The notes under the pieces are model-generated. The model was not told the origin of the DNA, did no database searches, and saw nothing but the letters and a program-made list of their open reading frames with translations. A stretch of 64,000 nucleotides of DNA from Palaeococcus ferrophilus DSM 13482 (lineage in GTDB: Archaea > Methanobacteriota_B > Thermococci > Thermococcales > Thermococcaceae), in the NCBI RefSeq assembly GCF_000966265.1, contig NZ_LANF01000006.1:62001-126000 (forward strand). The letters are read 5' to 3'. Both the position numbers and the translations under genes were made by a program. Of the stretch, positions 1 to 64,000 are shown one piece after another. Numbering within the stretch: position 1 is the stretch's first letter; every line of letters begins with the position of its first letter.

Positions 1-27
1 TTGCCCCACCGTGGTAGGTTTCGAACT

Positions 28-906
28 TCAGAGGTTCAAGCACGGACACACCCCCGTTGAGAGCAGTGAAAAGGTTATTAAAACCCATTCGGCAACGATG
101 AAGGTGGAGACCCTCAAAGCCCGTTTTATGTCCTCAACGCCGGGCTCTCTCCCCGGGAACCGGTAAACCCCTCCCTTCTCAAGCCACACCCCGAGGACTG
201 CACCCATAGCTGCTATAGGCTTGTCGGAGTTTATTTTAAAGCGCGCGAGCCTCCAGTAGCGGAGCACCCTTCTCCCTCCGAGCGGGAGGTAGAGGAGCAC
301 GGTGATTCTAGCCGGGATGAAGTTTAAGATGTCGTCAAGCCTGGCCGAGAACTTCCCGAAGTACTCGTAGCGCTCGCTCATATATCCCAGCATGGCATCA
401 AGGGTGTTCACTGCCCTGTAAACCATCGCCCCCGGCAGGCCGAAGAGGAGGAGGTAGAAAAGGGGAGCGATGACGGAATCGTTCAGGTTCTCGGCGAGGC
501 TCTCTATGGCCGCGGAATTCAGATACGCCTCATCGAGGTTTGAAACGTCCCTGCTGACTATCATTGATACTGCCTTCCTCCTTTCCTCGATATTATCCAC
601 CGCCGTTTTTGATACGTGCTCGTGGAGGCTCCGTATGGCGAAGGAGCTCTTGAGGAGGTAGATGGCCAGGAGGTAGTTCAGGGGGGAGGGCGCGTAGAGG
701 GGAAGGAAGGAGAGGGTGAGCGCAAAGGCCACCACCACTCCGGCCGTGAAGAGGCCCGCGATGAAGTCAATAATGGGAGAGCGCCTTTTGTAGAGCGCAT
801 CCATATAACCCGCTACCCTGCCGAACCACACCACCGGGTGAAGCCTCGATGGCGGCTCGCCGAGGATGAAGTCCCAGAGCAGGGAGGCTACTATGAGGAG
901 GGTCAT
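28..906 (-). CDS. cbiB: Adenosylcobinamide-phosphate synthase CbiB/CobD
   Basis: A 292-residue integral membrane protein of the CbiB/CobD family. It joins adenosylcobyric acid to an aminopropanol arm to give adenosylcobinamide (phosphate) in cobalamin synthesis and salvage. The N-terminus [20 protein letters not shown] is the family signature (DxxxGxPxxxHPV). The middle stretch [17 protein letters not shown] and the segment [12 protein letters not shown] are also conserved, and several hydrophobic segments are present. Length is typical. The ATG start at 906 has only a weak ribosome-binding site. It is divergent from a 276-residue unknown and cbiZ; CbiZ yields adenosylcobyric acid, the substrate of this enzyme, so the locus fits cobinamide salvage. 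The family call is firm; substrate details are inferred. Confidence 0.93.
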
Positions 907-929
907 GGGCCTAGTGGATATTTTATCCT

Positions 930-975
930 TTTTAAGCCTTGCCCACCAAAAGGTTTATTGGTGCCGGCCCATAAC
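930..975 (+). promoter_or_regulatory. Candidate promoter of the unknown gene/cbiZ unit
   Basis: The divergent gap between cbiB and the next gene contains an AAAAGGTTTATT element near 945-961. This resembles the Thermococcales BRE/TATA, and a GGAGGGTG ribosome-binding site lies just before the ATG at 993. The assignment is by eye only. Confidence 0.45.
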
Positions 976-992
976 CTTCGGAGGGTGTTAGG

Positions 993-1823
993 ATGGAGGA
1001 TTTTAGGGAGAGGGGACTGGCATTCTACAAAGCCGCCAGAGAGACTTTTGAAAGAATAAAAAGAGAAGAACCGAGTGTTGACGGCCTTCTGCGCCTCCAG
1101 TCCAACGTCCTCCTCAACCTGGCGGACGCTTCGCTCTACCTCTTTGCCGCGGGGGACTTCGAGGGAGTGGAGGAAGTGTACGGACTTTTCAGCGAGGTTA
1201 TGGACTTCCTGCGGGAGAACGGGCTTTTCCTGAGCGATGGGACCCTTCTCCAGCTCGGGGCCCTCGAGAAGGTAGATTTGGAGAGGGGCTTTTCCCTCGA
1301 CAGGCGCTTCTCTTCCCTCGGTGTCCCAAAGCCAGTCCAGGTCTGGGCCAACAGAATCATAAGGTTCCACAGGTACGCGGGGCTGATAAGGGAAGGGAGG
1401 GAGATACCATCCGGCTTGATAGGCGACCCGTTCTATGCACTCTTTGCCACGAGGGACGAGAACGACCGCTCATTCGGGGCATTCATAACCGCCCTGCGCA
1501 GGCTTTTCGAGCACTCGAGGGTTTCGTGGAGGCTCATGGCGGAGCTTCTGAAGTGGGAGCTCCTCCTCGGCACCCTAGAGCCGGGAAGGAGGTACGAATG
1601 CCCTGATGGGGTGTGCGAGACGTTTGAGGGGCACTTTGAGGTTTCCGCAGGCTTCCGGGAGGTCAGGCTCTCGGATGAGGTGAGCATCTACGAGCGCCGC
1701 GAAGGGGGGAAGAGGATAACCCTCGAGCTCGCCGAAGGGAGCGCGGAGATGCCCCTCGGTGAGGTGGTTGAACTCATAGGGATCGGCAGAGGTGTCGGCT
1801 TTGTGGCGAGAAAGCTTCCTTAG
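993..1823 (+). CDS. Conserved hypothetical protein in cobinamide-salvage locus
   Basis: A 276-residue soluble protein that I do not recognise. The first 130 residues look alpha-helical (charged, with FYKAARETFERIKREE near the N-terminus). The C-terminal 80 residues look beta-rich and contain a two-cysteine motif, YECPDGVC, near residue 205. There is no signal peptide or membrane segment. The ATG at 993 follows a strong GGAGGGTG site. Its 3' end overlaps the likely start of cbiZ by up to 32 bases, so the two are probably cotranscribed and translationally coupled. That suggests a role with CbiZ, for instance a helper in corrinoid handling, but this is only guilt by association. Confidence 0.8.
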   Translation: MEDFRERGLAFYKAARETFERIKREEPSVDGLLRLQSNVLLNLADASLYLFAAGDFEGVEEVYGLFSEVMDFLRENGLFLSDGTLLQLGALEKVDLERGFSLDRRFSSLGVPKPVQVWANRIIRFHRYAGLIREGREIPSGLIGDPFYALFATRDENDRSFGAFITALRRLFEHSRVSWRLMAELLKWELLLGTLEPGRRYECPDGVCETFEGHFEVSAGFREVRLSDEVSIYERREGGKRITLELAEGSAEMPLGEVVELIGIGRGVGFVARKLP

Positions 1824-2394
1824 GCCCTTTGAGGAGGAAATGCTCGCGTTGAGCAACGCACCCCACAACGGCGGCCTCTTTAGAGCGAGGGGATTCTTCT
1901 TCATGGGCGTGGAGAAGAACTACAGCGGGGATTACCGCAGGGACTGCCGCGAGTTCGAGGGTGCCCACGGGGTGGAGCGCTTCGTGGGCTTCATGACCGC
2001 CGCGAACATTCCGGAGGTTCTCTCCAAAGCGAGGAGTGGAAACGTTAGGGCCTACGTCACGGCCGGGATAACGAACCCCGCGATAGCCGGCGAGAGGGCT
2101 CCTCCGTGGGAGCCGGGAACCATAAACCTCGCCATCATTGTTGAGGACGGTCTCACGGTTGGTGCGCTGGCCAACGCGATAATGACCGCGACGGAGGCAA
2201 AAACCTACACCCTGCTGCGCCTTGGGTACAACGCGACTGGAACGACGAGCGACGGGATTGGCGTTTTTGCCTTCGAGGGGGAGAAGGAGTGGACGGGGAC
2301 AGCCACGGAGCTCGGGCTGAACATCGGCATCGCCGTCAGGGAGGCCCTCGAGGAGAGCATAAGGAAATGGGAGGCGCTCACTGGAGGGCCCTGA
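1792..2394 (+). CDS. cbiZ: Adenosylcobinamide amidohydrolase CbiZ
   Basis: A 200-residue CbiZ-family enzyme. It hydrolyses the amide bond of adenosylcobinamide to release adenosylcobyric acid, the archaeal route for salvaging cobinamide. Family-type motifs include [35 protein letters not shown] and the C-terminal [15 protein letters not shown], where TGTxSD is typical. The GTG at 1792 overlaps the preceding gene by 32 bases. A TTG at 1801 with AGAGGTG upstream is an alternative start that loses three residues. The 3' end overlaps the convergent trm1 by 17 bases. The neighbouring cbiB takes the product forward. Confidence 0.92.
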
Positions 2395-3517
2395 GGACAC
2401 CTACGACCCCTTCAAGGGGCGCGTCCGTCTTTATCCCCGTGGGGGAGAAGTGGGTCCTGCTGGCGTTAAAGCCTCCCTCCCTCAGGGACTCCACGACGTG
2501 GTCAGGCTTCCTCACCTCGAGGCCGTTCCTCTTGGCGATCATGGAGAGCTCGTAGAAGAGCGGGATGTCGAGCTCACCGTTTAGAATGCTCAGGAACTTG
2601 AGGGCCTTCTTTTTCTCCGCGAGCTCGCTCTTCTCGGCTTCTTCGAGCAGGGCCTCCACAAAGGAGTCATCCTTGAGCTCGCCGAGCCACATCGGACCGT
2701 GGGCCTTTCCCCGGGATGGGAGGAGCCCTTTCTCCACCTCAAAGCGGCCCGTTTTCTGGTCGAAGTAAACGTAACCGAGCTTCTCCACAGTCCCGTCCCC
2801 CGCCTTCGCCCCATCTTTGAGGCGGAGGAATGCCCTGAAGTAGTGGTCGCGGTAATAAGCTAGGAGAACCTCGAAGCCCATATCGTACTTGCCGATGTAC
2901 CTCGCTATGGTTCCAAGAAGGATTCTCAGACCGGTCTCGTGGCACAGCTCGCCCCTCAGGGGAAGGGCGTTGTACTTCCTTATGCAGGCGCTTTTGTAGG
3001 CTCCGCAGAGCACGCCCGTGTCCGTGGCCGTTACCGCGAGGTAGCCCTTCCTCCTGACGGCCCTCAGAGAGGCGTCAATGAAGGGAAGGGGCGTCCCGAA
3101 GGGGTCGAGGTCAACGAACTCGAAGTGCCTGAAGTTCTCGTCCATGAGTAGATTAGCGTCGAGGTTGGTCACGACGAGCTCTCTGAGGCCTTTAAAGAGG
3201 GCCCTCTTTTCGGAGCGTTCCGGAGAAAGGCCGAAGTTGAGTGAAACGTTCCTGATTATGAGCTCGAAGGCGTCGGGGTTTATGTCGTTGAGCCAGACCT
3301 CCTCCACCTGACTCTCGAGGGCGTACCTTATCCCCCTTATCCCTGTGGCGCTTAGTGCATCGAGGGCGTTCCCAACTCTCAGAACCCTCACGGCGAGGAC
3401 GCTTACGTCCCTGTTGAGCGCCATCACCGGGTTGTAGAAAACCGGCGCATCGTAAATCCTCTCCGCCTCGGGGACGAGAATCCTTGCTTTGCCCTCTTTT
3501 ATCTCGCGAAGCTCCAC
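2378..3517 (-). CDS. trm1: tRNA (guanine(26)-N(2))-dimethyltransferase Trm1
   Basis: A SAM-dependent methyltransferase that makes N2,N2-dimethylguanosine at tRNA position 26. Visible motifs are the SAM-binding segment [16 protein letters not shown], the catalytic-type DLDPFGTP, and the C-terminal family signature [14 protein letters not shown] chose the internal GTG at 3517 because GGTGAG lies five to six bases upstream and the resulting 379 residues match the length I recall for the Pyrococcus enzyme. A longer frame reaches 3565, where a GTG overlaps the L35Ae stop, but that start lacks a ribosome-binding site. A TATA-like TTTAAAAATC near 3545-3556 lies between the two candidates, so trm1 probably has its own promoter. 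Confidence 0.93.
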
Positions 3518-3561
3518 GGTCTCACCGAAAAAAGTTTGGGAGGGGATTTTTAAACCTGTCG

Positions 3562-3819
3562 TCACCTTATGATGACTTCATCGCCGAGGGCCTGACCTGG
3601 AAGTCCAACCTCAAAGTAGACCCTCACAACTCCCTTCTCGCCGTGGGGCCTCAAAATCTTCCCCGTGATCCTCTTTCCCCTCGGGCTCTTCCATACGACC
3701 TTCCTGCCGATGTAGCGGGAGGCCTCCTCCCTCGTCCTCACTCCCTCAATCTCCACCAGCATGTGGTGGTTCCTCTGGTTGTGCTTCCCTCTGGCGTAGT
3801 TTAGGATTACACCCCTCAT
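3562..3819 (-). CDS. rpl35ae: Large ribosomal subunit protein L35Ae (eL33)
   Basis: An 85-residue basic protein of the archaeal/eukaryotic L35Ae family, a structural component of the large ribosomal subunit. Family features are the N-terminus [18 protein letters not shown], the segment [17 protein letters not shown], and the C-terminal [19 protein letters not shown]. The ATG at 3819 is preferred over the GTG at 3822 because GGTGGTG lies at the right distance. It is upstream of and codirectional with trm1, so the pair may be partly cotranscribed. Confidence 0.96.
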
Positions 3820-3873
3820 CACTACACCACCTCGAGAATAACCTTCCCTGAGGGGTTTTTAAAAATTGCGCGC

Positions 3874-3890
3874 CAAAGCTTTTAAGCTCC
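3874..3890 (+). promoter_or_regulatory. Candidate promoter for the box C/D sRNA
   Basis: CCAAAGCTTTTAAGC at 3874-3888 resembles the BRE plus TATA of Thermococcales. It lies about 25 bases before the expected 5' end of the C/D sRNA at about 3908. No protein gene starts on this strand nearby. Confidence 0.4.
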
Positions 3891-3907
3891 CGGGAGTAGC
3901 ATCACCT

Positions 3908-3966
3908 GGCGGATGAAGACCCTTGCCCAGTCTGAGCGATGATGACGTCGGTATTATCGGACGCCT
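3908..3966 (+). ncRNA. Box C/D guide sRNA (candidate)
   Basis: On the plus strand, between two minus-strand genes, the elements of an archaeal C/D sRNA appear in order. Box C is ATGAAGA (3913-3919, one change from consensus), followed by a 12-nt guide (3920-3931) and box D' CTGA (3932-3935). A 3-nt spacer leads to box C' ATGATGA (3939-3945, perfect), a second 12-nt guide (3946-3957), and box D CGGA (3958-3961, one change). The two equal 12-nt guides and 3-nt D'-C' spacer are the geometry expected for symmetric L7Ae/Nop5/fibrillarin particles. The boundaries are approximate. I did not identify the rRNA or tRNA targets; methylation would be expected opposite the fifth guide base before D' and D. 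Confidence 0.72.
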
Positions 3967-4001
3967 GGGGAGGCGCACTGCCACGTTTTTCGCGCCTCCC
4001 C
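3967..4001. terminator. Perfect 10-bp hairpin with T-rich loop
   Basis: GGGGAGGCGC (3967-3976) pairs perfectly with GCGCCTCCCC (3992-4001) around a 15-base loop that contains TTTTT on the plus strand. It lies between the end of the C/D sRNA and the stop codon of the ASCH gene. It may stabilise or end either transcript, or process the sRNA 3' end. The terminator label is a guess, since archaeal termination mainly uses T-runs. Confidence 0.45.
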
Positions 4002-4002
4002 G

Positions 4003-4569
4003 TTAGATTATCCCCTCCGCGAAGAGCTTGTGGTATGCCTCGAGGAGGGCCTTTTTAACCCTCGCCGGGCCGTACTTCCTAAGCGCCGCCTTCAGACCCT
4101 GTTCGTGGATGTGGGAAACGATTATATCAACGTCCTTGCCCGCGGAAACTCCGCTCTCAACGTAGAGTTTGGCCACTTCCCCTGGCTCCCTGTAGTTTAA
4201 GCCTTTGAGGAGCTTTAAAGGGACGGGCTCCACCCGCTTGACCAGCTCGAACTCGATTACGCTCACCTTATCTTCGGCATCCAGCGGGCCGTAAATTCTC
4301 GTCAGGGCATTTAAAAGCTCCTTAACGTCCCTGAAGCCGTCCTTCCTTGCGTCCTCATTGGTGAGCTCCCCCACCCGCTTTTTGGTCACGCCTCTGATGA
4401 GCACCTTCGCAACGGCGGTGTCGCTGGGGCGCGAGACAACGTAAACATCCCTTCCAGGCTTCGCCTCGTAGTCGCCGAACCTTATCGTGGTCGTCTTCTT
4501 CCCAGAGAGTATTTTCGGGACGTAGGCGCTATCCACCAGCATGAACTTCCTTATTTGAACCCTCGCCAC
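4003..4569 (-). CDS. ASCH domain RNA-binding protein
   Basis: A 188-residue protein with an N-terminal ASCH domain, a PUA-like fold thought to bind RNA or modified nucleosides. The family segment [20 protein letters not shown] is followed by DAVYVV-like and AVAKVLI strands up to about residue 110. The last 75 residues are helical and charged, with a repeated [16 protein letters not shown] helix. The GTG at 4569 has GGAGGTG seven bases upstream, inside the preceding HAD gene, so the two genes overlap by 41 bases and are probably coupled. The partner RNA is unknown. Confidence 0.85.
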
Positions 4570-5254
4570 CGTTCAGCACCTCCAGAACCTCCGGGAGCTC
4601 CAGGAGGTCGTTTATCACGAAGTCGGCGTACTCCCTGTATTCAAGCTCCGCGTTTCTTCTCTTTCCGTAGCGGAACCAGACCGTGTGCATTCCCACGCCC
4701 TTGGCCCCGTAGATGTCGGAGTAGAGCCTGTCCCCCACCATCACCGCCTCTCCGGCACTCACGCCAAATACCTTGAGGGCCTTCTGGAATATCTTGGGAT
4801 GAGGCTTTTTCACGCCCTCAAAGTCCGAGATTATGACCTCCTCAAAAAAGTCGTCCAGCTCAAGCCTCAGAATCTTCTCCCACTGCTTTATGGGGTCGCC
4901 ATCGGTGATTATGCCAAGACGGTAGCCGGCTTTGCTGAGCCTAATGAGGGTTTTGCGCGCGTGTCTCACATCTCTGAGCTGGGTAAACTTGGTGTTGTGG
5001 TAGCCTATAACCCCAGCCGCCACCCATTTGGGGTTGTAAGGAATGTCAAGCCGCCTGAGGAGGTAGTCAAAGTGACGCGAGAAGTTGCTTCCGTATTCGT
5101 TTATGAGCTCAAGAAGCTCGTTGTAGGCCGTCTCGAAATCCACGGGGAGACCGTGCTTTATCATGTTTTCAATCGCGTTTCTCCGGGCTCTCTCGGCGAG
5201 AACAGAGGTATCGGCTATCGTATCATCCAGATCAAAGAACACAACCTCTATCAT
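4529..5254 (-). CDS. HAD-superfamily hydrolase (TIGR02253-like phosphatase)
   Basis: A 241-residue haloacid-dehalogenase-fold phosphatase. The motifs are complete: motif [12 protein letters not shown] (nucleophile and acid Asp), motif II IITDGD, the lysine of motif III in [10 protein letters not shown], and motif [12 protein letters not shown] helical cap of about 90 residues lies between motifs I and II. The Thermococcales relatives of this subgroup include a phosphatase acting on glyceraldehyde 3-phosphate and a group called TIGR02253, but the substrate cannot be read from sequence. The ATG at 5254 follows GGTGGGAGG. The 3' end overlaps the ASCH gene. Confidence 0.88.
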
Positions 5255-5287
5255 CCTCCCACCGATAAAAAGTAGGAGAGAGGGTAT

Positions 5288-6271
5288 TTAACGGTTGCGA
5301 AGGGGCTCCCGGACGATGCTGAACTCCATCGGGGCGTAAAGGGAGTCCCTCAGTTCCTCAACCTTGCCGGCAAGCATCCCGTTGAGTTTCTCACTTCCGT
5401 TGCCGCCGACTTTGGCCGCTAGTACCGCCTCAGCCTCAAGGGCTAAGCGGTAGCTCTCGATGGCGTTCCAGTAGTACCTCCTCTCAATGGTGACGAAGGT
5501 GCCGTTCAGGGGTATGTGCTCCCATCTGAGCCCCATTACGAGAACTCCGCTTCCCAGGCGCTCGGCATCCTCCGCGGTGGAGAGGGCATAAATCCTTTTC
5601 CTGAGGGTTCTTGCACCTTCAAGTGCCCCCTCGTAGTCCCCCTCAAGGTAGGCGCTGTAGAAGCTGTTCCACTCGCTCAAAAGGCCGGGAGGGATCCCCC
5701 TGGCCCTTGCCTCCGGGACGGTGCCCTCTCCGTTCCACTTCCACCTCTCCAGGGCCCACGCGGAGTAGTCGGCGTACTTGAAGCTCACGTTGATGAATGC
5801 AATGCTGAAGTTCTCAAGGAACTCGGACATGTTGAAGTCCCCGTTTATCTCGTCCACATTGTTAGCGATGTAACTCTGGAGGGCCAGTATCTCGCTCTCG
5901 CTCCACCCCTGCTCTCTGAAGTTTTCAACGGTCTCAGGAGGAAGACCATTTTGGGATACCTCCTCCGCCATGGCCCGTAGCTCTTCCTCCGTGTAGTACA
6001 GCTGAACCCCCGAGGCTTCAAGCTCTTCCTTGGCCTCCCAGACGAGAGTGGATATTGTGATGGCGTTGTCTATCCCATCCAGCGTGGAATTTATGAGCGC
6101 GGGAGCCAGGGTTTCATTGGCGGTGGCGTTGAACTCAACTATTAGCCCCGCTGTGCGCTCGAGTATTTCCCAGAATTCCGCGTATGGGTCGGTGCTTTCG
6201 GCGCCGGCCGGGATGGAAAGGAAGATGAGGCCGAGCACAAGGGGTACCATCAGCTTTCTCATGCTCTGCAT
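5288..6271 (-). CDS. Secreted helical protein of unknown function
   Basis: A 327-residue predicted exported protein: the signal peptide MQSMRKLMVPLVLGLIFLS ends near AGA-ES. The mature part is alpha-helical and acidic, with several N-glycosylation-type sequons (NATANET, NMSEF, NVSF, NGTF). I chose the ATG at 6271 because GGAGGTG lies five bases before it; an open frame runs further upstream to 6370 but has no site. A TATA-like GTATTTAAAT lies near 6310-6325 on this strand. The segment SAYLEGDYEGALEGARTLRKRIYAL resembles the AA..GDxxxA pattern in the secreted helical proteins at 10570 and 19080, so they may be distant relatives. It has no adjacent membrane regulator. Confidence 0.75.
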   Translation of the reverse strand: MQSMRKLMVPLVLGLIFLSIPAGAESTDPYAEFWEILERTAGLIVEFNATANETLAPALINSTLDGIDNAITISTLVWEAKEELEASGVQLYYTEEELRAMAEEVSQNGLPPETVENFREQGWSESEILALQSYIANNVDEINGDFNMSEFLENFSIAFINVSFKYADYSAWALERWKWNGEGTVPEARARGIPPGLLSEWNSFYSAYLEGDYEGALEGARTLRKRIYALSTAEDAERLGSGVLVMGLRWEHIPLNGTFVTIERRYYWNAIESYRLALEAEAVLAAKVGGNGSEKLNGMLAGKVEELRDSLYAPMEFSIVREPLRNR

Positions 6272-6384
6272 TTTAGCACCTCCAATCATTCCAAAGTTTT
6301 GAGGATAGGTGGGATTTAAATACTTTTTGGAAAAGTTAACAAGTCCTATCCCCCACCGAGGGAAAGGCATATTAGGAGAAAAGG

Positions 6385-6762
6385 TCAGAGGCCAACGTCG
6401 AGGTATGGGCCCTTCTTCCTCTGGCGCATCTGCCTGAAATATGCCTCCTCCTCAAGCCATTCCTGGATCAGCTTTTCTAGGGGCCACGTTAGTGAGATCG
6501 GCGTTGTCGTGGCGTATATAACCCTCCTGAAACCGAGCGCCCTCATCTTTGAGAGAGCCTCCTTAACCTCGCGGTTCTCCATGCCGTGCATGACGAAGAA
6601 CTTCCTGTCGTGCCAGTCGCCGCTCCCCTCGAGTGAGGGCGCCCTGTCAATTATCTCCTTGAGAACCCAGTCCCTGCAGTAGCTTGGAACCTCGTAGACC
6701 TCCTCAAAAGCGGATTTAATCAGCTCGACCTCTTCCCCTGAAAAGCCTATTATGAGTATCAT
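6385..6762 (-). CDS. DUF3783 domain protein
   Basis: A 125-residue soluble protein matching the archaeal DUF3783 type: the N-terminus MILIIGFSGEEVELIKSAF, a central KFFVMHGM strand, and a RRVIYATTTPISLTWPLEKL segment before a charged tail. The function is unknown; the fold looks like a small alpha/beta domain. The ATG at 6762 has GGTGG upstream. It begins 9 bases after the sir2 stop on the same strand, so the two are probably cotranscribed. Confidence 0.8.
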   Translation of the reverse strand: MILIIGFSGEEVELIKSAFEEVYEVPSYCRDWVLKEIIDRAPSLEGSGDWHDRKFFVMHGMENREVKEALSKMRALGFRRVIYATTTPISLTWPLEKLIQEWLEEEAYFRQMRQRKKGPYLDVGL

Positions 6763-6771
6763 GAGACCACC

Positions 6772-7533
6772 TCAGCATTTCTCCGCGAGACATGACTTAA
6801 CCTTTTCGAGGAGCCTCTCCATAACATCCCCCGCACTCCCGCGGAGGACGACGTCCGCCAAGTGCGTAATGCCCGTGTTCTCGGGGTTTACCTCTACGAG
6901 CCTGCCGCCCTCGTCCTTCACTATCATGGGAATGTATGCAGCCGGAAATACCTGCGCACTCGTCCCTATGACGAGGCAAACATCGGCCTTCTTTGCGAGG
7001 CTGACGGCTCTCCTCCATTCCGATTCCGGCAGGGGCTCACCGAACCACACCACGTCCGGTCTTAAGAGGGCACCACATTCCGGGCACCGTGGAAGGGCTT
7101 TTTCCTCTATGAACTCCTCAAGTCTGCCGCTCTCCTTCAGGTTTTCCCTGTAGGAGCAGGAGGAGCATTTGACGCGGTAGATGTTCCCGTGTAGCTCAAC
7201 AACGGTGTTACCTGCCTCGCGGTGGAGGTCGTCTATGTTCTGGGTTATCACCGCCTTCAGGAGGCCCATCCTCTCCAGTTCCGCAAGGGCAAAATGAGCG
7301 CGGTTTGGTTTTGCCTCCATCATCTTCCGCATCCTCATTCGGTAGAAGTCCCATACGAGCTCCGGGTTCCGGGAGAATGCCTGGGGCGTTGCCACTTCCT
7401 CTATGCGGTAGTTCTCCCACAGGCCGTTCTTTCCGCGGAAGGTCGGTATACCACTCTCCGCACTAATACCTGCACCTGTGAAGGCTATGAGAAAGCGGGA
7501 GCGCGCTATCAACCGTGCGGCTTCCTCTATCAT
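6772..7533 (-). CDS. cobB: NAD-dependent protein deacylase, Sir2 family
   Basis: A 253-residue sirtuin that uses NAD to remove acyl groups from protein lysines; in archaea it can act on Alba and other chromatin or metabolic proteins. Visible motifs are [17 protein letters not shown] (NAD binding), [11 protein letters not shown], the catalytic His in ELHGN, two zinc CxxC pairs (CSSC and CPEC), WFGEPLP and the terminal [12 protein letters not shown]. The R and Y residues in WENYRIEEV fit the class III (desuccinylase-type) pocket only loosely. The open frame extends upstream to 7998 on the antisense of hjc, but homology starts at the ATG at 7533. Confidence 0.94.
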
Positions 7534-7651
7534 GGCTACCCCCAGGGATTTTATGTCCCCCGGTTTTATAGCTTTGCCTCCGGAAAGCTTAATTATCGGG
7601 AACTCCAAGGTTTGGGATAAGGAAGTGACGCAACCTCCGTGAGGGTCTAAA

Positions 7652-8056
7652 ATGAAGTACAGAAGAGGGGCGAGTGCTGAGAGGGAGCTCATAAAGCGGC
7701 TTGAGGAGAACGGCTTTGCAGTGGTGCGCTCGGCGGGAAGTAAAAAAGTGGACATCGTGGCCGGCAACGGCAGGAAATACCTCTGCATCGAGGTCAAGAG
7801 CACGAAGGGGGACAGGATATACCTGAGCGATGAGGACATCGAAAAGCTGACCTCCTTTGCGGGCCGCTTTGGGGGGGAGGCGTACATAGCGGTGAAGTTC
7901 ATCGGGGATGGGTGGAGCTTCTTCGAGCCCAAAAGCCTCCCGAAGAGCGGAAAGAACTTCAGGGTGGATAAGAAGCTCGCCAAATACAAGGCGCTCACGT
8001 TTGAGGAGGTTATAGGCGTTCAGAAGAGCCTCTTAGAGGTGGTGAAAGGTGAATAA
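7652..8056 (+). CDS. hjc: Holliday junction resolvase Hjc
   Basis: A 134-residue archaeal Hjc nuclease, which cuts four-way DNA junctions in recombination and fork repair. The N-terminus [19 protein letters not shown] carries the catalytic Glu. [20 protein letters not shown] carries the D and ExK residues of the PD-(D/E)XK core. Length is typical. It is divergent from sir2. The stop overlaps the GTG start of the next gene by 8 bases. Confidence 0.96.
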
Positions 8057-9620
8057 GTGGATAATACCGTTCATAATAGCCATGCTCATTCTCCCTGCGT
8101 CATTCTCTACCGGAGAGGCCGTTATCGTTCTCCAGCCGCTCCAGACATCATTCACTGGCGAGCCGGGGGAGAGCGTTGACGTTGCCTTCAACATAACCAA
8201 CATGGGCAACGAGACCGCCGGGAACGTTCTTGTACTCATAGAGAACCTGCCCGAGGGCGCTACATATACCCAGGCCGTTTTCAAGGACGTCGGTCCCAAC
8301 GAGACAAGGGAGGGCCACGTTCAGATAATCCTCAACAAGGTTCGCGCCGGAGTTTACAACGTAAACCTCGTGGCGAGGGTCACGGGACAGCCGGGACTGT
8401 TCAAGGTGCCCCTCACTCTGAGGGTGAAGACGGTGGTGGACTACTCGCCCGTTATCGAGGTTGAGGACAGGTACCTCTACGGAAGCGACGTGACGGTAAG
8501 CTGTGAGGTGCGCTCGAACTCCAACGGGGTGATAAACGGCCTTATTGAGATAGAACTCTACAGGGGGAAGGAGCTCCTCAAAAGGATAGCCGAAAGCACG
8601 TACATCGCCCCCTACGACAAGAAGGAGTACCGCATCGTTCTGCCGAAGCCCGACACCGGGAGCTACCTCGTGGTGATGCACACCAAGTTCGGGAGTGAGG
8701 AGAAGACGGTGAGTAAGTCCTTCGAGGTTTACAGGAGGAACCTCGCCTATGAGGCCTACTTCGAGAACGGGGTTATAACCGTCAGGGTGTACAACGAAGA
8801 GGGCAAGGGGGTTGAGGGAATTCCCGTTAACGTGAACGGAATGGCCCTTAAGACGGACTCCAACGGCCTCGTCATGATCGAGGCAAAGGAACCAGGGAGC
8901 TACCGCATAACCATGGACTTCGATGGAAAAACCGTCGAGACCGTTGTGGAGGTAAAGAAGCTCTTTTTGGACTACTCCCTCTCCAACGAGATGCTTGAGG
9001 TGTACGTCAGGGACTCGAGCGGGAAGGGGATAGCCAACGTGAGCGTGTCCGCGGAGGGCGTTAAGGGGAGGCTTTACGGTGTCACCGACGAGGATGGAAG
9101 CGTCGCTTTCAAGGTCTCGCAGCTCGGCTACGGACCGGTCAGGATAAAAGCCCAGAGCTCACACTTCCTCGGCGATGAAAAAACCCTGAACATCCCGCGC
9201 CCCACCACACCGACCCCCACACCAACTCCCACGGTAACCGAGACAGTCACCTCCACACCAACGCCCACCGAGACGCTGAACGTCACAAACACCACGATAC
9301 CCACGCTCCCCGTGGAGGAGGGAAGAAACTACGGCACGCTGGCCCTGATACTCCTCCTGTCCGCTCTGACCCTGACGGGGAGCTCCTACATGGCCTTCTT
9401 CAGGCCGGTTATAATGGAGGAGCAGCTGGACAGGTACTACTTCATAAAAGTGCGGGCGCCGAAGCTGAAGAGTATGAAGGAAGTTAACATCATCAGAGAA
9501 GTCAACGCCGTGGATGCCCGCGCCACAAAGGGAAAAGTAACTATAGACGGTAGCAGAATAGTGTGGGAAATCGAGGAGCTGGAGCCGGAAGAGGAAGCCT
9601 CCCTCCAGATCCTTCTTTAG
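8049..9620 (+). CDS. Cell-surface protein with CARDB/Ig-like domains and C-terminal membrane anchor
   Basis: A 523-residue exported protein. The signal peptide (IIPFIIAMLILPASFS) is followed by a CARDB-like beta domain (about 30-120, VDVAFNITNMGNETAGNVLV), then two to three Ig-like or carboxypeptidase-regulatory-like modules. Two of these share a YEAYFENGVITVRVYNEEGKG / VEVYVRDSSGKG pattern. A Thr/Pro-rich stalk (about 385-425) precedes one membrane segment (GTLALILLLSALTLTG), which leads to a tail of about 75 residues. Sequons are frequent. The GTG start at 8049 lies inside the hjc end, where GGTGG provides the site. The role is unknown, probably an envelope adhesin or scaffold. Confidence 0.82.
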   Translation: MNKWIIPFIIAMLILPASFSTGEAVIVLQPLQTSFTGEPGESVDVAFNITNMGNETAGNVLVLIENLPEGATYTQAVFKDVGPNETREGHVQIILNKVRAGVYNVNLVARVTGQPGLFKVPLTLRVKTVVDYSPVIEVEDRYLYGSDVTVSCEVRSNSNGVINGLIEIELYRGKELLKRIAESTYIAPYDKKEYRIVLPKPDTGSYLVVMHTKFGSEEKTVSKSFEVYRRNLAYEAYFENGVITVRVYNEEGKGVEGIPVNVNGMALKTDSNGLVMIEAKEPGSYRITMDFDGKTVETVVEVKKLFLDYSLSNEMLEVYVRDSSGKGIANVSVSAEGVKGRLYGVTDEDGSVAFKVSQLGYGPVRIKAQSSHFLGDEKTLNIPRPTTPTPTPTPTVTETVTSTPTPTETLNVTNTTIPTLPVEEGRNYGTLALILLLSALTLTGSSYMAFFRPVIMEEQLDRYYFIKVRAPKLKSMKEVNIIREVNAVDARATKGKVTIDGSRIVWEIEELEPEEEASLQILL

Positions 9621-10438
9621 ATTGACCAGCTCCCCTCTTTTTTCAACACTTCCCGCGCCCTCAGGAGGCCCTGCCTGACACACTCCTCGATGTCATCTCC
9701 CCTCACGTATCGAGCAAGGAAGCCACCGGCGAAGGCATCGCCAGCTCCGGTGGGGTCAACTATATCCTCCACGGGCAGGGCAGGGAACTCCCTGAACTCG
9801 CCGTCGTAAACGAGCACTCCCCTCTCGCCGCGCGTTATTATGACGGTCTCCGCACCCCATTCCACCATTTTCATGGCGGCACTCCTGATGTCCCTCTCCT
9901 CCGTTATCGTAAGCGCCTCCCGCTCGTTGGGGAAGACGGTGTGGGAAAGGGAGATTATCTCCCTCATCAGCGCCTTTTCCGTCCGGTAGGCCTCCATGTA
10001 GGTGGGGTTGAAGTCCACGGCAACCCTCTTCCCTTCCAGCCGCTTGAGCACCTTGAGCTGCTCCTCGGGGGGTATGGGGCTTATGTGGAACACCCTCGCA
10101 TCGAGGTACTCCTCCGGGATGGGTGTCTCTCCCATGAGCCTCGCGACCCCCATGTCCACGGGGGCATCAACGCTCCCGTCCTCCCTGTATATCATGTATA
10201 TGTGGGCCGTTTTGCCCTCGAGTACCTGAACGCCGCGGGTGTCAACGAGTTTGGAAAGCCTTTGCATCCACTCCGTAGGGAAATCTCTACCGACCTTGCT
10301 CACGAGGCCGACCTTTGCTCCACTGAGCGCGGCGGAGGTTGCCACGGCCGCCGCCGCTCCCCCGGGACGGAGTATCTCCTTTCCTCCCGGAAAGATTATG
10401 TGATCTATAGAGATGTGTCCAAGAACCACCAGCTCCAT
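9617..10438 (-). CDS. PfkB-family sugar or nucleoside kinase
   Basis: A 273-residue ribokinase-fold kinase. It shows the N-terminal GHISIDHIIFPGG, the substrate-lid GGAAAAVATSAALSGAKVGLV, the NExE-like motif FPNEREAL, and the catalytic DPTGAGDAFAGGF with the general-base Asp. Archaeal members phosphorylate nucleosides, ribose-1-phosphate or sugars; I cannot tell which. The ATG at 10438 has GGGGAG four bases before it; an in-frame ATG four codons upstream (10450) is less well placed. The stop overlaps the end of the convergent surface protein gene by 4 bases. Confidence 0.87.
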   Translation of the reverse strand: MELVVLGHISIDHIIFPGGKEILRPGGAAAAVATSAALSGAKVGLVSKVGRDFPTEWMQRLSKLVDTRGVQVLEGKTAHIYMIYREDGSVDAPVDMGVARLMGETPIPEEYLDARVFHISPIPPEEQLKVLKRLEGKRVAVDFNPTYMEAYRTEKALMREIISLSHTVFPNEREALTITEERDIRSAAMKMVEWGAETVIITRGERGVLVYDGEFREFPALPVEDIVDPTGAGDAFAGGFLARYVRGDDIEECVRQGLLRAREVLKKEGSWSI

Positions 10439-10569
10439 ACCGCTCCCCATGGTGCATGGGGGAGAGCGTTTAAAAACCTTCTCCGAAAGAATAGAACATG
10501 AACCACCGGAACGTTCTTTTCACCGCGTTCCTAAAATATGCCGGAGTGAATGTAAGCATGGTGGGGAAG

Positions 10570-11703
10570 ATGGAGTGGAAGGCCGTTGGTGTAATAATGA
10601 TGATACTCACCGCGCTCATACCACTGGGTCTCTCCAGCGACGAGCCGGAAGTTAGCGGGCTTATGAAGACCCTTGAGGGAGCACACCTGCTTGCAGAGGA
10701 GTGGATAACACCGCTAAAAGACGAGCTCCCCGCGGATTCCCCAATTCTTAAGGACTACTCTCTGGCAGAGGAGTACAGAACCAAGGCCCTCGACGCTTTC
10801 TCAAATGGCGACGAGGTTGCTGCAAGGGAGTACGCGTTGAAGGCGCTCCACAGCTACCGTCTGGCCCTTGAGGGGGTCAAAGAAAGCGGGGAGACTTACA
10901 ACGCCAGCGCGGAGAGGGTGAAGGCTGGACTGGAAAGGCTTAACGCATACTTCACCCGGGCGGAGGAGCTTATACGCTCGGCTAAAAGGGGAGGCCTCGA
11001 CACGTCGGATGCCGAGAAACTCCTGAGGGAAACAAGGGATTCCTACTCCCAGGCCCTGCACGAGCTCAAGGAGGGAAACGTCGAGGGGGCCCGCAAGAAG
11101 TTTGAGGAGGCCGAGTCAAAGAGGAGGGAACTCGATAGTGTTCTCAAGGAGCTTCAGGAGCGGAGCCTAAAGGAGCGGGAGCACGACTTCGTGAAGGCGT
11201 TTCTGGTAAAAACGGAGAGGGGATTGTGGGCCGCGAGAACCTACCTAGAGGCAGCTAAGAACAGAGGGCTGGACGTTTCAAGGGCCGAGGAGAGGCTCGC
11301 CAAGGTTGAGGGGGCCTATCTAGCGGTGAAGACGCTGGCCGAGGAAGGCAGGTGGGACGAGGCCCTAAGGGCGATGAAGAAAAACGCGCCAATCTTCACA
11401 GCTTTCTTTGAGGAACTCAGGCGCGTGGAGCACATAATGGACGGTAAAAGCTTTCCGAACGTCCAGAGCTTCCAGGAAAATCTGGGAGAGCGGGTGCGGA
11501 AGGATACCCTCGCCCTCGAGGCCCTGAAGAGGAGGGGCGTGAACACGGTTCCGGCCGAAATAGTGCTCAGGAACGCCGTGATGGAACTCCAGACCGGGAG
11601 GGAGCTCCTCAAGCGCGGGGAGCCCGAGAAGGCCAGGGAGCACTTCCTGAGGGCGCTGGCGCTGCTGAAGAGGGTGGAGGCATTCATAGGGGAGAAGAGC
11701 TGA
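10570..11703 (+). CDS. Secreted helical-repeat protein, partner of membrane regulator (copy 1)
   Basis: A 377-residue exported protein with a short signal peptide (MEWKAVGVIMMILTALIPLG). The rest is almost all alpha-helix and charged. At least three copies of a repeat of about 45 residues are visible: RGGLDTSDAEKLL..., RGLDVSRAEERLA... and RGVNTVPAEIVLR.... Each ends with a GxxExA helix (EGNVEGARKKF, EGRWDEALRAM, RGEPEKAREHF). The frame is open from 10498, but GGTGGGG just upstream favours the ATG at 10570. It lies 9 bases before the membrane-anchored winged-helix gene. The same arrangement, with a related helical protein, recurs at 18066-20339. Confidence 0.78.
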   Translation: MEWKAVGVIMMILTALIPLGLSSDEPEVSGLMKTLEGAHLLAEEWITPLKDELPADSPILKDYSLAEEYRTKALDAFSNGDEVAAREYALKALHSYRLALEGVKESGETYNASAERVKAGLERLNAYFTRAEELIRSAKRGGLDTSDAEKLLRETRDSYSQALHELKEGNVEGARKKFEEAESKRRELDSVLKELQERSLKEREHDFVKAFLVKTERGLWAARTYLEAAKNRGLDVSRAEERLAKVEGAYLAVKTLAEEGRWDEALRAMKKNAPIFTAFFEELRRVEHIMDGKSFPNVQSFQENLGERVRKDTLALEALKRRGVNTVPAEIVLRNAVMELQTGRELLKRGEPEKAREHFLRALALLKRVEAFIGEKS

Positions 11704-11712
11704 GGTGGTAGA

Positions 11713-12555
11713 ATGAAGAAGGCGGCTCTAATCACTCTCCTGCTCATAATTCTTCCCCTTGCGTCGGCCCAGTATACCGCTGAGCTCTCCCTAACGGTCT
11801 ACAGGGACGGCTACGTCGGCGTTGATATAAAAATAGTCCCGGATGAGTACACGGCACAGGTCAGCATCCCCCTGCCCGGGAGCACCTACGAGAGCCTCTT
11901 CGTTGTGGATGAGGAGGGAAACCCCCTCGACTACTCCGTGGAAGGTGGCACGATGGTCATAAACACGGGGAACGCCTCCCTCGTGGAGGTGAGCTACTAC
12001 ACCCCCGACCTCACCACAAAAGCAGGCCCGGTGTGGACTTTGAGCTTAAACAGCAGCGTCCCCTTCACCGTGGTTCTGCCCGAGGGCACCACGGTCGTGG
12101 ACCTGAGCGACGTGCCCCTCTCAATAGCGGGGGAGAACATAACGATGCCCTCCGGAAACCAGAGCATAAGCTACGTGCTGAGCGCGTCCGTTAACGTGGA
12201 GGAGCCGTCTCCCTCAGGCAGCTCATACACGCCCGCCATAGCTGTTATCCTCCTTCTCTTTGCAGCTCTCGCCGCGGGGGTTTACCTACGGCGCCCGCGG
12301 GAGAAAGGGGAAGAGAAACCCCTGGACAAAGATGCCTACCTAAAGAAGATGGAGGGGTTTGAGCTCAACGACTACGAGAGGGATGCGCTCCTCTACATCC
12401 TCGAGAGGGGCGGCAGGGCCAGCCAGGCCGAGGTAAGGAAAGCCCTCGACATACCCAAAACCACAGCGTGGAGGATGTTCAAGCGCCTCGAGAAACAGGG
12501 GCTGGTGAAAATCGTCAAGGGGTCAAAGGAGAACTGGGTGGAGCTCAAACCCTGA
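11713..12555 (+). CDS. Membrane-anchored winged-helix regulator with extracellular beta domain (copy 1)
   Basis: A 280-residue one-component regulator candidate. The layout is a signal peptide (KKAALITLLLIILPLASAQ), an outside domain of about 150 residues made of beta strands with a sequon-rich end, and a membrane segment (AIAVILLLFAALAAGVYL) followed by RRPR. A cytoplasmic linker leads to a winged helix (residues about 225-280: RDALLYILERGG, SQAEVRKALDIPKTTAWRMF, LEKQGLVKI). The helix is of the archaeal type in which the recognition helix reads PKTTAWRMFKRLEKQGLV. The paralogue at 18066 has the same domain order. The ligand or stimulus and target promoters are unknown. Confidence 0.82.
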   Translation: MKKAALITLLLIILPLASAQYTAELSLTVYRDGYVGVDIKIVPDEYTAQVSIPLPGSTYESLFVVDEEGNPLDYSVEGGTMVINTGNASLVEVSYYTPDLTTKAGPVWTLSLNSSVPFTVVLPEGTTVVDLSDVPLSIAGENITMPSGNQSISYVLSASVNVEEPSPSGSSYTPAIAVILLLFAALAAGVYLRRPREKGEEKPLDKDAYLKKMEGFELNDYERDALLYILERGGRASQAEVRKALDIPKTTAWRMFKRLEKQGLVKIVKGSKENWVELKP

Positions 12556-12557
12556 GC

Positions 12558-12923
12558 TCACGGCACTATCTCCACCTCTATCTCTTTTCCATCGCTGGTG
12601 TAGGCCTTAACGCTCCAGTACTCGAAGGGGAAGCCGATTATCAGGTGAACGCCCCCAAATTTTGAAAAGAAGTGAAGGTCTGCCTTCGATGGTCGAGGGA
12701 GGCCAGGGTGGGAGTGGACCGTCCCCTTCACGTCCTCGTCGTGAGGGAGGAGGTAGGTGTCGAAGAACACGCTCCCCCTGCCGTAGTAGCCCTTCGGGAG
12801 TATAAGCACCTCCTCGAAGATTCCATCCTTCTCCCGAAGCAGGCCCGCGAACTCGTTTGGGTAAAAGCTCCTGGCCATCTCAAGGAGGTAGTCGAGGAGC
12901 TCGCGCCTTATTCTGGCCTTCAT
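12558..12923 (-). CDS. JAMM/MPN+ metalloprotease (desampylase-like)
   Basis: A 121-residue archaeal JAMM protein. The zinc-site motif is complete: a Glu in NEFAGLL near residue 24, HSHPGLPRPSKADL (H-x-H, then S and D), near residues 71-84. Archaeal homologues remove SAMP ubiquitin-like proteins from targets. The ATG at 12923 overlaps the preceding stop (ATGA) with GGAGGG upstream, so it is coupled to the unknown gene before it. Its 3' end almost touches that of the convergent regulator gene. Confidence 0.88.
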   Translation of the reverse strand: MKARIRRELLDYLLEMARSFYPNEFAGLLREKDGIFEEVLILPKGYYGRGSVFFDTYLLPHDEDVKGTVHSHPGLPRPSKADLHFFSKFGGVHLIIGFPFEYWSVKAYTSDGKEIEVEIVP

Positions 12924-13510
12924 ACTTTACCCTCCAGCATGTCGAGGGGGGTGTAGAGGTTTATACCCTCCTTCCCCCTGCACATGTCCATGGCCTTATA
13001 GAGCTCCCTGAGGAAGAGCTCCCAGAGCTCCCCATCGCTTTTGAACTCCTCGAGGACGCGCTTCAGGTTCTCTTTTTCGTGCCTGAGTTCAAGGCTCGAG
13101 TGCAGTGCCCCGTAGTCTGCTTCCCCTATATCCTCGCGTATGATGTACCTCGCCAGGGCGTTCGCGGGGAGGGGTGATATGGGTATCGAGAGGAAGAGGG
13201 CGTTTCTGAGCTCCGTTTCTTTGTAGGGCGAGATGGAACGGAGCCCCCGAACGACCACGCCGTACTTCTCTGGTATCTCCGCCGTTCTCGTCACCATGAG
13301 CCTCCTCCTTAGAAGGCCCCTTTTGACGTCGAGCCTTATCCTGCCCTCCCTCACGAGGAGGGCCAGCGTAACGCCCACCGCCGCCGAAGCCGCTTCAAAC
13401 GTGTCGAGGCGCTTCTGCCAGTCAAAGAACCTCGCACCCTTCTTGAGGGAGCGGTTCTCCTTCGCGAACTCCTCCGCAAAGAGGTAGATGATCGCCGCCG
13501 GTGATAACAC
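12920..13510 (-). CDS. Conserved hypothetical protein upstream of JAMM protease
   Basis: A roughly 196-residue soluble protein that I do not recognise. It has a helical N-terminal third (IIYLFAEEFAKENR), a middle with several Arg-rich strands (RIRLDVKRGLLRRRLMVTRT) and a helical charged end. I take the GTG at 13510 because GGTGA lies five bases upstream in the RidA end; an open frame runs further to 13543, and a GTG at 13519 is another choice. The stop overlaps the JAMM start (ATGA). Order ridA-this-JAMM suggests one transcript. Confidence 0.7.
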   Translation of the reverse strand: MLSPAAIIYLFAEEFAKENRSLKKGARFFDWQKRLDTFEAASAAVGVTLALLVREGRIRLDVKRGLLRRRLMVTRTAEIPEKYGVVVRGLRSISPYKETELRNALFLSIPISPLPANALARYIIREDIGEADYGALHSSLELRHEKENLKRVLEEFKSDGELWELFLRELYKAMDMCRGKEGINLYTPLDMLEGKV

Positions 13511-13511
13511 C

Positions 13512-13898
13512 TCACTCACCCGGAATGTAAGCGATGGCCTCAACCTCTATGGCAACGCCCTTGGGGAGGTTGGAAACCTCAACCGCGGCCCTGGCCGGCT
13601 TTGAACTATTGAAGTACTCTGAATAAACCTCGTTCATCGCCCCAAAGTCGCCCATGTCCCTCAGGTAAACCGTCACCTTGACGACGTCGTTGAGGCTCCC
13701 TCCGGCAGCCTCGACTATGGCCTTAACGTTCTCGAGGGCCTGCCTCGTCTGCGCCTTTATGTCCCCCTCAACGAGCGCTCCCGTTTCGGGGTTTATGGGT
13801 ATCTGCCCTGCTATGAAGAGGAAGCTGCCAGCTTTAACGGCCTGGCTGTAGGGGCCAACAGGTCTCGGAGCCCTTTCAGTAAAAACAATCTCCTTCAT
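13512..13898 (-). CDS. ridA: RidA family reactive intermediate deaminase
   Basis: A 128-residue RidA/YjgF/UK114 protein, which hydrolyses reactive enamine/imine intermediates from PLP enzymes. Motifs: [29 protein letters not shown], the [15 protein letters not shown] stretch and [23 protein letters not shown] with the substrate Arg and terminal Glu. The ATG at 13898 has GGTGG upstream; three more codons are open to 13907. Confidence 0.95.
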
Positions 13899-13946
13899 GC
13901 GAGCCACCGTAAAAATTTGGAGAAAAGGGGTAATAAGGTTTTTGAG

Positions 13947-15725
13947 CTATGCGAAGGTGTAGTAGTACTCCCCGATTTGCTTCTGCTCCCTGTCCTTAAC
14001 GCTTCCTTCCTTGTTGGCCCTCGGCCTTCCGGTGTCCGGATCCCTGCGGAAGGTTATGCCGACATTAGCCAAAAAGCGGTTCATTCCCTCGCGCATCTCC
14101 ATTGGAGGCAGAGCCCTTCCGTGCTTTCCGGGCTCGCCCTCGAAGACCATAACGCGGTCGCTTATGTAGTCTATCATGAGGACGTCGTGCTCGACCACGA
14201 GGGCGGTCTTGTTGTTCTTGGCCATGAGGTTCCTTATCGCCTTCGAGACGGCCAGCCTCTGCTCAACGTCGAGGTAAGCGGAGGGCTCGTCTATGAGGTA
14301 GAGGTCGGCATCCTTAAGGAGGGCCGCCGTTATGGCCACCCTCTGGAGCTCTCCACCGCTGAGCTGGCTTACATAGCGGTCGTAGAGGTCTGGAATCCCG
14401 AGGGGGTTGAGGAGCTCCGTCTTGTAGAAGTTGCTCATGAGCTTGGAGGCGTCTATCTTGCTCAGGAGTTCGAACACCGTCCCCTCGTAGTCGGCCTTTA
14501 TGTACTGGGGCTTGTAGGAGACCTCAAGCGTCCAGTCAACCTCGCCCTCCGTCGGTTTCTCCACTCCAGCGAGCATTTTCACAAAGGTCGTCTTACCAAT
14601 ACCGTTGGGGCCAACGATGCTCACCACTTCCCCTATGTAGAGCTCGCCACCCTCTGCCTCGAGTTTAAAAGAGCCGTAGTCCTTCTTGAGTGCCGGGTAC
14701 TGGACGAGAACGTCCCCTCCCTGGGACACCCTCTCGCTCGTCTTCGTGAAGCGTATCTCGTAGGGCCTGAAGCGCACGTTCTCATCCGGAAGGTAACCGC
14801 TGAGGAAGACGTTTATCCCCACGCGCGTGCTCTTGAGGGTCGAGAATATACCGTAGGCGCCGGGCTTACCGTAGACTATGTGGATGTTGTCGCTGAGGTA
14901 GTCCAGAACGGCTAAATCGTGTTCGACCACGAGGACCGATTTACCCTCCTCGGCCAGCTTTCTTATCGCCCTCGCTACCTTCAGCCTCTGCCTTATGTCG
15001 AGGTAGCTCGAGGGCTCGTCGAAGAAGTAGAACTGCGCGTCCCTCGCCATGGCCGCGGCTATGGCCACTCTTTGGAGCTCTCCACCGCTGAGCTGGCTTA
15101 TCTCCCTGTCGAGGATGTTCCCAAGCTCCAGCTCCTCCACGAGCTCCCCCATGATTCCGCGCTCGTCGGCTTTCTTCAGGAGGTCACGAACCTTGCCCTT
15201 GACAACCTTGGGGATTAAGTCCACGTACTGCGGCTTCACCACGGTCTTGACCTTCCTCTCCTTAAGGGCCTCGAAGTAGTTCTGGAGCTCGTTGCCGCGG
15301 AAGGCCTTTATGACGTTGTCCCAGCTGTCGTTGGAGCCGCAGAGGTTTGGTAAAAGCTCACCGGAGAGTATCCTAACGGCAGTTGTCTTACCCGTTCCGT
15401 TGGGGCCGAGGATTCCCGTAACGCTACCTGATCTCACGACTGGGAGGCGGTAGAGGACGAAGGAGTTGATGCCGTAGCGGTGCACACAGTCCTCGTCTAG
15501 CTCCTCCGGAAGGTTCACAATGGTTATCGCGTTGAAGGGGCACTTGTGGACGCAGATTCCGCAGCCGGTACAGCTGGCCTCCTGGATTATGGGCTTATAG
15601 TTATCCTCGTCTATGACTATGGCCTCTCCACCCATTCGATTAACCGGACAGACGCGCTCACACAGGAAGTGACCGCACTTGTCCGGGTTACACTTGTCGT
15701 AATCAATGACCGCCACTCTCGTCAT
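13947..15725 (-). CDS. rli1: Ribosome-recycling ATPase ABCE1 (Rli1)
   Basis: A 592-residue ABCE1 protein, which splits ribosomes after termination and helps start the next round. The N-terminal Fe-S domain carries cysteines in YDKCNPDKCGHFLCERVCP and CTGCGICVHKCPF. Two ATPase halves follow, with Walker A GPNGTGKTTAVRIL and GPNGIGKTTFVKML, signature LSGGELQRVAI in both, and Walker B FFDEPSSYLD and LIDEPSAYLD. A hinge lies between them. The ATG at 15725 follows GGGTGAGAAC; 20 upstream codons are open but unsupported. Divergent from metG. Confidence 0.97.
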   Translation of the reverse strand: MTRVAVIDYDKCNPDKCGHFLCERVCPVNRMGGEAIVIDEDNYKPIIQEASCTGCGICVHKCPFNAITIVNLPEELDEDCVHRYGINSFVLYRLPVVRSGSVTGILGPNGTGKTTAVRILSGELLPNLCGSNDSWDNVIKAFRGNELQNYFEALKERKVKTVVKPQYVDLIPKVVKGKVRDLLKKADERGIMGELVEELELGNILDREISQLSGGELQRVAIAAAMARDAQFYFFDEPSSYLDIRQRLKVARAIRKLAEEGKSVLVVEHDLAVLDYLSDNIHIVYGKPGAYGIFSTLKSTRVGINVFLSGYLPDENVRFRPYEIRFTKTSERVSQGGDVLVQYPALKKDYGSFKLEAEGGELYIGEVVSIVGPNGIGKTTFVKMLAGVEKPTEGEVDWTLEVSYKPQYIKADYEGTVFELLSKIDASKLMSNFYKTELLNPLGIPDLYDRYVSQLSGGELQRVAITAALLKDADLYLIDEPSAYLDVEQRLAVSKAIRNLMAKNNKTALVVEHDVLMIDYISDRVMVFEGEPGKHGRALPPMEMREGMNRFLANVGITFRRDPDTGRPRANKEGSVKDREQKQIGEYYYTFA

Positions 15726-15785
15726 GTTCTCACCCACAGTGCCTCTGGGAGGGTGCTTTAAAAGGTTGCGGGAGATTTTATGCAA

Positions 15786-15884
15786 AACTATGCATATTTT
15801 TTGCCATTAAAAATAACCCACCGTAATGTTTAAAACCACAATATCTTATAAACCCTAAACCGTTAATTCCCGGGGGGTGTGAGA
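15786..15884. promoter_or_regulatory. Divergent promoter region rli1/metG
   Basis: This gap holds TATA-like elements for both directions, such as ATCTTATAAACC near 15842-15853 for metG (about 30 to 40 bases before the ATG) and AATGTTTAAAACC near 15824. A strong GGGGGGTG precedes metG. No operator palindrome is obvious. Confidence 0.4.
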
Positions 15885-18062
15885 ATGAGGTACACCGTGA
15901 CATCAGCGTTGCCTTACGCTAACGGGCCAATTCACGCGGGGCATCTGGCTGGGGCCTACCTTCCGGCGGATATCTTCGTGCGCTACCTCCGCCTGAAGGG
16001 TGAGGAAGTGATTTTCATCTGCGGAACGGACGAGCACGGGACGCCGATAACATTCCGCGCGCTGAAGGAGGGCAGAAGTCCGAGGGAGATAGTTGATGAG
16101 TTCCACGAGCACATAAAGACGACCTTTGAGAGGGCGAAGATAAGCTTCGACTACTTCGGGAGGACTGAGTTACCGGTTCACTACAGAATAAGCCAGGAGT
16201 TCTTCCTCAAGGCCCTTGAGAACGGCCACCTCGTTAAAAAGGTGAGCAAGCAGGCCTACTGCGAGCACGACAAGATGTTCCTCCCTGATCGCTACGTGAT
16301 AGGCACGTGCCCCTACTGTGGCGCCGAGAACCAGAGGGGGGACCAGTGTGAGGTCTGCGGGCACCCCTTAACTCCCGAAATCCTCATCAACCCGCGCTGC
16401 AACATCTGCGGCAACCCGATCACCTTCAAGGACTCGGCACACTACTACATCCGCATGGGGGATTTCCAGGAGAAGCTCAAGAAGTGGGTCGAGGGGCAGG
16501 AGCACTGGAAGCCGAACGTGCGCAACACCGTCCTCGGCTGGATAAACGAGGGGCTCGAAGAGAGGGCCATGACGCGCGACCTCGACTGGGGTATTCCCGT
16601 TCCGCTCGAGGACGAGGATATTAAGGGAAAGGTGCTCTACGTCTGGTTCGAGGCTCCCATCGGCTACATCAGCATAACCGTGGAGCACTTCAAGCGCCTC
16701 GGCGAGGAGGAGAGATGGAAGGACTTCTGGCTCAGGGGAAGGAGCAAAATAGTCCACTTCATAGGCAAGGATAACATACCCTTCCACGCCATATTCTGGC
16801 CGGCCTTCCTCATGGCCCACGGCGGGGACTGGGAGCTGCCCCACGACATCCCCGCGAACGAGTACCTCCGTCTTGAGGGCAAGAAGTTCTCAACGAGCAG
16901 AAACTGGGCCATATGGGTTCACGAGTTCCTCGATGCGTTCCCTGCCGACTACCTCAGGTATTACCTCACCGCAATAATGCCCGAGACGAGGGACAGCGAC
17001 TTTTCCTTCGCGGACTTCAAGGCGAAGATAAACGATGAGCTCGTTAACATCCTTGGAAACTTCGTGCACAGGGCCCTCACCTTCGCCAACCGCTACTTCG
17101 ATGGGGCCGTTCCGGAAAGGGGCGAGCTGGACGAGCTCGACAGAGAGGCCTTTGAGGAGATAGAGAAAGCTTTTACCGAGGTCGGAGAGCTCATAGCGGA
17201 GTACCGCTTCAAAGATGCACTCAAGAGGGTTATGGCGCTCGCGGCATTTGGGAACAGGTACTTCGACTATAAGAAGCCATGGAAGACCGCTAAAGAGAAC
17301 CGTGAGAGGACTGCCACAACGGTCAACGTCTCGCTCCAGATCGTTAAGGCCCTCGGGATACTCCTCGAGCCGTTCCTGCCGGATGCAAGCGAGAAGATAT
17401 GGCACCTCCTCAACCTCGAAGAGGTTAAGCGCTGGACCTTCGAGGAAATTCCCGCAGGCCACCGCGTGAGGCAGGCAAGCCCGATGTTCAGGAAGGTCAC
17501 GGACGAGGAGATAATCCACTTCATAGTTAACTACATCGGAAGGGGCAACCCCGAGAGCGCAAGAACGCTCCTCGACAAGTACTACAGGAAGGACGACGTG
17601 GTGAAGGTCACGCTCGAACGCTTCGGCGAGGGGAGGAAGGACGAAGCCCTTGCGCTCCTCAAGGCCATCTACGGCGAGGAGGCATTTAGCAAGCCCAAGA
17701 AAACCAAAAAGAAGGAAAATAAGGAGGGTAAGAAGATGGAGTACGTCAGCTTTGATGAATTCATGAAGCTCGACCTCAGGGTCGGAAAGATAATAGAGGT
17801 TAACGACCACCCCAACGCGGACAAGCTCTACGTGGTCAAGGTTGATCTTGGAGATGAAGTCAGACAGCTGGTCGCTGGCCTGAAGAAGTACTACAAGCCG
17901 GAGGAGCTCCTCAACCACTACGTCGTCATCATAGCGAACCTCGAGCCCAAGAAGCTCCGCGGTGTGGAGAGCCAGGGAATGCTATTGGCAGCGGATGACG
18001 GCGAGCGCGTGGCTTTACTCATGCCGGACAAGGAGCTCAAGCTCGGCTCAAGGATAAGGTAA
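15885..18062 (+). CDS. metG: Methionyl-tRNA synthetase with C-terminal tRNA-binding domain
   Basis: A 725-residue MetRS. The class I HIGH-type motif is PIHAGHLAG near residue 17, and the KMSKS-type motif is GKKFSTSRN near residue 330. Zinc-knuckle cysteines occur in CPYCGAENQRGDQCEVCGH and CNICGN. The anticodon domain (about 380-560) is followed by a Lys-rich linker (KPKKTKKKENKEGKK) and a Trbp111/EMAP-II-like OB domain starting at MEYVSFDEFMKLDLRVGK. In some archaea that domain is a separate gene; here it is fused. The ATG at 15885 is used, as a GTG two codons earlier is unneeded. Confidence 0.97.
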   Translation: MRYTVTSALPYANGPIHAGHLAGAYLPADIFVRYLRLKGEEVIFICGTDEHGTPITFRALKEGRSPREIVDEFHEHIKTTFERAKISFDYFGRTELPVHYRISQEFFLKALENGHLVKKVSKQAYCEHDKMFLPDRYVIGTCPYCGAENQRGDQCEVCGHPLTPEILINPRCNICGNPITFKDSAHYYIRMGDFQEKLKKWVEGQEHWKPNVRNTVLGWINEGLEERAMTRDLDWGIPVPLEDEDIKGKVLYVWFEAPIGYISITVEHFKRLGEEERWKDFWLRGRSKIVHFIGKDNIPFHAIFWPAFLMAHGGDWELPHDIPANEYLRLEGKKFSTSRNWAIWVHEFLDAFPADYLRYYLTAIMPETRDSDFSFADFKAKINDELVNILGNFVHRALTFANRYFDGAVPERGELDELDREAFEEIEKAFTEVGELIAEYRFKDALKRVMALAAFGNRYFDYKKPWKTAKENRERTATTVNVSLQIVKALGILLEPFLPDASEKIWHLLNLEEVKRWTFEEIPAGHRVRQASPMFRKVTDEEIIHFIVNYIGRGNPESARTLLDKYYRKDDVVKVTLERFGEGRKDEALALLKAIYGEEAFSKPKKTKKKENKEGKKMEYVSFDEFMKLDLRVGKIIEVNDHPNADKLYVVKVDLGDEVRQLVAGLKKYYKPEELLNHYVVIIANLEPKKLRGVESQGMLLAADDGERVALLMPDKELKLGSRIR

Positions 18063-18065
18063 AAA

Positions 18066-19019
18066 CTAAAGGTTGAGCTCCACCCAGTTTTCCCTCTTTT
18101 TCTTGTATACCCTAACCAGCCCCTGCTTCTCGAGGCGCTGGAACATTCTCCACGCGGTTGTTCTCGGTATTCCCAGCATCTCCCTAACCTCGGACTGCTT
18201 TGCCCTCCCTCCGCGGTCGAATACGTAGAACAAGGCCTTTTCCTCGTCCTTTGTCAGCTCGTACTGCCCGAGCAGTCTTTCGAAGTCCTCCCTGCTTATG
18301 CCGGGGGACGACGTCTTCTTCCCATCTCTTTTGATGTAGGCAAACCCCGCCACCCCAAGGATCAGGAGAGCCGTTAAACCGGCGAGCAGTGCCCCGCTTC
18401 CCGGTCTCCCCGGGGGGGCTTCATTTTGGGACACTGTTCCACTCACGTTTAAGGGGGCCTCAGTGGAGGACGTGCCAACAGGACCTCCCACAGGCGATGA
18501 CGTGGGTGAGGATACCGTTTTTGCCCCGTCCGTCCGGTATTTGATGACGTAGGAAATGCTCTGATTGCCAGGGGGCATCAGAAGGGAGTTCCCATTTATC
18601 TCAAGGGGTATGTCCGTCAGGTCAACTATAACCGCACTCTCGGGGAAGGTTACCCTAACCGCTACGTCGGAGGAAAAGTGAACACCCCATATGGAGCCGT
18701 TCTTGGCGGTTAAATCAGGGGTGTAGTACGTAATCCTGAGGGGGGTGGCGTTTTCAAAGTAAACTATGAGCCTGCTCCCGTTTACCTCGTAGGGCACGGG
18801 GTTTCCGATTTCATCAACGACGGTTAGACCCTCAACGTTCGGGGTAAGGAGAGGAATGGAAACGCTCACGGTGTAGTTCTCGGGCTGAACTGTTTGGGCC
18901 ACCCTAACGTATCCGTCGGTGTAAACAGTGAGCTCAAGTGATTCGATGGCGTACTGCCCCGCAACCACGGGGATGAGCGAAAGGAGTACGATAACCACTG
19001 CCACCAATTTAGCCCTCAT
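18066..19019 (-). CDS. Membrane-anchored winged-helix regulator with extracellular beta domain (copy 2)
   Basis: A 317-residue paralogue of the protein at 11713. It has a signal peptide (AKLVAVVIVLLSLIPVVAG), then an external beta-rich domain with closely matching segments (QYAIESLELTVYTDGYVRV, ITYYTPDLTAKNGSIW, IPLEINGNSLLMPPGNQS). A Ser/Thr/Pro stalk precedes a membrane segment (GALLAGLTALLILGVAGFAYI), then Lys/Arg and a cytoplasmic winged helix (SEVREMLGIPRTTAWRMF, RLEKQGLVRVYKK). The ATG follows GGAGGTG. It lies downstream of a secreted helical acidic protein on the same strand (60-base gap), mirroring the pair at 10570-12555. Confidence 0.82.
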   Translation of the reverse strand: MRAKLVAVVIVLLSLIPVVAGQYAIESLELTVYTDGYVRVAQTVQPENYTVSVSIPLLTPNVEGLTVVDEIGNPVPYEVNGSRLIVYFENATPLRITYYTPDLTAKNGSIWGVHFSSDVAVRVTFPESAVIVDLTDIPLEINGNSLLMPPGNQSISYVIKYRTDGAKTVSSPTSSPVGGPVGTSSTEAPLNVSGTVSQNEAPPGRPGSGALLAGLTALLILGVAGFAYIKRDGKKTSSPGISREDFERLLGQYELTKDEEKALFYVFDRGGRAKQSEVREMLGIPRTTAWRMFQRLEKQGLVRVYKKKRENWVELNL

Positions 19020-19079
19020 CCCAACACCTCCAGAAATTTGGCGTTACTGCTTTAAAAAGATGACCAAAAGAGGAGGGAC

Positions 19080-20339
19080 TCACTGCCCCTCCTCGTCCCC
19101 TTCCTCGTGATCATCGCTCTCGTTTCCATCCCCGCTGTTCATCTTGTCCGAACCGTCGCTCGGATTTTGCTCCTCTTCGTATTCCTCGCTCTGATTCTGG
19201 TCCCCGGGGGTATCGCTCTCAGAGTACTCACCATGCTGTTCCGTATCTTCCTCGTCTTTCTCCATGCGCTCCTCTTTCTCTTCCTTTTCCTCGTGATCCT
19301 CGTCCTCTTCCCATTCCTCTTTCTCCTTGTGGTACTCCTTCTCTATCTCCCTTGTTTCCTCTATTATGTCCTTTAGTTCATCATTGATATCGTGCAACAT
19401 GTCGAGCGCTTCCTCATACTGCCCCTCCTCAACCAGTGCGTTGAACTCCTCGTACATCGCCTGAAGTTCCTCAAGGTTTTCCTGGAGGTCCGTTGAGTTC
19501 ACAGTGGAGTTTTGGAGCGTGGATATGAGCTCCTGCATGAGCACCATCTGCCCCTGGAGTTTTTCCACAAATGTCTGGCTTATCTCCTCCGCCCTTGCGT
19601 CCACTATCTGCTCCGAAAGCTCCTCAATGGCGTCCTCCAACTTATCCTTGAGCTCCTTGGCGTACTCAAGGTCGCCCTCTAGTGCGGTAAGGTTACCGTT
19701 GGCAATGTCCTGTGCAACCACTGTATACGCGGCCTTGGTCGCGTTGTAGAGTTCCTCAACGGGTGTTACATCAATGCCCTCGCTCCTGCCCTCTTCTATC
19801 ACCCTCTCGGCGTAGGGGAAGTATTCCGCAGACCTCTGGAGCTCCTCCTTCGCGTCGAGGGCAAGCCCATAGTACTCCTCCTCAGACTCCATTTTGGATT
19901 CCCCGTGCTCCTTATAGTATTCGGTCAGCTCCTCCACGACCTCTTTATAGAGGTACAGGGCAGACATTGAGGCGTTTATGCTCTCGCTGTAATTTGCCGC
20001 GTTGTAAAGCTCCCACGCCTGTGCCCTAAGCTCCTCTGCCTGAATGTAGAGTTCGAGAGTCTCGTTTGGAATGGTCGAATTGTTGGCCCTAAGATCCGCC
20101 ATCAGGCCCGTCGTATAGTTGGCGACGTTGTCAACTATCACGAGCATGTTGTATGCCATAGTAATGGTTGTGTTGGTCTCGTTCGTGGTTATGTTTGACG
20201 TGCTGCTGGACAGTGTCTGGTTGGCCACCTCTGGAGTACTGGTTTCCGTTGCGTTGATGCTCGCTGCCCACGCCGCCGTGCTCAGCGGTATCAGTGCCCC
20301 CATAAACAGTACAATCAATATTCTTAAGTTGCCCCTCAT
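19080..20339 (-). CDS. Secreted helical protein with extreme acidic tail, partner of membrane regulator (copy 2)
   Basis: A 419-residue exported protein: a signal peptide (MRGNLRILIVLFMGALIPLS), a Thr/Asn-rich segment with many sequons (NATET, NQTLSS, NITTNETNTT), then long amphipathic helices likely to form a coiled coil (about 60-330). A tail of about 90 residues is almost only E, D, K, H, S, N and G. One segment (EGRSEGIDVTPVEELYNATKAAY) matches the repeat of the 10570 protein. The ATG at 20339 follows CAGGTGAGAACC. The tail suggests binding of divalent cations or of basic surface material; this is inference. It precedes the membrane regulator gene. Confidence 0.76.
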   Translation of the reverse strand: MRGNLRILIVLFMGALIPLSTAAWAASINATETSTPEVANQTLSSSTSNITTNETNTTITMAYNMLVIVDNVANYTTGLMADLRANNSTIPNETLELYIQAEELRAQAWELYNAANYSESINASMSALYLYKEVVEELTEYYKEHGESKMESEEEYYGLALDAKEELQRSAEYFPYAERVIEEGRSEGIDVTPVEELYNATKAAYTVVAQDIANGNLTALEGDLEYAKELKDKLEDAIEELSEQIVDARAEEISQTFVEKLQGQMVLMQELISTLQNSTVNSTDLQENLEELQAMYEEFNALVEEGQYEEALDMLHDINDELKDIIEETREIEKEYHKEKEEWEEDEDHEEKEEKEERMEKDEEDTEQHGEYSESDTPGDQNQSEEYEEEQNPSDGSDKMNSGDGNESDDHEEGDEEGQ

Positions 20340-20538
20340 GGTTCTCACCTGTATTCAACTAGGAAAAGCATGTATATTAGGAACATGCTGAAATTACCGT
20401 GTTTCAAAATGTTTCTACGTGTTTCTTTGGCCGGGATATTCCCATGTGGCAACTACTAACTCTCTTACAGTCCCCTCACTCCTCACGCCCACTCCTCCTG
20501 CTCAAACAAGCACCCTTTCTCAACCGACATCCTTAAAC

Positions 20539-20556
20539 ACAATATCATTATATTGT
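20539..20556. promoter_or_regulatory. Inverted repeat upstream of amrS
   Basis: ACAATAT (20539-20545) and ATATTGT (20550-20556) form a perfect 7-bp inverted repeat around CATT, ending 15 bases before the amrS ATG. This could be an operator overlapping the promoter or start of transcription, or it may reflect AT-rich composition. About 230 bases separate amrS from the divergent helical-protein gene; the rest shows only a poorly conserved AT-rich sequence. Confidence 0.4.
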
Positions 20557-20571
20557 ATAAGTGGTGATGCC

Positions 20572-21615
20572 ATGAGAGAAGCTGCCTACTGGGAACCGCT
20601 TGACGGAGGGAGGGTAAGGTGCCGCCTCTGCCCCCTCAACTGCATCATAAACGATGGTCACCGCGGTTCCTGTAAAGTGAGAAAAAACGTTGGGGGAAAG
20701 CTTTACACCCTCAACTATGGCAGGGTATCCTCCATGGCCCTCGACCCCATCGAGAAGAAGCCCCTTTTCCACTTCTACCCCGGTTCGTGCGCCTTCTCCA
20801 TAGGCACCGTCGGGTGCAACATGCACTGCAAACACTGCCAGAACTGGGAGATAAGCCAGGCGGACGAGAGTTTTCCCTACCTGAGAAGCGTTTCCCCACG
20901 GGAGATCATGAAGCTGGCGGAACAGTACGGCTGTGAGAGCATAGCCTACACCTACAACGAGCCGGTCATATGGTACGAGTTCGTCCTCGACACTGCCAAG
21001 CTGGCCAAGAAGGAAGGCTTCCACAACCTAATGATAACCAACGGCTACATCAACGAGGAGCCCTTCAGGGAACTTGCACCGTACATAGACGCCATGAACA
21101 TTGACATTAAGGCGTTCAACGATGAGTTCTACATGAGGATAGCCTCCGTCCCGAGTGGGGAGCCGAGCAGGAGAACTGCCCTAATAGCGAAGAAGGAATT
21201 CGGAATCCACGTCGAGCTGACCTACCTTATAATCCCGACCCTGAACGACGAGGAAGAGGAAATTCGCGCCTTCGCCCGCTGGGTGGTTGAGAACCTTGGG
21301 GATGACACACCGGTCCATTTCTCGCGCTACTTCCCCCACTACCGCCTTCATCTCCCGCTGACCCCGGTGGAGACGATAGAGATGGCCTACCGGGTTGCCA
21401 AGGAAGAGGGTTTGAAGTTCGTCTACGTTGGAAACATTCCCGGTCACCGCGGTGAGCACACGTACTGCCCGTCCTGTGGAAAACCTTTAATAGTGCGCTG
21501 GGGCTTTAGCATTGAAGAGTATCATATCAAGGATGGAAAATGCGAATACTGCGGCACCGAAATTCCCGTGGTCGGGGAATACTCGGGGAAGAGGTACCGC
21601 GGAATGTGGTGGTAG
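20572..21615 (+). CDS. amrS: AmmeMemoRadiSam-type radical SAM enzyme (AmrS)
   Basis: A 347-residue radical SAM protein with the Fe-S motif CX3CX2C in VGCNMHCKHCQNWE. Its N-terminus has the family cysteines CRLCPLNC and GSCKVR, and its end has a CxxC pair (YCPSCGKP, KCEYCGTE). The family sits genomically with MEMO1 and AMMECR1 proteins; a modification role has been proposed for it. The frame is open from 20419, but the ATG at 20572 with GGTGATG upstream and homology of MREAAYW favour that start. It is followed after two bases by the next gene, so cotranscription is likely. Confidence 0.88.
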   Translation: MREAAYWEPLDGGRVRCRLCPLNCIINDGHRGSCKVRKNVGGKLYTLNYGRVSSMALDPIEKKPLFHFYPGSCAFSIGTVGCNMHCKHCQNWEISQADESFPYLRSVSPREIMKLAEQYGCESIAYTYNEPVIWYEFVLDTAKLAKKEGFHNLMITNGYINEEPFRELAPYIDAMNIDIKAFNDEFYMRIASVPSGEPSRRTALIAKKEFGIHVELTYLIIPTLNDEEEEIRAFARWVVENLGDDTPVHFSRYFPHYRLHLPLTPVETIEMAYRVAKEEGLKFVYVGNIPGHRGEHTYCPSCGKPLIVRWGFSIEEYHIKDGKCEYCGTEIPVVGEYSGKRYRGMWW

Positions 21616-21617
21616 TC

Positions 21618-22442
21618 ATGGAGAGCGTCCAGGTTGTTCTTTACATTGAGGGGCTCGGGAACGAAAAGAGGGCCCTTGAGGAGGCCATGAAAAAAACGGC
21701 GGAGAGCCTCAGAAAGGAAACCGCCGTGAAAGTCAAGCGGGTGAACGTGGAGAATGTAATAGAGAACGACGAAGTTGAAGAGCTCAAATACTCCGGCATG
21801 ATCGAGGCGGAGATTGAAGGTCCCCTTGAGGGTGTTGTTGGAGTGGTCATGAAGTACGCCCCGGCGGTTGTTGAGGTCCTCGGGCCCGGCAGGCTGGAGG
21901 TCGAGGGCAGGAGACTTATGAAGCTGCTCGGTAACGTTTCATTGTTTATGGGTGAGCTCATGGAGAGGTTCGGTGGGCTTGTCGCTTACCCTGAGCTGGA
22001 CGAGCTCCCGATGCCGCAGATTGGATACTCCAAAGAAGAGCTGGAAAGCTTTATCCTGGACGAGAGGAACATCAGATACCTGTTTATCATCGAAGCGTTC
22101 GGAGAAGAAGAGGAGAAAGTAAGAGAAACCATGCTGAAGGCTTTTCTTCTCGAGGGATGCAAGATTAACAAGGTGGCTGTCAAGCGCGAGGAGGGAGAGG
22201 GAAGGGTCAAGCTGTTCATCGCGGCCGAGCTGCTCTCCCCATTCGAGGTGATGTTCCAGCTCACGGCCAAGTACGCGCCGGTGGCGATATCAATAGAAGA
22301 ACCTGAGATAGTGGACATCACCGCCACGGAGCTTCAGAACGCGCTGACAGATTTAGCGGGCTTCGTCTACGAGCTCGTCCACAGGCCAATAAAGAAGAAG
22401 CTCATCGAGAAGGACACGTTCAAGTTCAGGCTCGGCTCCTGA
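21618..22442 (+). CDS. Conserved hypothetical protein with internal duplication
   Basis: A 274-residue acidic soluble protein that I do not recognise. Its two halves look alike: [22 protein letters not shown] followed by LLGNVSLFMGELMERF in the first half, and IAAELLSPFEVMFQLTAKYAP followed by LTDLAGFVYELVHRP in the second. The start ATG at 21618 is two bases after the amrS stop, in the end of that gene; the longer open frame from 21540 lies within amrS and lacks support. Tight linkage to amrS suggests a partner or substrate-related role, but no evidence beyond position. Confidence 0.8.
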   Translation: MESVQVVLYIEGLGNEKRALEEAMKKTAESLRKETAVKVKRVNVENVIENDEVEELKYSGMIEAEIEGPLEGVVGVVMKYAPAVVEVLGPGRLEVEGRRLMKLLGNVSLFMGELMERFGGLVAYPELDELPMPQIGYSKEELESFILDERNIRYLFIIEAFGEEEEKVRETMLKAFLLEGCKINKVAVKREEGEGRVKLFIAAELLSPFEVMFQLTAKYAPVAISIEEPEIVDITATELQNALTDLAGFVYELVHRPIKKKLIEKDTFKFRLGS

Positions 22443-22552
22443 CGAAAAGATATTATCGGCAAATGGCGAAGAGTCAGTAGGCATTTAATTAATCCCCTTT
22501 GCATTTTTACGGCGATTATCGAGCTTTTTTGCCCTCCAGAAAGGGTCTGAAA

Positions 22553-22569
22553 GCGAAAAGTATATAAAG
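22553..22569 (+). promoter_or_regulatory. S-layer gene promoter (BRE and TATA)
   Basis: GCGAAAAG (22553-22560) followed by TATATAAAG (22561-22569) is a near-ideal archaeal BRE/TATA. Transcription should begin near 22590, which gives a leader of about 50 bases. The strength of the element fits the very high expression expected of the S-layer gene. Confidence 0.75.
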
Positions 22570-22597
22570 TGTGATGGCACAACATGGTAGTGAAAGA

Positions 22598-22622
22598 CCT
22601 TGGTAGGGCTTAGCCCATAAGG
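22598..22622 (+). promoter_or_regulatory. Hairpin in the 5' leader of the S-layer mRNA
   Basis: CCTT (22598-22601), GGGC (22606-22609), a TTA loop, GCCC (22613-22616) and AAGG (22619-22622) can form a stem with an internal bulge, just before the GGAGGTG at 22626-22632. It may shape mRNA stability or ribosome entry. It is weaker evidence than the promoter. Confidence 0.4.
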
Positions 22623-22640
22623 TTTGGAGGTGTATGAAAA

Positions 22641-24374
22641 ATGAAGGTAAGGAAGATCGCGGCCCTCGCAGTTGGTGCCGCAATGATTGGCGCAACCATG
22701 GGATACGCCAGCGCTCAGCTCAACGTCCCGAAGGACTTCTTCGTTAAGGACGGAATGCCCAACGCTAAAATCGTGGTTGGAAGCAACGCAGCCGCTATGG
22801 ACGTTGCCAGCGCGGCCGACATAGCCGTCGCCATAGGAAGCATGCTCTACACGGCCGAGGAGGTTCAGGCCGACGGTGTGAGCGTTGTCGTTAAGAAGGA
22901 CATAACCACCTACCCCGACCCGATAAAGGTTTACAGCAACTGGTACGAGGACTACGGTACCGTAACCGCTACCAAGTACGATGAACTCCCCACCGACGCC
23001 TGGTGGAACGGAAGCGCCTACAACGGCAGCTACACCGACTGGGACGCCATAACCCCCAAGTTCACCACTGAGATTGAGAACATGGACTCAATCAAGGGCG
23101 ACAAGCAGATTGACTGGGACATCAACATTGACAAGATAATGATCCTTGACAGCGACGGCAAGACCCCTGACCAGACCGGTAACCTCCCGCCCAAGAGTGC
23201 CACCCTTAAGATACCGGCCGGAAACTTCACCATCACGTTCAACTTCGTCATCAAGAAGTGGGAAGTCACCACCAGCAGCACCGACCCGCAGTGGGGTCTC
23301 ACCACCACGAGCACCGAGACCGTCGTTGACGACGACCAGCCAAGCGGAGGCGTTGAGAAGGAGACCGTTTACAGCGGCATAACCTCCGGCACGACCTTCA
23401 CGCTCCTCGGCAACGAGTACTACGTCCTCAACGTCCAGAACGACACCCTCACCTACGGTAAGGACCACGGCGTCCAGTGGTTCCACGTCGGCGACGAGAT
23501 GGAGTTCGACGGCTACAAGATACAGGTCGTTGACATAAGCATCAACGAGCAGAGGGTCCTCCTCAGGGTCACCGCCCCCGACGGAAGGAACGACCTCGTC
23601 ATCATAAGCGTTACCGACGGCGAGAAGGACGTCAGCGAGCTCTCAACCAAGTTCAACCCCGGTGAGCTCGTCCTCACGCTCGACAACACCTTCGTCGGTA
23701 TTGACGGAAACCTCATCGCCCAGCTCGAGATAAGGACCAACGTCGTCTCAGTCAGCAGCGGCGATGAGTTCATTTCAGGCTGGACCGCCACCTTCCTTCC
23801 GGGAACTGGCAACACCATCGAGACCATCGTCCTCACCAACAAGAACGACCTCAGCGGAAGTGACCTTGACATCCTCGGCAAGTACAAGGTCTCCTACGAG
23901 TTCCACGAGTGGACCAAGACCGCCGACTTTGACAACGACGGTGAGGCCGACGACACCAGGTACACCGCCAAGGCCCAGATCGTCATAGACCCGACCGAGA
24001 AGGTCTACGACGAGAAGGAGCTCAAGGTCGGCGACGAGCTCGAGGGCTGGAGCATCGAGCAGATCAAGGGCGCCACCTACACCAAGATAACCGTCAACCC
24101 GGCCGAGAGCATAACCGTCCTCGACACCGAGGTTGACCTCAACGCCGTTGACAGCAACCTCATCCTCGTCGGCGGACCGGTCGCCAACAGCGTCACCGCC
24201 TACCTCGTTGACCAGGGACTCAGCCAGATCAACTGGTACCTCAGCGATGGAGACATCGAGTTCATTGAGAACGCCTTCGGCGACTTCTCCGTCATCATCG
24301 TTGCCGGTAAGAACAGGGAGAGCACCAGGGCTGCCGCCCAGGAGCTCCTTGACTACCTCAAGGACCTCGCTTGA
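22641..24374 (+). CDS. slp: S-layer protein
   Basis: A 577-residue exported protein, the main cell-surface lattice protein. The signal peptide (MKVRKIAALAVGAAMIGATM) is followed by NVPKDFFVKDGMPNAKIVVG, a pattern shared by euryarchaeal S-layer proteins, where residues after the signal bind the envelope. The C-terminal QELLDYLKDLA also matches. Codon use is strongly restricted (AAC, GAC, CTC, ACC dominate), as expected of a highly expressed gene. Sequons such as NGSAYNGSY are present. A strong promoter and leader precede it, and a membrane-anchored companion follows. Confidence 0.94.
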   Translation: MKVRKIAALAVGAAMIGATMGYASAQLNVPKDFFVKDGMPNAKIVVGSNAAAMDVASAADIAVAIGSMLYTAEEVQADGVSVVVKKDITTYPDPIKVYSNWYEDYGTVTATKYDELPTDAWWNGSAYNGSYTDWDAITPKFTTEIENMDSIKGDKQIDWDINIDKIMILDSDGKTPDQTGNLPPKSATLKIPAGNFTITFNFVIKKWEVTTSSTDPQWGLTTTSTETVVDDDQPSGGVEKETVYSGITSGTTFTLLGNEYYVLNVQNDTLTYGKDHGVQWFHVGDEMEFDGYKIQVVDISINEQRVLLRVTAPDGRNDLVIISVTDGEKDVSELSTKFNPGELVLTLDNTFVGIDGNLIAQLEIRTNVVSVSSGDEFISGWTATFLPGTGNTIETIVLTNKNDLSGSDLDILGKYKVSYEFHEWTKTADFDNDGEADDTRYTAKAQIVIDPTEKVYDEKELKVGDELEGWSIEQIKGATYTKITVNPAESITVLDTEVDLNAVDSNLILVGGPVANSVTAYLVDQGLSQINWYLSDGDIEFIENAFGDFSVIIVAGKNRESTRAAAQELLDYLKDLA

Positions 24375-24419
24375 ATTCTCTCCCTCCCTTTTTAATTAAC
24401 TTTTCTGGAGGTTTTTGAA

Positions 24420-25094
24420 TTGGACAGAAAAGCGGTAGCATTGATTTTCATTGGCCTCATGGTAGTAGCTTCCTTCGGAACGCTCATATACGGTTACACG
24501 CGCTTCGATTCCGTGGTACACAGAGGAAACCCCCTCGCGGTTAAGGCGATAGAGGTGCCCTACGCAAACCAGCGGTACACTATCCTTCTGGGGAGCTTCA
24601 TCACCGGAGACCCCACCGTTGATCTGAACGTAACCCTCCGCGCCGTCTACGACGAGGCCACGCTAATCGTGGGGGACTCATCGTTCAAGGGTTGTTCTGG
24701 AGATGCGTGCGTATGGCGCACGAGAACGTCTGCGGAGCTCGGCGCCACCATCGGGGCACTAATGGGGAGAAAGTACTACTACCAGGCCATCGTTGAGGGC
24801 AAGGACAACGCGACGGCGGAGCGCATAGCGATGGAAGAAGCCAAGGCACGCATCCACACGGAGTACCTCGCCTTCATGAACAAGGCGATGCTTGGACTCG
24901 GGAGAATCGGCAACTCCAGGCACCTAGTCGTCCTCCTGATCGGGCCGAGGGAGGGGGCCAAGTCAAACAGGATATACACCCCGAGGCAGGGAGTGCTCGT
25001 ACTCGAGGCCACGGATGAAAAGACGCTCTTCGTCGAAGTCCTTGTGGTGAAGACCATAATAAACTCCCAGGTGGGTCAGATCACCGAAGGGTGA
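24420..25094 (+). CDS. S-layer-linked membrane-anchored protein
   Basis: A 224-residue protein starting with TTG at 24420 (GGAGGT eight bases before). A single N-terminal membrane segment (VALIFIGLMVVASFGTLIYG) is probably uncleaved. The outside domain is mixed alpha/beta, with two Cys (KGCSGDACVW) that may form a disulfide. No family recognised. It follows slp by 45 bases in the same direction, with only a short T-rich gap (TTTTTAATTAAC), so it may be read through from the slp promoter at lower level. A role in S-layer anchoring is a guess. Its 3' end overlaps that of the convergent radical SAM gene by 14 bases. Confidence 0.75.
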   Translation: MDRKAVALIFIGLMVVASFGTLIYGYTRFDSVVHRGNPLAVKAIEVPYANQRYTILLGSFITGDPTVDLNVTLRAVYDEATLIVGDSSFKGCSGDACVWRTRTSAELGATIGALMGRKYYYQAIVEGKDNATAERIAMEEAKARIHTEYLAFMNKAMLGLGRIGNSRHLVVLLIGPREGAKSNRIYTPRQGVLVLEATDEKTLFVEVLVVKTIINSQVGQITEG

Positions 25095-26832
25095 CCTTTC
25101 CCCTGAGGAGTTCCCGGCTTTTTTCATCTTCCACTATATCGAGAAACTCCTCCTCACTCCTGAAAGGCCTTTTTGAGAGTATCTTTACCACGGTCTTTTT
25201 CCCCACCCCCGGCAACTGCTGGAGCACCTTGGGACTCTCGTGGTTAACGTCTATGGGAATGGGAACTCCCGTGATGCTCCTGAAGCCGTGTCCCACTATA
25301 AGGACACTGTAAAAGCGGTTGGTTGGAACCGCCTTGGGAATGCCAACTATGAGTGGATAGCTCCCTATCTGCCGGCCGTAGGTGAGACCGTTGTCAAATA
25401 CCTCAGCACGAACATCGTGGAGTACCGTTCCAACCGGGACAACGCGCTGGAGCATGGGGAAGTCAATCTCATGCCTTATCTTGTACTTGTAGTGCTGGAT
25501 GAGCTTCTTGTGCTTCTCAGTCCTGACCTTCTCCCTCATGTGCCAGAGGGGCGTTCCCGGGAAGACGACAACCTGCCGAATGTTTATGCGCCTCACCATC
25601 AACCCATCGTCAAGAAGCCGCTTGAGGAAGTGGAAGGTTATCTCGTAGCTTTTCTTCGTCTCGCCCGGAAGGCCAAAGATTATGTTTATCCCCGGCAGAA
25701 GCCACGGCATTCCGTTGGGCCCCCTTTTCCCACCGATTTCGTTGAGGATCCTGACGGCTTCGTAGGTCTCCTCGGCTGTTGCGTTGAGGTTGTTGAGTTT
25801 GGCAACCTTCGGGTCGGCGCTCTCGAGACCGAAGGCAACGACGTTGCCGGCTGTTCCGTATTTAATGAGGGTCTTCGCTATCCTTCTGCTCTCCTCGGGG
25901 TAGTTCGCTATAACCGCTGGATTGGCGTTGTCCACGTGAAGCGTCTTAATGTCCGGTGCAACGAAGCGTATTCCGCGGAAAAGCTTTTCCAGTGCATCGG
26001 GGTTAGGTATGGGAACCCTCCCGTTGGGCTTAGCCATGTACGAGAAGATACAGCTCTGCCTGCCCACACGGAAGTGCCTCACACCGAGGTCGTAGAGAGT
26101 CTTGACCTCCTCAACGATATCCTCAACCGGTCTGTCCTCAACTTTACGGTAGCGAACGGGCTCGGTGCAAAAGGAGCAGCCGCCTATGCCCATAGCTTTT
26201 GGACAGCCCCTCTGTGTCTCTATCTCAACTATGACGAAGTCGGGATAATCGGGGAACTGCTTGACAACTTCAGCCCCAATAATTGCATAATCTCCCAATT
26301 CGTCGTAGTTTCTGAAGCGGAATGGGTCGGCGTCCTTTGGGTTCTTGAGGTAGTCGAACAGAAAAGCCTCGAGGTCGCCGTACACGATGTGGTCAAAAAC
26401 CGACTGGGCAAGGAGGAGCTCGCGGGAGCCTATCTTGGTCCCGCCTTCGTGGGCCGAACCCATGAAAGCCGGCCCGCCGAGGATTTTAACACCCCTCAAG
26501 GGGCGCAGAAATCTCGCCACTTCCTCCACCTGTGAAGGAACCGCGGACAGATACTTTCCGGGCGTGTGGAGGCCGCCGATGTAGATTATGACGTCGGCCC
26601 TCTCAAGTATCTTCGCGGTATTGGGAAAGTTAGGGGTTTTATTCTTGGTCTTTATACCCTTCTCACCCTCAAAAGTCGCCCTGAGGTCGTCTATTGTGAG
26701 GTAGAAAATTCTGGCGTCCTTCCTCGCCTTCTTTATCGCCCCGTAGGCGTATCGGGGGTAGATACCGAGGTAGGGCGGGACGCCGAGACCAGCCGGTTCG
26801 TCCGTGTAGCCGTCTATTATCGCAACTATCAT
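25081..26832 (-). CDS. Radical SAM protein with C-terminal helix-hairpin-helix (COG1031)
   Basis: A 583-residue protein. The N-terminal B12-binding-like region (about 1-180) is followed by a radical SAM domain whose Cys motif reads GCPKAMGIGGCSFC. That is a CX8CX2C spacing rather than the usual CX3CX2C. The C-terminus has a helix-hairpin-helix, LQQLPGVGKKTVVKILSKRPF, typical of nucleic-acid contact. This domain order is the COG1031 type. The substrate is unknown; the HhH hints at an RNA or DNA target. The ATG at 26832 has no strong ribosome-binding site visible. Confidence 0.85.
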   Translation of the reverse strand: MIVAIIDGYTDEPAGLGVPPYLGIYPRYAYGAIKKARKDARIFYLTIDDLRATFEGEKGIKTKNKTPNFPNTAKILERADVIIYIGGLHTPGKYLSAVPSQVEEVARFLRPLRGVKILGGPAFMGSAHEGGTKIGSRELLLAQSVFDHIVYGDLEAFLFDYLKNPKDADPFRFRNYDELGDYAIIGAEVVKQFPDYPDFVIVEIETQRGCPKAMGIGGCSFCTEPVRYRKVEDRPVEDIVEEVKTLYDLGVRHFRVGRQSCIFSYMAKPNGRVPIPNPDALEKLFRGIRFVAPDIKTLHVDNANPAVIANYPEESRRIAKTLIKYGTAGNVVAFGLESADPKVAKLNNLNATAEETYEAVRILNEIGGKRGPNGMPWLLPGINIIFGLPGETKKSYEITFHFLKRLLDDGLMVRRINIRQVVVFPGTPLWHMREKVRTEKHKKLIQHYKYKIRHEIDFPMLQRVVPVGTVLHDVRAEVFDNGLTYGRQIGSYPLIVGIPKAVPTNRFYSVLIVGHGFRSITGVPIPIDVNHESPKVLQQLPGVGKKTVVKILSKRPFRSEEEFLDIVEDEKSRELLRGKVTLR

Positions 26833-26905
26833 GGTTTAGAGTGTGGGGGGAGGGTTTAAAAGTCCAGCGGCCGCTCGGGTGTGGAACTTAAAGGAAAGGA
26901 GGGCC

Positions 26906-28367
<1,462 letters not shown>

Positions 28368-28508
28368 TTTCACTCCCCCAGAGTTATAGGCATAAACGCC
28401 TTTTTATACTTTTGCGCCCGTATATGATGTCCCCTCAACCGAAGCATGCGGAAGGTTTATCTAGTATCACGGGAAGTTTTAATGTGAGTGGTTTCGGACG
28501 ATGGTATC

Positions 28509-29120
28509 ATGAGTGAGATGTACTATGGTTTAATGAGCCTCGGGGGCATACTGGCCCTTGTGGGGATATTTCTCACGTGGGGGCTCTCCAGGAGTGTCGA
28601 GACAAAGGAACTCGGCACTAAAAGGCTCTCGAACCTGCTCCTTCTGGGTGGACTTCTAACGGCCCTCGGTTTCATAACGACAATGGTCAACATCTCCGAG
28701 GGTGTCATAACATTCGCGATACTTCTCGGGCCGGCGGTGATAGTGTACTCCCTCTCGGAGAGCGGCCTCGTGAGGGCAAATCTCCTAACGCTGATACAGG
28801 TCGCGCTGGTGGTCGTTGCCGCCCTGGTTTCTCCAGGTAGAAATTTTCGAATAGCTGGGATAGCATCCTCCATATCCCTAGTCCTTCTCATCAATGTGAT
28901 CACAGGATATCCCAGAGCACCGACACACTTCAGAAGGCTGGCGTGGCTTTCCTCATGGGGTCTCGTGGCGTTCTTAATGATGATGGCTTCACCGAGGACG
29001 GGCACCATCGGTCCCGTGGTTTACGTGTTCTCCATGGCACTGTGGATATACACACTACTCCATCTCCTTCACCTAATGAACGCCGAAGTGGAGGCGTCCA
29101 AAGGGAGCATCATTGAGTGA
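28509..29120 (+). CDS. Polytopic membrane protein of unknown function
   Basis: A 203-residue hydrophobic protein with about six to seven membrane segments (for instance MSLGGILALVGIFLTWGL, LLLLGGLLTALGFITTMV, LLTLIQVALVVVAALV, LAWLSSWGLVAFLMMM). It has short charged loops and a final charged tail. No family recognised. The ATG at 28509 is the best start although its site (GATGGT) is weak; upstream in-frame codons reach 28488. It is divergent from the DUF655 gene. Confidence 0.7.
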   Translation: MSEMYYGLMSLGGILALVGIFLTWGLSRSVETKELGTKRLSNLLLLGGLLTALGFITTMVNISEGVITFAILLGPAVIVYSLSESGLVRANLLTLIQVALVVVAALVSPGRNFRIAGIASSISLVLLINVITGYPRAPTHFRRLAWLSSWGLVAFLMMMASPRTGTIGPVVYVFSMALWIYTLLHLLHLMNAEVEASKGSIIE

Positions 29121-29180
29121 ATACGATGAGCGGCTAAACGTTTATATTCACGTTTTTCCAAACATTATCCGGTGATTTTT

Positions 29181-31025
29181 ATGGAAGATCCGTACGCCTG
29201 GATGGAGAACCTCAACGATGAGCGCGTTCTGAAGCTCGTTGAGGAGGAGAACAAGCGTTTCAGAGAGTTCGTCGGAGACCTCAGCGATGAGCTCTTCCCC
29301 GAGGTGTGGAAGCTCTATTCAATTCCGACCCTAACGGGGGCGAGACTCACCGACAAAGGCATAATAAGCATGTTTAAAGAAAAGGACAGGCAGGTTATCC
29401 GGTGGCTCGGTGGGGATGTCATCGTTGATTCAAAGGCCCTCGAGGCCGAGTTCAACGATGAAGTTCTCCTACAGGGATTCACCGCGGATAAAAGCGGCAA
29501 GAGACTCGCCTACAGCTTCTCGATCGGTGGTGCCGACGAAGGGGTGACGAGAATAATAGACCTCGAGAGCGAGGAGGTCATAGAGGAGCTCAAGCCCTCG
29601 GTGTGGAACGTTGTCTTTCTGGGGAACGGTTACTACTTCAGCCGCTTCTACAGGCACGGTGAGACTCCAGACGGTGTCAAAGCTCCAGCCGTAAGGCTCT
29701 TCTGGAAGAATGAGAAGGAAACCCTGGTTTTCGGAAAGGGCCTCGGTTCGGGCTACTTTATGGGGCTTAGAAAGAGCACCGACGGAAAGTGGGCCATGCT
29801 CACCGTAACCTTCGGCTGGAACAAAGCTGATATCTACATCGGCCCGATTGAAGCCCCGGACCTCTGGGAGAAGGTTTACTCCGCGGAGGTTCCCGTGGAG
29901 CCCATTGATGTCGTTGGGGGTAAGCTCTACGTCCTCACGAGGGAGGGAAGGGGCCTCGGGAAGGTAGTTGCCGTTGAGGGCGAGAAAACTATCGAAGTCA
30001 TTCCAGAAGACGAATTCCCGATCGAGTGGGCCGTTGTGATGGGGGATAGGGTACTGGCCGGGAGGTTAATCCACGCCAGCCACAGGCTTGAGGTGTACTC
30101 GCTCGACGGTGAGAAGCTCGATGAGATTGCCTTTGACCTTCCCGGAAGCGTCTACCCGCTCCACACCGATGGGGAGAGGGTTCTCCTCAAGTACGAGAGC
30201 TTTACCGTGCCCTACAGGCTCTACGAGTTTGATGGTGAGCTTAGGCTCATCGAGGAACAGGAAGTTGAGGGAGACTTTGCCGTCGAGGAGGACTTCGCGG
30301 TAAGCAGGGACGGCACTAAAATACACTACTTCCACGTTAAGGGTAAGGAGGACAACAAAAAGGTTTGGGTATTCGGCTACGGCGGCTTCAACATCTCCCT
30401 TACCCCGAGGTTCTTCCCGCAGGTCATTCCGTTCCTCAAGCGCGGCGGAACCTTTGCGATGGCGAACCTCCGTGGGGGGAGCGAGTACGGCGAGAAGTGG
30501 CACCGCGCTGGAATGAGGGAGAACAAGGGGAACGTCTTCGACGACTACATAGCGGTGCTGAGCAAGCTCAAGGAGGAAGGGTACAGGGTTGCTGCGTGGG
30601 GAAGGAGCAACGGCGGACTTTTAGTTTCAGCCACGCTCACGCAGAGGCCGGACGTTATGGACGCGGCCCTAATCGGCTACCCCGTCATCGACATGCTCCG
30701 CTTCCACAGGCTCTACATCGGAAGCGTCTGGGTTCCCGAATATGGAAACCCCGACGACCCCAAAGACAGGGAGTTTCTGCTGAAGTACTCCCCCTACCAC
30801 AACGTTGACCCGAACAAGCGCTATCCTCCAACGCTCATTTACACTGGCCTCCACGACGACCGCGTCCATCCGGCCCATGCGCTCAAGTTCTTCGCGAAGA
30901 TGAAGGAGATAGGGGCACCGATTTACCTCAGGGTAGAGACCAAGAGCGGCCACATGGGTGCCTCTCCAGAAACGAGGGCGAGGGAGCTGACGGATTTGCT
31001 CGCCTTTGTTCTTAAGACTACATGA
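29181..31025 (+). CDS. Prolyl oligopeptidase family serine peptidase
   Basis: A 614-residue S9A-type prolyl endopeptidase, cutting short peptides after proline. The N-terminal beta-propeller (about 50-360) guards the alpha/beta-hydrolase domain. The nucleophile Ser sits in AWGRSNGGLLVSA, the Asp in HDDRVHPAHALKF and the His in KSGHMGAS, so the triad is complete. The opening PYAWMENLNDERVL is family-typical. The size matches the Pyrococcus furiosus enzyme as I recall it. The ATG at 29181 follows GGTGATTTTT. No signal peptide, so it is cytoplasmic. Confidence 0.95.
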   Translation: MEDPYAWMENLNDERVLKLVEEENKRFREFVGDLSDELFPEVWKLYSIPTLTGARLTDKGIISMFKEKDRQVIRWLGGDVIVDSKALEAEFNDEVLLQGFTADKSGKRLAYSFSIGGADEGVTRIIDLESEEVIEELKPSVWNVVFLGNGYYFSRFYRHGETPDGVKAPAVRLFWKNEKETLVFGKGLGSGYFMGLRKSTDGKWAMLTVTFGWNKADIYIGPIEAPDLWEKVYSAEVPVEPIDVVGGKLYVLTREGRGLGKVVAVEGEKTIEVIPEDEFPIEWAVVMGDRVLAGRLIHASHRLEVYSLDGEKLDEIAFDLPGSVYPLHTDGERVLLKYESFTVPYRLYEFDGELRLIEEQEVEGDFAVEEDFAVSRDGTKIHYFHVKGKEDNKKVWVFGYGGFNISLTPRFFPQVIPFLKRGGTFAMANLRGGSEYGEKWHRAGMRENKGNVFDDYIAVLSKLKEEGYRVAAWGRSNGGLLVSATLTQRPDVMDAALIGYPVIDMLRFHRLYIGSVWVPEYGNPDDPKDREFLLKYSPYHNVDPNKRYPPTLIYTGLHDDRVHPAHALKFFAKMKEIGAPIYLRVETKSGHMGASPETRARELTDLLAFVLKTT

Positions 31026-31143
31026 GTCTTTGATTTTCACATTTCTTTTTCATCTCAAAATGCAACAAGTTAAATCCCAATGTGAAACTACGATGTAAAA
31101 ACCTATAACTCTCAGTAGGAAGAGTAAGTGGGGGGAATATGCG

Positions 31144-31863
31144 ATGGATAGGATAAAGGTGCTGGCGTTAGTAGCTGCTGGTTTAATAACTCTTACCACA
31201 GCGGGCACGTGGATAACTACTAAAGATTTGAATCTAACCCTTGCCATATTAACGCTCGCATCAACGATAGCCACGGTGATCATGGCGATTACAATCTACG
31301 AGCTTGATATCGCGATAAAAGAGCTTAATTTTGAAGCTATTTTTGCAACCTACAATCTCATGGATGATAAATTAAAGAGACAGTTGAAAGAAATCAAGTC
31401 ATGGAGATCGAACAATATTTCAGTTGAAAAGTTTCTAAGGGATGCAGAGAAAAAGAAAACCGTACAGGAAGCCAGTAGAACCCTTAATCAGGTAGGATAC
31501 TTTGTTTACAAAGAATTCGTCGGAGATTGGTTTATCCAAGAGCAATATGCGGGCTTGATACTTGATTCTTTTCTCGCTATGAAACCATATCTTAAAGCTC
31601 TTCGTGATGCTTCTGAATGCGATAAGGATAATCTCGACAAAGAAGAAAAAGAGTCCTGCAAAAAGAGTCCATGGTTTATGCGTCGCTTCTACCTTCTCTT
31701 AGTGATTATCAGCTATGAGTATTTGAGCAGAAAATTTTCCCAACAATTGGTGGCACTCTTTAAAGACTACGGATTTAAACCCCACAATCCTGTTCCCAAG
31801 GAATGGATTGAAGAGGATATAAAGAAGTGGCTCAAAAGGAGGGGGTACAAACAATACATATAA
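31144..31863 (+). CDS. AT-rich orphan membrane protein (two N-terminal segments)
   Basis: A 239-residue protein with two membrane helices at the N-terminus (VLALVAAGLITLTTAGTWI, LAILTLASTIATVIMAITI). A charged helical cytoplasmic domain follows, ending in a basic tail (KKWLKRRGYKQYI). It resembles small membrane proteins of the DUF4760 type, but I cannot confirm this. The DNA is visibly richer in A and T than its neighbours, with AAA, TTT and ATA codons, which suggests transfer. The site GGGGGG lies before the ATG. The stop directly abuts the stop of tgtA, with no gap. Confidence 0.72.
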   Translation: MDRIKVLALVAAGLITLTTAGTWITTKDLNLTLAILTLASTIATVIMAITIYELDIAIKELNFEAIFATYNLMDDKLKRQLKEIKSWRSNNISVEKFLRDAEKKKTVQEASRTLNQVGYFVYKEFVGDWFIQEQYAGLILDSFLAMKPYLKALRDASECDKDNLDKEEKESCKKSPWFMRRFYLLLVIISYEYLSRKFSQQLVALFKDYGFKPHNPVPKEWIEEDIKKWLKRRGYKQYI

Positions 31864-33606
31864 TCACTTCTCGACGCCCCTCCTCACTTTGACGGCGAGC
31901 CCGCTCTGGAACGCATTCAGTTCCTCACCGTTCAGCAGGCTCTGTCCCGTGGCAAGGAGCTCATCCCTTCTGTTAACCACAAGAACCTCGTCGTAGGGCC
32001 TTATGTTGGGGTCGGCATCCACTACAAACTTGGCGAAGACGCTCTTGCCCTTCCTCGCGAACGGTTCCGCGTCTTCATTGACCACGACACGCATCCTCGG
32101 GTAGGGGAGGACTTCAAGGAGCCTCTTGGCCCCTTCAATGCCGAGCGTTAAAAGTCCGTCGTCTGCCCTGAACGTCGCTAAATGCTCACCCCCGACCTTT
32201 ATCTGCCTCGGCATTCCCGTCTTCCGGGAGAGCTCGACGAAGGCATCTTTAAAAGCCTCTCCAGCCCCCTCACCGAACTGGTACTCGGCGATGGCCATTA
32301 TGTAACTCCTCGCGTTGTTCTTGGAGGGCCTTTTTATGCTGAAGTCCTCCTCACCCTCGCTCTGGGCGAAGGGATAGCTCAGGCTGAGGTACTTTGGTAT
32401 TTCGCCGAATATCGGGTGTGTTATCGTCTCCGGGAACCTGGTCTTAACGCGCTCGGCCCTCTCCTTCGCCCTCACCGCGGTCGGCCACTTCAAAGCCTCC
32501 TCGCTAACCTTGAAGAAAGCGCTAGCCTTGGTTACTGGCTCGTTCTTCTCAAGGTACTCCTTATACTCCAGCAGCCTCTTGTAGGCCGCGAACATCTTTG
32601 GATGACTCCTAGCTCTCTCGTCCACCAGTTCCCACAGCGTGCCCTCCTTTATCGCCTGCTTGACCCTGTTGAGTTCCTCCCTTATGACCCAGAGGTTGTG
32701 CAGAGCCAGAAGCCTCGTCCTCTCCTCCTTCGGCATCTCGCGGAGTTCCTGCGGCGTGTAGCGGGAGCAGACCGGGCAGGAGCACGGGAAGTACTCAAGC
32801 TCCTCAAGCCTCTTCGTCCCCTCAGGTGTCATGTAGCGGTCGTCCTTGGCGTAGAGTGCATAACTTGCGGAGTCGAAGAGGTCTATACCCATCGCAACGG
32901 CTAAGGCGAAAACCATCGGGTGGCCGGCGCCGAAGAGGTGAACCGGCCTATCAGGCCTGAGGCCCATCTTTGATGAAATAACGACATCAACCAAATCCCT
33001 GTAGCGGTAGCTCTCCATGAGCGGAACGACGGCGCCAATTGGGTGAATCTCAAAGTCCATTTCGCTGAGCTTCTTCGCGGCGTAAGTTCTCAAATCTGGA
33101 TAAGTTGAGCCCTGAACCGCGGCGTTCATGGCTATCTCCTTTATTTCCCTGGTCTCCCTGGCCCTTTCGAGGGTTATCCTGAGGTCTTCCTCCGCTTTCT
33201 CCCTCGGCGCGTCCGGAGGTGTTGGAATGTCGAGGAAGGTGCCTACGTCAACGCCTATATCGTGCTGGAACCTTACTATCTCGTCGTTGGTCACCTCAAC
33301 GCCGCCGTAGCGCATGAGCTGGAAAGAGCCGGAGTCAACCTCAATTATCCCGTCGTAGTCGAGGAGTTTGTGGATACCGCTCTCGAGGGCCCTCTCCCTG
33401 AGCTCGGGGGTTTTGTAGATGATGTAGGAGTTCGTAATAACCATCCCGAAGCCCATCTCTTTGAGCTCCTTGGGGGTCACGATGAGCTGCTTCGGGTTGA
33501 TAACCGGCATTATGGCCGGCGTTTCTATCGTCTTCCCGTTAACGGTAAGCTTCCCAATTCTGCCCGCGGCATCTCGCGCCTTAACATCAAACCTGAACTC
33601 GACCAT
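31864..33606 (-). CDS. tgtA: tRNA-guanine(15) transglycosylase (archaeosine synthesis)
   Basis: A 580-residue archaeal TGT. It swaps guanine-15 in the tRNA D-loop for preQ0, the first step to archaeosine. Catalytic region: EVDSGSFQLMRYGGVEV with the first Asp, and DVGTFLDIPTPPDA. Zinc site: CSCPVCSRYTPQELR plus a following His. The C-terminal domains end in a PUA module (RVVVNEDAEPFARKGKSVFA). The ATG at 33606 has GGAGGTGGTGAGA upstream; three codons more are open to 33615. Confidence 0.96.
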   Translation of the reverse strand: MVEFRFDVKARDAAGRIGKLTVNGKTIETPAIMPVINPKQLIVTPKELKEMGFGMVITNSYIIYKTPELRERALESGIHKLLDYDGIIEVDSGSFQLMRYGGVEVTNDEIVRFQHDIGVDVGTFLDIPTPPDAPREKAEEDLRITLERARETREIKEIAMNAAVQGSTYPDLRTYAAKKLSEMDFEIHPIGAVVPLMESYRYRDLVDVVISSKMGLRPDRPVHLFGAGHPMVFALAVAMGIDLFDSASYALYAKDDRYMTPEGTKRLEELEYFPCSCPVCSRYTPQELREMPKEERTRLLALHNLWVIREELNRVKQAIKEGTLWELVDERARSHPKMFAAYKRLLEYKEYLEKNEPVTKASAFFKVSEEALKWPTAVRAKERAERVKTRFPETITHPIFGEIPKYLSLSYPFAQSEGEEDFSIKRPSKNNARSYIMAIAEYQFGEGAGEAFKDAFVELSRKTGMPRQIKVGGEHLATFRADDGLLTLGIEGAKRLLEVLPYPRMRVVVNEDAEPFARKGKSVFAKFVVDADPNIRPYDEVLVVNRRDELLATGQSLLNGEELNAFQSGLAVKVRRGVEK

Positions 33607-33638
33607 TCTCACCACCTCCCGAGAGTAGGAGGCAGGGT

Positions 33639-34571
33639 TTAAAAGTCTAAGCTAAAAGCTGTGAAGATACCCACGAGAACGTAGGTAAGCAGTCCCGCAA
33701 AGAGGGGTGCCCTGACCCAGCCAGCGGCAATATCTTTAACGACCACAACGTTCACCCCCTCACCCTTGTAGATGCCGAGGCCAGCTATCGCCCCGACTAT
33801 TGCCTGGCCCGAGCTTACGGGGAGGCCCATTAAGGTGGCCACTGTAACGGCTAGAGAAGCTCCGAACTGACTTGCAAAGGCCGATGTAGGGCTGAGCACG
33901 GAGATGTGTTTTCCCACTGTCATCATAACCCCCCGGCTGAAGGTCAGCGCCCCTAACGTGAGGGCCAGCGCCAGTATGGGGCCGGGGGAACCCATTCCAA
34001 TCCTCCCACTCAGGCCGATGACATTCGCAAGCTCGTTCGTCCCGAGGTTGAAGGATGAGTACGCGGCCGCCAAAAAGACAAGCCATTTTTGAACAACCTC
34101 AATGGTTGCGAGACTCTTAGCACGCCGTATTATTGGTTTGTAGACATTGTAAATCCCGATGGCCAGAAGGGCCGAAGCCACGGGGGAAAGCACCCACGCG
34201 AGGACTATCCTGCCCACCGTCCCCCAGTCCATTGGGAGGCCCAGTGCGAGGGAGGCACCTGCGAGTGCACCCACTATTGACTGGCTCGTCGAGATGGGGC
34301 GCCCCCACAAGCTCGCGAGGGTCACTGCAATCGCCGCACTGAAGAGCACGAGGAACACTCCCCCCGAGCCGATTCCATCCGCCAATCTGGTCACTGTGTT
34401 TGAGACGTTTGAAGTGCCCACAAGCACACCCAAGAGGGTGAAAACGCCTATCAAGGTCACCGCGTTCTTAAAACCAAGGATACCAGAGCCCACCGCTGTT
34501 CCAACCGCCTTTGCACTGTCGTTTGCACCTATCGCCCACGCCATGAAGAGCGCCGCAGCAATCCCCAGCAT
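33639..34571 (-). CDS. pit: Inorganic phosphate transporter, Pit family
   Basis: A 310-residue polytopic membrane protein of the PiT family (cation-coupled phosphate uptake). The two family repeats are visible: AIGANDSAKAVGTAVGSG near the start, and LGTNELANVIGLSG in the middle, with GRPISTSQSIVGALAG and GLPVSSGQAIVGAIAG as paired motifs. About nine to ten membrane segments. There is no PhoU-like gene next to it. The start ATG at 34571 follows GGTGACCGGGA. A palindrome upstream (34581-34606) may control it. Confidence 0.93.
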   Translation of the reverse strand: MLGIAAALFMAWAIGANDSAKAVGTAVGSGILGFKNAVTLIGVFTLLGVLVGTSNVSNTVTRLADGIGSGGVFLVLFSAAIAVTLASLWGRPISTSQSIVGALAGASLALGLPMDWGTVGRIVLAWVLSPVASALLAIGIYNVYKPIIRRAKSLATIEVVQKWLVFLAAAYSSFNLGTNELANVIGLSGRIGMGSPGPILALALTLGALTFSRGVMMTVGKHISVLSPTSAFASQFGASLAVTVATLMGLPVSSGQAIVGAIAGLGIYKGEGVNVVVVKDIAAGWVRAPLFAGLLTYVLVGIFTAFSLDF

Positions 34572-34580
34572 TCCCGGTCA

Positions 34581-34606
34581 CCCTATAGACTATATAGACT
34601 ATAGGG
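34581..34606. promoter_or_regulatory. Inverted repeat near the pit promoter, possible operator
   Basis: CCCTATAG (34581-34588) and CTATAGGG (34599-34606) form a perfect 8-bp inverted repeat with a 10-base centre that contains a TATAGAC direct repeat. A likely pit promoter, AAAAGACTTTTAAGG on the minus strand at about 34617-34630, places the transcription start inside this repeat. That is the expected position for a repressor, perhaps phosphate-responsive. Confidence 0.5.
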
Positions 34607-34636
34607 TCTATGTAGGGCCTTAAAAGTCTTTTCCCC

Positions 34637-34644
34637 TCAGAGCT
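34637..34644. repeat. 8-bp target duplication, left copy
   Basis: TCAGAGCT directly abuts the left inverted repeat of the insertion sequence and is repeated exactly at its right end (35426-35433). Eight bases is the usual length for IS6-family elements. Confidence 0.9.
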
Positions 34645-34660
34645 GATACTGTCAGGATAA
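34645..34660 (+). repeat. Left terminal inverted repeat of IS6-type element
   Basis: GATACTGTCAGGATAA is a perfect 16-base reverse complement of the right end at 35410-35425. Confidence 0.9.
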
Positions 34661-35352
34661 CTGGGGCATCACCTCCTGGAACCATTCGGTAATATTGCCC
34701 GGAGGACTACCAAGCGTGGAGTGCACCCTAACAAAATTATACCAGAAAGCAAACAGGAAAATAAACCTGTGAACCCTCCTCCAATCCTTACCCCTGAAAT
34801 TATTCCAGAAACGCTTAATCCGCTCCTTAACAGTCCTAAACCAACGCTCAACGTAATTCCTGGGCCCAAAAATCACGTGAATAAACGGCAATTTCAAACC
34901 ATTAAACGCAGGCGGGTACCAGACAGCCCCATCAACCAGAAAAACCGGCGTTCCCTCACAGGATTTCAAAACAGTCCCAATGAACCTTTTAGCAATCCAC
35001 AGGTTCCTGGTGGGAGTAATCCAGACTGTTAACACTTCCGGCTCTCAATGTCAATAGCCGCCCAGAAGTACCACTTCCTCCCGTTGATCTTCACCACAGT
35101 CTCATCAACTGCAATGAAATTCCGCTGTTTCTTCACTGCAAGGGTCCTGAACTGGTAAACAGTCTCCCCGAACTTTTGAACCACTTCCCAGACGGTTGTG
35201 TGACTGATTCCGAGGATTCTGGCGACTTGTCTGTAACTCAAACCCTGTAAGTACAGGCTTATTGCCTGAATTTTCTTCTCCACTGGGATTTTATTCCTGC
35301 GAAAAGGTTTTAAGGCTGAAACCAACCAGTAAATAATGGTTTCAGCCTTCAT
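34652..35352 (-). pseudogene. IS6-family transposase, frameshifted
   Basis: An IS6-type DDE transposase. The first part (35029-35352) has an N-terminal helix-turn-helix (KKIQAISLYLQGLSYRQVAR) and the first catalytic Asp in FIAVDETVVK. The second part (34652-35035) has the second Asp in VFLVDGAVWYPP and the Glu in FRTVKERIKRF. Together they make about 230 residues, the usual length. The frames meet at GCCGGAAGTGTTAA: restoring one G would give the continuous ESREVLTVW. All three catalytic residues are still present, so decay is recent, or a sequencing error or a recoding event is possible. The ATG at 35352 has GGTGGAG before it. Confidence 0.88.
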
Positions 35353-35409
35353 ATTTCTCCACCACTTTTTCTGAGGTGACACAACCAGATTTAAACATAA
35401 CCCCTCAGC

Positions 35410-35425
35410 TTATCCTGACAGTATC
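35410..35425 (-). repeat. Right terminal inverted repeat of IS6-type element
   Basis: TTATCCTGACAGTATC, the exact reverse complement of the left end. Confidence 0.9.
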
Positions 35426-35433
35426 TCAGAGCT
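35426..35433. repeat. 8-bp target duplication, right copy
   Basis: TCAGAGCT, the second copy of the duplication. On the minus strand it contains the final AGCTC and the TGA stop of the glycosyltransferase gene. Confidence 0.9.
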
Positions 35434-36469
35434 TCCCAGCCAGTTTACGGGTATAGCCGTATACATGGAGCGTGAGGTAAAAAAGCGCCCAGAACCACAT
35501 AATGGCGGGGAAAAGAAGGGCGTTTAAGAGAGCGCCGCCCTCCATGAGCGTGGGCACGAGCATCGTAGTGACCTCAAAGAGCCACCAGAGGGAGAAGAGC
35601 GCGAAATGGCCAGATAGCAGGAACAGGGGCGGGGCGACAACATCGAACAGAGCCACAACATCGCCGAGTAGCAGAAAGCCCCACTCCTTTGTGAAGCCAC
35701 CGCCGAGGTTCTTCAAATCACCCAGGAACCAGCGCTTTCTCTGAAGCCACAGCATTCTCAGGCTCTGGGGCATCTCCGTCCAGACTCTGGCGTTTGGTGC
35801 GTAAACAACTCTTCCAAGCTTTTTCAGCGCCTTAGTTGTGGCGTAGTCCTCAACGACGTCCTCAACGAAGCCGCCTATCCTCTCGAGTCCCTCTCTCCTG
35901 AAGGCAGATATGGGACCGGGGGCGACACTTAAGTCCTCCATCTCCTTGGCTCTTCTGAACATGGCTATCCTCAGGTGCTCCGCGTCCTGCGCCCTTTCGA
36001 GGAACGAACTCCCAAACACGCGCACCTGCCCACCGACACCCACGACGTCATCCGAATAGAAGCGCATTACAAGCTCCTTAACCGCGTTTTTCTCAAGGTG
36101 GCCGTCGGCATCGGCCGTAACCACCACCTCCCCCCTTGACACGGATAGGGCAAAGTTCAGGGCCTTTGCTTTCCCCCCGTGCTCCCTGCGGTAAACCCTA
36201 AGCCTGGGGTCCCTAATGGTGGACGCCCTCGCGTAGGTATCGTCCTCACTCCCATCATCAACGAGGATTACCTCAAAATCCGGATAGTCCTGATTTAAGG
36301 CGGCCTTCAGAGCGTCAACGACCTTCCCCCCCTCGTTGTGAGCGGGAATGAGTATGCTGACCTTCGGCCACCACTCCCTAATTCGGTAATACTTGAAAAG
36401 GCTAATTATGTAGTTGATGAAAAAGTAGCCATCCCAGAGGAGCACTGGAATCAGGAATACCCACAGCAT
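35426..36469 (-). CDS. Family 2 glycosyltransferase, membrane-bound
   Basis: A 347-residue processive-type GT2 enzyme. It has an N-terminal membrane segment (LWVFLIPVLLWDGYFFINYI), a GT-A domain with VDDGSEDDT, the metal-binding DxD in TADADGHLEK, the acceptor-side VEDVVEDY and the R-rich QRKRWFLGD of beta-glycan synthases. Three to four membrane segments close it. It probably builds an envelope or extracellular polysaccharide; the sugar is unknown. The start ATG lies about 28 bases after a TATA-like CCTATAAACC (about 36494-36503) with no ribosome-binding site, so the mRNA may be leaderless. The stop TGA lies inside the IS target duplication, but the protein end is intact. Confidence 0.88.
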   Translation of the reverse strand: MLWVFLIPVLLWDGYFFINYIISLFKYYRIREWWPKVSILIPAHNEGGKVVDALKAALNQDYPDFEVILVDDGSEDDTYARASTIRDPRLRVYRREHGGKAKALNFALSVSRGEVVVTADADGHLEKNAVKELVMRFYSDDVVGVGGQVRVFGSSFLERAQDAEHLRIAMFRRAKEMEDLSVAPGPISAFRREGLERIGGFVEDVVEDYATTKALKKLGRVVYAPNARVWTEMPQSLRMLWLQRKRWFLGDLKNLGGGFTKEWGFLLLGDVVALFDVVAPPLFLLSGHFALFSLWWLFEVTTMLVPTLMEGGALLNALLFPAIMWFWALFYLTLHVYGYTRKLAGKL

Positions 36470-36505
36470 ATGCGGGCATTAAGGGAGATGGTTTATAGGG
36501 TTTTC

Positions 36506-37543
36506 TCAGAACACGTGGAGAGCGGTCACCTTGAAGCCGACGTAGACGGTCCTTCCCTTCTCTATCCCCATCTCAAGCATGGACGAGCGCGTGATGAATG
36601 CCCTGAGAGGGAGGTTCCCAACGAGGAGGTGCACCCTAACGAGGGCTCCGAGCTCCTCAACGGAATCAACAACAGCTTTGAATTCGTTCCTAGCGGAGGT
36701 CCTAACGGGCTCAAGGGACAGTATTATGTCCTCCGGCCTTAAACCAACGCGGACTCTACCCTTTGCCTCAACGGGGAGCTCTATCTCAACGCCGTTGGCC
36801 TTCAGCGTCCTCCCTTCGGCAACACCTTCTATTATGTTCTCAAAACCCAAAAAGCGGGCAACCTCTTCACCCGCAGGCCTCGAGAAGACCTCCCTCACGC
36901 TCCCGACCTGGACGAGCCTTCCATTAAGCATAACCCCCACGCGGTCACCCAGACTCACAGCCTCCTCGAAGGAGTGGGTGACGTGCAGAGCCGTGAAGCC
37001 GAGCTCTCTCCTCCAGCGCTTCATCTCGCCGATGAGCTTTCCCCTTGTTTGGACGTCGAGGTTCGCGAAGGGCTCATCCATGAGGACTAGGGGCGGTTCA
37101 ACCACCAGAGCTCTCGCTATTGCCACGCGCTGGCTTTCCCCCCCGCTCAGTGTCTTAGGCCTTCTTCCGAGGAGGTGGTCTATGCCAAGGACTTCAGCGG
37201 TTTCCCTTACTTTTCTCTCGATTTCAGCCTTTGGGAACTTCCTAAGCCTCAGCCCGAAGGCTATGTTGTCGAAGACGCTCATGTGCGGGAAGAGGGCGTA
37301 GTTCTGGGGGATGTAAGCCAGACCGCGCTTCTCGGGAGGGAGGGTCGTTACGTCCTCACCGTTCAGGTAAACGCTTCCCCGGTCTGGCTCAATGATGCCG
37401 GCTATAACTTCGAGCAGAACCGTCTTACCCGCTCCGCTCGGGCCCAAGATTATGAAGTGCTCACCCTGCTCTACGCTGAAGGTGATGTCCCGCAGGCGGA
37501 ACTCTCTGTAGTCCTTAGAGACTTCCTCAACCCTGAGGGCCAT
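36506..37543 (-). CDS. wtpC: Tungstate/molybdate ABC transporter ATP-binding protein WtpC
   Basis: A 345-residue ATPase of the Wtp importer, which brings in tungstate or molybdate for tungsten enzymes. Walker A GPSGAGKT, signature [11 protein letters not shown], Walker [13 protein letters not shown], switch HVTHSFEEA, plus a C-terminal TOBE-type oxyanion domain ([14 protein letters not shown]). The ATG at 37543 follows GGTGAG, which forms part of the stop of the TOPRIM gene. In relatives wtpABC is contiguous, but here two foreign-looking genes separate it from wtpB. Confidence 0.93.
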
Positions 37544-37548
37544 AAAAC

Positions 37549-38280
37549 TCACCGAGCAATGGTGTCTAAAAATGTCCTCAACCTCGACTCATCTAGAAAC
37601 TCCTCAACGAGCTCACGGTTTCTTCTGACCAATGTCTCGATAAAGTTTCTATATAGTCCCGACATGGAGTCTCCTTTGTATTTTCTGGCAATTGCCAAGA
37701 GATGCATGACGTCTTTTGGAGTGAGCTTCCTTCCTAAGTCATTGCTGAGCTGACTTATAGAATTCCCCAGCTTTGAGAGGCTACTTTCCCTCTTAGCGAG
37801 GAGAGCTAGTAAGAGCTCGAGTTCTTTTTTTATGTCGATGTCCTTTGCATCAAAATCAACATCTCCAATTCCGAATGGAACGATCTTTATCCCATTTACC
37901 AGGAGATAACTATCTTTTACTTCAGGCTCAAAGCCTCCCCCCTGCAAAGTGCTCTTAGCCCAGTTTAGAATGTCTTCCTCAGTATCAACGTCCCTTGCAA
38001 CCCCAATGATAGCGGGTTTATTCTCAAATCTCTCCACTGCTCTGAAAATCAATCTAAGGGCATTTTTGAGGTTATCCTTTCCATTGGTGTGCCAAACAAC
38101 CAGCTGGACACCGTTTTTACTCAGACAGATAGCCTTTGATAATTCTCTATTTTTTGAACCCCCTTCCGAAATTGGCAGATTTTCACAGTTGATCTCATGG
38201 AATCCATAGAGTTTCTTTATTATAGGAAGAAAGAAATTAACATCCGTTCTACCTTCCAAAAGCAGAAGTCTAATCTTCAT
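37549..38280 (-). CDS. TOPRIM-like DUF3226 protein, partner of AAA ATPase
   Basis: A 243-residue protein with a TOPRIM-type fold. The acidic residues are in [13 protein letters not shown] (E9 and D13 spacing) and [13 protein letters not shown] (D97, D99). The shape matches the DUF3226/DUF4435-like nucleases found next to AAA ATPases in split OLD or PARIS-type systems. A helical tail (about 130-243) is rich in Leu and Lys. The ATG at 38280 has GGGGATGA before it, three bases after the ATPase stop, so it is coupled. The DNA is AT-rich against its neighbours. The call of a defence role is inferred. Confidence 0.75.
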
Positions 38281-38283
38281 ATT

Positions 38284-39304
38284 TCATCCCCTCAGGTCTA
38301 GTCCTAGGGCTTCTCTTAGTTTCTGTGATTCTTCAAATGTCTCCACAGAGGCTGTCATTTTTCCATTCTCGCGCTTCATGTAAATCACCCTTCCGTCAAC
38401 CTTGCTTTCTAAGCCATATTTGATCAGCATGTCGATAAGCTCAAGGCTGTGGGTAGTTAGAAACACTTGGACGTTGTTTTCTTTTGCCCCCTTAACTAGG
38501 GCCTTAGCCATGATTCTCAGTGATTTGGGGTGGTGAAAAGCTTCAGCAGAGTCTATGAGAAGGTACCCTCCTCTTAAAAGCGAGGACAGAAAAGCTATAA
38601 TCATGGCGTTTTTGAATCCTTCACCCATCAAGTAATAGGGATAAACCCCATATTTGGTCTCTACGTGAAGTATCCATTTATTTGATTTAAATAACGGACT
38701 AAATCCTTCAACTTCCGGATAGGCCTCCTTGAGAATTTTTATGCTTTTTTTTAACGACTTTCTCTTCGTATGCAATGGAATAAAGGCTCTCAACGTATCC
38801 AAACTTACGGAGAGTCAGAGGGGTTATGAATTCAAAATTAAGACTGGGGTCGAATTTTGATGAGAGCAGGAATGAGGATAATACACTGTTCTCAACAAGA
38901 TGATGAATCTGAACTCCAGTATCCAACTTTGGCGGCTCCTTATCAATCTGCTTTAGTGTAACTTTAAGCGTGGGCAGTGTGTTGAGTCCTGCTATCTCAT
39001 TTTTTAGCACGAGTTCCCACGAAGTACCCTTCTGTACAGATATAATCTTTGCAAGTTCTGCCTTTGTAAAGAATAAGTCCTCTATAGCCTGATGTCCATA
39101 CCATCCACGCCATATTAGGATTTCTTGAAGAAAACTCCTAACTGACTGACCTCCTCCAAAAGCAGCTAAAAAAAGAGATAGCGCTTCAAGCACACTCGAT
39201 TTACCTGCATTGTTTTTACCTGCAATTACGTTAATTTGGCCAAGATTATTTAGCTTCAATTTCTCTATGCCTCTAAAATTCTCAATTCTAAGAGAGGTTA
39301 TCAT
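38284..39304 (-). pseudogene. OLD/RecF-like AAA ATPase, frameshifted at an A8 run
   Basis: An SMC-type AAA ATPase (AAA_15/AAA_21 class). The upstream part has Walker A IAGKNNAGKSSVLEAL in MITSLRIENFRGIEKL. The downstream part has a Walker B-like LLIDSAEAFHHPKS and the terminal FLTTHSLELID. Two frames are involved, 38708-39304 and 38284-38802. They join at a run of eight A on the coding strand (T8 at 38745-38752); with seven A the text reads continuously VVKKSIKILKEAYPEVEG. So one base was gained, or slippage restores the frame. The first codon is the ATG at 39304 with GGGG upstream. A TATA-like CTTTAATTA lies near 39335-39343. Confidence 0.8.
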
Positions 39305-39352
39305 AAGCATCCCCTTTTTATTGTCGATGTTACTCTAATTAAAGTTTTATCC

Positions 39353-40099
39353 TCAAGCATTTTTTGACCTCCCGACGAGCCAGCGCAGGAGCACGAATAT
39401 CGTGAGACTGAGCGCTATGAGAACTACGGAGATGGGCCTTGAGGCCCTCAGCCCGTAGTTGTTGAAGTACTCCATGACGAGAACCTGGGCGGTCTTGGGG
39501 TAGTAGGCGACTATCAGTATCGCACCGACCTCGCTTATGGCCCTCGCCCACGTCATTATCGCCCCGCTCGCTATCGAGGGGAACGCCATGGGCAGAGAGA
39601 CGGAGAAGAAGGCCCTCAGCCTGGAAGCTCCGAGGGTTCTCGCGACGTGCTCTAGCTTTTCATCAACGGCAAGGAACCCGTCGCGGGAGGCGTTTATCGT
39701 GAATGGAGCAGAAACGAAGAGCATGACAGCTATTATGCCCGTGTAGCTGTCGAGGATGGCGTTTGAGAACGTGACGAGGAGCATTATGCCGACGACGGAG
39801 TGGGGGATGACTATGGGCACGTCCACGAGAGCCTGGGCGAGGCTCTTCCCCCTAAACTCCCTCCTGGCCAGGACGTAGCCCAGGGGGACGCCGAAGAGGA
39901 GCGCTATGAGTGCCGTGGCCGTCGCGGTGAGGAGGGAGTTGCGGAGGGACTCGATAACCAGCGGATCTTGGAGCGTTTTTACGAGCATGCCCGGGTCAGC
40001 GACCTGCTTGAGGAAAATGACGACTAGGGGAAGGGCTATGTAGATGATTAGAAAGCTCCCAAGTGCGGCGAAGAGGTAGAGCGTGTAGTCCCTGCGCAT
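39353..40099 (-). CDS. wtpB: Tungstate/molybdate ABC transporter permease WtpB
   Basis: A 248-residue permease with about six membrane segments and the EAA loop [21 protein letters not shown] that docks WtpC. The ATG at 40099 follows GGGGGAGGAAC; the frame is open upstream to 40141 but those codons overlap the wtpA end. It is downstream of wtpA and, unusually, followed by the ATPase/TOPRIM pair rather than wtpC. Confidence 0.93.
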
Positions 40100-40137
40100 G
40101 TTCCTCCCCCTATGCTGGAAATTGAAAAATAAAAACC

Positions 40138-41226
<1,089 letters not shown>

Positions 41227-41239
41227 TTAATGGTAAATG

Positions 41240-42130
41240 CTAAAATTCAACACCTATGTCGAGACCGAAGTAGTCCTCCACCTCCTTGAGGAGGAGAAAG
41301 GCCTTGGAGGAATCTATTCCGAGCTTGTCCATGTATTTGAAAACCGTTTCAAGCTCCCTCCTTTCCTGAGGCTCGATCTCGCGGTTTTCGAGGAGGTACC
41401 TCACAACCGCCCGGAAGGCGCCCCGCCAGCTTTCACCTTCAAAATCGAGCCTCCTCCAGAAGCCTTCGTAAACGTAGAGAGACTTGGGTCTCCGGGTGTG
41501 GCTCTTCACGTTCTTGAGACGGGTTATGCCCCTCCAGAACTCCCGGGGCGGGGACGTCACGGACTTCAGGTACTCTATGAGAACTTCCTCCGAAAAACCC
41601 GCCTTCCTAAGGCCCTTAAAGCTCTCTTCAAGGCTCTTTAAGTAGGAGCCGAGGGTTCCGAGGTTCACTATGTTGTCCTTGCTCAGGAGGGAGAGCTTGA
41701 GGGCGCTCTTCGTGGGGGACTCCCCTTCGAGGTTAACCCTGAAAAGAACCCTCTCTTCTATGGGCGTGCCCTCCTCAAAGGCCTTTATAACCACCCACTG
41801 GACGCCGTTCGTCAGAATGCCGTAGCTCACGCCCTGGGAGAAGCAGTACTTGCCCAGCTGGTGGAGGGGTTTGGTCTTCTTGAAGACGTCAACCCCGAGG
41901 TTCTTGGCCTCCACGTAGGCCACGACCTTTCCGTCGAGAATGAGAGCGTAGTCAGCCCTACCCTCCTCCGTCCTGTATTCGGGGCGAACCTCATGGGGGT
42001 TTGACCAGTCCCAGCCGAGGGTGGAGAATATCTCGCCAATTAGGTGCTGCTTAACGGCCTCCTCGTTACCCTCGTACAGCGCCCTGTGCTTTTCGACCTT
42101 CTCGACGACGTGCATTATGGTGCCTATCAT
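41240..42130 (-). CDS. Type I restriction HsdR N-terminal-like nuclease domain protein
   Basis: A 296-residue protein. The first half matches the N-terminal endonuclease domain of type I restriction HsdR: a helical start, RTEEGRADYALILDGKVVAYVEAKN (D...ExK motif of PD-(D/E)XK), and QLGKYCFSQGVSYGILTNGVQW. The rest is helical and unrecognised. There is no HsdM or HsdS nearby, so it is a solitary member, as is common in archaea. The ATG at 42130 has a short-spaced GAGGG site. Confidence 0.82.
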   Translation of the reverse strand: MIGTIMHVVEKVEKHRALYEGNEEAVKQHLIGEIFSTLGWDWSNPHEVRPEYRTEEGRADYALILDGKVVAYVEAKNLGVDVFKKTKPLHQLGKYCFSQGVSYGILTNGVQWVVIKAFEEGTPIEERVLFRVNLEGESPTKSALKLSLLSKDNIVNLGTLGSYLKSLEESFKGLRKAGFSEEVLIEYLKSVTSPPREFWRGITRLKNVKSHTRRPKSLYVYEGFWRRLDFEGESWRGAFRAVVRYLLENREIEPQERRELETVFKYMDKLGIDSSKAFLLLKEVEDYFGLDIGVEF

Positions 42131-42176
42131 AGCCCTCAGAAAAGGTATGTTGGGGGATTTTAAAATACTTCCCCCT

Positions 42177-42995
42177 TCATGGTCTGAAGTGCCTTATGAA
42201 CTCAGCTACCCTTATGGCATCCAGGGTCTCCCTCACGTCGTGGGCCCTTATGATGTTTGCACCGTTCCATACGGCTATTGCCGTGGCGCTCAGACTTCCG
42301 GGGAGCCTCTCCGAGGGGTCTTTTCTCCCGGTTATGGCACCTATGAAGGACTTGCGCGACACTCCAACGAGGAGCGGTCTTCCAAGGGCCTTGAGCACAT
42401 TGAGGTTGGCTAGAACTTTTGAGTCCCACTCGTACCAGGGGGGCCACTCCGGCCGGAGGAAGCCTATCGCCGGGTCGAGCGCAACCTCCTCTATCCCCGC
42501 GTTCCCCGCAATGGTGAGGCTCTCCTGGAGCATGTCCATCACGGTGTGGACGGGGTCGCTCAGGTTCCTGACGCTTCCGTGGGCGCAGAGCACCACTGGA
42601 ACACCGTGGTCAGCGGCAACCTTCGCCATATCCGGGTCGCCCTTAAGCCCCGTCACGTCGTTGATTATATTCGCCCCAGCTTTGAGGGCCTCCTCCGCGA
42701 CCCTTGCACTCGTCGTGTCTATGCTTATCGGGACCTCCACGTGGTCGCGTATCGTCTTTATGGCCCACACCGCCCTCTCTATCTCCTCCTCCACGGGTAT
42801 CTGTGTTTCGAGGTACGGCGCGGTGGACTTTGCCCCTATGTCTATGAAGGAAGCGCCATCCTCCACCATCCGGATGACGGTTTCAACGAGAGCGCCCTCG
42901 TCCCTCTTCACGCTTCCCTTGTAGAAGCTCTCGGGGGAGACGTTTATCACACCCATTACCCTAGGTTCCGAGAGGTCAATTCCCGCGAACTTCAT
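42177..42995 (-). CDS. Dihydropteroate synthase-like protein (FolP family)
   Basis: A 272-residue TIM-barrel protein of the DHPS/pterin-binding family. Motifs: VMGVINVSPESFY, ASFIDIGAKSTAP, PISIDTTSARVAE, NIINDVTGLKG, LDPAIGFLRP and VGVSRKSFIGA. Archaeal members act in tetrahydrofolate or methanopterin-type pterin synthesis or in related reactions; the exact substrate cannot be told. The ATG overlaps the membrane gene stop (ATGA), so the two are coupled. Confidence 0.9.
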   Translation of the reverse strand: MKFAGIDLSEPRVMGVINVSPESFYKGSVKRDEGALVETVIRMVEDGASFIDIGAKSTAPYLETQIPVEEEIERAVWAIKTIRDHVEVPISIDTTSARVAEEALKAGANIINDVTGLKGDPDMAKVAADHGVPVVLCAHGSVRNLSDPVHTVMDMLQESLTIAGNAGIEEVALDPAIGFLRPEWPPWYEWDSKVLANLNVLKALGRPLLVGVSRKSFIGAITGRKDPSERLPGSLSATAIAVWNGANIIRAHDVRETLDAIRVAEFIRHFRP

Positions 42996-43900
42996 ACACC
43001 CATCACCTCAAACTCCTCTTCAACGGGCTCTTCTTTCAGCTCAAGGTAGAACATCAACCCACCTATGCCCTCGAGTGTCATAACCAGCGCCTCGAAGGGA
43101 ACACTTATGAGCTGGAGCAAGAGCACCGCCGTGAATCCGGAGCTTCCGAGGAAGAAAACCCCACCGAAAGAGCCGGGTATTATGGATATCACCACTATCG
43201 CCATGACCAGCAGCCAGCCGAAGGCTATGGATGAGTAAACCTTGGATTTCGCGAGGCCGAAGCTGTTGAGGGCCGCTCCGAAGGTCCCCTCCCTGACGTA
43301 AGCGGGCAAAGCCATGTAGGAAACGCTCAGTAGGTAGCCCATGGCGGGAAGCAACACGAAGAAGGACACCATAACCCCAACGCCCATAAGGGCCCCGCTG
43401 TTCATCATGGCCCCGGCCGCGATGAGGGCTATGCCCGGCAGGAGGACGAGCGTCAGGAGGATGCCCACAAGGAACCCTATCGCTATGCGAACCAAGATAA
43501 CACCGGGCAGGTTCCTTATGGAATCGCCAACCAGGGCCCCGAAGGAAACCTCCTCTCCCTCCATGGAAAGGATGGCCTCCTTTATTACGCCGTAGAGGGC
43601 GATGCTCGTGAATATGAAGCCTATTAGGCTTGAGAGGATGGACTTCCAGATGAGGTCCTTCACTATACCCATCATGTCCTCGATGTTGCCTATGGCCCCG
43701 TGCTCCTCGGTTATAACGCCGTTCTGCGTCTCAACGGGAGTTATGTTCTCAAAGGCCATGAACTCGCCCATCGGGAGGTCTTTTAACACGTAAGCGTTTA
43801 TCGGAGCGACGAGCAGGGCCATAATGAGGGGCAGCAGGAGAAGCCTCGGTCTCTTGGTGATAGTGTCTATGGTTTTCGCAAACGCATTAATGGCACCCAT
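42992..43900 (-). CDS. Polytopic membrane protein of unknown function
   Basis: A 302-residue protein with about five to six membrane segments (for instance LLLLPLIMALLVAPINAYVL, LLTLVLLPGIALIAAGAMM, VMVSFFVLLPAMGYLLSVSY). It has an outside loop with an NIT sequon and a short acidic tail. It resembles DUF4013-type envelope proteins but I do not assign it. The ATG at 43900 follows GGTGGTGCGA. It is coupled to the dihydropteroate-synthase-like gene. Confidence 0.72.
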   Translation of the reverse strand: MGAINAFAKTIDTITKRPRLLLLPLIMALLVAPINAYVLKDLPMGEFMAFENITPVETQNGVITEEHGAIGNIEDMMGIVKDLIWKSILSSLIGFIFTSIALYGVIKEAILSMEGEEVSFGALVGDSIRNLPGVILVRIAIGFLVGILLTLVLLPGIALIAAGAMMNSGALMGVGVMVSFFVLLPAMGYLLSVSYMALPAYVREGTFGAALNSFGLAKSKVYSSIAFGWLLVMAIVVISIIPGSFGGVFFLGSSGFTAVLLLQLISVPFEALVMTLEGIGGLMFYLELKEEPVEEEFEVMGV

Positions 43901-44000
43901 TCGCACCACCAAGCTTAGTAAAATTCTTAAAGTTTAAAAGCTTTTTTGAGGCAGGGTTTATAAAGGATTAGGGGGGTATTTAAGCCGGCAGGTGAGCGAA

Positions 44001-47000
44001 ATGAAGGCCGTATACCGGGAGATGTGCCCCAACTGCGGGGACAGAATAAGCGACGAGAGGCTCATCAAGAAGAACCCGTGTGAGGAATGTCTTGAATCGG
44101 ACGTTCACGCTCATCCGTATTTTGACCTTCTAAGGGCCGTCCGCGAGGCCCTAGCCGTCAGGGGCACGCTCAAGGAGTGGGAGAGGCTCTACACAATTGA
44201 GAGTCAGCTGGGGGAGGTCGAAAAGTTCTTTATCGAGGCCACCGGAAATAACTTCTGGAGCGCCCAGAGGACGTGGGTGAGGAGGCTCCTCAAGGGCAAG
44301 AGCTTTTCTATAATCGCCCCAACCGGAATGGGGAAGAGCGTTTTTGGCTCCTTCATGGCATACTACTACGCCCTCCAGGGAAAGAAGAGCTACATCATCC
44401 TCCCCACCACCCCACTCGTGAAGCAGACGGTGAAGAGACTTCAGGCATTCATGGAGAGAACAGGGAAGGAGGTGAAGCTGGCGTACTTCTACAGCGGGAT
44501 GCGGAAAAAGGAGAAGGAGGAGATGAACGCCAGGATAGACGGCGGTGACTTCGAGATACTCATAACCTCCGCCCAATTCCTCGCAAGGAAGTTCGAGAGG
44601 TTGGAGGGGTTCAGGTTCGACTACATCTTCGTTGATGACGTTGATGCCTTCCTCAAGGCGAGCAAGAACATAGATCGCTCCCTTCTCCTCCTCGGCTTTA
44701 CCCAGGAGGCCCTGGACAAGGCGTGGGAGCTCGTGAGGCTGAGAAAGCAGATAGGGAAGCTCCTCAACGGCAGGAGAACGGAAGAAAAAGAGGAAGAGCT
44801 GAAGCGCGTTAACGAGGAGATAGCGAAGAAAGAGGCCGAACTGAGAGAGTACATGGCGCAGAAAAATATAGGAACGCTCGTGATAGCCTCGGCAACGGGA
44901 AGCGCGCGCGGCGACAGGATAAAGCTCTACCGCGAGCTGCTCGGTTTTGAGGTCGGAAGCGGGAGGAGCGCACTGAGAAACGTGGAGGACGTCTACCTCT
45001 TCCCGGAGAAGAGCGTGGAAGAGCACGTGGAGGGGCTCCTCGGGAAGCTCGGGCCAGGGGGGCTGGTTTTCGTCCCCATTGATCAGGGGATAGCCTTTGC
45101 GGAGGCACTAACCGCGAGGCTCAAGGAGAAGGGCTTCTCCGTGGAGCTCGTCTCCGCCAGGAGCAAGAAGGGCCTCGAGAAGTTCGAGAACGGAGAGGTT
45201 GAGGTCTTAGTGGGGATGGCGAGCTACTACGGCAGCATTGTCAGGGGTCTCGACATGCCGGAGCGCGTAAGGTATGCGCTCTTCACGGGGGTTCCCAAGT
45301 TCAAGTTCAGCCTCGACCTGGAGGGCCCGACGATATACCGTGTCCTCGGACTGATAAGCGAGATTTTTGACTTCCTCGACGATGAGGACAGACGCGAGGG
45401 GGAGAGGGTTTACGCAAGACTGCGGAGACTCATAAGAACCATGCCCCAGTACGAGCTCGTCAAGATAGAGGAGGCACTCGCCGAGGGGTTACCCTTAGAG
45501 GGCTACCACAACCACGTTCTGGACGTCTTCCGCACGGCGGTGGAGTTTCTAAAGCGCGTCCTCAGGAAGGAGGAGGTTGTGAAGCGCATAGAGGAGGACC
45601 CCTTCATAAGCCTCAAGCGCGAGGGGGATAAGGTCTTCATCGAGATACCCGACGTCAGGACGTACATCCAGGCGAGCGGAAGGACCTCAAGGCTTTTCGC
45701 GGGCGGAATAACCAAGGGCCTCGCCCTCACGGTGGTTGACAACGTCAAGGTCTTCAACGGTATGAGGAGGCAACTCCGCTGGCGCTTCCCCGAGTTCGAG
45801 TGGAAGAGCCTCGAGGAGGTAAACCTCGATGAGGTGCTCAGGCAGATTGACGAGGACAGGGAGAAGGTAAGGCTCGTCCTCGAGGGGAAGCTCCGGCTGG
45901 AGAAGCCCGACCTCGTTAAGTCCTCACTCCTCATAGTAGAGAGCCCCAACAAAGCGAGAACCATAGCCAACTTCTTCGGACAGCCGAGCAGGAGGCGCAT
46001 AGGCGAGCTGGTCGCCTACGAGGTGAGCATTGGAGACAGGATGCTCACCATCTTGGCAAGCGGGGGCCACATGTTCGACCTCGTTACGAACGAAGGCTAC
46101 CACGGCGTTGAAATCAAGGAGGAGAACGGGAAGTTATTCTTCCTTCCAGTTTACGACACCATAAAGCGGTGCCGCGACTGTGGACATCAGTTCGTTGACT
46201 GGGAGGAGAAGGGCGTCTGCCCGAGGTGTGGAAGCAAAAACGTGCGCGACGCCCTCGAAAACGTTAAGGCGATGAGGGAGCTGGCGCAGGAAGTGGACGA
46301 GATACTGATAGCGACCGACCCCGATACGGAGGGTGAGAAGATAGCGTGGGACATAAGGAACGTGCTCTCGCCCTACACGCCCAACATAAAGCGCATAGAG
46401 TTCCACGAGGTCACGAGGCCTGCCATACTGAAGGCCATAGCCGAGGCGAGGGACGTTAACGAGGCGCGCGTTGAGGCGCAGATGATCAGAAGGATAGCCG
46501 ACAGGTGGATCGGCTTCGAGCTCAGCACGCTCCTCCAGAAGGTCTTTGAGAACTACAACCTCTCCGCGGGGAGGGTTCAGACGCCGGTTTTGGGCTGGAT
46601 AATCGAGCGCTACCGTCAGTTCAACGAGGACAAGGCGGACTTCACGCTCCTCACCCTCGAAAACGACCTCAACGTGTTCATAGAAGGGGAGAAGCTCGAG
46701 GACGTGGATAAGGTCGAGGTTGTCAGGGTTGAAGTGGAGGAGAGGGAGATAAACCCCTTCCCGCCCTACACCACCGATGCACTCCTCCAGGACGCTTCAA
46801 GATTCCTCAAGTTCTCCGCCCCCCAGACCATGCGCCTCGCGCAGGACCTCTTCGAGGCGGGTCTGTGCGTCACTCCGGATACACTAGTTAGCCTTGCCGA
46901 TGGAAGGATCGTGGAGATAAGGGAGGCTGTTGAGAAGTCCGAAGATAGACTGCTATCTCTAAACGGTCTCAGGCCAAAGGAGGCAAACGCGCTCAAGTTC

Positions 47001-49118
47001 TGGGAGATTGACTGGAACGGGCCGCTTAAGGTGGTAAAGCTCAAAAACGGGCACGAAGTTAGGGCAACCCCTGATCACGGCCTTCTCGTAATGAGGAACG
47101 GCAAACTCGGCTGGGTCTCTGCGAAGAACATCCGGGAAGGTGACTACGTTGCCTTCGCCTACAACACCGGACACCCCGGAAAAGATGAGTACACCCTCCT
47201 CAAACTTCTGATAAAGCTTGGGATAACGGATGTTATGGCAGAGTTCGAGAAAGAATACTTCGACTCCACCCTTGCTCCGCTTGTGAAAGATCGCGTCCGG
47301 ACGAGCACAAAATACAAATACCTCCGCAAGCGTGTCCTTCCGCTCTATCTCCTTCAGGAATGGGGAGTTGACGACTACGAACCGCACGTTAAGTCCCTCT
47401 ACCGTCAGAGGAGCGGTTCAAAGCCCATACCCAACTTCAAACTCGACGAGAGGTTCTGGTACCTCTTCGGTCTCGTTCTGGGCGACGGAACCCTGAGGGA
47501 GAGCAAGGTTTTGATCGCGCAGACCCCTCTGAAAAAAGTTAGGGCAATACTTGAAGAGACCCTTCCCTTCATCCACGTCTTTGAAACAACAACTCAGGTT
47601 GGCTTCTCGAACTCGATCCTCACAGAGGTCTTCAGGAGGCTCGGGGCGAGGAAAGGCAAGCTCCACCCGCTTGTATTTGGACTTCGTGAAGACTACATCA
47701 ACGCAATGGTTGCGGGCTATTTTGACACGGACGGAACTTTCTCGATCCTTAATGACAGGAAGGGACCGAACTTCCGCGCGATTCTGACTTCAAAGAGGGC
47801 CGATGTGCTCAAAATGTTCAGCGTTTACCTATACCAGATCGGGATAATGAACTACCTCAGAGAAGATGAGCGCACGGGAGTTTGGGACTTAGTAATAAGC
47901 AACAGGAGCCTCGAGAGGTTCAGGGAGAAAATTTATCCATATCTCCGGATTAGAAGGGCACAGTTCGACGAGGCTTACTCGATTTACAGATCATCAAGAC
48001 GGGCCTTTGAAGGGGACTTACTCCCGGTAGCTTCGGTATTCAGAAATCTGAAGTTCGGAAGAGGGGCCAAAAACAGAATATTGAAGGAAACCGGAATTGA
48101 CGTATGGAACTGGCTCAAACACTCGGAAGGGGAGATCCCAAGGGACAAACTCACCAAGGTGCTCGAATACGCCGAAGAGGGCCCGGAGAAGGAGTTCTTA
48201 AAGTCCCTCGTTGGAGCGGGGGTTACGTGGGTCAGGGTGAAGGAAATCAAGGAGGAGCACTACACCGGAAAGCTCTACGACTTCACGACGACCACCGAAA
48301 ACTTCATCTCCAACGGTGTCGTCTCCCACAACTGCACCTATCACCGCACAGACTCAACGCACGTGAGCAACACGGGAATAGGCATAGCCAAGGAGTACAT
48401 TGCGGACGAGATAGGGGAGGACTATTTTAAGCCGAGGAGCTGGGGCGAGGAGGGAACCCACGAGGCCATCCGCCCCACCCGGCCCATAGACACGGGCAGG
48501 CTGCTCCAGCTCATAAAGGACGGCATCATAACCCTCTCAAAGCCCCTCACAAGCGGCCACTTCCGCCTCTACGACCTCATATTCCGCCGCTTCATGGCAT
48601 CCCAGATGACGCCGGCGAAGGTGCTCTACCAGAAAGCCACCGTCCGGGCAGGCGGGAGGGAAGTTGAGGTGGAGGGCTATACGGAAGTCATCTACGACGG
48701 GTGGAGCAGGATAAAGCCCCTCCCGCTCTGGAAAGTGCCCCCGCTCGAAGAGGGAGCACGCCTCAAAGTCAAGGAAACCAAGACGTGGAGGGCCCCGAGG
48801 GTTCAGCTCTACACGCAGGGCGATATCATCGCCCTTATGAAGGAGCGCGGAATCGGAAGGCCCTCGACCTACGCAAAGATAGTGCAGACTCTCCTCTCTC
48901 GCTACTACGTCATAGAGACGAGGGGCAAGAAGCGTCTCGTTCCCACTGAGCAGGGCATCAAGGTGTACCACTACCTGCTCAGCCGCTTCAGGGAACTCGT
49001 AAGTGAGGAGAAGACGCGCCAGCTCGAGGAACTCATGGACAAGATAGAGGAGGGCGGCCTCAATTACATGGATGTACTCAATGATATGTACAAGGAGATA
49101 AAAATATATCTGCCGTGA
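44001..49118 (+). CDS. rgy: Reverse gyrase with intein
   Basis: A 1705-residue precursor that would splice to about 1216 residues. Reverse gyrase makes positive supercoils and marks hyperthermophiles. It has an N-terminal zinc finger (CPNCGDR and NPCEEC), helicase-like Walker [10 protein letters not shown] and VDDVDAF (DEAD-box variant), a second zinc finger ([15 protein letters not shown]), and TOPRIM residues in [14 protein letters not shown] and [14 protein letters not shown]. The topoisomerase IA active tyrosine is in TYHRTDST. An intein occupies 46866-48332, just before the Thr-Tyr. The ATG at 44001 follows AGGTGAGCG. Divergent from the membrane protein, followed by trmBL2 as in other Thermococcales. 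Confidence 0.97.
46866..48332 (+). mobile_element. Intein with LAGLIDADG homing endonuclease in reverse gyrase
   Basis: A 489-residue intein in frame. It starts with Cys ([17 protein letters not shown], block A) and has a TxxH block B in [10 protein letters not shown]. Endonuclease blocks are [13 protein letters not shown] and [13 protein letters not shown]. It ends [10 protein letters not shown], with Cys as the +1 extein residue (48333). The site GL/CTYHRTD puts the insertion two residues before the catalytic Tyr, so splicing is needed for activity. Inteins at this site are known in Thermococcus and Pyrococcus. Base use is less GC-rich than in the host gene. Confidence 0.95.
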
Positions 49119-49253
49119 CAATATTTACTTTTTGTGTCACAATTATTCCATTTTTCTTCTGTACTTCATGTTACAGTGGTAACCCCATAATCCTGTCCCT
49201 GCGTTCCAGTGGAAACACCAAAAAGCTTAAATTTAAAGGTAGTAATAAGATTG

Positions 49254-49274
49254 TATGTGCATGCAATGCACATA
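49254..49274. promoter_or_regulatory. Perfect 9-bp inverted repeat upstream of trmBL2
   Basis: TATGTGCAT (49254-49262) and ATGCACATA (49266-49274) form a perfect 9-bp inverted repeat around GCA. It lies about 120 bases before the trmBL2 start, and just after a promoter-like AAAAAGCTTAAATTTAAAGG (49219-49239), so it would cover a start site from that element. A regulator site is plausible, possibly for TrmBL2 itself. Confidence 0.5.
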
Positions 49275-49336
49275 ACACGGGAAGAAGTTATTAAAAGCCC
49301 CGTGGAATGGATAACCAGCGAACTATTTATCATATA

Positions 49337-49352
49337 GGAAAAGTTATATATG
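49337..49352 (+). promoter_or_regulatory. trmBL2 proximal promoter
   Basis: GGAAAAG (49337-49343) and TTATATATG (49344-49352) resemble BRE and TATA. The predicted start near 49375 leaves a leader of about 20 bases with GGTGGTGGT before the ATG at 49395. The rest of the gap after rgy (49119-49253) shows T-rich sequence that may end rgy transcription, and nothing else I recognise. Confidence 0.55.
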
Positions 49353-49394
49353 AGAAACCCATAGAAAATAGACAGAAATACGGTGGTGGTAAAT

Positions 49395-50189
49395 ATGACA
49401 AAAGATAGGATGGTAGAGCTTTTACAAGACCACTTCGAACTGAACTTATACGAGGCTAGGGCATACGTCGCCCTCGTGGCCTTCGGCGTTCTGACGCCGG
49501 CCGAGCTCGCCAGTGTTTCAGAGGTTCCCGCCCCGAGGACCTACGACGTCCTCAGGAGCCTCGAGAAGAAGGGCTTCGCCATAAGCCAGCCAGGCAAGGT
49601 CAACAAGTACAGGCCCGTGCACCCCACGAACATCCTCGAGAAGTTCATCGATGAGTGGCAGGAGCGCATCAAGGAGGAGCTCGAGGCCAAGAGGAAGGCC
49701 AAAGAGGAGCTTCTTGAGCTCATGACCCCGCTCATTGAGACCGAGATTCCAAAGTACGGCGTTGAGAGGGTGTGGGTCGTAAGGGGCATAAGGAACTCAA
49801 CCCTCAAGACGAGGGAGATGCTCGAGGAGGTCGAGAAGGAGATACTCCTTGCGGATGACGGCTTCATCGCTATCAACCTCGAGGAGGAGCTCGTCAAGGC
49901 CATCGAGAAGGGCATCAGCATGAAGCTCGTGGTCACCAAGCCCATACTCCAGAGGATAAGCATGGGCAAGCTCATGGATCTCTACAAGAAGGGCAAGATT
50001 GAGCTGAAAGTCGTGGAGAAGATGGAGCTCCCAATGATGATCTGCGACGAGCAGGTGTTCTTCGCGCTCGAGGACCTCGCGGCGAGGTACTTCAACTACG
50101 AGACCCAGGTCTGGATAAAGGACCACCGCATCGTCGAGCTCTTCAAGGGCAAGTTCAACGAGTACTGGGAGAACGGAGAAAAGGTGTGA
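49395..50189 (+). CDS. trmBL2: TrmB-family DNA-binding protein TrmBL2
   Basis: A 264-residue member of the TrmB family. It has an N-terminal winged helix (LNLYEARAYVALVAFGVLTP, SEVPAPRTYDVLRSLEKKGF) and a coiled helix (ERIKEELEAKRKAKEELLEL). The effector-like domain VERVWVVRGIRNSTLKTREM lacks the sugar-binding C-terminal part of TrmB itself. Size and position next to reverse gyrase match TrmBL2 of Thermococcus and Pyrococcus, an abundant chromosome-coating protein that forms filaments. The ATG at 49395 has GGTGGTGGTAAAT upstream; four codons more are open to 49383. Confidence 0.93.
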   Translation: MTKDRMVELLQDHFELNLYEARAYVALVAFGVLTPAELASVSEVPAPRTYDVLRSLEKKGFAISQPGKVNKYRPVHPTNILEKFIDEWQERIKEELEAKRKAKEELLELMTPLIETEIPKYGVERVWVVRGIRNSTLKTREMLEEVEKEILLADDGFIAINLEEELVKAIEKGISMKLVVTKPILQRISMGKLMDLYKKGKIELKVVEKMELPMMICDEQVFFALEDLAARYFNYETQVWIKDHRIVELFKGKFNEYWENGEKV

Positions 50190-50194
50190 GGCCC

Positions 50195-50407
50195 TCAGTA
50201 GGGCCTGAGTTTTTTCTCTTCTTCGCTGACCTCTTTTATGCGCCAGTATATTTTCCCATCCCTCTCGAAGGCATCAATCTTGTTGCTCTCCCTAAGCCGC
50301 ATGAGGAGCTTCCTAACCTCCAGCATCTTAAACCCGGTCTTTTCCGATATCTCAGCCGCCGTAAGCTCCTCCTCATTCAAAAGCTCAAGTATTCTTTCCG
50401 CTTTCAT
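50195..50407 (-). CDS. Small winged-helix protein
   Basis: A 70-residue protein that is almost only a helix-turn-helix: MKAERILELLNEEELTAAEI, SEKTGFKMLEVRKLLMRLRE, then a beta wing KIDAFERDGKIYWRI and a charged tail. It may be a small DNA- or RNA-binding regulator. The ATG overlaps the stop of the zinc-ribbon gene (ATGA), suggesting coupling. Target unknown. Confidence 0.8.
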   Translation of the reverse strand: MKAERILELLNEEELTAAEISEKTGFKMLEVRKLLMRLRESNKIDAFERDGKIYWRIKEVSEEEKKLRPY

Positions 50408-50724
50408 TCTCCTCCCTCCAGTTTTTTATAACGTTCTATAACCCCGATTAACCTTTCGATTACACCGAGGGTCTTCTCGAGTTCATCCATATCCTCGGGA
50501 AGTGAGTTAACCAGCTCCGTGAGTTTGGCCATGAGGGCTTCCTCAACACCCTTGAGTTCCTTCTTTTTCTGCCTTGACCTGTACTCGCACACCGGGCAGA
50601 AAACCCTCCCATCCTTCTCAAAGAGGGGTGCCCCGCACTTCGGGCAGTGTTTGTCGAGCATCTTGGCCCCCGAGAGCAGGAGGGGCGTTATGACCTTTCT
50701 TATCTCCTCGTTGGTGAGAGCCAT
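50404..50724 (-). CDS. Zinc-ribbon protein of the Sjogren/scleroderma autoantigen 1 (UPF0148) family
   Basis: A 106-residue protein with a four-cysteine zinc ribbon (DKHCPKCGAPLFEKDGRVFC, PVC) near residues 25-45, an N-terminal LTNEEIRKVITPLLLSGAKM helix and a coiled C-terminus. This is the archaeal form of the autoantigen p27 family. The function is unclear. The ATG at 50724 follows GGAGGG at the correct distance; the ATG two codons upstream is too close. Confidence 0.88.
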   Translation of the reverse strand: MALTNEEIRKVITPLLLSGAKMLDKHCPKCGAPLFEKDGRVFCPVCEYRSRQKKKELKGVEEALMAKLTELVNSLPEDMDELEKTLGVIERLIGVIERYKKLEGGE

Positions 50725-50726
50725 CC

Positions 50727-51455
50727 TCATCCCTCCAGGAGAAGCGAGTAAACCTCAAGGAACGCCCTCTTACCCAGCCGGGAGCGCTTCAACCTGTCTG
50801 AGACCTCCGCCATGTCAAAGGCCACAACTTTGAATTCCCTCTTTACTGCCTCAAGAAGCTCCAAAAGCTCCTCCAGTGTGAGCTCCCCATGCTGGAAGCG
50901 GGCTATCCTGTACTCCGGGCCCAGAACGTCGAGGTCAACCGTCAGGTAAATCTCCTCCCCAAGGTAGCGCCTCGCCTCCTTCACAACGCGCTCAACGCCG
51001 TGGGTCTCGAGGTTAACGTAGCCCTTCCAGCCCCTCTTCGTTTTTCTGCTCCTGTTCAGCGCTGGAAACACTCTAACCCGCCGCGTCCAGAGGCTCGTGT
51101 TGGGCGTTGAGGGCACCATGAGGGTGGCGCCGATTACAGCCGCCCGCTCCACGAGCTTTCCCTCGAGGGCGTAGGCGAGCCACGAGCCATGGTCGAGGTA
51201 GTCGTGCATGAGGTCGGTGTGGGCGTCTATGCTGAGGAGTGCCCTTGGACGGAGCTTCTCCACTATACCGTAAGTGGCGAGGTGTTCCCCCACAACGTAG
51301 CTCCCATCGAGGGGCAGGTTCTGAGACAGGAGCGCCACATTATTTGATTCGACAATTATGTAATTATCCAAAAGCTTGTTCTTTTTGAGCAGGTTGAGGG
51401 CATAGAGCACCCCATCCCTGTTCGGCCGCTCACCGAAGGGGACGAACGTCGTCAT
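50727..51455 (-). CDS. Arginase/ureohydrolase-fold protein with altered metal motif
   Basis: A 242-residue ureohydrolase-fold protein. The SIDAHTD motif fits the metal-binding DAHxD. The usual GGDHS is VGEHLAT here, and the usual DxDxxDP is DLDVLGP, so one metal ligand in each motif may be lost or moved. Activity as an agmatinase or arginase is therefore doubtful. The ATG at 51455 has GGTGAGAG upstream. It lies next to the UPF0148 and winged-helix genes in the same direction. Confidence 0.8.
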   Translation of the reverse strand: MTTFVPFGERPNRDGVLYALNLLKKNKLLDNYIIVESNNVALLSQNLPLDGSYVVGEHLATYGIVEKLRPRALLSIDAHTDLMHDYLDHGSWLAYALEGKLVERAAVIGATLMVPSTPNTSLWTRRVRVFPALNRSRKTKRGWKGYVNLETHGVERVVKEARRYLGEEIYLTVDLDVLGPEYRIARFQHGELTLEELLELLEAVKREFKVVAFDMAEVSDRLKRSRLGKRAFLEVYSLLLEG

Positions 51456-51523
51456 TCTCTCACCGGGAGAGAGTAGCATTAAAAGCTTTTAAACGTTTAG
51501 CGAGAAATCCCTCAGGTGGGAAC

Positions 51524-52051
51524 ATGGAGAGGTACACATTCATGATAAAGGCCCCCAAGGGCTATCCTGTTGATGAGATAGCGCGAGAGACGAGGGAATT
51601 TGTGGAGGGCCGCTTTGGTCGGGAGGTGAAGGTGGAGGCCCACAGGTGCATAGGCCTCACGGCTGACGTTGTGATACTCCACGGGGATGGCATAGTCCTG
51701 GTTAGGAGAAAAAACGAGCCCTTCAAGGATTCTTGGGCCATTCCAGGTGGTTTTGTGGAGTACGGCGAGAGGGTGGAAGAGGCCGCGGTGAGGGAAGCCC
51801 GGGAGGAGACAGGCTTAGATGTAGAGATAATAGGCCTCATAGGGGTTTACAGCGATCCCAGTAGGGACCCCCGGGGTCACACGGTCACAACGGCCTTTCT
51901 GGCGAGGGGTAGCGGAAGGCTCAGGGGCGGGGACGACGCGAGGGAGGCAAGGGTCTTTAGGCGGGAGGAGCTCAAAGGGCTCAAGCTCGCCTTCGACCAT
52001 GAGAGGATACTCCGCGATGCATTTGACATCATTGATGCACTGAGCCTTTAA
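51524..52051 (+). CDS. Nudix hydrolase (ADP-ribose pyrophosphatase-like)
   Basis: A 175-residue Nudix enzyme. The box reads GGFVEYGERVEEAAVREARE followed by ETGLDV, a full GX5EX7REUXEEXGU match. The first 45 residues form an extra domain with no known match. The likely substrates are nucleoside diphosphates such as ADP-ribose; not proven. The ATG at 51524 has AGGTGGGAAC before it. The 3' end overlaps the convergent gene by 23 bases. Confidence 0.92.
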   Translation: MERYTFMIKAPKGYPVDEIARETREFVEGRFGREVKVEAHRCIGLTADVVILHGDGIVLVRRKNEPFKDSWAIPGGFVEYGERVEEAAVREAREETGLDVEIIGLIGVYSDPSRDPRGHTVTTAFLARGSGRLRGGDDAREARVFRREELKGLKLAFDHERILRDAFDIIDALSL

Positions 52052-52358
52052 TGGCCCTCAGGAAGCGTTGAACCACCTCGGGTGGGGCTTCCCTTCGTGG
52101 TGAGCGCTTCAACCGGGGTTTTTTCACCCCTCCCGCGTAGGCCGTTAGCACTTCAATCGCCTGTTCCCACGCTCCACGGAAGTTGATAACCGGCTCGAAA
52201 TCCTCGTCCACGTAATAGTATTCCCCGGTTCTCCCATCGTAGACCAAAATTGAGGGGTACATCTCGTCGTTCTCACAGGGACAGTCCATATCAAGGCTGA
52301 GCTCGATGACGAAGTCCCCAACCTCCGCCCTGCCGCTCTCCCGGAGTTCTTTCCACAT
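52029..52358 (-). CDS. Conserved hypothetical protein
   Basis: A 109-residue acidic-then-basic protein. It has ELSLDMDCPCENDEMYPSIL with a CxC pair, a YYYVDEDFEPVINFRGA stretch and a proline/arginine-rich end (KKPRLKRSPRREAPPEVVQR). The family is unknown to me. The ATG at 52358 follows GGTGGTGAGG; three more codons are open to 52367. Confidence 0.72.
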   Translation of the reverse strand: MWKELRESGRAEVGDFVIELSLDMDCPCENDEMYPSILVYDGRTGEYYYVDEDFEPVINFRGAWEQAIEVLTAYAGGVKKPRLKRSPRREAPPEVVQRFLRAIKGSVHQ

Positions 52359-52451
52359 CCTCACCACCCTTTATGAATGAAAATTCATGGATTATAAGCC
52401 TCACCAAAAGTATTATTAGTCCGTTTCGACAAACATTTTAGTGGTGATAGC

Positions 52452-53453
52452 ATGAGGCCCAAGGTAGCGGTTCTCTTCAAAATGAAGAGCAAGCCCGTTG
52501 AGGAACTCGAGAAGTACGCGGATGTAGAGTTCATTCTGTATCCAAGCGTTGATGAGCTCAAGGAGAGGATAGGCGAGTTCGATGGGGTGATAGTCTCGCC
52601 GCTTAACAGAATCCCGCGGGAAGTGATTGAAAGGGCGGAGAAGCTCAGGGTGGTAAGCTGCCACTCAGCCGGCTACGACCACGTTGACGTTGAGGCGGCG
52701 ACGGAAAGGGGAATCTACGTTACGAAGGTCTCCGGCGTCCTCAGCGAGGCGGTTGCAGAGTTCGCCGTTGGCCTGACCATCGCGCTCCTCAGGAAGATAG
52801 CCTACACCGACAGGCTCACGCGCTCCGGAAAGTGGGAGAGTCACGCGATGATATGGAGCGAGTTCAAAGAAATAGAGACTGTCTACGGCAAGAAGGTAGG
52901 AATCCTCGGCATGGGCGCTATCGGGAAGGCGATAGCGAGAAGGATGAAGGCGATGGGCACGGAGATACTATACTGGTCGCGATCAAGGAAGGAGGACATT
53001 GAAAACGAAGTTGGCGCGGTTTACAGACCGCTTGAAGACGTCCTGAGGGAGAGCGACATCGTGATTCTGGCACTGCCTTCGACGCCTGAAACCTACCACA
53101 TCATCAACGAGGAGCGCCTGAAGCTCCTAGAGGGCGGGTATCTGGTTAACATCGGGCGTGGAACCCTCGTGGACGAGGAGGCCGTCGTCAGGGCCATCGA
53201 AGAGGGCAGGCTCAAGGGCTACGCTACAGATGTGTTCGAGAAGGAGCCGGTGCAGGAGCACGAGCTGTTCAAGTACAAGTGGGAGACCGTCTTAACTCCA
53301 CACCACGCGGGTCTGAGTAGAGAAGCGATGGAAGACATGGGCTTCCAAGCGGTGAAGAACCTCCTCACCGTTCTGAGGGGGGAGATACCGGGAGACCTCG
53401 TGAACAGGGAAGTCGTGAAGGTTCGCCCGCCTGAGAAAGTGAAGATGCTCTGA
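52452..53453 (+). CDS. D-2-hydroxyacid dehydrogenase family protein
   Basis: A 333-residue NAD-dependent dehydrogenase. NAD site: VGILGMGAIGKAIARRMKAM. Catalytic Arg in NIGRGTLVDEEAV, Glu in TDVFEKEPV, His in TPHHAGLSREA. Relatives reduce glyoxylate, hydroxypyruvate or similar acids; the substrate cannot be told. The ATG at 52452 follows GGTGATAGC. The M42 peptidase gene follows after ten bases, so cotranscription is likely. Confidence 0.9.
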   Translation: MRPKVAVLFKMKSKPVEELEKYADVEFILYPSVDELKERIGEFDGVIVSPLNRIPREVIERAEKLRVVSCHSAGYDHVDVEAATERGIYVTKVSGVLSEAVAEFAVGLTIALLRKIAYTDRLTRSGKWESHAMIWSEFKEIETVYGKKVGILGMGAIGKAIARRMKAMGTEILYWSRSRKEDIENEVGAVYRPLEDVLRESDIVILALPSTPETYHIINEERLKLLEGGYLVNIGRGTLVDEEAVVRAIEEGRLKGYATDVFEKEPVQEHELFKYKWETVLTPHHAGLSREAMEDMGFQAVKNLLTVLRGEIPGDLVNREVVKVRPPEKVKML

Positions 53454-53463
53454 GGTGGTTGTT

Positions 53464-54459
53464 ATGCTGATTGATGAGCTGAGGGAGATAACCCAGATTC
53501 CGGGCATTTCGGGCTACGAAGAGAAGGTTAGGGAGAAGATAGCCGAGTGGATAGAGCCCTACGCCGACTATACCGTGGACACCATCGGAAACCTCGTCGT
53601 CGAGCTCGGCGAGGGCGAGACGAAGGCAGTCTTCATGGCCCACATGGACGAGATAGGCCTGCTCATAACCGGCATAAGGCCCGACGGGAAGCTGACCTTC
53701 AGGAAGGTCGGCGGCATCGACGACAGGCTCCTCTACGGGCGGCACCTGGATGTGATAACCGAGAACGGGAAGCTCGACGGCGTTATTGGAGTATTGCCGG
53801 TTCACCTGAACCTTGAGAGGAAGTTCGAGACGGTTCCCTGGCACAGGCTCGTGATAGACATCGGTGCCGAGGGCAGGGAGGAGGCTGAGGCGCTCGGTGT
53901 CAAAGTTCTAGATTATGCGGTCTTCAAGAAGCACTTCGCCGTGCTTAACAACCGCTACGTCTCCACGCGCTCTCTGGATGATCGCTTTGGCGTCGTTGCC
54001 CTCGTCGAGGCGGTAAAGGATCTGGTTGACCACGACCTCGACGGCAAGTACGTCTTCGCCTTCACAGTGCAGGAGGAGATTGGGCTCAAGGGGGCGAGGT
54101 TCCTGGCCCAGAAGTACTCTCCAAAGTACGCCTTCGCCGTTGACTCCTTCGGGTGCTGCGCTGATTTAACGGGCGACGTTCGCCTCGGCGGCGGAGCCGT
54201 CATAAGGGCCCTCGACAACTCGGCCATCTACACGAGAAGGCTCGCGAGAAAGGTTGCGGAGATAGCCTCGAAGAACGAAATCCCGCTCCAGATAGGGGTC
54301 ACCGGCGGGGGGACGGATGCGTCAGTTTTCCAGGACAGGAGTGAGGTTCTCGCTCTGAGCGTCCCGATAAAGTACCTCCACAGCGAGGTCGAGACGCTCC
54401 ACATCGGAGACCTGGAGGCGCTGGTAAAGCTTATAGAGGCGATAGCCTTCGAGCTTTGA
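53464..54459 (+). CDS. M42 family aminopeptidase (TET-type)
   Basis: A 331-residue M42 metallopeptidase. Metal ligands: His in FMAHMDEIGLL, Asp in STRSLDDRFG, Glu pair in TVQEEIG, Asp in AFAVDSFG and His in IKYLHSEVE; the pattern is complete. Dodecameric TET aminopeptidases of this family cut short peptides. The annotation of such proteins as endoglucanase homologues is old and should not be used. The ATG at 53464 follows GAGGTGGTTGTT. Confidence 0.93.
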   Translation: MLIDELREITQIPGISGYEEKVREKIAEWIEPYADYTVDTIGNLVVELGEGETKAVFMAHMDEIGLLITGIRPDGKLTFRKVGGIDDRLLYGRHLDVITENGKLDGVIGVLPVHLNLERKFETVPWHRLVIDIGAEGREEAEALGVKVLDYAVFKKHFAVLNNRYVSTRSLDDRFGVVALVEAVKDLVDHDLDGKYVFAFTVQEEIGLKGARFLAQKYSPKYAFAVDSFGCCADLTGDVRLGGGAVIRALDNSAIYTRRLARKVAEIASKNEIPLQIGVTGGGTDASVFQDRSEVLALSVPIKYLHSEVETLHIGDLEALVKLIEAIAFEL

Positions 54460-54471
54460 TCTCCCCTTTTC

Positions 54472-55182
54472 TCAATAGAGAGACTTAAGGGCCCGGATTG
54501 AAAGGTAGATGAAAAGCAGCAGCAGTATCGTTAGCACCATAAGGGAGTACACCGGGTTCACGACCTCTGAGTAGGCGAGCATTGAATACCTTACCGCCTC
54601 AACCGCGTAGGTGGCCGGCGTTGCGAGGCCCACACCGATGAACCAGCGCGGAAAGAGGAGGAGGGAAGCTATCGCCCCGCTCGTGAACATCATCGGGAGC
54701 CTGAGGAGGTTCAGCCACGTCATCGCCTCTATCGGATTCTTCGGTATGAGGGCTATGAAGAGGGCCAGCGCGGAGAACGTCGCCCCCGAGAGGATGACGG
54801 AGGCTGCGAGCAGGGGCACGTTCCATTCAAGGTACACCATGAACTGCCTGAGGAGCAGAATAGTCACTCCCCCCACGAACAGGCCGAAGAGCGTTCCCAC
54901 GAGAACTTTGGCCCACACTATCTCCATGTAGCTCACGGGAGCCACGAGGAGGCGCTCGAAGGTTCTGAGGCGGCGCTCGAAGATTACGGAGGAGGAGACA
55001 AAGGACGTCGTGGAGAAGAGGAGCGATATAACCACAAGACCCGGCGCGAGGTGGTCAACGTCACCAAAGCGAACTATGAATGCGAGGGTGAACACGAGCG
55101 GGAACATGATTCCCCAGCTGAGGGAGCCCGGCTTAAGGAGGTACTCCCTGAGTTCCTTCCACGCAATGGTCAGCACATTCAA
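54472..55182 (-). CDS. ABC-2 type transporter permease
   Basis: A 236-residue permease with about six membrane segments of the ABC-2 type (LSWGIMFPLVFTLAFIVRFG, LFSTTSFVSSSVIFERRLRT, VLVGTLFGLFVGGVTILLL). The segment FERRLRTFERLLVAPVSYMEIVWAKV is family-typical. It begins with a TTG overlapping the ATPase stop (TTGA), with GGGGTG upstream, so the two are coupled. The export substrate is unknown. Confidence 0.88.
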   Translation of the reverse strand: MNVLTIAWKELREYLLKPGSLSWGIMFPLVFTLAFIVRFGDVDHLAPGLVVISLLFSTTSFVSSSVIFERRLRTFERLLVAPVSYMEIVWAKVLVGTLFGLFVGGVTILLLRQFMVYLEWNVPLLAASVILSGATFSALALFIALIPKNPIEAMTWLNLLRLPMMFTSGAIASLLLFPRWFIGVGLATPATYAVEAVRYSMLAYSEVVNPVYSLMVLTILLLLFIYLSIRALKSLY

Positions 55183-56114
55183 AGGGGACACCCCCCGCAC
55201 GCGCAGCCGCTCTCCTCCCCGGATGAGTCCGTGGTCAGCTTCAGGAAGACCTCCTCTATGCTCGGGGGCTCTGTGATGAAGTCCACGACCGTAAGCCCAA
55301 GCTCGCGCTTCACACCCGTGAAGTACTCCAGAAAGGCGTCAATGTCGTTAACGACCACCGTAACGTAGTCCTCCTCAAAGGAAACGCCAAAATCATCGAG
55401 GGCCCTGATGAGCCGGTTTGTTATCGGCCTGACGCGCAGCTTAACGCGCACACCTTTCCCGAGGAGGGCGCGCAGTTCGTGCCTCTTCCCCTCCGCAACT
55501 ATCCTACCGTCGTTTATTATGGCTATCCTGTGGGGGAGGGTCTCGGCCTCGGTCATGTTGTGGGTGGTGAGGAAGACCGTAACCCCCTCCTTGTTGAGGT
55601 TCCGTATCATCCCCCTCACTGCCCTCGCTGACTGGACGTCAAGGCCGTTGGTGGGCTCGTCGAGGAAGAGCACCCTCGGCTCGTGAACGAGCGCCGCTGC
55701 TATGGTGGCCCTCCTCTTGAAGCCCGTGCTCAGTCTCCCGAACTTCCTCTCCGCCGGAAGGTTGAACTCCTTTATAAGACGGTCCACGTTCTCCATGGGG
55801 GCGCCGTAAAGCTTGGCCAGAAACTTGAGGTTCTCCCTAATGGTCAAGTCGTCGTAGAGGTTCGAAACGTCGGGAACGAGCCCGATGATACTCTTAACCC
55901 TCCTCTTCTCCTTCACGACGTCGTGCCCCTCTATGTGCGCCTCCCCGGACGTTATGGACGTCAGCGTGGTTAGCATCCTTACCGTGGTCGTCTTCCCCGC
56001 ACCGTTCGGCCCCAAAAGGGAGAAGAGCTCCCCGCGTTTTGCACTAAGGTCTATACCCCTGACGGCCGTGAAGTCCCCGTACTTCTTCGTGAGCTTCCTG
56101 GCCTCTATCGCCAT
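55179..56114 (-). CDS. ABC transporter ATP-binding protein with Cys-rich C-terminus
   Basis: A 311-residue ATPase of the ABC-2 export class. Walker A GPNGAGKTTTVRML, signature LSTGFKRRATIAAAL (usual LSGG changed to LSTG), Walker B VLFLDEPTNGLD, switch HNMTEAE. After the ATPase core the protein ends with SGCACGGCPL, four cysteines in ten residues, unlike most relatives and possibly a metal or thiol site. The ATG at 56114 overlaps the stop of the propeller gene (TGATG). It is coupled to the ABC-2 permease. Confidence 0.88.
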   Translation of the reverse strand: MAIEARKLTKKYGDFTAVRGIDLSAKRGELFSLLGPNGAGKTTTVRMLTTLTSITSGEAHIEGHDVVKEKRRVKSIIGLVPDVSNLYDDLTIRENLKFLAKLYGAPMENVDRLIKEFNLPAERKFGRLSTGFKRRATIAAALVHEPRVLFLDEPTNGLDVQSARAVRGMIRNLNKEGVTVFLTTHNMTEAETLPHRIAIINDGRIVAEGKRHELRALLGKGVRVKLRVRPITNRLIRALDDFGVSFEEDYVTVVVNDIDAFLEYFTGVKRELGLTVVDFITEPPSIEEVFLKLTTDSSGEESGCACGGCPL

Positions 56115-57292
56115 CATCTCTCCCTTTCCCTCCAAAGGAGCAGCAGCATGAGAACGACCCCAGCACCCAGCAGGGCCAGAATGGTCTTGTTCACCCTAGC
56201 GCGCCCTCCCACGGGGGTGGTGGTTTCACCTGGCGAGGGGAAGAGAGTTGAGGAAGCGAGCTCGCTGAGGCGCCAGGCGGTTATCACGCTGTAGCAGTTT
56301 TCGAGATCGTGGCTCCCGTATTCAACGACGAAAAAGCCTGTGGGAGAGAACTTCACGTGATAAACGCTTCCATTGAAGGTTTTCTCCCACAGGACGCTGC
56401 CGTTTGGTGCTATGAGGTCAACGCTCTGGTCTCCCGAGACGAGGGTGTACCCTTTCCACGTCGAAACGCTGAAAGGGGCCATCAGGTAGGGAAGGGAGTA
56501 AACCTCCTCTCCGTTGGTGGCGTTGAGAAGGAGCACGCTCCCGAAGTAGCCCGCTACGGCTATCCCCTCGCCGTCCGAGTCAATGGCCTTGGTGAAGTCG
56601 TCAAAATCTCTCTCCCAAAGCACCTCTCCGTCGGGAGTGATGGCGATAACCCTCGAGCTGTCCTCGGAGTCGGGAACCTCCAGAAGGGCCAGGCCCCCTT
56701 TGGTTGTAACTATCTGCCTCACGTCCCCCTCGCGGGGAATCTCCTTCAAAACGTTACCACCGAGGCCGAGTACGACCAGCTTCTTCGTGGTTCCGGCGTA
56801 GATTTGGTTGTCGTACAGGAGGACACTCCACACGTAGCCGCCGACCTTTTTCTCCCACCTCAGCTTCCCGTTCTCAACGAGGTACACGTAGCCCGAGGCA
56901 TCGCCCGCAACCGCAACGTTTCCATCGGGAGAAACGTCAACGCTCACAACCGCGTCTTCCAGCTTGTGCTCCCAGAGAAACTTCCCATTGGAGAACGCCT
57001 GAATCCACTTCCCCTCTGTCCCCGTAACGACAACGTTGTTATTTGAGACCGCTATCGCGTAGGATATGCCCCTCGAGGGCGCCTTCATAAGGAGGGAGCC
57101 GTTTGAACCCAGGAGCTCCGCGTCGTATCCAAATGCAAGACCGAGGTTTCCATTTTCATTGAAGTCCATGGAGAACACCGCACACTGATCAGAGTATTCC
57201 CACAGCTTCACGGGGGTGGCTGAAATCAGGGGCAGGGTCATGATAATCATCAAAGTTATCGCCACAAGCTTTGGTGGATGCACGGGTTTCAC
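56114..57292 (-). CDS. Secreted PQQ/WD-like beta-propeller protein with C-terminal anchor
   Basis: A 392-residue exported protein. It has a signal peptide (LVAITLMIIMTLPLISA), six to seven repeats of PQQ-like type (WEYSDQ, LWEHKLEDAVVSVDVSPDGN, WEKKVGGYVWSVLLYDN, WERDFDD, WEKTFNGSVYHVKFSPTG), a Thr/Pro stalk, a membrane segment (TILALLGAGVVLMLLLLW) and a WRERER end. The start is the GTG at 57292; a GTG three codons on is an alternative. It overlaps the ATPase gene, so it may be an external partner of the ABC-2 system. Confidence 0.82.
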   Translation of the reverse strand: MKPVHPPKLVAITLMIIMTLPLISATPVKLWEYSDQCAVFSMDFNENGNLGLAFGYDAELLGSNGSLLMKAPSRGISYAIAVSNNNVVVTGTEGKWIQAFSNGKFLWEHKLEDAVVSVDVSPDGNVAVAGDASGYVYLVENGKLRWEKKVGGYVWSVLLYDNQIYAGTTKKLVVLGLGGNVLKEIPREGDVRQIVTTKGGLALLEVPDSEDSSRVIAITPDGEVLWERDFDDFTKAIDSDGEGIAVAGYFGSVLLLNATNGEEVYSLPYLMAPFSVSTWKGYTLVSGDQSVDLIAPNGSVLWEKTFNGSVYHVKFSPTGFFVVEYGSHDLENCYSVITAWRLSELASSTLFPSPGETTTPVGGRARVNKTILALLGAGVVLMLLLLWRERER

Positions 57293-57396
57293 CTTGGCCC
57301 CACTATTGGTGGCGGGGATATAAATTGTTAACGGTTCGCTCTAGGTAACAAAATTAGATGACCTTAATCGAACTGACCACCCCATTTAAACCTTTG

Positions 57397-57414
57397 GTTG
57401 CCAATCTAAGGGTT
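57397..57414 (+). promoter_or_regulatory. SurR-like redox regulator site in the hydrogenase promoter
   Basis: GTTGCCAAT (57397-57405) matches the SurR half-site GTTnnnAAC with one mismatch. A further GTT (57412-57414) lies six bases on, compared with five in the extended consensus GTTn3AACn5GTT. It is directly upstream of the BRE/TATA, the position where SurR activates hydrogenase genes in Pyrococcus in the absence of sulfur. Thus likely, but not proven. Confidence 0.55.
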
Positions 57415-57416
57415 TA

Positions 57417-57432
57417 GAAAGGCTTTTTTAAG
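57417..57432 (+). promoter_or_regulatory. hydBGDA promoter
   Basis: GAAAGGCTTTTTTAAG (57417-57432) resembles BRE/TATA, with the transcription start expected near 57455 and a leader of about 55 bases. Confidence 0.55.
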
Positions 57433-57510
57433 CGCAAAACAACTCTCCATTGAGATGAATAAAAATGGACATCTGCATATTTGTGTGCATCACCAAAAGG
57501 GGTGGTAGGG

Positions 57511-58614
57511 TTGAGATACGTTAAACTCCCAAAGGAGAATACACATGCATTCCTCGAGCGTTTGAAGGAGTGGGGCAAGCTCTACGCCCCCGTAAAGATT
57601 TCCGAAAAGTTCTACGACTTCAGGGAAGTTGACGATGTCAAGAAGGTCGAGTTCAACTACAACAGGACGATAATGCCGCCGAAGAAGTTCTTCTTCCAGC
57701 CAAGGGAGAAGCTCTTCGAGTTCAACATAAAAGCTGCCGAGTACAGAGAGACTATAGAGGATGTCGAGCCCTTCGTTGTGTTCGGCCTCCACGCCTGCGA
57801 CATCTTCGGCCTAAAGATAATGGACACGATATACCTCGACGAACTCCCGGACAAGTACTACAAGGTGAGGCGCGAGAAGGGAATCATCATCGGCATCAGC
57901 TGTATGCCCGATGAATACTGCTTCTGCAACCTCCGCGAGACGGATTTCGCGGATGATGGCTTCGACCTGTTCCTCCATGAGCTCCCGGACGGGTGGCTCG
58001 TCCGCGTTGGAACCCCCACGGGTCACAGGATAGTGGACAAGAACATCAAGCTCTTCGAGGAGGTAACCAGTGACGACATCTGCGCCTTCAGAGAGTTCGA
58101 GAACCGCCGTGCAGCATCATTCAAGTACCATGAGGACTGGAGCAACCTGCGCTATCTCCTTGAGCTCGAGATGGAGCACCCGATGTGGGATGAGCAGGCT
58201 GACCTATGTCTCGCCTGCGGCAACTGTAACACCACCTGCCCCACCTGCCGCTGCTACGAGGTGCAGGACATAGTCAACCTCGATGGGAACACGGGCTACC
58301 GCGAGAGGCGCTGGGACTCCTGCCAGCTCAGGAGTCACGGGCTGGTTGCAGGAAACCACAACTTCAGGCCCACCAAGAAGAGCCGCTTTATGAACCGCTA
58401 CCTCTGTAAGAACTCCTACAACGAGAAGCTCGGCCTGAGTTACTGCGTTGGCTGTGGAAGATGCACCTACTTCTGTCCGGCCGGCATAAGCTTCGTCAAA
58501 AACCTGCGCACGATCATGGGACTTGAGGAGAAGTCCTGCCCGTCAGAGATAAGCGAGGAGATTCCGAAGAGGGGCTTCGCCTACGCGACCGAGATAAGGG
58601 GTGAGGACATATGA
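57511..58614 (+). CDS. hydB: Sulfhydrogenase I beta subunit HydB
   Basis: A 367-residue iron-sulfur subunit of the cytosolic NADP-dependent NiFe hydrogenase (SHI). Clusters are bound by [16 protein letters not shown] and [14 protein letters not shown]. The sequence closely follows that of Pyrococcus furiosus HydB as I remember it. The start is the TTG at 57511 with GGGGTGG before it and the [17 protein letters not shown] start; the open frame from 57481 is not used. It overlaps hydG by four bases (ATGA), as in the known operon. Confidence 0.95.
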
Positions 58615-59498
58615 GCGAGCTGATTCTTCCAAAGGAAATAATGATGCCGGAGGAGAACCCCTACGCGCTTCACAAGGCAAAGGTGCTCAAGGTATATTCA
58701 CTCACGGAGACGGAAAAGCTCTTCCTGTTCCGCTTCGAGGACCCAGAACTGGCAGAGAACTGGACCTTCAGGCCGGGGCAGTTCGTCCAGCTCACCATCC
58801 CCGGCGTCGGCGAGGTTCCGATAAGCATATGCTCCTCCGCCATGAGGAAGGGCTTTTTCGAGCTCTGCATCAGGAAAGCGGGGAGGGTCACCACCGTCAT
58901 CCACAGGCTTAAGCCCGGAGACACAGTCCTCGTCCGCGGTCCCTACGGAAACGGTTTCCCGGTTGATGAGTGGGAGGGAATGGACCTGCTCCTCATCGCG
59001 GCGGGCCTTGGGACGGCACCTCTGAGGAGCGTCTTCCTCTACGCCATGGACAACCGCTGGAAGTACGGCAACATAACCTTCATCAACACCGCCCGCTACG
59101 GAAAGGACCTCCTCTTCTACAAGGAGCTCGAGGCCATGAAAGACCTCGCCGAGGCGGAGAACGTCAAGATAATCCAGAGCGTCACGCGCGACCCGGAGTG
59201 GCCCGGTCTCCACGGAAGGCCCCAGAACTTCATAGTGGAGGCAAACACGAACCCCAAGAACACCGCCGTGGCGGTCTGCGGCCCGCCGAGGATGTACAAG
59301 TCCGTCTTCGAGTCCCTCATCAACTACGGTTACCGGCCCGAGAACATATTCGTGACCCTCGAGAGGAAGATGAAGTGCGGAATAGGCAAGTGCGGTCACT
59401 GCAACGTTGGAACGAGCACCAGCTGGAAGTACATATGTAAGGACGGCCCGGTCTTCACGTACTTTGACATAGTATCAACGCCGGGACTGCTCGACTGA
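58611..59498 (+). CDS. hydG: Sulfhydrogenase I gamma subunit HydG (FAD/NADP)
   Basis: A 295-residue flavin subunit like dihydroorotate dehydrogenase electron-transfer subunits. The FAD region includes [13 protein letters not shown] and PISICSSAM, the NAD(P) region [15 protein letters not shown], and a [2Fe-2S] motif in [12 protein letters not shown]. It passes electrons between the hydrogenase core and NADP. The ATG overlaps the hydB stop (ATGA) with GGTGAGG upstream. Confidence 0.95.
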
Positions 59499-59508
59499 GG
59501 TGGTGAAA

Positions 59509-60288
59509 ATGAGTGAGAAAGTCCGCATAGCGTTTTACGCCCTCACCTCATGCTACGGCTGTCAGCTCCAGTTAGCTATGATGGATGAGCTCCTTCAGCT
59601 GCTCCCGAACGCCGAAATCGTATGCTGGTATATGATAGAGAGGGACAGCAAGGAGGTCGAGCCCGTTGACATAGCCTTCATTGAGGGAAGCGTTTCAACG
59701 GAGGAAGAGGCCGAGCTGGTCAGGGAAGTGCGCGAGAAGTCCAAGATAGTTGTTGCAGTGGGTGCCTGCGCCACCCAGGGTGGAGTGCAGAGCTGGACGG
59801 ACAAACCCCTCGACGAGCTGTGGAAGACCGTCTACGGCGACGGAAAGGTGAAGTTCCAGCCGAAGCCCGCTAAGCCCGTTGAGGAGTACATAGATGTCGA
59901 CTACAGACTCTACGGCTGTCCGCCGGAGAAGAAGGACTTCCTCTACGCGATAGGAACATTCCTCGCAGGTTCGTGGCCCGAGGACATAGATTATCCGGTC
60001 TGCGTTGAGTGCAGGCTTAGGGGCAACAGCTGCATACTCATCGAGAAGGGCGAACCCTGCCTTGGTCCCCTCACCAGAGCCGGCTGCGACGCCAGGTGCC
60101 CTGCCTTCGGGATAGCATGCATTGGATGCAGGGGAGCGGTAGGCTACGACGTGGCATGGTTTGACTCACTCGCCAAGACTTTCAAGGACAAGGGCTACAC
60201 CAAGGAGGAGATAATAGAGCGCATGAAGATATTCAACGCCCACAACCCCAGGATAGAGGAAATGGTTGAAAAGGTCTACAGGAGGTGA
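59509..60288 (+). CDS. hydD: Sulfhydrogenase I delta (small) subunit HydD
   Basis: A 259-residue NiFe-hydrogenase small subunit. Cys ligands: [13 protein letters not shown] (proximal cluster), [18 protein letters not shown] and the C-terminal [20 protein letters not shown] and [17 protein letters not shown]. The ATG at 59509 has GAGGTGGTGAAA before it. Four bases separate its stop from the hydA ATG. Confidence 0.95.
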
Positions 60289-60292
60289 AAGA

Positions 60293-61585
60293 ATGAGCAT
60301 GAAGAACGTCTACCTCCCAATCACAGTTGACCACATAGCGCGCGTCGAGGGCAAGGGCGGCGTTGAAATAGTGGTGGGCGACGAAGGGGTGAAGGAGGTC
60401 AAGCTCAACATCATAGAAGGCCCGAGGTTCTTCGAGGCCATAACCCTCGGCAAGAAGCTCGACGAGGCTCTAGCGATTTATCCAAGGATATGCTCCTTCT
60501 GTTCCGCTGCCCACAAGCTGACGGCAGTTGAAGCCGCAGAGAAGGCTATAGGCTTCACCCCGCGCGAAGAAATTCAGGCCCTCAGGGAGGTTCTCTACAT
60601 CGGCGACATGATAGAGAGCCACGCCCTCCACCTCTACCTCCTCGTCCTGCCCGATTACCTCGGCTACTCCAACCCGCTCAAGATGGTGGACGAGTACAAG
60701 AAGGAGATAGGGATTGCCCTCGAGCTCAAGAACCTCGGAAGCTGGATGATGGACGAGCTCGGTTCAAGGGCAATCCACCAGGAGAACGCCGTTCTTGGCG
60801 GCTTCGGAAAGCTCCCTGACAAGAGCGTTCTTGAGACGATGAAGGCGAGGCTCAAGGAGGCCCTGCCAAAGGCGGAGTACACCTTTGAGCTCTTCACCAA
60901 GCTCGAGCAGTACGAAGAAGTCGAGGGGCCGATTACGCACATCGCCGTTAAACCGCGGGGAGACGTCTACGGAATCTACGGCGACTACCTCAAGGCCTCC
61001 GATGGAATGGAGTTCCCGAGCGAAGAGTACAGGGAGCACATAAAGGAGTTCGTGGTCGAGCACAGCTTCGCCAAGCACAGCCACTACCACGGGAAGCCCT
61101 TCATGGTGGGAGCGATATCGCGCGTCGTCAACAACGCCGATACCCTCTACGGAAGGGCCAAAGAGCTGTATGAGAGCCACAAGGAGCTCTTAAGGGCAAC
61201 CAACCCCTTCGCCAACAACCTCGCCCAGGCGCTTGAGCTGGTCTACTTCACGGAGAGGGCGATAGACCTGATTGACGAAGCCCTCGCAAAGTGGCCCATC
61301 AAGCCGAGGGACGAGGTGGAAATCCGGGATGGCTTCGGCGTCAGCACGACGGAGGCTCCTCGTGGAGTGCTCGTTTACGCGCTCAAGGTGGAGGACGGAA
61401 AGGTCTCCTACGCTGACATCATAACCCCGACGGCCTTCAACTTCGCCCAGATGGAGGGGCACGTCAGGATGATGGCGGAGAAGCACTACAATGACGACCC
61501 CGAGAGGCTCAAGCTCCTCGCGGAGATGGTCGTAAGGGCCTACGACCCGTGCATCTCCTGTTCCGTGCACGTGGCGAGGCTTTAG
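60293..61585 (+). CDS. hydA: Sulfhydrogenase I alpha (large, NiFe) subunit HydA
   Basis: A 430-residue catalytic subunit. The NiFe site is bound by RICSFCSAAH (RxCxxCxxxH) near the N-terminus and DPCISCSVH (DPCxxCxxH) at the end. The extra VARL beyond His is the peptide removed by the maturation protease HycI found downstream. The ATG at 60293 has GGAGGTG before it. A T-run (61594-61600) after the stop may end transcription. Confidence 0.96.
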   Translation: MSMKNVYLPITVDHIARVEGKGGVEIVVGDEGVKEVKLNIIEGPRFFEAITLGKKLDEALAIYPRICSFCSAAHKLTAVEAAEKAIGFTPREEIQALREVLYIGDMIESHALHLYLLVLPDYLGYSNPLKMVDEYKKEIGIALELKNLGSWMMDELGSRAIHQENAVLGGFGKLPDKSVLETMKARLKEALPKAEYTFELFTKLEQYEEVEGPITHIAVKPRGDVYGIYGDYLKASDGMEFPSEEYREHIKEFVVEHSFAKHSHYHGKPFMVGAISRVVNNADTLYGRAKELYESHKELLRATNPFANNLAQALELVYFTERAIDLIDEALAKWPIKPRDEVEIRDGFGVSTTEAPRGVLVYALKVEDGKVSYADIITPTAFNFAQMEGHVRMMAEKHYNDDPERLKLLAEMVVRAYDPCISCSVHVARL

Positions 61586-61593
61586 CCTCACTA

Positions 61594-61620
61594 TTTTTTT
61601 AAGGTTTTAGACTTATTTTT
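61594..61620 (+). terminator. T-rich terminator of hydBGDA
   Basis: TTTTTTT (61594-61600) and TTTTT (61616-61620) lie 8 to 35 bases after hydA. Poly-T is the usual archaeal stop signal. It is also where vapBC begins, so vapBC may have its own promoter in this gap (TTTTTTAAGGTTTTAG). Confidence 0.5.
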
Positions 61621-61633
61621 CAGTGGTGAGGGT

Positions 61634-61843
61634 ATGGCCGAGGAGCTTGTGGATGTGGTGATTCACGTTAAAGTCCCGAAGAAGTATGCCGAGGAGTTCA
61701 GGAAAGACGTTGAGGCCAGGGCATGGTATCTGGCCCACAAGAAGGAGCTCTTTGAGAACCTGAAAAAGCTCAAGGGCATCATGAAGACCAACAAGTCATG
61801 GAAAGAGCTGAAGGAGGAATACTATGAGGGATTTATTGATTGA
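61634..61843 (+). CDS. vapB: Antitoxin VapB-like
   Basis: A 69-residue small protein that starts MAEELVDVVIHVKVPKKYAE, a ribbon-like DNA-binding N-terminus, and continues with charged helices (KKELFENLKKLKGIMKTN). It is followed by the PIN toxin with a 20-base overlap, a standard toxin-antitoxin order. The ATG at 61634 has GGTGAGGGT before it. The pair sits after the hydrogenase large subunit. Confidence 0.8.
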   Translation: MAEELVDVVIHVKVPKKYAEEFRKDVEARAWYLAHKKELFENLKKLKGIMKTNKSWKELKEEYYEGFID

Positions 61844-62258
61844 CAGCTCCGTTCTCATCGAGTACTTCAAAGGGAACGAGCAGGCCGTACGGTTGATGGA
61901 GCATTTTGAGAGCAGTGACGATGCCCTTTACATCACCGAAGTCGTGTTCAGCGAGGTTGTTTACATCCTCTTGGGCTACTTTTTGAAAGCCTCCCCCCGA
62001 ACGGTAAAATGTAATCCACATAAGCTTCCTCCAGAGTTGGGCACTGTTTTCAAGGTTCTGGAGGGCTTTGGTTTCATACCGTCGAGTCAAAACACGCTCC
62101 TAAAGACCCTCGAGCTCATAGAAAAGTACGCGCTCCTTCCCAACGACGCCCTGATTCTTGCTACCTGCATAGAGCACGGCTTTTCCTTGGCTACGATGGA
62201 CGAGGACTTCAAACCCCCTGCCGAGAGGGAGAAAGTGGAAATCATGGGTGGTGTTTAA
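61824..62258 (+). CDS. vapC: PIN-domain toxin VapC
   Basis: A 144-residue PIN ribonuclease. Acidic residues: LLIDSSVLIEYFKG (Asp-6), the Glu in TEVVFSEVVYIL, LPNDALILATC and FSLATMDEDF. VapC toxins cut tRNA or rRNA to stop growth; the antitoxin neutralises them. The ATG has GGAGGAATACT upstream. Its stop is directly followed by hycI. Confidence 0.9.
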   Translation: MRDLLIDSSVLIEYFKGNEQAVRLMEHFESSDDALYITEVVFSEVVYILLGYFLKASPRTVKCNPHKLPPELGTVFKVLEGFGFIPSSQNTLLKTLELIEKYALLPNDALILATCIEHGFSLATMDEDFKPPAEREKVEIMGGV

Positions 62259-62259
62259 C

Positions 62260-62706
62260 GTGAGAACCCTCATCCTAGCCCTTGGGAACGAGCTCATGAA
62301 GGACGACGGAGTTGGGCTTAATGCCGGTAGAATTCTGCTTGAGAGAGGTTACAACGTCCTCGAGGTTGGGACGGACATCTTCCGTCTGGCCAGCCACTAC
62401 AACGGTGAGGAAAGGCTCGTAATCATAGACGCAATACTGAGCGATAAGCTGAAGCCCGGGGAGGTAATCCATCTCCAGGGGAGGGAGGTCTTCGAGAAGC
62501 TGAAGGGTGAAATCAGGAGCGCCCACTTTATGGGTGCAATAGACGGGCTCAAGCTCCTCATGGCGCTCGACGAAAGGCTGAAGAGGGCGGAAATCCACTT
62601 CATCGGTGTGGTGGCGAAGGAGGTAGACCTCGGAATGGAGCTGAGCGATGAGGTTGAGAGCGCTCTCCCGAGGGTCATCGAAGTTGTTGAAGGGCTTCTT
62701 CGGTGA
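62260..62706 (+). CDS. hycI: Hydrogenase maturation protease HycI
   Basis: A 148-residue NiFe-hydrogenase maturation endopeptidase that removes the C-terminal peptide of HydA after nickel insertion. The metal-binding start LALGNELMKDDGVG, the Asp in LVIIDAIL and the His in SAHFMGAIDG are conserved. I take the GTG at 62260 because GGTGGTG fits just before it; the open frame from 62248 is possible. It lies after vapBC, which would separate it from hydA. Confidence 0.9.
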   Translation: MRTLILALGNELMKDDGVGLNAGRILLERGYNVLEVGTDIFRLASHYNGEERLVIIDAILSDKLKPGEVIHLQGREVFEKLKGEIRSAHFMGAIDGLKLLMALDERLKRAEIHFIGVVAKEVDLGMELSDEVESALPRVIEVVEGLLR

Positions 62707-62846
62707 TTTTGCTCCCTTTTCTAAAACTCTCCGGCCTGAGCGGATATGATTTTACCTTTGCAAAGCTCTCCCCGGGGAGGGTTTAAGCAAGGTTTAAATT
62801 ACATGGACGTAAAACCTTTCAGTGCAGATATCCACGAGGTGATAAC

Positions 62847-64000
62847 ATGTCCTACGCAGAGTACAGGAAGAAGATTCTGGGGTTTATTGAGGACCACGAA
62901 AAGTGGAGGAAGTCAACCATAAACATGATAGCGAGCGAGAACGTTACCTCGCCGACGGTTACAAGGGCCGTTGCAAGCGGCTTCATGCACAAGTACGCCG
63001 AGGGCTGGCCAAGGGCCCGCTACTACCAGGGATGCAAGTACGTTGACGAGGTCGAGCTCCTCGGTGTCGAGCTCTTTACCAAGCTCTTCAAGAGCGACTT
63101 CGCCGATCTGAGACCGATTTCCGGAACCAACGCCAACCAGGCCGCCTTCTTCGGACTCACCAACGCCGGCGATAAGGCTATAGTCCTTCACACCAGCCAC
63201 GGTGGCCATATAAGTCACATGCCCTTCGGAGCGGCTGGAATGCGCGGTCTTGAAGTCCACACCTGGCCCTTCGACAACGAGGAGTTCAACATTGACGTTG
63301 ACAAGGCCGAGAAGATGATAAGGGAGCTCGAGCCCAAGATCGTGGTCTTCGGCGGCTCGCTCTTCCCGTTCCCGCATCCGGTCAAGGAGCTCGCTCCAGT
63401 AGCTAAGGAGGTCGGAGCCTACGTGATGTACGATGCAGCCCACGTCCTCGGCCTCATAGCCGGCGGCCAGTTCCAGGACCCGCTCCGCGAGGGCGCCGAC
63501 ATAATCACCGCCTCGACCCACAAGACCTTCCCGGGACCCCAGGGTGGTGTTATAATCTACAAGCGCTTCGGCGAGACCGAGGAGATAGCCAGGCTTCAGT
63601 GGGCCATCTTCCCGGGTGTCCTCAGCAACCACCACCTCCACCACATGGCCGGAAAAGCCCTCACCGCCGCTGAGATGCTCGAGTACGGTGAGGCCTACGC
63701 CAAGCAGATCGTTAAGAACGCAAAGGCTCTGGCTGAAGCTCTCGCGGAGGAGGGCTTCAAGGTCATCGGTGAGGACAAGGGCTACACAGAGAGCCACCAG
63801 GTCATCGTTGACGTTTCGGACCTCCACGAGGCGGCTGGAGGATGGGCCGCTCCTCTGCTTGAGGAAGCCGGCATAATCCTCAACAAGAACCTCCTCCCGT
63901 GGGACCCGCTTGAGAAGGTCGAGAAGCCGAGCGGGCTCCGCATTGGTGTCCAGGAAGTGACGAGGGTTGGTATGAAGGAGGACGAGATGAAGGAGATAGC
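62847..64000 (+). CDS. glyA: Serine hydroxymethyltransferase (3' end cut by window)
   Basis: The first 384 codons or so of a PLP enzyme that converts serine and a tetrahydropterin to glycine and methylene-tetrahydropterin. Features: KSTINMIASENVTSP, AEGWPRARYYQGCKYVDE, GHISHMPFGAAGMRGLE, the PLP-binding lysine in STHKTFPGPQGGV, and the RIGVQEVTR stretch near the end. The archaeal form of about 430 residues would extend past the window. The ATG follows GAGGTGATAAC. Confidence 0.95.
   Translation, partial: MSYAEYRKKILGFIEDHEKWRKSTINMIASENVTSPTVTRAVASGFMHKYAEGWPRARYYQGCKYVDEVELLGVELFTKLFKSDFADLRPISGTNANQAAFFGLTNAGDKAIVLHTSHGGHISHMPFGAAGMRGLEVHTWPFDNEEFNIDVDKAEKMIRELEPKIVVFGGSLFPFPHPVKELAPVAKEVGAYVMYDAAHVLGLIAGGQFQDPLREGADIITASTHKTFPGPQGGVIIYKRFGETEEIARLQWAIFPGVLSNHHLHHMAGKALTAAEMLEYGEAYAKQIVKNAKALAEALAEEGFKVIGEDKGYTESHQVIVDVSDLHEAAGGWAAPLLEEAGIILNKNLLPWDPLEKVEKPSGLRIGVQEVTRVGMKEDEMKEI

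Follow-up and report, generated by a model that had tools for sequence, protein, structure and literature searches.

In the Thermococci, genes for a secreted helical protein and for a membrane protein with an external domain and an internal DNA-binding domain almost always stand side by side, and a promoter element that accompanies them, with the 16-bp palindrome TGRAACGNNCGTTYCA at its heart, is new here. Together, the pair and the common promoter palindrome point to an undescribed system that would report from the cell surface directly to promoters. We put the probability of this reading, a two-protein surface circuit in which a membrane-tethered regulator and its secreted partner act through a palindromic operator at their own and other promoters, at roughly 0.6. 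The computation described below covers the anatomy of the genes, their class-wide pairing, the congruence of their trees, and the operator-like element with its occurrence at other genes, and from these sequence features we infer a regulator that would be autoregulated and would command a small envelope regulon. Archaeal sensing of the state of their own surface is largely unknown, and because both proteins, the operator and a short target list are in hand for organisms with working genetics (Thermococcus), a signal from outside the cell to a promoter becomes directly testable.

The window, that is, the whole stretch of 64,000 nucleotides analysed, comes from the 2.2-Mb genome of Palaeococcus ferrophilus, a member of the Thermococcales, and contains two copies of the pair (Table 1). 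A two-gene module had been proposed for copy 1 in the first-pass annotation, and both ORFs are indeed real and adjacent, with a gap of 9 bases; its proposed recurrence at 18066-20339 also holds, as a paralogous pair lies there, helical gene then regulator, on the opposite strand (-). Identity is 40% between the two regulators (E 2e-75) and 23% between the two helical proteins (E 2e-16).

Table 1. Gene pairs and promoter elements in the window, and other genes of the same genome and of a relative that carry the element (positions are those of the window unless a genome and contig are given).
Feature	Position	Strand	Description
Secreted helical protein, copy 1	10570..11703	+	377 aa; signal peptide followed by helices, in which a ~90-aa unit recurs
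Type I membrane regulator, copy 1 (P0002)	11713..12555	+	280 aa; signal peptide, beta ectodomain, membrane helix 175-192, winged helix 206-278
Type I membrane regulator, copy 2	18066..19019	-	317 aa
Secreted helical protein, copy 2	19080..20339	-	419 aa; acidic low-complexity C-terminal tail
Operator-promoter element, copy 1	10497..10538	+	ends in TATA-like CCTAAAATA; 31 nt before the ATG at 10570
Operator-promoter element, copy 2	20373..20420	-	group B form: GAAAC half-sites 10 bp apart, then GTTCCTAATATA
LamG protein gene	G000:C4:60769-61655 (L153:3270-4159)		carries the element
~110-aa protein gene	G000:C9:201049 (L154:3050-3439); G001:C1:461692 (L156)		carries the element

An AlphaFold2 model of the copy 1 regulator, based on an alignment of 26 sequences, agrees with the earlier description of a type I protein whose external beta domain is joined through one membrane helix to a winged helix. 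In this model, a helix at residues 3-13 corresponds to the signal peptide and is followed by an all-beta ectodomain (22-156, pLDDT ~95), the membrane helix, the stretch RRPREK and the winged helix (pLDDT ~95). Since RRPREK follows the membrane helix, the positive-inside rule places the C-terminus inside the cell. The winged helix matches TrmB (36.5 bits, cut-off 25.6), HTH_24 and DUF7343 above their cut-offs and is thus of the TrmB type, and the full-length TrmB architecture with its sugar-binding domain is absent, as judged from the NCBIfam models for TrmB (17.4 bits, cut-off 500) and TrmBL1 (15.1 bits, cut-off 650). DUF7343 (PF24034), a domain of unknown function, is matched by all 26 regulators at E <= 0.01, and its gathering cut-off of 27.6 bits is reached by the window copies (P0002, 27.7 bits; P0003, 30.0 bits). 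Designed TIM barrels that appeared as sequence matches of the winged helix were set aside as composition artefacts. The recognition helix, PKTTAWRMF, is nearly invariant across the regulator groups, which fits a single shared operator.

The ectodomain has no convincing sequence match in the PDB, and its modelled beta fold resembles the N-terminal beta domain of the M1 aminopeptidases. Foldseek matched it to chain O of 8b6l, a subunit of the OST-translocon complex and presumably ribophorin I (E 8.6e-7), and to ERAP1, IRAP and aminopeptidase N (E 4e-5 to 1e-4, with ERAP1 at 4e-5). The likeness to the aminopeptidases and to 8b6l chain O is one of fold, without the catalytic domain; the HEXXH zinc site is absent from P0002, as this protein contains no histidine. 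The ectodomain would thereby add an archaeal membrane receptor to the known occurrences of the M1-aminopeptidase-N-terminal-like fold.

After its signal peptide, the copy 1 helical protein is alpha-helical throughout in its AlphaFold2 model (mean pLDDT 85), and it matches no known fold or family, a PDB fold search at E <= 0.001 having come back empty. The first-pass annotation had called it repeat-built, and this is borne out in part: an internal unit of ~90 aa (GLDTSDAEKLLRETRDSYSQALHELKEGNVEGARKKFEEA and similar) relates segment 2 to segment 4, with none of 1000 shuffles scoring as well, and to segment 3 (1 of 1000); segment 1 and the comparison of segment 3 with segment 4 are unconvincing. 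An assignment as a TPR protein was rejected, as TPR_2 reached 26.6 bits against a cut-off of 27 in only one of 24 members and no PDB fold match was found.

Linkage confined to this locus is clearly excluded by the survey of homologues, in which the pairing proves to be class-wide. Among 94 Thermococcales genomes, the ectodomain protein is present in 89 and the helical protein in 84, and at least 131 of the 148 helical matches are followed directly, on the same strand, by the partner gene; many loci hold two tandem pairs. Outside the Thermococcales, all eight ectodomain-positive genomes (families f2 and f4) have a secreted helical gene followed by a regulator, so that a conserved adjacent gene for an extracytoplasmic partner, as in ToxRS, is found both within the order and beyond it. 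The wider contig search used a 25-sequence regulator alignment, as stricter four-sequence patterns are carried by only 6 of 104 regulators. Most of the unpaired helical genes that were checked come from one subgroup and stand alone. In Pyrococcus-like genomes, some seemingly unpaired regulators have a diverged secreted helical gene just upstream, beside metG. Other regulators there, diverged paralogues with ectodomain and winged helix, have no helical partner and lie behind a DUF134-like HTH gene, close to it or overlapping it (g2; L053, L055, L056 and L057), indicating that the partner is not obligatory for the family.

The trees of the two genes also agree. The distance matrices of the helical and regulator trees correlate with a Mantel r of 0.74, to which shared species history contributes, the maximum of the null distribution being 0.175 (2000 permutations). 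In a swap test, to which species history does not contribute, the true pairing gave a closer fit than the exchanged pairing in all 20 loci with two pairs.

Four pairs are present in the source genome, the two in the window and two further ones, overlooked like the promoter element in the first-pass annotation, and in each of the four a helical gene is followed by an ectodomain gene. One of the further pairs, on contig C11, includes a paralogue that has neither membrane helix nor winged helix and ends instead in EKGVCGPALIGLLAILPLAMRKSL, a CGP-CTERM-like anchor; it scores 19.5 bits against the CGP-CTERM model TIGR04288 (cut-off 21) and has the exact CGP, hydrophobic and basic tail. The other, on C19, has a helical protein with a Met/Trp/Gly-rich tail. 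Among 91 pairs extracted from relatives, 79 partners have a winged helix, 10 have nothing beyond the membrane helix and 2 finish in CGP, an ending seen only in the C11 paralogue and in L039. The ectodomain thus stays with its helical partner despite loss of the winged helix in 12 of 91 pairs, which marks it as the constant partner of the helical protein.

The helical protein would then be a specific extracellular partner of the ectodomain, and we favour a physical partnership of the two on the basis of the matching trees and of the paired paralogues that keep the ectodomain without the winged helix. About a dozen helical genes stand alone, which implies a further role for the helical protein where no receptor is encoded alongside it, and the presence of such lone genes under the operator suggests that it may be an output as well.

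The C19 helical gene (L005:4153-5838), whose long tail is rich in Met, Trp, Gly and Asn, is divergent from genes for an ArsR-type regulator and a heavy-metal P-type ATPase, and a metal link is possible. Near this pair, at G000:C19:242345 (L155:2846-3303), the element precedes a 126-aa ORF resembling the N-terminal part of a helical protein, probably a decayed fifth helical gene. Another candidate for a fifth gene, at C12:15199, was rejected as a cytosolic coiled coil.

In most pairs, those of families f2 and f4 included, the element adjoins a TATA-like box on its upstream side. The aligned promoter block reads TGGAACG-N4-GAAACGTTCGTTTCA-N2-CG-N-GTTCCTAAAATA directly before the TATA-like CCTAAAATA. 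It has dyad symmetry around two centres, both some 3 standard deviations higher than the average over all centres; the palindrome often comes with extra half-sites 10 bp apart, and the f2 and f4 pair promoters hold TGGAACGCTCGTTCCA, TGAAACGAACGTTTCA and the like at the same position. The copy 1 element aligns with the orthologous promoters and matches model R1 at 10506-10538 (35.3 bits, E 7.3e-9), its left half-site being degenerate and shifted by 1 bp. An element model built from 36 sites of groups A and D gave 121 matches at E <= 1 in 92 loci; matches in groups A and D arise partly by construction, unlike the ones found in groups B, C and E or at other genes. Of the 80 matches of at least 15 bits in these loci, 78 precede a helical gene, and their median distance to the beginning of the helical domain is 42 nt. 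In 115 genomes we counted 38 exact copies of the palindrome, never more than one per genome, where about 3 are expected by chance; by coordinate comparison, 27 precede helical genes, 8 precede other genes of the set and 3 lie inside unrelated coding genes, and these last were counted as chance occurrences.

The invariant recognition helix and the palindrome common to the pair promoters strongly suggest that the membrane protein binds DNA. We take the winged helix of the regulator, not another protein, to be the probable ligand of the palindrome because its recognition helix hardly varies, because element and pair go together across three families and because palindromes suit winged-helix dimers. 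It is conceivable, if unlikely, that some other, cytosolic regulator binds the palindrome, with the pair as one target and the membrane winged helix controlling something else. Such an arrangement would accommodate the paralogues that keep the element without an adjacent winged helix (group D pairs) or without a membrane protein (lone helical genes), as well as some Pyrococcus-like genomes that have the pair without the element. The element could not be recognised in eight genomes that carry the regulator. However, the element follows the pair over all three families, f2 and f4 genomes with one pair among them, the recognition helix is nearly invariant across groups, and the near-complete genomes without the pair (G073 and G076) lack good sites, having no exact palindrome and at most one weak site. 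G073 is the sole surveyed genome with a site and no ectodomain gene, and that one weak site lies before a gene that yields no intact ORF. The association of regulator and element across genomes (Fisher p 0.0008) is partly circular, because the promoters of the pair themselves carry sites.

Several other genes carry the element, and these form a mostly envelope- or surface-related set. A signal-anchored protein with a Laminin_G_3 (concanavalin-like) domain is intact in 7 of 94 genomes and has the element in 6 of the 7; in G076 a stop-containing remnant is all that is left. Many genomes have the element at the gene of a ~110-aa protein with the motif GYLFKN..L.GIYV and no Pfam match. The end GPGGFEPPTTRL of several predicted ORFs of this protein suggests read-through into a tRNA gene downstream. 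Single cases were found for a PMT_2 glycosyltransferase, an ABC transporter ATPase, a secreted protein resembling glycosyl hydrolase 39 and a DUF257 protein. The operator search placed no site at the S-layer-like protein gene close to pair 2 (window 22641-24374).

The preferred mechanism, a two-protein surface circuit, would work as follows. The regulator would be a one-component, membrane-tethered protein with the ectodomain outside, one helix across the membrane and the winged helix inside, and the secreted helical protein would bind the ectodomain outside the cell. Binding, or unbinding when other parts of the envelope occupy the helical protein, would alter the dimer state of the winged helix, which would bind TGRAACGNNCGTTYCA beside the TATA-like box of its own operon and would act also at the other paralogous pairs and at a few other, mostly surface-related genes. 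The helical protein may thus serve as ligand, inhibitor or load sensor, and the ectodomain-only paralogues could be decoys that titrate it. We infer the direction of the signal, and the sense of control could be either activation or repression: the element adjoins or overlaps the BRE position, where its flank, GTTCC, makes a poor BRE, which would suit an activator, and overlap with the BRE would also suit a repressor. To a fuller version we give even odds: class-wide outside-in signalling by a type I regulator whose ectodomain is M1-aminopeptidase-like, together with a helical protein secreted as ligand or load sensor, in which one palindrome would control the regulator's own paralogues and a small envelope regulon, and in which the modules would have duplicated and diverged, some of them into decoys without the winged helix; no such arrangement is described in the literature searched.

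A different role for the helical protein, as an accessory chaperone or stabiliser of the regulator with no signal of its own, like ToxS and TcpH for ToxR and TcpP, would fit the gene order and the matching trees, both of which could be expected of an obligate accessory factor. Yet helical genes persist alone under the same operator and stand beside ectodomains without winged helices, and some helical proteins have long specialised tails, which makes this role rather improbable, slightly more so than the cytosolic regulator. That both proteins are mainly structural components of the envelope, for example associated with an S-layer, with the winged helix tethering membrane to chromosome and sensing nothing, is the least credible proposal, since the S-layer-like gene close by and the dispensability of the effector part in 12 of 91 pairs are outweighed by the palindrome, which is conserved, promoter-proximal and limited to a small, defined set of targets, as expected of a regulator and not of a tether.

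In both ToxR/ToxS and TcpP/TcpH, the two genes are adjacent. These systems likewise combine a membrane-tethered winged-helix regulator with a partner acting outside the cytoplasm (PMC7496328, PMC11323476), but they are bacterial, and ToxS and TcpH are membrane-anchored, whereas the helical protein here is free and secreted; no sequence relationship to the present pair was found. Transmembrane transcription regulators (TTRs) are reported to account for a high share of the signalling genes in Thermococci (PMC10269533), and the regulator falls within their definition, since a single polypeptide holds both its DNA-binding domain and its membrane helix, as in the one-component TTRs. In contrast to the TTRs surveyed there, its extracellular beta domain comes first and its winged helix is C-terminal (type I), and a secreted partner gene and an operator are conserved with it; the available part of that survey describes no such family. 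ArnR and ArnR1 of Sulfolobus acidocaldarius are likewise archaeal membrane-bound one-component regulators of surface structures, and the accessible portion of that report mentions no secreted helical partner (PMC6396743); their HTH lies in the N-terminal region (PMC13286277), unlike the C-terminal winged helix here. Queries for DUF7343, for COG2512 and for Thermococcus membrane regulators returned nothing relevant in the literature searched, which contains no description of the pair system and lies mostly outside subscription journals.

Finally, some neighbouring genes should be noted. A gene for a Prok-JAB metallopeptidase-like protein (window 12558-12923) is convergent with the copy 1 regulator, and the copy 2 helical gene adjoins metG. 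The single pair of families f2 and f4 (L210-L213, L215-L218) lies near a deoxyhypusine synthase-like gene in most loci.

Follow-up and report, generated by a model that had tools for sequence, protein, structure and literature searches.

Paired genes for an exported helical protein and a membrane winged-helix regulator, with a candidate common operator, in Palaeococcus ferrophilus DSM 13482 and other Thermococcaceae

The window analyzed here, a stretch of 64,000 nucleotides from Palaeococcus ferrophilus DSM 13482, encodes two modules (A and B) in which a gene for an exported helical protein is followed by a gene for a membrane-bound winged-helix regulator. Comparison of sequences across the Thermococcaceae shows the module, the pairing of its two genes, the architecture of the regulator, and a palindromic operator that is associated with one recognition helix (TTAWRMF) and recurs at genes for LamG-domain proteins. 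We consider it probable that the module is an autoregulated and cross-regulating membrane one-component switch of surface genes in which the helical protein acts as co-sensor; operator binding, the sign of regulation, the contact between the partners, and the signal are what we infer in this reading.

Module B is encoded on the minus strand. Its regulator (18066..19019; 317 aa) comprises a signal peptide (residues ~1-21), an external beta-sandwich (residues ~22-160; 18540-18956) followed by a low-confidence linker, a transmembrane (TM) helix (residues 209-230; 18330-18395), and a winged helix (residues 241-317; 18069-18299) with the recognition helix TTAWRMF at residues 287-293 (18141-18161). 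The helical partner (19080..20339) has an N-terminal signal or hydrophobic segment, helical hairpins, and an acidic C-terminal tail; its longest ORF opens with a GTG at 20348, and the ATG at 20339 is preceded by a GGTGA ribosome-binding site. Module A, on the plus strand, comprises a helical partner (10570..11703) and a regulator of 280 aa (11713..12555) with the architecture of regulator B and, again, TTAWRMF; the longest ORF of the helical partner opens at 10498, and the start at 10570 is preferred because the promoter falls within the longer ORF. The modules face each other, 5.5 kb apart, and between them lies, on the plus strand, a gene (15879..18062) that we take from its sequence to be metG, for methionyl-tRNA synthetase; it is a conserved neighbor and stands outside the switch. 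Module A also adjoins a gene (8049-9620) for an exported protein with a Thr/Pro-rich stretch and a C-terminal TM segment, a homologue of which was found in only two of the 82 fetched regions.

An earlier note on this DNA had described 18066-20339 as the second of two diverged copies of one module, each pairing an exported protein with a membrane regulator that has an external domain. This is borne out by BLASTP (E 5e-71 and 42% identity for the regulators in an alignment of 297 columns; E 2e-16 and 24% for the helical proteins in one of 236 columns), by shuffle controls (z = 23 for the winged helices and 10 for the helical proteins), and by the structure model discussed below. The external domains, on whose homology the note had staked its reading, are diverged but homologous (z = 27 against shuffles) and keep a common conserved core; the motifs YYTPDLT, GNQSISYV and TTAWRMF are present in both regulators. 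The near-identity claimed for the winged helices applies to the recognition helix, which is identical, but not to the rest of the domain: only 40 of 77 positions are identical, a fraction scarcely above that of the external domains (67 of 138). These counts do not bear out the idea that A and B differ chiefly by faster evolution of the external domain; a slower rate of change in the winged helix is seen between orthologues, for example in clade B, where the winged helix is 92% and the external domain 80% identical and where 50 of 55 pairs have the more conserved winged helix. A measurable difference between A and B lies in the operator spacing, so they may have diverged in their wiring as much as in their input. 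Furthermore, A and B are not the only copies: the 2.2-Mb source genome (G000) carries four modules, of which C (contig C19) has a full regulator with 48% identity to regulator B, and D (contig C11) lacks the winged helix.

The structure of regulator B, aligned with 27 relatives, was modeled with AlphaFold (pLDDT mostly >90 in the external domain and the winged helix), and the structure alignments drew on 24 loci from a profile search of contigs. The Pfam scan and the model place a wHTH, a TM helix, and an external domain in one protein, with the external domain N-terminal and the wHTH C-terminal (241-317 of 317). The modeled external domain has, over its whole length, the fold of the M1/M61 aminopeptidase N-terminal domain (1z1w, Z 11.8), which is also that of domains of ribophorin I/Ost1 (Z 13.6 with rmsd 4.7 over 157 residues; 7oci_A by VIA, Z 13.2 with rmsd 2.6 over 138 residues); the best Foldseek E was 3.7e-5. 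Unlike these proteins, with which it shares ~10% identity, it is part of a regulator, and no catalytic metallopeptidase domain was found in regulators A and B by Pfam scan or in the model of regulator B; the kinship of fold proves no function, and the most that it suggests is a surface that faces proteins or peptides. The winged helices match both TrmB (PF01978; 31.5 and 36.5 bits, cut-off 25.6) and DUF7343 (PF24034; 30.0 and 27.7 bits, cut-off 27.6). Proteins of the TrmB family have a C-terminal sugar-binding regulatory domain; a TrmB sugar sensor is rejected for the module, since no sugar-binding domain was matched at E 1 and the regulator is a membrane protein with its wHTH at the C-terminal end. 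Homology of the external domain to DUF7345 (PF24036) is likewise rejected, there being no match in the regulators or elsewhere in their genome, with control matches in Haloferax volcanii.

For the helical partner B an all-helical structure of hairpins is predicted (mean pLDDT 75.8), with a disordered acidic tail, and its sequence contains 17 N-glycosylation sequons. A fold search of the PDB returned nothing under E 0.001; its 157 weak matches (best E 0.41) were dominated by long helical proteins, and the top matches in a sequence search of solved structures were only designed or repetitive helical chains.

Matches to the regulator family (alignment A4, E 1e-5) were obtained in 89 of the 94 genomes of the Thermococcaceae and, elsewhere in the phylum, in 9 of 21 genomes; in seven of these nine a helical gene stands beside the regulator. 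The sample studied consists of 100 regulators, namely those in 82 chosen fetched regions and the window, with weaker matches and those on small contigs excluded. A gene of the helical family lies directly upstream of 86 of the 100, and of two more after correction of a misassigned ORF start; six others (class E) are preceded by a divergent gene whose product looks helical but escaped the profile. The remaining six (class F; L056, L058, L060, L062, L064, L068) are directly downstream not of a helical gene but of a DUF134-like gene, i.e. one for a sigma-region-4-like HTH, as judged by a Pfam match run on one of these six neighbors. The regulator tree contains clades A, B, C, D, S, T, E and F, some of them modestly supported (139 columns). 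When the tree of the helical proteins is labeled with these clades, the label changes six times, which is the minimum for seven groups (mean of 46 when shuffled); the helical tree returns the groups of the regulator tree, so the partners are inherited together. In 15 fetched regions two modules follow one another in tandem on the same strand at a distance of 0.9-1.8 kb, and in three regions of another genus, which also contain metG, two modules oppose each other at 6.3 kb; a homologue of the metG protein of the window is encoded in 47 of the 82 fetched regions. Two variants were also observed: a regulator that is split into two frames (67 and 233 aa) by a frameshift or a sequencing error (L086 8902-9857, genome G028), and, in genome G007, a 330-aa protein (L177 1462-2454, minus strand) that joins a TM segment and a winged helix at its C-terminal end to an exported domain of another kind, which resembles, by eye, cell-wall-binding repeats; this protein apparently follows the plan of the regulators with another sensor.

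Alignment of the DNA upstream of B-clade helical genes revealed GAAAC repeats 10 bp apart, ending in GTTCC-TAATATA. The common form of this predicted operator is GRAAC-N5-GRAAC, a central gap, and KTTYC-N5-RTYCC, followed directly by TAAAATA, TCAAATA or TAATATA; this TATA-like box sits about 25-40 bp upstream of the start codon. Operator B (20373..20425, minus strand) reads GAAAC-N5-GAAAC-N5-GAAAC-N6-ATTTC-N5-GTTCC (half-sites at 20421-20425, 20411-20415, 20401-20405, 20390-20394 and 20380-20384) and then directly TAATATA (20373-20379), and it is the only good site within the window. The degenerate operator A (10508..10538, plus strand) reads GGAAC-N4-TTTTC-N5-GTTCC and then TAAAATA; it keeps three half-sites, no first half-site can be recognized at ~10498, where one would be expected, and across the full 34-bp pattern it has 4 mismatches. 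The 34-bp pattern with the 4-bp gap (N4) is present with at most one mismatch upstream of 50 of 88 helical genes; the lowest value among 1760 shuffles was 3 mismatches, which a single shuffle reached. The central spacing differs by clade: 4 bp in A (38 of 45) and D (10 of 10), 6 bp in B (10 of 11, with the third half-site also in 10 of 11), 5-6 bp in C (7 of 8), 15 bp in S (6 of 7), and 14 bp in T (7 of 7). These two counts exclude classes E and F, both of which are included in the association with the recognition helix, for which four spacings were allowed and a score of 3 or less was taken as a site (1 of 1000 shuffles). So defined, the operator is predicted at 66 of 77 modules with TTAWRMF, at 10 of 10 without a winged helix, and at none of 13 with another recognition helix (six of class E, five of class F, and two single A-clade rows); a Fisher value for this association is too strong because the rows are not phylogenetically independent. 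Among the 11 TTAWRMF modules that score over 3 are window A (4) and one F-class row, and the GRAAC operator is absent at all six class-F loci.

Clade D bears on whether modules act on one another. In P. ferrophilus, its protein (188 aa) keeps the external domain and ends in CGPALIGLLAILPLAMRKSL, which aligns with positions 1-19 of 20 of the CGP_CTERM model at 19.5 bits (cut-off 21); the winged helix is replaced by a CGP-CTERM-like tail in this genome, and by a plain membrane anchor in the other nine of ten. All 10 D-bearing genomes checked also carry an A regulator with TTAWRMF, and in G078, G080 and G084 the A module is the only other module fetched beside D. The loss of the winged helix, together with a clade-A operator and an A regulator in 10 of 10 cases each, argues for cross-regulation, and the A regulator probably controls clade D modules in trans. 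The same clade also suits a different explanation, which we consider possible but distinctly less likely than a switch: the helical protein and the beta-sandwich would form a surface complex (a scaffold, a chaperone, or a glycan/peptide-handling unit), and the winged helix would serve as an autoregulatory stock sensor only. Clade D retains the helical gene, the external domain, and the operator without the winged helix, and the external pair may therefore be useful without signaling. Most of the strong sites, moreover, are module promoters, but the sites at unlinked genes for LamG, ABC, PMT_2-type, and small proteins exceed what pure stock control would need.

These sites were located genome-wide. 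The N4 pattern, with at most one mismatch, occurs in 67 of 94 Thermococcaceae genomes (one match for the reversed-pattern control), and the pattern with the 6-bp gap (N6) at 22 distinct sites in the family (9 control matches). Of the latter, 20 belong to promoters of B/C-type modules (16 of these lie within fetched regions, and 4 were assigned by a distance of ~1.4 kb from a regulator), one precedes a LamG gene in G069, and one is unassigned. In the P. ferrophilus genome, the N4 pattern was found at a LamG gene, at a gene for a 112-aa protein (or the divergent AIR-synthase-like gene), and at module D. The N6 pattern was found at module B and at module C, and a further site that departs from it by 2 mismatches precedes a gene for a 126-aa helical protein. 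At the LamG locus (L236 8772-9659, contig C4) the site is a perfect palindrome on both strands, 39 bp upstream of a gene whose N-anchored product of 271 aa contains a Laminin_G_3 domain (44.6 bits against a cut-off of 27.6). LamG genes are downstream of a site in six genomes (G000, G008, G031, G064, G068, G069), those outside G000 being called by likeness to the G000 protein, the one on which Pfam was run. All 17 strong 4-bp sites that lie outside the fetched module regions and at some other place than ~1.2-1.5 kb ahead of a matched regulator were examined: five precede LamG genes (G000, G008, G031, G064, G068), four further helical genes, three a gene for a 110-123-aa protein (G000, G001, G090), two a gene for an ABC-exporter-like ATPase (G089, G093), one a gene for a PMT_2-type membrane protein (G001), and one a gene for an exported protein of at least 556 aa (G063); one is ambiguous (G033). 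Beside the modules, the predicted targets are mostly surface or envelope genes, most often for an N-anchored LamG-domain protein, and to this extent the envelope interpretation of the earlier note stands. As side observations, the 110-123-aa protein (L237 9053-9439, L239, L272) follows the site, a divergent AIR-synthase-like gene opens across the site from it in G000 and G001, and the 126-aa helical protein (L049 2346-2802, contig C19, with the N6-like site upstream) resembles, by eye, one hairpin of the helical partner of the module.

It is improbable that the GRAAC array is bound by another regulator of the Thermococcaceae, with the membrane regulator controlling other sites. Binding by the membrane regulator is an assumption in our reading, window A has a poor site, and in G008 the LamG site coexists with two fetched regulators that have other recognition helices (TTTWRIL and TTAWRMV), all of which would fit such an arrangement. 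Against it, neither kind of site was found in the five family genomes that lack the regulator (G035, G061, G073, G076, G088; three of the five are incomplete), the site is missing at every module with a changed helix, and the spacing follows the regulator clade. Less probable still is the view of the earlier note that two envelope sensors with distinct inputs are tied to the neighboring S-layer gene (22641-24374; S_layer_MJ, 267.7 bits): the gene is close by within the window, but none of the 82 regions fetched from the P. ferrophilus genome and its relatives encodes a homologue of its protein, and its promoter, which has a strong-looking TATA box, scored 6 mismatches on the operator scan, i.e. 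the level of shuffled sequence (median 7), and regulation of the S-layer gene was rejected on both grounds.

In the switch that we favor, the regulator would be made with a signal peptide and would hold its beta-sandwich outside and, after one membrane crossing, its winged helix inside; the TTAWRMF helix would read GRAAC half-sites, and two or more subunits (a dimer or tetramer) would bind the palindromic array. Because the array ends at the TATA-like box of its own operon, the module would regulate itself. Repression appears likelier than activation since the half-sites abut the presumed TFB/TBP site, and we lean toward a regulator that blocks, rather than recruits, TBP/TFB. The helical protein, exported from the same operon, would most likely bind or modulate the external domain and so report the state of the envelope; we regard its modulation of the external domain as evenly balanced with the contrary, and we give an origin of the signal in the envelope an equal chance of being right or wrong. 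The helical partner may instead be structural or enzymatic cargo. Paralogues would have the half-site in common, and clade-specific spacing would limit but not abolish cross-talk, and the A regulator would probably act in trans on clade D, which lost its winged helix and kept the clade-A operator. More tentatively, and at somewhat less than an even chance, this may extend to a lineage-wide co-component system in which paralogues with the same helix are separated by operator spacing (4, 6, 14, 15 bp) and copies without a winged helix are trans-controlled surface parts; if true, there would be a spacing code that both insulates and links envelope sensors.

Among known systems, the module resembles the co-component transmembrane transcription regulators (coTTRs; ToxRS, VtrAC, PsaEF), which are described in PMC13042144 as having an N-terminal wHTH, a TM helix, and a C-terminal external domain, together with a partner composed of an N-terminal TM segment and an external beta-barrel domain. 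Common to both are a winged-helix membrane factor with one TM helix and an external domain, an external partner from a neighboring gene, and paired evolution, which in the module is seen as co-inheritance; in contrast to coTTRs as portrayed there, the module is archaeal, has its winged helix at the C-terminal end and its partner gene first, and its partner consists of helical hairpins instead of a broken beta-barrel (PMC13042144). The membrane-bound one-component regulators ArnR/ArnR1 of Sulfolobus control surface structures (PMC6396743; PMC13286277), and are thus alike in being archaeal membrane regulators with surface-gene targets, predicted ones in the case of the module (PMC6396743). Excerpts from these sources place the HTH of ArnR in its N-terminal region, report its phosphorylation by ArnC, and make no mention of an exported partner, whereas the module has a C-terminal HTH and such a partner (PMC13286277; PMC6396743). 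No publication on the module or its operator was found by title or abstract in literature searched without most subscription journals, and the predicted operator in front of helical genes is a new result.

To our knowledge, envelope sensing in the Thermococcales is poorly charted. The near-universal family of membrane regulators described here has a partner that is exported, an operator that can be read, and a surface target that recurs, and it lends itself to experiment in laboratory strains of Thermococcus and Pyrococcus that are genetically tractable; the common operator makes the targets of control predictable across related species, and the modules provide a natural series for asking how paralogues with one recognition helix stay separate.

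Follow-up and report, generated by a model that had tools for sequence, protein, structure and literature searches.

A polymorphic ATPase-TOPRIM gene pair at the wtpB/wtpC junction of Thermococcaceae as a candidate split OLD-type antiviral module

PARIS (AriA/AriB, class 4 OLD) is the closest worked-out counterpart of the gene pair analyzed in this study, and its AriB component, a Toprim nuclease, is reported to cut tRNA (PMC12409363). OLD classes 3 and 4 have been reported to be restricted to bacteria (PMC12796447). Cran1, the first archaeal OLD protein to be characterized according to its description, is a cell-cycle ATPase-nuclease that is not defensive, and Cran1-type genes are conserved across Sulfolobales (PMC12796447).

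This study analyzed a 64,000-nucleotide stretch of the Palaeococcus ferrophilus DSM 13482 genome (hereafter the window; the genome is G000, and other G-numbers denote the genomes compared with it), in which an ABC/SMC-like ATPase gene and an OLD-like TOPRIM gene, coupled by 3 bases, occupy the junction between wtpB and wtpC. We consider it fairly probable that the pair is an accessory, polymorphic two-gene conflict module of split OLD type, most likely antiviral.

The cassette and its two proteins

The genes were arranged on the minus strand in the order wtpB, ATPase, TOPRIM/DUF3226, and wtpC, and the identities of wtpA, wtpB, and wtpC were secured by equivalog matches (Table 1). The initial annotation had placed two genes 3 bases apart between wtpB and wtpC in an AT-rich block with its own promoter-like element at the upstream edge, and each of these points was borne out. 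The GC content of the cassette was 41%, compared with 57-58% in wtpB and wtpC, and the corresponding GC3 values were 0.35-0.44 and 0.70-0.80. The element GATAAAACTTTAA was present, with its TTTAA located 34 nt before the ATPase start, and a TTTAA box 33-40 nt 5' of the ATPase was found again in all 11 of the non-Pyrococcus carriers. The TOPRIM stop supplies the GGTGA site of wtpC, as claimed, in nearly all carriers. The insertion itself was correctly recognized, but its site is common to 16 other species and is not peculiar to this genome.

Table 1. Features of the wtp locus in the window
Feature	Positions	Strand	Supporting match
wtpC (tungstate ABC transporter ATPase; downstream flank)	36506..37552	(-)	NF040840 E 3e-170
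DUF3226 TOPRIM-like gene, 243 aa, intact	37549..38280	(-)	PF11536 E 6e-14; PDB 2p62 PH0156 E 6e-45
OLD/AbiL/PDC-M38A-type ATPase gene, frameshifted; 341 aa with one A fewer	38284..39310	(-)	PDC-M38A E 7e-39, AbiLi E 4e-35; 16 intact homologues
C-terminal fragment ORF of the ATPase, frame +1 (Walker B LLIDSAEAFHHP, TTHS, DLRG tail)	38284..38802	(-)	
N-terminal fragment ORF of the ATPase, 200 aa (Walker A, middle region)	38708..39310	(-)	
A8 run, the frame-shift point of the ATPase	38745..38752	(-)	
Promoter-like GATAAAACTTTAA 5' of the ATPase; divergent alleles have a similar A-rich/TTTAA box	39339..39351	(-)	
ATGCTTGAGG, match to the wtpC start at empty junctions; in this genome also contains the wtpB end	39351..39360	(-)	
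wtpB (permease; upstream flank)	39353..40141	(-)	NF040839 E 1e-107
wtpA (substrate-binding protein)	40138..41166	(-)	TIGR03730 E 2e-122

Three further features of the window were recorded. A transposase-like gene (34652-35382, minus strand) with an HTH and IS240-type DDE fragments, lying approximately 2 kb from the cassette, consists of two ORFs that overlap without a homopolymer; it is an unlikely mover of the cassette, because carriers have wtpC immediately downstream and no such element was noticed there. A stand-alone HSDR_N protein (type I restriction R subunit N-terminus; 41240-42130, minus strand) is encoded just 5' of wtpA, where no adjoining methylase was seen. As judged by translation alone, a 1708-aa ORF (43992-49118, plus strand) resembles reverse gyrase with an intein-like insert that includes SHNC.

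The first gene had been described as an SMC-type ATPase with the Walker A motif GKNNAGKS and a terminal TTHS. Both motifs are present, but they do not share one open frame, and the frameshift had been missed: frame 0 encodes 200 residues and stops at 38708, and Walker B, TTHS, and the C-terminus lie in frame +1, joined at the A8 run. Reading 7 A in place of 8 yields a continuous 341-aa ATPase. The frame was intact in all 16 of the other wtp cassettes, where the extra base is absent, and the read-through product was 85% identical over its full length to that of the nearest relative (G023), with a dN/dS of about 0.10. These values imply that the ATPase was intact until recently, that the extra base is an error, or that slippage bypasses it; the one-base lesion may accordingly denote a recently dead module, a slippage-expressed one, or a mis-sequenced one. 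Because of the frameshift, the window copy may be inactive. For this genome only, and compatibly with the explanation that we prefer, we put the chance that it is a dead relic of a module that is otherwise functional at slightly below even: the lesion and the 16 intact cassettes point that way, and the sequence conservation relative to G023, the intact TOPRIM gene, and the possibility that the A8 run is a sequencing indel or a slippage site point the other way.

The ATPase proved to be kin to OLD/PARIS-type ATPases, as had been proposed. It matched Pfam AAA_15/AAA_21, and the PADLOC models that matched the read-through protein were PDC-M38A (E 7e-39, residues 3-340), AbiLi (4e-35), AriA (3e-22), and OLD (2e-17); the 15 related ATPases all behaved in the same way (best PDC-M38A E 4e-43). 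The catalytic Glu of Walker B is replaced by Ser, invariantly among the 15 aligned wtp-resident alleles (LLIDSxEAFHHP), in a segment that aligns to IIEEPEMYLHP of the solved OLD nuclease 6p74. The wtp-resident ATPases thus lack the catalytic Walker B Glu expected of the OLD family, and because of this replacement they probably hydrolyze ATP slowly or not at all. AlphaFold2, run in single-sequence mode on an intact homologue, gave no usable fold for the ATPase (pLDDT 36).

The EGxxD and DxD acids attributed to the TOPRIM-like DUF3226 protein were found as EG.TD and RDVD; in alignment numbering, these TOPRIM motifs are E9-G-x-x-D13 and R96-D-x-D99, and E9, G10, D13, R96, D97, and D99 are invariant in 15 TOPRIM alleles. 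Pfam assigned DUF3226 to all 15 members. An OLD-type TOPRIM is indicated through relatives of the window protein: the G004, G006, G009, and G010 copies exceeded the curated cut-off of PF20469 (OLD-like_TOPRIM), and the window protein, itself without a PF20469 match, aligns to them over its full length at about 45%. Matches of related copies to the PADLOC models PDC-M38B and mad4 likewise point to a TOPRIM. The window protein also aligns over its full length to PH0156 (PDB 2p62; E 6e-45, about 39% identity). The PH0156 sequence is the TOPRIM of the G005 cassette, which likewise lies between wtpB and wtpC, and the Pyrococcus label of the group g2 was inferred from this exact match. The predicted structure of the TOPRIM (pLDDT 69) had 2p62 as its best structural match (E 2e-15); beyond 2p62, the search with this model returned no other TOPRIM, and the next matches were Rab GTPases at a TM of about 0.25, which is not meaningful. 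Because the fold model recovered no further TOPRIM, the assignment rests on profiles and residues. A literature search found no paper on DUF3226, PH0156, or PDC-M38. If the defense reading holds, it places DUF3226, whose structure is solved but to which no function is assigned, in a likely context.

Distribution and exchange at the wtpB/wtpC junction

Among 94 Thermococcaceae genomes surveyed, 17 carried the pair of a short DUF3226 gene and an ATPase gene, in every case between wtpB and wtpC with the ATPase first (in G063, the contig ends within the TOPRIM gene). Adjacent wtpB and wtpC without a cassette were found in 57 genomes, of which 53 share an identical overlapping junction; within the family, wtpB and wtpC are commonly contiguous. 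The initial annotation had raised fixation of the pair in all Thermococcales as a refutation of its proposal, and the pair was instead polymorphic between sister species.

DUF3226 occurs in three kinds in these genomes. Besides the short paired copy, nearly all non-Pyrococcus Thermococcaceae have a core copy of approximately 340 aa with an extra N-terminal domain, and the one core gene examined (L002:1201-2229) has no adjoining ATPase. The third kind belongs to a second ATPase-DUF3226 pair, found in three genomes of Pyrococcus (L169:4291-6015) and located away from wtp, which has the 3-base coupling, a DLRG tail on the ATPase, and an intact EE at Walker B. A profile search with the ATPase (E<1e-40) returned the same 17 genomes at wtpB-wtpC, this more distant Pyrococcus pair, and one ATPase-only copy. 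The latter, in G022 (L060:1963-2994, minus strand), lies directly 3' of wtpC, is 50% identical, has a diverged C-terminus, and has no adjoining TOPRIM.

For the distribution outside the phylum, the analysis covered plasmids along with 14 control genomes (M. jannaschii). The 58-kb large plasmid of M. jannaschii carries the pair and was the sole match in the plasmid collection; there the pair lies near NurA and an AbrB/MazE-family gene, and none of its neighbors is annotated as a wtp gene. Two genes annotated there as "AAA family ATPase" (L128:7994-9726) are one ATPase with an in-frame stop (HV*TEYG) at a conserved Glu codon, next to an intact TOPRIM gene. A scan of genome contigs returned a single relative, itself among the 17 carriers. 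No TOPRIM relatives were present in phage records or viral contigs, and ATPase matches in viral contigs turned out to be distant P-loop proteins.

The wtpA-wtpB gap of many relatives (L033, L036, L050, L106, L081, L041-L043, and others) also bears inserts, comprising PIN-domain VapBC-like pairs, MazF-like genes with RHH antitoxin-like partners, an archaeal ATPase gene, and a methyltransferase-like membrane protein. It seems that two gaps of the wtp operon readily take up inserts.

On a wtpB+wtpC tree of 71 genomes including 15 carriers, the presence or absence of the cassette required at least 11 state changes. Comparison of carriers with empty sisters revealed how the junction had changed. 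Between G077 and its empty sister G074, the distal flanks were 98% identical and the first 100 nt of wtpC 62%; between G083 and its empty sister G078, the distal flanks were 96% identical and the junction 63-65% on both sides, with 65% in the first 100 nt of wtpC. In both carriers, the foreign tract in wtpC stops just before the WtpC Walker A codons. Because flanks like those of the empty sister enclose a foreign junction piece, an ancestral cassette that was only lost was rejected, and G077 and G083 are, as judged from these alignments, clearly recent gains. Among the carriers as a whole, identity dropped further beside the cassette than it did in empty-empty controls (Mann-Whitney test: p 0.001 for the wtpB side and 0.015 for the wtpC side); the carrier G043 has no foreign tract. 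A stretch resembling ATGCTTGAGG was kept after wtpB in four alleles (G000, G023, G055, and G077) and matches the wtpC start at empty sites. Synonymous divergence between G004 and G006 was 0.08-0.11 within the cassette but 0.20-0.33 in the genes on either side, a difference that is consistent with recent exchange. The cassette is mobile, patchy, and horizontally exchanged between Thermococcaceae.

Exchange also took place within the cassette, where the middle of the ATPase has been swapped between alleles (16-36% identity), which nevertheless have the TOPRIM and the two ATP-binding ends in common. Between G000 and G077, ATPase identity is 88% as far as Walker A, falls to 23-36% in the middle, and returns to 88% from Walker B onward; the same pattern was found in G055/G072 and G085/G017, and across the three pairs, identity was 18-36% in the middle and 84-95% from Walker B to the end. 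At the DNA level, identity between G051 and G017 is 97-100% in wtpB, drops to about 40-60% over most of the ATPase, and reaches 99-100% in the 3' half of the TOPRIM and at the beginning of wtpC; one allele has here replaced another at an occupied site, in a comparison that involves a draft assembly of G051 in which a chimera is possible, whereas G077 is a single-contig genome. In AU tests with 14 taxa, the Walker B-to-end alignment accepted the TOPRIM tree (p 0.14) and rejected the ATPase-N, wtpB, wtpC, and tgtA trees, and the ATPase-N alignment rejected every other tree; the split at Walker B had been picked from the alignment beforehand, which leaves the test partly dependent on the pattern that prompted it. 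These trees indicate that the C-terminus of the ATPase is co-inherited with the TOPRIM and not with the rest of the ATPase. The stretches in or beside which crossovers fall are the wtpB/wtpC overlap, the segment just before WtpC Walker A, and Walker A and Walker B of the ATPase, and the alignments indicate that exchange is by homologous recombination with crossovers in or beside such conserved stretches. A core metabolic operon thus serves as a recombination address for accessory genes. Where dS could be estimated, the pair was under purifying selection (dN/dS about 0.05-0.25).

Possible functions of the pair

Defense is the most likely function of the pair, because the named families that match it best are established or candidate defense systems and the exchange pattern fits an arms race; the family argument is partly circular, because PADLOC contains defense models only. 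The middle region of the ATPase would sense an invader-derived trigger. An ATP-bound dimer, with Ser at Walker B, would hold the TOPRIM and then license it through the conserved C-terminus, the segment predicted to contact the TOPRIM, and the TOPRIM would act as the effector nuclease that cleaves nucleic acid. The single site, the repeated changes of state, the recent gains, the mosaic alleles, the AU tests, and the purifying selection favor such a conflict module, as do the plasmid-borne relative in M. jannaschii and the family matches to defense proteins. Against it stand the absence of any defense-island linkage, with all 17 Thermococcaceae copies in the wtp operon, the lack of a virus-borne TOPRIM relative, the counter-example of Cran1, the ATPase lesions in both the window and M. 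jannaschii, the weak PADLOC matches of the window TOPRIM (E 0.0002-0.0016), and the low confidence of the ATPase model.

The location raises the question of whether the pair instead adjusts the uptake of tungstate or the traffic of tungsten cofactors and stays in the wtp operon so as to be co-expressed. Co-transcription is possible in G005 and G007, where the ATPase begins right at or within the wtpB end, and every Thermococcaceae copy resides in this operon. Yet 57 genomes, sister species included, do without the cassette, most copies have their own promoter-like box, and pairs also occur away from wtp, on the M. jannaschii plasmid and at the second locus in Pyrococcus, so that we regard an operon-linked role as rather improbable. 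A genome-maintenance enzyme of the Cran1 kind would accord with the cell-cycle role of that archaeal OLD ATPase-nuclease (PMC12796447) and with the core DUF3226 gene of nearly all non-Pyrococcus Thermococcaceae; we consider such housekeeping quite improbable for a paired copy that is highly mosaic and present in 17 of 94 genomes, given that Cran1-type genes are conserved across Sulfolobales (PMC12796447).

Precise insertion at a single site with short foreign tracts could also be the mark of an addiction module or self-spreading element for which the wtp junction is a safe harbor, and the wtpA-wtpB gap of several relatives, with its VapBC- or MazF/RHH-like genes, accords with this. We nevertheless find it unlikely, because G022 keeps an ATPase without a TOPRIM, and the TOPRIM is intact beside a broken ATPase in the window and in M. 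jannaschii, so that neither part looks poisonous alone; moreover, the replacement of an allele at an occupied site (G051/G017) is not predicted by homing. In an explicit homing scheme, the pair would cut the conserved, overlapping wtpB/wtpC junction of cassette-free DNA, repair templated by a copy with the cassette would bring the module in with a short flanking conversion tract, and the sensor region would be recombined as well. We give this scheme very little credence; if true, it would describe a homing element built of OLD-type immune parts.

The antiviral conflict module remains our preferred explanation. If it holds, the pair would be an archaeal immune receptor-effector system with a single fixed address, and its diversity would come from swaps of the central module between species. 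Trigger recognition in split OLD systems would then be directly testable by asking whether specificity moves with the middle module.

Comparison with known systems

The best reading of the profile matches is that the pair is of split OLD type and closest to the PADLOC candidate PDC-M38 (M38A + M38B), which likewise combines an ATPase with a partner. The module was therefore not undescribed, as the initial annotation had supposed, in that its architecture already exists as this candidate, although no paper naming it was found. The PDC-M38B model matched up to 12 of the 15 TOPRIMs (best 5.6e-08) and the window copy weakly (E 0.0016); these weak TOPRIM matches, the archaeal DUF3226 branch, and the one fixed site in a metabolic operon set the pair apart from PDC-M38. 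The AbiLi half of AbiL matched all 15 ATPases, whereas AbiLii matched just 1 of 15 TOPRIMs (E 0.009). For MADS, mad4 matched 9 of 15 TOPRIMs (best E 9e-20) and MAD3 matched the window ATPase (E 2e-8), far below its cut-off (34 vs 420 bits); the full mad cluster is missing, and the flanks are wtp genes rather than mad genes.

PARIS resembles the pair in having split ATPase and TOPRIM genes, together with the AriA match (E 3e-22). The AriB model, however, had a match in just one member out of 15 (E 0.002), in contrast to DUF3226 in all 15; the pair is therefore not a member of PARIS, to which the initial annotation had likened it. Class 1/2 OLD proteins and GajA of Gabija share the N-lobe of the ATPase and the OLD-like TOPRIM, seen as PF20469 in G004, G006, G009, and G010, but the pair differs from them in forming two proteins, not one, and in having Ser for the Walker B Glu. 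The distinctive features of the pair are its fixed site, its module exchange, and its Walker B substitution. If our reading holds, the pair adds a split OLD-type system to archaea, where OLD classes 3 and 4 have been reported to be absent (PMC12796447).
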